From NCBI GenBank assembly GCA_002686955.1, contig NYZA01000085.1:1-12265 (forward strand): 12,265 nt of DNA, written 5' to 3'. The stretch comes from Gemmatimonadota bacterium. GTDB taxonomy: Bacteria; GCA-2686955. The position numbers were made by a program, and so were the translations under genes. Within the stretch, counting starts at the first letter, position 1; every line of letters begins with the position of its first letter. Shown here one piece after another: positions 1-12,265 of this stretch. The notes under the pieces were generated by a model. That model was given only the letters and a program-made list of their open reading frames with translations. It did not search any database and had not been told where the DNA came from.

Positions 1-169
1 AAGTGAGCTCAGGATTCGTGCAAGATGGGGCGCGAGCCGAAGCCCGGCGCTCCAGCGGAAAAGAGGGCGTCGCGTTCGGTGACGCGGAGCCGGTGGGCGG
101 GCCTGGCTACGAATGGCGGCTGCCCGCGAATCAATGCTCGGTCCTCCCGAAACTCCCCCGCGTCGAACC
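1..169. other. Left-end non-coding stretch, no supported gene
   Basis: Together with the inverted repeat that follows, about 317 bases at the left end carry no convincing gene. A 62-codon open frame starting with GTG at position 3 runs to a TAG at 189-191 inside the left arm of the inverted repeat. It has no recognisable domain and its composition (many Arg, Gly, Pro, Ser) is what random GC-rich DNA gives. No ribosome binding site can be judged because the window begins there. The stretch may be the tail of a repeat or of an upstream element, but nothing in it identifies one. Confidence 0.5.
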
Positions 170-275
170 CTTAGGGTCCGCGCAAGAATAGCTTGTCATT
201 TGGCATCCCATCTGCACCACATCTGCGGCACATCTGGGCGCCAAGATGACAAGTTATTCTTGCGCGGACCCTAAG
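170..275. repeat. Long near-perfect inverted repeat (MITE-like or hairpin element)
   Basis: The left arm (170-204, beginning CTTAGGGTCCGCGCAAGAAT) is the reverse complement of the right arm (240-275). The exceptions are one position (G191, which would still pair G-U in RNA) and one extra base in the right arm. That gives about 34 paired positions around a 35-base loop (205-239). Inside the loop CCCA (207-210) can pair with TGGG (235-238), extending the fold. There is no T-run after the right arm, so it is not a standard terminator. No transposase lies in the window, and no target-site duplication was recognised at the borders. An arm this long with almost no decay suggests a recent or maintained mobile or recombination-associated repeat. 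Its family is not recognised. Confidence 0.9.
209..241. repeat. Three 11-bp direct repeats inside the hairpin loop
   Basis: CATCTG recurs at 209-214, 220-225 and 231-236, exactly 11 bases apart. The three units read CATCTGCACCA, CATCTGCGGCA and CATCTGGGCGC. A spacing of about one helical turn places each copy on the same face of the DNA, as is common for protein-binding iterons. The third unit overlaps the start of the right inverted-repeat arm. What binds here, if anything, cannot be told from the sequence. Confidence 0.8.
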
Positions 276-317
276 AGGCTTCTGGCGCCTCAACCCACGG
301 AGTGGCATGCTCTACCG

Positions 318-1325
318 ATGCTCCCGCAGACGATCCCCCTGACCGACCGGGCTTTGCTCGGCACCTACCGGCGCGTGCCCTGGCCGCAACCGTGGGTGGG
401 GCTGGTCTGTGTGCTCGCCTACTTCCTCACCGGTCTCGGTGCCGCCGCCCTCGAATGGCCCACTTCGATCGCGTCGCTCGCCACCCTCGCCGGCCTCGCC
501 TACTGGCTCGTGGCGATCCGCCGAATCCACCTGAAGCTGGCCGATCTCACGGCCGGCAGCTATCCGGTGCGCCCGGAGGCGGCCTGGTTCGGTCACCTGG
601 TTCCCGGCTACAACCTCTACTGGGTTTTCGCGTGGCCCCGGGCGCTCGATCGTTTTCTTTCGCCGGCTGCATCGACGCCGACCTCGCGCGGCTGGTTCTC
701 CGGTTTCTGGCTGCTGGCTTGCGCCGCGTGTTTCCTCTTCGTCGATAGCGGTCTCGGCACCCTCGGTCTCTACTGGGAGCTGAGCCGCCGGCTTCGGATT
801 CTGCGCCTGGCGCTCGACGAAGTGCCGCCACGAAGCCCTCCGGCTCGACGATTGGCAATCGTCGGAACTGTCGCTTCTCTCCCTTTTCTCATGCTGCTCA
901 CCTATGGCGCCCTGCTGGAGATCGGTCTGGTGCCGCCCGATGCAGTCGTTCGAGGCTCCGACATCGCTCCTCGCCACGTCGCGATCCTGAAAGATGAGGG
1001 CGTCTTGCAGGAGGGCGAGCGGATCGTTCTGGCCTACTTTGGAGGACTGTTCTCGGTGCGAGAAGAAGGCTGTCTCTTGACCAGCCGGCGCCTGGTTTGC
1101 TACGACGATATCGAGCAGGGCGGCGCCATCGAGTCGGCCATCTACTCCGAGATTACCCAGATCGACTGGCTATCCCCCCGGAGCTGGAGCGACCCGGCGT
1201 CGTTGCTCATCTTCACGACCGACGGGCGTGTTCTCACCCTCGACATCACTGCCAACGATGATGGCGGTCGCCGTTTCTTGCGACAATTGGAAGAGCTGAC
1301 GAACACACAACATTCCAACATCTGA
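318..1325 (+). CDS. DUF4328-like four-helix membrane protein with C-terminal PH-like domain
   Basis: The protein has 335 residues from ATG 318. Four hydrophobic segments are seen at about residues 26-45, 50-68, 125-150 and 179-205. Between the second and third is a stretch with IRR, then P-x-x-AWFGHLVPGYNLYW (about 86-102), resembling the W-F-x-P-x-x-N-L-W core of DUF4328 membrane proteins. The last 110 residues (about 225-325) alternate strands and end in a helix (FLRQLEEL), in the manner of a bacterial PH/GRAM-like domain: GERIVLAYFGGLFSVREEGC, then a strand with LLTSRRLVCYDD. An in-frame ATG at 246 would add 24 residues, but that codon lies inside the right arm of the inverted repeat and those residues look non-native, so 318 is preferred. 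A GGAG at 299-302 is 15 bases upstream, a weak site. It probably acts at the cytoplasmic membrane; the substrate is unknown. The 5'-nucleotidase begins 13 bases after its stop. Confidence 0.8.
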   Translation: MLPQTIPLTDRALLGTYRRVPWPQPWVGLVCVLAYFLTGLGAAALEWPTSIASLATLAGLAYWLVAIRRIHLKLADLTAGSYPVRPEAAWFGHLVPGYNLYWVFAWPRALDRFLSPAASTPTSRGWFSGFWLLACAACFLFVDSGLGTLGLYWELSRRLRILRLALDEVPPRSPPARRLAIVGTVASLPFLMLLTYGALLEIGLVPPDAVVRGSDIAPRHVAILKDEGVLQEGERIVLAYFGGLFSVREEGCLLTSRRLVCYDDIEQGGAIESAIYSEITQIDWLSPRSWSDPASLLIFTTDGRVLTLDITANDDGGRRFLRQLEELTNTQHSNI

Positions 1326-1338
1326 ATCAAGCAGCAAC

Positions 1339-2784
1339 ATGAAAGACAAGATCGCCCGAATCATCGCCGAAGCGAAGACTATCAAGGCCGAGCCCCAGCT
1401 CCCTCGCAGACGCCAAATCTTCGTCAACCGCAATCTACACATGGGCCATGTCGATTGGATCGGTTTCGACCTCGACTACACACTCGCCTGCTACAACAAG
1501 ACCGCGATCGAAGAGGCGGCCTACGAGATCACCCAGCACAAGCTGGTGGAGGAGCGTGGATATCCGGCTGAGGTCCGAGATCTCGAGTACGATCCCCAGT
1601 TCATGATCCGAGGGCTCGTAATCGACACGGAAAGGGGCAACGTTCTCAAGCTCGATCGATACGCCTATGTGAAGCTCGCTTTCCATGGCAAGAAGCAGCT
1701 CTCGAGATCGGAGCGAAAGCGCGCCTACTCCACACAGAAGATCGACTATGCCAGCGCTCATGCGCTCGATACACTGTTTTCCATTCCGGAAGCCTGCCTG
1801 TTCGCCCAGATCGTCGATCTTGCCGATTCGAAACCGCTCAACTATCCGCCCGTATATCACGAGATCCACCTCGATATCCGCGCGATGATCGACAAGGCTC
1901 ACCGTGATGACACTTTGAAGAAGAGAATTCGTTCCGATCTCGAGCGCTTCTTCGATGTCGATCCCGACCTGGCTCCAATGCTCGAACGAATGCGTAGCCA
2001 AGGCAAGAAGCTTTTTCTGCTCACGAACTCGTACTGGGACTACACGGACAGGGTTCTATCTCATCTTCTCGACTCGCGGCTCTTGCATCACAAGCGCTGG
2101 TTGGAGCTTTTCGATTGTATCGTCGTCGGCTCGCGCAAGCCGGATTTTCACACGAGCAACGCACCCTTCCTCGAAGTCGACACCAATACGGGAATGCTCC
2201 GCAACACCGACCGCGACAAGCTCGAGCTCGGGCGGGTCTATCAAGGCGGCAACGCGGAGCTGCTGGAGAAGGTGCTCGGAGCATCGGGGGAACGCGTGGT
2301 CTACTTCGGCGACCATATATATGGAGACATACTTCGCTCGAAGAAGAGCCTGGGCTGGCGCACCGGGCTGGTTATCGAGGAGCTCGAAGGAGAGATCGAG
2401 GTTTTGGAAGCCAACAAGGTCCGTTGGGCCGATATGGATGCCGTCGACGAAGCCCGCCGCAAGATCGAGACCGCGCGTGATTCAGGGCGAGATATCGGGG
2501 ATGAGCCGGGTGAGATCGACAAGAAGATCGAGATACTTCAGCGCCATGCCGGACGCCTCTTTCGAGATGCGCAGTCGGCCTTCAACCCGTATTGGGGTGA
2601 GCTCTTCAGGGCGGGAAAAGAGGTGAGCCTCTTCGGGCATCAGGTCGAAGGCTATGCCTGTCTCTATACCAGCCGGGTCTCGAACTTCCTCTACTATCCG
2701 CTGGACAAGTACTTCCGTTGTCTGCGCGGCTCTACGCCGCACGATCCGATCGTTGATGGCGAAACGGTGGCGTCGGAGGAATAG
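1339..2784 (+). CDS. HAD-superfamily 5'-nucleotidase, NT5C2/NT5DC type
   Basis: The 481-residue protein belongs to the HAD-IG cytosolic 5'-nucleotidase family, which hydrolyses purine nucleoside monophosphates such as IMP and GMP in its characterised eukaryotic members. HAD motif I is FDLDYTL, with nucleophile D44 and acid/base D46. Motif II is LLTNS (T229), the motif III lysine is K267 in GSRKPDF, and motif IV is YFGDHIYGD (D325, D330). The family block FVNRNL just before motif I (28-33) and YDPQFMIRGLVIDT (84-97) also match NT5C2 closely. A charged helical segment (about 345-415) follows motif IV, and the C-terminal part (NPYWGELFRAG, 416-426) is typical of the family. All catalytic residues are present, so it should be active in the cytoplasm; the exact nucleotide preference is not readable. 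No good Shine-Dalgarno precedes ATG 1339, so it may rely on coupling to the gene before it. It converges with the minus-strand gene at a distance of one base. Confidence 0.93.
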   Translation: MKDKIARIIAEAKTIKAEPQLPRRRQIFVNRNLHMGHVDWIGFDLDYTLACYNKTAIEEAAYEITQHKLVEERGYPAEVRDLEYDPQFMIRGLVIDTERGNVLKLDRYAYVKLAFHGKKQLSRSERKRAYSTQKIDYASAHALDTLFSIPEACLFAQIVDLADSKPLNYPPVYHEIHLDIRAMIDKAHRDDTLKKRIRSDLERFFDVDPDLAPMLERMRSQGKKLFLLTNSYWDYTDRVLSHLLDSRLLHHKRWLELFDCIVVGSRKPDFHTSNAPFLEVDTNTGMLRNTDRDKLELGRVYQGGNAELLEKVLGASGERVVYFGDHIYGDILRSKKSLGWRTGLVIEELEGEIEVLEANKVRWADMDAVDEARRKIETARDSGRDIGDEPGEIDKKIEILQRHAGRLFRDAQSAFNPYWGELFRAGKEVSLFGHQVEGYACLYTSRVSNFLYYPLDKYFRCLRGSTPHDPIVDGETVASEE

Positions 2785-2785
2785 T

Positions 2786-3940
2786 CTATCGAGCGACTCT
2801 GTAAACGTAGACGCCACCGTTCGTCGACGCGATGCACAGGTCGGGCCTCGTATCCCCGTCCAGATCGGTGATCAGGGGCGATGCCGATACGGGAATGCGG
2901 CAATCGTGCTCGATCAAGAGCGCTCCCGTCGCGCTGGACCTCGCGCGAATGCGTCCGTCCCCCATGATCGTGATCGGATCGGGCTCGCCGTCCCCATCGA
3001 GATCCGCCTCGACGACCGTCTCCCGCTCGGGATCGATCACCGGCCTCGAGCGAAGCGCCGGAGCTGCATCGGCAAGGGTGGTCACCTCGATCGTTTCCTG
3101 GGGCGCCGCGGGCGATTCGGTATGGGAGCGGGCTCCCTCGATCACCCGTCCCGAAGAGCCGTCGATCCGGCAGGGGGCCCCTTCCGAGAATGAGACGATT
3201 ACGCGCTCACCCTCCGACCTGAGCCCCACGGGCCGCGGTCCCGCCGAGGCGGACCAGAGAACGTCGCCCGCGACCGGGTCGAAAGCCCACGCGAAACCGT
3301 CCCCCGAGACCACCACGACCGCCGATCCGCTGCGAATCGGCGAGATCGTGATCGCTCCGTCGGTCGAGAGCCCTGAGAGAGCCTGGAGCTCGAATGCTGG
3401 TTTCGTGCGAATCCAGCCTTCTTCGTATTGACGACGCAGAAAGCCGGTCAGCACGAGTCCGAAGAGGATGATAGCGACAACGCCCGCGAGGATCTGACGC
3501 GAGGTGACCCGGTCGGATGGAATCTCGGCCTCGATGACGATCGGTTTATCGGAAATGTTGCGGTACTCGAGCACCACCTCTCCGATTCGAAGCTCGGCGC
3601 CGAGAGGTACGACGGTGGGCTGCTCGATCGGAATGTCGTTCAGCTCCATTTCGACGTGGGGAGTGACAACCAGATCGTCTTCGTCGAACTGCAACGAGGC
3701 CGCCAATGGAGGCAGATCGAGATCATCGAGCGGCGCCTCGAGCTCCTCTCGCTTCCCGATTCGGGTCGTCAACGATTTCGCCAAGCGGATCGCGCGTCGC
3801 GCCCTCGCCGGCTGCAGAACAACCAGCCCCGGGTGTAGCTCCCCCTCTTTCGGCGTACCGGCCTCCTGAGCATCTTGCTCGATCGGATCTTCAGGCGCGG
3901 CATCCTCGTTCGCGAACGGATCTTCAGTTGACGCGGACAT
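2786..3940 (-). CDS. Single-pass membrane protein: FHA-like cytoplasmic part and PQQ/FG-GAP propeller-like part
   Basis: The 384-residue protein has an acidic, Pro/Ala/Glu-rich N-terminus (1-40). A beta-rich stretch (about 82-128: hydrophobic strands, then LGAELRIGEVVLEYRN) resembles the second half of an FHA domain, where L-x-D-G-D-x-I-x-I-G precedes the last strand. One membrane helix follows (149-168, flanked by RQ and RR), so the rest is probably extracytoplasmic. That part has PQQ-like strands (GDGFAWAFDPVAGDVLW, 213-229) and two FG-GAP/VCBS calcium-loop motifs, DLDGDGEPD (313-321) and DLDGDTRPD (359-367). Start ATG 3940-3938 overlaps the TGA of the MoaD-MoaE gene as TGATG, with GAGG 10 bases upstream, so translation is likely coupled. 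The role is unknown; display, adhesion or sensing are possible. The FHA assignment is an inference from pattern and the phosphothreonine-binding residues were not identified. Confidence 0.8.
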   Translation of the reverse strand: MSASTEDPFANEDAAPEDPIEQDAQEAGTPKEGELHPGLVVLQPARARRAIRLAKSLTTRIGKREELEAPLDDLDLPPLAASLQFDEDDLVVTPHVEMELNDIPIEQPTVVPLGAELRIGEVVLEYRNISDKPIVIEAEIPSDRVTSRQILAGVVAIILFGLVLTGFLRRQYEEGWIRTKPAFELQALSGLSTDGAITISPIRSGSAVVVVSGDGFAWAFDPVAGDVLWSASAGPRPVGLRSEGERVIVSFSEGAPCRIDGSSGRVIEGARSHTESPAAPQETIEVTTLADAAPALRSRPVIDPERETVVEADLDGDGEPDPITIMGDGRIRARSSATGALLIEHDCRIPVSASPLITDLDGDTRPDLCIASTNGGVYVYRVAR

Positions 3941-4665
3941 CAGCCACCATCCTCGTTTCTGACCGGTCGCCTTTCGGATCCTTCGATCCAGGCGGAGCCG
4001 CCTTCGTAGTGCTCACGTTTCCAGATCGGAACGGTCTCTTTCAAACTATCGATCAGGTATCGGCCGGCTTCGAATCCATCGGCGCGGTGAGGCGACGAGA
4101 CGGCGATGACCACGCTCGCTTCGCCGACCGGAACGGGGCCGATCCGGTGCTCGATCGCGATGGCGCCGAGCGCCCATAGCTCCCGGGCCTGCTCGATCAG
4201 CGCGCGGATCTCTCGCTCGGCCATCGGCGCATAGGCTTCGTATTCCAGACCTTCGACGCGCTTGCCTTCATAGTGGTTGCGCGTAGTGCCGGTGAAGGTG
4301 CAGACTGCGCCGCAGTCCGCTCGAATCACCGAGGTCGAAACCGCTCCGGGGTCGAGCGGCTCGGGCCCGACCCGCACCCGATCGATCTCGGAACGGTTCC
4401 CTCCGCTCACCGGAGGAACGATGGCGAGCTCGTCGCCTGGGTTCAGAGCCTGGTTGGGCGCGGCATAGGCGTGGTTGATCGCCAAGGTCGCGTGGGATGC
4501 CCTCGAGGCCAACGCCGGCCACCGGGCGATGATCGCCTCCAGGGCATCGGCCGCCGTGCTTCCATGCGGAAGTCGGAGCTCAATCTCGGGGCCCCCGGCC
4601 ACCTCTTTCCACGAGGCGAAGAAAAGAACCCTGACGGTGAGCGGAGAACCCGCGCCAGTGGTCAT
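3940..4665 (-). CDS. moaDE (MoaX-like): Fused MoaD-MoaE molybdopterin synthase
   Basis: This 241-residue protein joins both subunits of molybdopterin synthase, which transfers sulfur from the MoaD C-terminal thiocarboxylate to cyclic pyranopterin monophosphate in molybdenum cofactor synthesis. Residues 10-89 are a MoaD ubiquitin-like fold (VRVLFFASWKEVAG at 11-24; LNPGDELAIVPPVSGG at 74-89, the usual MoaD tail). MoaE follows at once from N90: TFTGTTRNHYEGKRVEGLEYEAY (123-145), HRIG (173-176), SSPHR (190-194), and LKETVPIWKRE (208-218). K209 and K216 match the conserved MoaE lysine pair seven residues apart. ATG 4665-4663 overlaps the SDR stop as ATGA, and a run of seven G lies eight bases upstream. 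A much longer upstream extension of this frame is only a shadow of the SDR gene. The Gly88-Gly89 tail is internal, so cleavage would be needed to free the sulfur carrier, as reported for mycobacterial MoaX. The chain also ends in Gly-Gly. No moaA, moaB, moaC or moeB is in view. Confidence 0.92.
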   Translation of the reverse strand: MTTGAGSPLTVRVLFFASWKEVAGGPEIELRLPHGSTAADALEAIIARWPALASRASHATLAINHAYAAPNQALNPGDELAIVPPVSGGNRSEIDRVRVGPEPLDPGAVSTSVIRADCGAVCTFTGTTRNHYEGKRVEGLEYEAYAPMAEREIRALIEQARELWALGAIAIEHRIGPVPVGEASVVIAVSSPHRADGFEAGRYLIDSLKETVPIWKREHYEGGSAWIEGSERRPVRNEDGG

Positions 4666-5645
4666 GGCGCGTACCCCCCCGCCCGATACCATACGACGGC
4701 ACGGCTGAAGGCGCTCTGTATCGGCGAGGGTGCATAGCCGAGCTCCGAAACGGCTTTCGAGCAATCGAAAAACATCCGCTTGCCCAAGAGCGCGGCGCTG
4801 CCGATGGTGACGGGTGTGCGCCGCCTCGCCACTCGTGCTCCCCCCTGAAGCAGCACGGCTCCCGCGACGGCGAATGCACCCGGGAATCGCGCACGTGGTG
4901 CACTGCGCCCCGAGGCCCGAGAGAGCTCGCGACCCAGGGCGGCGGCATCGAGGTTGGCCCCGGTGAGAAGGTAGCGTTCGCCTTTGCGACCGTGTTGGGC
5001 GGCGAGCAGGTGTCCACTGACGACATCGCGCACATCGACGAAATTGCCGAAGCACTCCGGCATGGCGACCAATTGCCCTTTGAGATGACGCACGATGATC
5101 TGCCCCGTCGCCGTCGGTTTCCAATCCCATTCGCCGATCGGCGCGGCGGGGTTGACGATGACCGCATCGAATCCGGCGGCCACGGCTTTCAACACTTCGA
5201 CCTCGGCGAGAAACTTGGTGGTGGAATAGGGGGAGGGAACCTCGCCCAGGTCCCAGATACTCTCTTCGTTGGCCAGCCGATCGCGTGGGGCCGATCCCAC
5301 GGCAACGCCCGAAGAGGTGTGCACGACCCGTCTCACGCCGGCTTCGTAAGCGGCCGCCAGCAGCCTCCGCGTGCCGAGCACGTTGGTTTCGTAAAAGGGC
5401 GACCAATCACCGTGAAGATCGTAGAGCGCAGCGACATTGAACACGATCTCGACACCGCGGCAGGCCGCATCGAGGCTGTCACGATCGCCAAGGTCGCCCG
5501 GCGTGATCTCGCAATCGAGCCCCTCGATCGCGCGCTGATCGCTGGAAGCGCGGGCCATCGCCCTGACCTCGTGCTCTTCAGCGATCAGGTGGCGAACCAG
5601 ATTCGATCCGACGAATCCGGTGGCGCCGGTAACTAGAGCACGCAT
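4662..5645 (-). CDS. HpnA-like NAD(P)-dependent extended SDR epimerase/reductase
   Basis: The 327-residue protein is an extended short-chain dehydrogenase with a Rossmann N-terminus. The nucleotide motif is GATGFVG (7-13), followed by R-x-SSDQR (32-38) and the acidic DLGDRDSL (51-58). The catalytic set is S111/S112, Y140 and K144 (YSTTK). IVNPAAPIGEWDWKPTATGQII (163-184) and RMFFDCSKAVSELGYAP (290-306) closely resemble hopanoid-associated sugar epimerase HpnA and dihydroflavonol-reductase-like proteins. The frame could begin at 5711, but ATG 5645 (MRALVTGATG) starts directly at the first beta strand and has GAGG 11 bases upstream, so it is chosen. It is the first gene of the minus-strand operon. 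No squalene-hopene cyclase or other hpn gene is visible, so a hopanoid role is not established; another sugar or isoprenoid-linked substrate is possible. Confidence 0.88.
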   Translation of the reverse strand: MRALVTGATGFVGSNLVRHLIAEEHEVRAMARASSDQRAIEGLDCEITPGDLGDRDSLDAACRGVEIVFNVAALYDLHGDWSPFYETNVLGTRRLLAAAYEAGVRRVVHTSSGVAVGSAPRDRLANEESIWDLGEVPSPYSTTKFLAEVEVLKAVAAGFDAVIVNPAAPIGEWDWKPTATGQIIVRHLKGQLVAMPECFGNFVDVRDVVSGHLLAAQHGRKGERYLLTGANLDAAALGRELSRASGRSAPRARFPGAFAVAGAVLLQGGARVARRRTPVTIGSAALLGKRMFFDCSKAVSELGYAPSPIQSAFSRAVVWYRAGGYAP

Positions 5646-5787
5646 GCGGTTTTGGACCTCGATTGAGGGAGGTGAGCGATTCGCGGAGGGTCCCAGTCTA
5701 CCCTTCACCATGGAGCTTGTTGCGCATAGTCTTCGCGTCGTCCCCTATGAACATCTCCCCCCCTTCGCCCGCCACTGAAAGGGCAAC
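5646..5787. promoter_or_regulatory. Divergent intergenic region between the SDR operon and ettA
   Basis: These 142 bases separate the divergent SDR and ettA starts, so both promoters should lie here. No clear pair of -35 and -10 boxes with 16-18 base spacing was found. TATGAA at 5746-5751 is the best plus-strand -10 candidate, but no good -35 box is correctly spaced. A purine-rich AAAGGG (5778-5783) four bases before ATG 5788 is the likely ettA ribosome binding site. Confidence 0.4.
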
Positions 5788-7467
5788 ATGAGCGACGAGC
5801 CGAACAAGATCATCTACTCCATGATCCGCGTCTCGAAGAGACACGATCAGAAGACGGTCTTGAAAGAGATCTCCCTCTCCTACTTCTACGGTGCCAAGAT
5901 CGGCGTGCTGGGGTTGAACGGATCGGGGAAGAGCACCCTTCTCAGAATCCTGGCCGGGGTCGACCGGGAGTTCGAGGGGCGCACGGCGATGGCGCCCGGC
6001 CATACGATCGGTCTGCTGGAACAGGAGCCTCATCTCGAAGCGGGCAGATCGGTCAAGGAGATCGTCGAAGAGGGGGTACAGCCGATTGTCGATCTCGCCA
6101 AAGAATACGAGGCGATCAACATGAAGTTCGCCGAGGAGATGTCGGACGAGGAGATGAGCGCTCTGATCGAGAAGCAGGGTGAGGTGCAGGAGAAGATGGA
6201 TGCGCACCAAGCATGGGACCTGGATTCCCGTCTTGAAATGGCGATGGATGCGCTGCGCTGTCCGCCAAGCGACACTTTGGTTGATCGGCTGTCGGGCGGG
6301 GAGCGCCGGCGGGTGGCCCTGTGCCGACTTCTGTTGCAGAAGCCTGATATCTTGCTCCTCGATGAACCGACCAACCACCTCGATGCTGAATCGGTGGCCT
6401 GGCTGGAACACCATTTGCAGCAGTACGAAGGAACCGTCATCGCCGTTACCCATGATCGCTACTTTCTCGACAACGTCGCGGGTTGGATTCTAGAGCTCGA
6501 CCGAGGGGAAGGCATCCCGTGGAAGGGGAACTACTCCTCTTGGCTCGAACAGAAAGAACGGCGCCTGGCGCAGGAGTCGAAAGGGGAGGGAGAGAGACGC
6601 AGGACGCTCCAACGGGAGCTGGAGTGGATTCGGATGACGCCGAAAGGGCGACGGGCAAAGTCGAAGGCTCGAATCAACGCCTACGAGTCGCTGCTCTCGC
6701 AAGGGGGCACGGAGCGGGAGAAGGAGCTGCAGATCTACGTTCCACCGGGCAAGCGACTGGGCGATATCGTGATCCGCGCGGAGCAGGTGCAGAAATCGTT
6801 CGGAGAGCGAATTCTCATGGAAGACGTCGGCTTCGATCTCCCCCCCGGTGGTATCGTGGGGGTGATCGGCCCGAACGGAGCCGGAAAGACCACCCTCTTC
6901 GAGATGATCACCGGCGCATGCCCTCCCGACAGTGGATCGTTGAGAGTCGGCGACACGGTCCAGCTCTCCTATGTCGATCAGGCCCGCGAGATGGATCCGG
7001 AGAAGTCGGTCTGGGAGACGATCTCCGGGGGGGAGGAACAGATGACACTCGGAGACCGCAGAATGAAGTCTCGTGCTTATGTAGCGCGCTTCAACTTCCT
7101 CGGAGCCGACCAGCAGAAGAAGGTCGGCATGCTCTCGGGAGGGGAGCGGAATCGGGTGCATCTCGCCAGCATGCTCACCGAAGGCGGCAATGTGATGCTC
7201 CTCGATGAGCCGACCAACGATCTCGACGTGAACACGTTGCGGGCACTGGAGGAGGCCCTTACCAGCTTCGGCGGTTGCGTCGTGGTCATCAGCCACGATC
7301 GTTGGTTTCTCGATCGCATCGCGACACATATCCTGGCGTTCGAGGGCGAAAGCCAGGTGGTCTGGTTCGAAGGCAACTACTCCGACTACGAAGCCGATCG
7401 CAGGAAGCGACTCGGGTCCGCGGCGGATACTCCGCGACGCATTCGATATAGACAGCTCACGCGCTGA
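5788..7467 (+). CDS. ettA: Energy-dependent translational throttle protein EttA (ABC-F ATPase)
   Basis: At 559 residues this matches EttA (about 555 in E. coli), a soluble ABC-F protein that binds the ribosomal E site and gates the first elongation step according to energy charge. It has two ABC domains and no membrane segments. Domain 1: Walker A GLNGSGKST (42-50), signature LSGGE (168-172), Walker B ILLLDEPTNHLD (188-199, catalytic E193). Domain 2: Walker A GPNGAGKTT (361-369), signature LSGGE (449-453), Walker B LLDEPTNDLD (catalytic E474). An arm insertion (about 90-145) sits in domain 1, and the charged linker (about 243-320, with RMTPKGRRAKSKARINAYESL) is the P-site tRNA interaction motif. 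The N-terminus (IIYSMIRVSKRH) and C-terminus (PRRIRYRQLTR) also fit EttA rather than other ABC-F types. It heads a plus-strand operon with two metallopeptidases. Nothing is truncated. Confidence 0.95.
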   Translation: MSDEPNKIIYSMIRVSKRHDQKTVLKEISLSYFYGAKIGVLGLNGSGKSTLLRILAGVDREFEGRTAMAPGHTIGLLEQEPHLEAGRSVKEIVEEGVQPIVDLAKEYEAINMKFAEEMSDEEMSALIEKQGEVQEKMDAHQAWDLDSRLEMAMDALRCPPSDTLVDRLSGGERRRVALCRLLLQKPDILLLDEPTNHLDAESVAWLEHHLQQYEGTVIAVTHDRYFLDNVAGWILELDRGEGIPWKGNYSSWLEQKERRLAQESKGEGERRRTLQRELEWIRMTPKGRRAKSKARINAYESLLSQGGTEREKELQIYVPPGKRLGDIVIRAEQVQKSFGERILMEDVGFDLPPGGIVGVIGPNGAGKTTLFEMITGACPPDSGSLRVGDTVQLSYVDQAREMDPEKSVWETISGGEEQMTLGDRRMKSRAYVARFNFLGADQQKKVGMLSGGERNRVHLASMLTEGGNVMLLDEPTNDLDVNTLRALEEALTSFGGCVVVISHDRWFLDRIATHILAFEGESQVVWFEGNYSDYEADRRKRLGSAADTPRRIRYRQLTR

Positions 7468-7476
7468 GGCAACTCA

Positions 7477-9495
7477 ATGCTGACAACACCCGTCATATTG
7501 TGCTCCGTCGCGCTCTCGACGCCTCCTTCGTTAGCAACGGTCTCCCATCACGAGATCGACGCGATACTTTTTCCGGACACGGGCCGCATCGAAGTGAAGG
7601 ACTCAATCGATCTGACGTCTTCCCAAGTGGAGACTACGTTGTACATTGGCTCTTCGATGCAGATTCAGTCCGTCGAGGAGTCAGAAGGTCGCAAGCTCGA
7701 CTTCGATGTCGACCCATCGGAACAGCCCGGCTTCTCCCTTCTGAGATGGACCGGCGCCGTTTCGTCTCGAATCGTCGTCCGCTGCACCGCCGACTTCGCT
7801 CCGCCGGCCGAAGGGACCGAGGTCGAACGTGAATACCAGGCGATGGAGATCGCTGCCCGCATCGGACCGTCCGGCGCCTATGTGTCGCCAGCCGCCGGCT
7901 GGTACCCCTCGGGCGCGGAAGAGCTTGCACGCTTCTCTGTCGCACTGACAGTCCCAGATGGCTGGCTCTCGGTTTCGGAAGGGAGGCGGGTTTCCGAAAC
8001 GAGCACGAACGAGGGCACGCGAATCGAGCACTCCGCCGATTTCCCGGTCGATGGGGTCCATCTATGCGCGGGGCCTTACGTTCGAGGCGAGGCTTTCCAG
8101 GGCGAGACCAGGGTCGAGACGTACTTCTTCGAAGCCGACACCTCTCTTGCTCCAACCTACTTACAGGCAACCGTAGGGTATCTCGAGCGGTATGAGAAAC
8201 TCTATGGTGACTATCCTTTCACCAGATTCGCGGTTGTCGAAAACTTCATGCCTACGGGCTACGGAATGCCTACCTTCACGCTGCTCGGGCAGCGCGTGGT
8301 CCGGCTGCCCTTCATTGTCCGAACCTCACTCGGCCATGAGGTGCTCCACAACTGGTGGGGGAATTCGGTTTATGTCGACCAGAGCACGGGCAACTGGTGC
8401 GAAGGCCTGACATCGTACTGCGCCGACTACGCTTACAAAGTCGACCTGGGCCCCGCCGCGGCCCGCCGCTACCGGAAAGATCTACTGAAGGCGTACGCGG
8501 ATTATGTGTCGCTCGAACGCGACATGCCTCTCGCCGAATTCACGGGCCGGATCGATCTCGCTACCCGAGCGATCGGCTACGGAAAGGCCGCGATGGTCTT
8601 CCATATGATGCGTGCCAGGATCGGCGAGGAGGCGTTTGATCGATCGCTGCGCTGGGTCGCCGAGGCGCATCGGTGGCGAAAGACCTCGTGGTCCGATTTC
8701 TTCGATGCCTTCGAGCAGGTGTCGGGACGGAGCCTGGAGGGTGAGCTCGAACAGTGGGTAGAGCGCCCAGGAGCGCCGCATATCTCGATCGAGCACGTCG
8801 AGCTGATCGGGCCGGTCTCGGGGAGCCATCGGATCGATCTCGAGATTGTGCAGCGGGAGCCCGTGTTCTCCATCGACGTTCCCGTGCGAATCACCACGGC
8901 GGACCATGTCATCGATCGCTCGGTTCGGCTCGACGGACCATCGACGCGGGTCTCTATCTCGGTTGTGAATCGCCCCGAGCGAGTCGATATCGATCCTGGC
9001 TACGACATCTTCCGCCGCATGCATCCCGCCGAGATGGAGCCCACACTCTCGCAGTTCTTCGGCGATCCCGGCCGTACGGCCGAGGCGTACGGTGCGTTGC
9101 GATCGGCGGACGGTGCCAAGGCGCTCGTCGCGGCGATCTCGGCACCCGACGCTTCGGGGGAGGGGAGGGAGCAAGATGCGCGAGCAAAGGCGCTGTTGAC
9201 CAGCAAGACCCCTTATCCCGAACGTCTTCCACCCGAGGCTGTCTACGACGGCTCCGGCCGACTCTCGATCGACGGCCACGTTCTGGATCCGGAAAACGAG
9301 GCATGTGTGCTGGCTTTGGCCGGTCCGGCCGGCCCCGAGCTCCACATCATCACTGCAAATCCGGAACAGCTCGCGCCTCTGGGGCGAAAGCTGAGCCACT
9401 ATGGCAGGTACAGTTTTCTGGTCTTCCAGTCCGGAAGAAACGTGGTCAAGGGCAATTGGTCCGTTGATTACAGTCCACTAAGCTACGGTTTTTGA
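7477..9495 (+). CDS. M1-like (gluzincin) zinc metallopeptidase, divergent subfamily
   Basis: The 672-residue protein has a beta-rich N-terminal region (about 20-215) and a thermolysin-like catalytic domain (about 220-430). The zinc site is GHEVLHNWWGN (286-296: H287, E288, H291), with E309 in NWCEGLTSY as the third ligand. Y368 in AIGYGKAAMVF is the likely transition-state tyrosine. Only 17 residues separate H291 from E309, one fewer than the usual M1 spacing, and the GxMEN exopeptidase motif is replaced by ENFMPTGYGMPTFTLLG (255-271). The C-terminal third (about 435-672) is a divergent tail. The start (MLTTPVILCSVALSTPPSLA) looks like a weak signal peptide lacking positive charges, so export is only probable. 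GAGG (7466-7469) overlaps the ettA stop and lies seven bases before ATG, indicating coupled translation. The substrate is unknown; aminopeptidase activity is not assured without the GAMEN residues. Confidence 0.88.
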   Translation: MLTTPVILCSVALSTPPSLATVSHHEIDAILFPDTGRIEVKDSIDLTSSQVETTLYIGSSMQIQSVEESEGRKLDFDVDPSEQPGFSLLRWTGAVSSRIVVRCTADFAPPAEGTEVEREYQAMEIAARIGPSGAYVSPAAGWYPSGAEELARFSVALTVPDGWLSVSEGRRVSETSTNEGTRIEHSADFPVDGVHLCAGPYVRGEAFQGETRVETYFFEADTSLAPTYLQATVGYLERYEKLYGDYPFTRFAVVENFMPTGYGMPTFTLLGQRVVRLPFIVRTSLGHEVLHNWWGNSVYVDQSTGNWCEGLTSYCADYAYKVDLGPAAARRYRKDLLKAYADYVSLERDMPLAEFTGRIDLATRAIGYGKAAMVFHMMRARIGEEAFDRSLRWVAEAHRWRKTSWSDFFDAFEQVSGRSLEGELEQWVERPGAPHISIEHVELIGPVSGSHRIDLEIVQREPVFSIDVPVRITTADHVIDRSVRLDGPSTRVSISVVNRPERVDIDPGYDIFRRMHPAEMEPTLSQFFGDPGRTAEAYGALRSADGAKALVAAISAPDASGEGREQDARAKALLTSKTPYPERLPPEAVYDGSGRLSIDGHVLDPENEACVLALAGPAGPELHIITANPEQLAPLGRKLSHYGRYSFLVFQSGRNVVKGNWSVDYSPLSYGF

Positions 9496-9498
9496 GTC

Positions 9499-12084
9499 AT
9501 GAGCAGCCACATCGTCTCCCTACTCCTCGCGGCAACGCTCGCTTCCCCCAAACCGCTGGATGTTCTGCTTCCACCGGAGGGGGTTTCGATCTCGACGCTC
9601 GACAATGGGCTCACCGTCGTCGCCATCGCGGATCCCACCTTGCCGATGGTCGGGGTAAATGTTGTTGTGAAGGTGGGTTCCGCGACCGAAACGATCGCCA
9701 CGAGCGGATCGTCGCATATGCTGGAGCACCTTCTGTTCAACGGCACGGAGAAGCGGACTCAAGAAGAGCTCTACGCGGATGTGGATCGTTTCGGAGGCTA
9801 TAACAACGCCAATACTAGCCGTTTCTATACGAACTTCATGATGCTCGGTCCCTCGGAGGCGTTCGAGATGATTGTGGAGATCCAAGCCGACATGTTGCAG
9901 CACTCGACGCTGCCAGCCGACAAGCTTGAGAAGGAGCGTGGAATCGTCATCGAAGAGATCGTTCAAGGGCGAGATCGTCCGGGTGAGGCGGCGGAACGCT
10001 TCTTTTACGAAAAGTGTTTCGATTCGAGTGCGCTCGGTATGCCCGTACTCGGCAACCCCAGCACGATCGAGCGCCTGAGACGCGATGATCTGATGCACTT
10101 CTACAAGAGCTACTATGTTCCCAACAACATGGTGATGAGTGTGGTGGGAGGATTCGATGTCGATACTCTCGCGGCGGTGCTCGATCGCCATTGGGTCCAC
10201 GCCCGTGCCCATCCGCTCCCGAAACACGCGATCGGCCGATCACTCCCTCTGGATGGACCGCGCTCCTTCGTGCGCCAGGGCAAGGAGCCGACGACATCGA
10301 TCCACTTGGCCTTCGATGCTCCCGCCTACGGGGACCGAGAGCGGCTCGCCTTCGAGACGGGCGCGTCGCTGCTCGAGTCGGCGCTTCCCGCCGAGCTGCG
10401 CGGGACCGCCGCCGAAAACCTGAGGGGGTTGGGACTACACACTCTCGCCTGGCCGCCCAGTGGCAAGCTGGTCGTCAGCGCCGAACTGGATGCGGGGGAG
10501 GATCCGGCGCCCGCGATCGGCGCCCTCGAGGGAGCGATCCGCCGGTGGGCCAACCGATCGAAAGAGCAGATCGTCCCCGAGAAGCTGGCGAGAGCCGCGG
10601 CGATGGCTGAGGCCGAAGCGGCGGGGCTCTTAGAGAATCCACACTACTACGGCATAGCGAACGCCGAGCACTACGCTCTTGCCGACCCGGACGAGGTGCA
10701 GCTCACCCTTCCCTCGATCGCGAGGCTCTCACCGGAAGAGGTCGCCGAGGCGATCGGTCCTCTCGCCGGTCGGCCGGTCTTGGCCGCGACCCTGCTCGGA
10801 AGCAAGCCGTCGCGCGCCGAGACCGGCGCTCCCCTCGAGGTCGCGACCGAGCGTCTGGTGCTCGGAAACGGGCTCACCTTGATCGTGCGCACCAATCCCT
10901 TCGCGAAGGTGTTCGCCGCCCACTTCTTGGTCCGCGATCGGTCGTTGATCGAAGGACCGGACCGTGAGGGGTGGATCGACCTGATCCACCGCATGATCGC
11001 TGGTGAGGGGGGGGACGAGCAGGCGCGGCGCTTCGATGAGCGCTTGTCCGCACTCGGAGGCAGCCTCAAAGCCTTCGACTCCCCCGGGATCCCCTACGAC
11101 GACTACTACACCTCGCCTCGGTATTCGTTTCTGCGGCTCGAGTCGCCGCCTCGCAACGCCGAAGCCGTGCTGAGCCTGATTACCGAGCGGATTCGTCCCC
11201 TGCGTCCCTCCACGGATGTTCTGCGCAAGGTGCTCGAGGGGGCCGGAGCAGGAGCGATCGACCGCGAGCATTCCGCCCGGGCTACCTCGGGCCGTCTTTT
11301 CGACGAGGCGATTCTCGGAGCGAGCCACCCGCTCAATGGATCGCCGGAGCTGCCGGCCGGAACATCCACCGACCGGATCGAGGCCTCCGCTCTCGAGGCA
11401 CTTTGGGCGGAGGCATTCGTCCCCGCCAATCTCGTAGTCTCCGTCGTGACCCACCTTCCGCCGGAGACGATCGCGGACCGGCTCGAATCGACCCTGAATT
11501 GGAGGGGCGGTACCCCGAAACGGACATGGCCCGAGATACCGTTGACGCTTTCTTCCGCATCGTTCTCCGAGGAGCTCGGGAAGGAGCAGGCTTCACTTCG
11601 CTGGGGTGCGGTCGTGCCGATCGAACCGGAAGACGAGGCCGCTCTAAAGCTGGCTGTGAGCGTGCTTTCTTCCCGACTGCAGAGCGACCTGCGCGAAACG
11701 CGGGGACTGGCCTACTCCTTGGGCGCTTCCGTGATGGTCACCGGCGATCGGGCGTGGATCGAGATCGGCGGAGGAACCAGGCCGGAGAACGTGGAGGAGT
11801 TCAAGGCGGGGATGGACGAGATCGTCTCCGCGATCGCATCGCGGGGCACGACCGGTGAAGAGCTGGAATCCGCCCGCCGCGCACTGCTCGGGCGCATGCG
11901 GATGCGTCAGCTCTCGAGCATGAGCCAAGCGTTTCAGCTCGGCGTCGGTGAGGCGCTCCACGCTTCGCACGAATGGAGTGCCGAGCGCATGCGCCGGCTC
12001 AGCGAAGTCGACAAGAGCGCGGTCGATCTCGCCGCGAATCGCTATCTGCAACCCGCTCACACGGTGGAGGTCGTCGTCTATTGA
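9499..12084 (+). CDS. Double-length M16 (insulinase/pitrilysin-like) zinc protease
   Basis: The 861-residue protein carries two M16 halves in one chain, like the double-length M16 enzymes such as PqqL and pitrilysin rather than the two-subunit M16B pairs. The N-terminal half (about 30-240) has the inverted zinc motif HMLEH (H73, E76, H77) followed by NGT, and the distal glutamate in GIVIEEI (E152/E153). The C-terminal half (about 450-861) restarts with LVLGNGLTLIV. Its equivalent of the zinc motif is degenerate (GWIDLIHRMIAGEGG, 491-505), but it keeps the substrate-binding R/Y motif LRETRGLAYSLG (731-742, Y739). One half is therefore catalytic and the other closes the chamber. MSSHIVSLLLAATLAS may be a weak signal peptide, as in the gene before it. 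It starts three bases after the M1-like stop without a clear ribosome binding site, so coupling is likely. Peptide cleanup in the envelope is an inference. Confidence 0.92.
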   Translation: MSSHIVSLLLAATLASPKPLDVLLPPEGVSISTLDNGLTVVAIADPTLPMVGVNVVVKVGSATETIATSGSSHMLEHLLFNGTEKRTQEELYADVDRFGGYNNANTSRFYTNFMMLGPSEAFEMIVEIQADMLQHSTLPADKLEKERGIVIEEIVQGRDRPGEAAERFFYEKCFDSSALGMPVLGNPSTIERLRRDDLMHFYKSYYVPNNMVMSVVGGFDVDTLAAVLDRHWVHARAHPLPKHAIGRSLPLDGPRSFVRQGKEPTTSIHLAFDAPAYGDRERLAFETGASLLESALPAELRGTAAENLRGLGLHTLAWPPSGKLVVSAELDAGEDPAPAIGALEGAIRRWANRSKEQIVPEKLARAAAMAEAEAAGLLENPHYYGIANAEHYALADPDEVQLTLPSIARLSPEEVAEAIGPLAGRPVLAATLLGSKPSRAETGAPLEVATERLVLGNGLTLIVRTNPFAKVFAAHFLVRDRSLIEGPDREGWIDLIHRMIAGEGGDEQARRFDERLSALGGSLKAFDSPGIPYDDYYTSPRYSFLRLESPPRNAEAVLSLITERIRPLRPSTDVLRKVLEGAGAGAIDREHSARATSGRLFDEAILGASHPLNGSPELPAGTSTDRIEASALEALWAEAFVPANLVVSVVTHLPPETIADRLESTLNWRGGTPKRTWPEIPLTLSSASFSEELGKEQASLRWGAVVPIEPEDEAALKLAVSVLSSRLQSDLRETRGLAYSLGASVMVTGDRAWIEIGGGTRPENVEEFKAGMDEIVSAIASRGTTGEELESARRALLGRMRMRQLSSMSQAFQLGVGEALHASHEWSAERMRRLSEVDKSAVDLAANRYLQPAHTVEVVVY

Positions 12085-12098
12085 GTCGCTTCGCGCTC
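12083..12098 (+). terminator. Weak hairpin right after the M16 stop, possible terminator
   Basis: GAG-T-CGC-TTC-GCG-CTC forms a six-pair stem with one bulged T and a three-base loop, overlapping the stop codon of the M16 gene. Only TT follows (12099-12100), not a T-run, so intrinsic termination is doubtful. Confidence 0.25.
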
Positions 12099-12265
12099 TT
12101 GCCGGAATCAACCGATCGCCAAGCCCGGATATCTCACGAGATTCCGTAGCGAGACCGTGCAGGTTCTTGTCCTGCTGGTGCTTCGTGCCGGTTCGACGCG
12201 GAGGCGTAGTGGTGCTACGTCGCACAAGGCGAAACGGTGGGAAGTGCCGGCAGGGCAGGGAGATG
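12085..12265. other. Right-end stretch, possible repeat or start of an unknown element
   Basis: The 181 bases after the last gene hold no recognised gene. The M16 reading frame stays open after its stop to the window edge (about 60 codons, possible GTG start at 12157), giving an Arg-rich peptide (AGSTRRRSGATSHKAKRW). An imperfect palindrome GGATATCTCACGAGATTCC occupies 12127-12145. A small hairpin with stem CGTAG/CTACG (12205-12209, 12215-12219) and loop TGGTG lies further on. These features could be part of an interspersed repeat or mobile-element end that continues past the window, but this cannot be decided here. Confidence 0.35.

Follow-up and report, generated by a model that had tools for sequence, protein, structure and literature searches.

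The window, by which we mean the whole 12,265-nucleotide stretch of DNA analysed here, carries a long inverted repeat near its left end, and the question raised by this locus is what such a palindrome is and what placed it there. A sequence-only reading had taken it for an orphan inverted repeat with no transposase nearby and no terminator T-run, and had offered a MITE, a recombinase site and a structured RNA among the possible identities. The inverted repeat is real. Its two arms, 170-201 and 244-275, have 2 mismatches over 32 positions, and pairing runs inward past a 1-nt bulge to give about 37 pairs in total. Folded as DNA, the element reached -43.4 kcal/mol compared to a mean of -14.8 for shuffled sequences (z -11.3), and none of 200 shuffles did as well. 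No inverted repeat in the window is stronger than the element proper, which spans 174-271 (98 bp, ends GGGTCC...GGACCC), while the four bases on either side of it, CTTA at 170-173 and TAAG at 272-275, lie outside the element and form CTNAG target flanks. Its parts, with the assignments argued below, are as follows.

174-271, + strand: probable MITE, 98-bp deletion form with the A end on the left, assigned from shared termini and interior and from alignment to the 179-bp form
174-199, + strand: left terminal inverted repeat GGGTCCGCGCAAGAATAGCTTGTCAT, one mismatch to the family terminus
246-271, - strand: right terminal inverted repeat GGGTCCGCGCAAGAATAACTTGTCAT (read on the - strand), exact family terminus
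171-173, no strand: left target flank TTA (in C-TTA), assigned from the family-wide 3-bp duplication signal
272-274, no strand: right target flank TAA (in TAA-G), assigned from the same family-wide signal
200-224, + strand, bounds approximate: A-end subterminal motif TTGGCATCCCATCTGCACCACATCT, conserved in copies of the same genome and in elements of genome G150
225-246, - strand, bounds approximate: B-end subterminal motif TTGGCGCCCAGATGTGCCGC (- strand), conserved in copies of the same genome and in G150
221-224, no strand: ATCT, junction of the missing 81-bp internal hairpin by comparison with the full form

No tRNA and no Rfam family at gathering score was found in the element, which disposes of a known RNA family; at E-value level only sub-threshold microRNA hairpin models appeared. 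A terminator was likewise rejected, since there is no T-run at the element and no terminator call, and no promoter or terminator signal was found near the window copy. Pfam detected no transposase among the window proteins that were checked, as had been noted before. The element is gene-less, and its family as a whole (86-180 bp) is too short to encode a transposase and has no protein family of its own.

Two other features lie beside it. About 40 bp downstream of the element is the likely start, near 318, of the right-hand gene (246-1325), which encodes a membrane-type protein with only a sub-threshold match to DUF4328. Just to the left is a second dispersed repeat (15-157, core 57-148) that is not palindromic and occurs at about 40 places in the genome with 74-88% identity, without codon-position bias or an unusual fold. 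This repeat was considered as an interrupted copy that might supply an empty site and was rejected, since its homology reaches the element at most and is absent beyond it. Several loci (L004, L083, L099, L208) share a further short sequence, GCAACAGGCTCCTAG, and ATGCGTGAGACATTTTCCC is present at two places; the genome seems rich in dispersed repeats.

The label of orphan did not survive a search of the genome from which the window comes (G000; 270 contigs totalling 4.28 Mb, with 84.5% completeness and breaks at repeats). The element as query gave 110 partial matches at dozens of places. Its terminus GCAAGAATAACTTGTCAT matched 94 times with at most two mismatches and the terminus GGGTYCGCGCAAGAATAACTTG 116 times; the reversed control gave 0 in both cases and GGGTYCGCGCAAGAATAACTTG gave 0 matches in 59 other genomes. 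The element is thus multicopy rather than a single copy at a conserved position, with well over 40 dispersed copies whose arms are conserved and whose main size classes are about 87, 98 and 179 bp. Pairing of termini, measured from GGG to CCC, yielded 41 elements of 86-99, 151 and 177-180 bp, besides which many copies are truncated or interrupted by a contig end. The 26-bp termini are conserved over the 41 paired copies, with a mean of 3.0 differences within an element. Full copies diverge pairwise by 14% on average, suggesting that most insertions are not very recent. Two further arrangements were seen: at C176 and C86 the element is reduced to about 40 bp, with two termini head to head, and at three places (C17, C131, C244) a terminus adjoins another element with 3 bp between them, as if one element had inserted in the target of another. 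One contig start (L002, positions 1-141 of C145) repeats the window's 48-bp left flank and the 98-bp element with one difference and then diverges from the window inside the right terminus; a chimeric assembly, a duplication or strain variation would account for it.

The size classes appear to be related by internal loss. The consensus of the 179-bp form is a single continuous hairpin (z -16.3), and the window form equals it minus 81 bp, with a repeated ATCT at the join. Where the full form has CACATCT-[CCGG...CCAGATCT]-GCGGCACATCT, the window has CACATCT-GCGGCACATCT. In the 87-bp forms the junctions fall at CACATCT or CATCTGC repeats. The natural reading of these junctions is that the smaller forms would have arisen by slippage deletion across the hairpin. 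The same 98-bp form is present with a different flank at C55, so that this form may itself have moved, or the deletion may have recurred.

The flanks of the 41 paired copies show a target duplication signal. An exact 3-bp direct repeat was present at 22 of them, whereas 500 permutations of the right flanks averaged 7.3 such copies and reached at most 13; longer flanking repeats were seldom seen. The consensus of the flanks, C-TWA-GGG...CCC-TWA-G, describes insertion at CTNAG. At the window copy the two flanks, left TTA and right TAA, differ by one mismatch. When the joined flanks were searched for an empty site among the available loci, all matches were self matches or passed through a neighbouring terminus. 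In G001, the only close relative, there is no copy of the element and no detectable match to the neighbouring gene, and no orthologous locus was found. The dispersed copies and the 3-bp signal support the suggestion of a MITE made from the window sequence.

The ends of the element are of a kind which we take to be ISAzo13-like, and the link to ISAzo13 was then tested. The transposase model PF07592 matched in 12 of 386 genomes, and the transposases concerned are named ISAzo13 by both Pfam (PF07592) and NCBIfam (NF033519). Several of these loci have a terminus of the window type where the transposase gene ends. In L181 of genome G150 the transposase stop codon falls inside the right end CTTAGGGTCCGCGCAGAAATAACTTCACATTC, which matches the window terminus at 20 of 24 positions, and L174 of the same genome is a complete 2.03-kb insertion sequence with two ORFs, CTA on both sides and a left end, GGGCTCACGCAAAAATAACTTGTC, that also matches at 20 of 24. 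Related ends were seen in ISAzo13 elements of Streptomyces plasmids (L191, L192), a Microvirga plasmid (L193) and genome G266 (L170). A search of plasmids with the bare terminus gave one match, which was judged to be chance. Identical 3-bp flanks (TTA or CTA) were present in four of the five ISAzo13 elements with both ends measured, consistent with the 3-bp duplications that ISAzo13 makes (PMC10045372). ISAzo13 is therefore the transposase family with matching ends that the sequence-only reading had looked to for a driver. Other ISAzo13 elements, L172 most clearly, have ends unlike the window terminus, and the close match is therefore to one branch of the family and not to the whole. Furthermore, the MITE interior matches no ISAzo13 interior seen next to the insertion sequence ends that were read, so the MITE is not a simple internal deletion of ISAzo13 and the claim is limited to "mobilised by".

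In two ISAzo13 elements of G150 an additional ORF of about 254 aa lies upstream (728-1492 in L174, 731-1492 in L181). Pfam gave no match for its first 180 residues, and its C-terminal portion corresponds to the N-terminus of the ISAzo13 transposase model. The second ORF overlaps or adjoins it, and the two are possibly joined by a frameshift.

In the genome of the window PF07592 matched only once, at a fragment about 140 residues long that contains a stop and shares 55% identity with the L174 protein. An intact ISAzo13 element was not found there, and the relic (C200) does not serve as direct evidence for the ends of the driver, there being no matching termini near it. Because about 15% of the genome is missing and contig ends interrupt repeats, an intact copy may have escaped assembly. 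The resident driver of the window's MITE family is now probably absent, and the broken transposase fragment, the only one found, suggests that the family is inactive or nearly so.

Insertion sequence and MITE occur together in G150, which by its kinship label lies outside the phylum of the window. There were 67 terminus matches in G150 (control 0). Those at L219, L224, L228 and L230 run into the 3' end of a transposase gene, and others form the ends of non-coding elements that measure 71 to 346 bp and have CTNAG-like flanks. Within G150 the insertion sequence and the MITE are identical at 30 of their first 32 bases. The G150 and window families also share subterminal motifs, TTGGCATCCCATCTGCACCACATCT compared to TTGACATCCCATCTTCACCACATCT at the A end (score 21, shuffled maximum 9) and CTTGGCGCCCAGATGTGCCGCAGA compared to CTTGGCGCACAGATTTGCCGCAGA at the B end (score 22, shuffled maximum 7), indicating that the two families are homologous beyond their outermost ends. 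This homology may reflect horizontal spread or common descent, either of which fits the sequences. In Lentisphaerae bacterium RIFOXYA12_64_32 the terminus matched 23 times (control 0); the interior there is different, also multi-palindromic, and no PF07592 match was found in that genome.

Taken together, these results indicate that the window feature is very probably a copy of a MITE that an ISAzo13-family DDE transposase mobilised in trans. The element itself is an ordinary kind of mobile DNA. It would be a short, non-coding, non-autonomous transposon, bounded by the terminal inverted repeats GGGTYCGCGCAAGAATAACTTG, that gets moved in trans; an ISAzo13 transposase would recognise both ends and mobilise the element, and insertion into CTNAG sites would duplicate the central 3 bp. 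Slippage between the ATCT direct repeats would have removed the internal hairpin of the 179-bp form, leaving the 98-bp form with both ends kept. We infer that the copies in the genome of the window were moved by a transposase of this family.

A different account would give the dispersed repeat a present role as a hairpin of structured RNA or DNA, such as an mRNA processing or 3'-end element, that is selected for its fold and not mobile. The continuous hairpin of the 179-bp consensus speaks for it, as does the behaviour of paired positions. Among 24 full-length copies and 72 pairs, 44 cells were doubly changed compared to 16.3 in shuffled data, and 18 pairs carried double changes compared to 4-8 when the arms were slid. 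The arms were also more alike within an element (3.0 differences) than between elements (3.9), a result matched by 0 of 5000 permutations. This covariation beyond the controls may come from selection on the fold, but subfamilies or correction of palindrome arms during replication can also give it. Changes private to one copy (15 A-C, 8 G-U, 23 transversions) showed no bias toward keeping pairs on either strand (p 0.21), which argues against strong selection after insertion. Strand-specific selection on an RNA was considered because G-U and A-C differed over all cells (33 and 95, respectively), and was rejected, since among private changes the difference is not significant (8 and 15, p 0.21) and the excess over cells was treated as shared ancestry, not evidence. 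The 3-bp duplications, the ends shared with a transposon, the lack of a promoter or terminator signal near the window copy and the many copies that are truncated or only about 40 bp long are likewise at odds with an immobile hairpin, which we consider very unlikely. Nor is an RNA gene needed to account for the element. Also unlikely, though less so, is the idea that the whole palindrome was kept as functional, either as a folded strand in ISAzo13 mobilisation or as a structured RNA, the gene-less elements having crossed phyla with their subterminal motifs kept.

The identity of the transposase can be questioned as well. A CTNAG target and a 3-bp duplication alone also fit other families, such as those related to IS5, and a MITE driven by another family with TNA-type 3-bp duplications would sit well with a genome that has no intact ISAzo13 element. 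Yet in the search made here, which covered ISAzo13 transposases, the terminus agrees with ISAzo13 elements at 20 of 24 positions exactly where the transposase gene ends, and one terminus is common to an insertion sequence and a MITE in G150; another driver is very unlikely. A long inverted repeat with a short spacer also recalls a tyrosine recombinase site or an integron-like attachment site, but the copies are dispersed and two-ended, vary in size and have target duplications, and in the loci that were read the copies did not visibly cluster with a recombinase. The feature is almost certainly not such a site, and the earlier suggestion of one found no support.

The assignment to a MITE moved by ISAzo13 names a driver for palindromic repeats that are otherwise annotated as unexplained hairpins, and gives one branch of ISAzo13 a usable rule for terminus and target (CTNAG, GGGYYCGCGCARRAATAACTTG, 3 bp). 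Related non-coding parasites in different phyla make the horizontal spread of gene-less elements testable, and the covariation of the arms offers a natural case for studies of palindrome correction in bacteria. The link of this MITE to ISAzo13 and its presence in a bacterium of another phylum seem not to have been described.

Among known systems, ISAzo13 (PF07592, NF033519) is similar in its termini GGG(Y)YCGCGCARRAATAACTTG, its CTNAG-type target and its 3-bp duplication (PMC10045372), whereas the window element is gene-less, only 98 bp long and has a palindromic interior unlike the insertion sequence interiors seen. Bacterial MITEs such as MITEAba12 (PMC6382973) are likewise short and non-coding, with terminal inverted repeats, target duplications, many copies and termini in common with an insertion sequence, which for the window family means insertion sequences of other genomes. 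The window family differs from them in having ISAzo13 ends and in that the whole element is a near-perfect hairpin. ISAzo13 and MITE are named together in a general survey of insertion sequences. REPINs are linked to RAYT transposases. REP and REPIN sequences (PMC3116915, PMC3733652) are similarly dispersed and palindromic, but the window family has 3-bp duplications and the ends of a DDE transposon. The repeat of Lentisphaerae bacterium RIFOXYA12_64_32 shares the termini CTNAGGGTCCGCGCAAGAATAACTTG and a multi-hairpin, non-coding interior with the window family, although the sequence of that interior differs and its genome yielded no PF07592 match.
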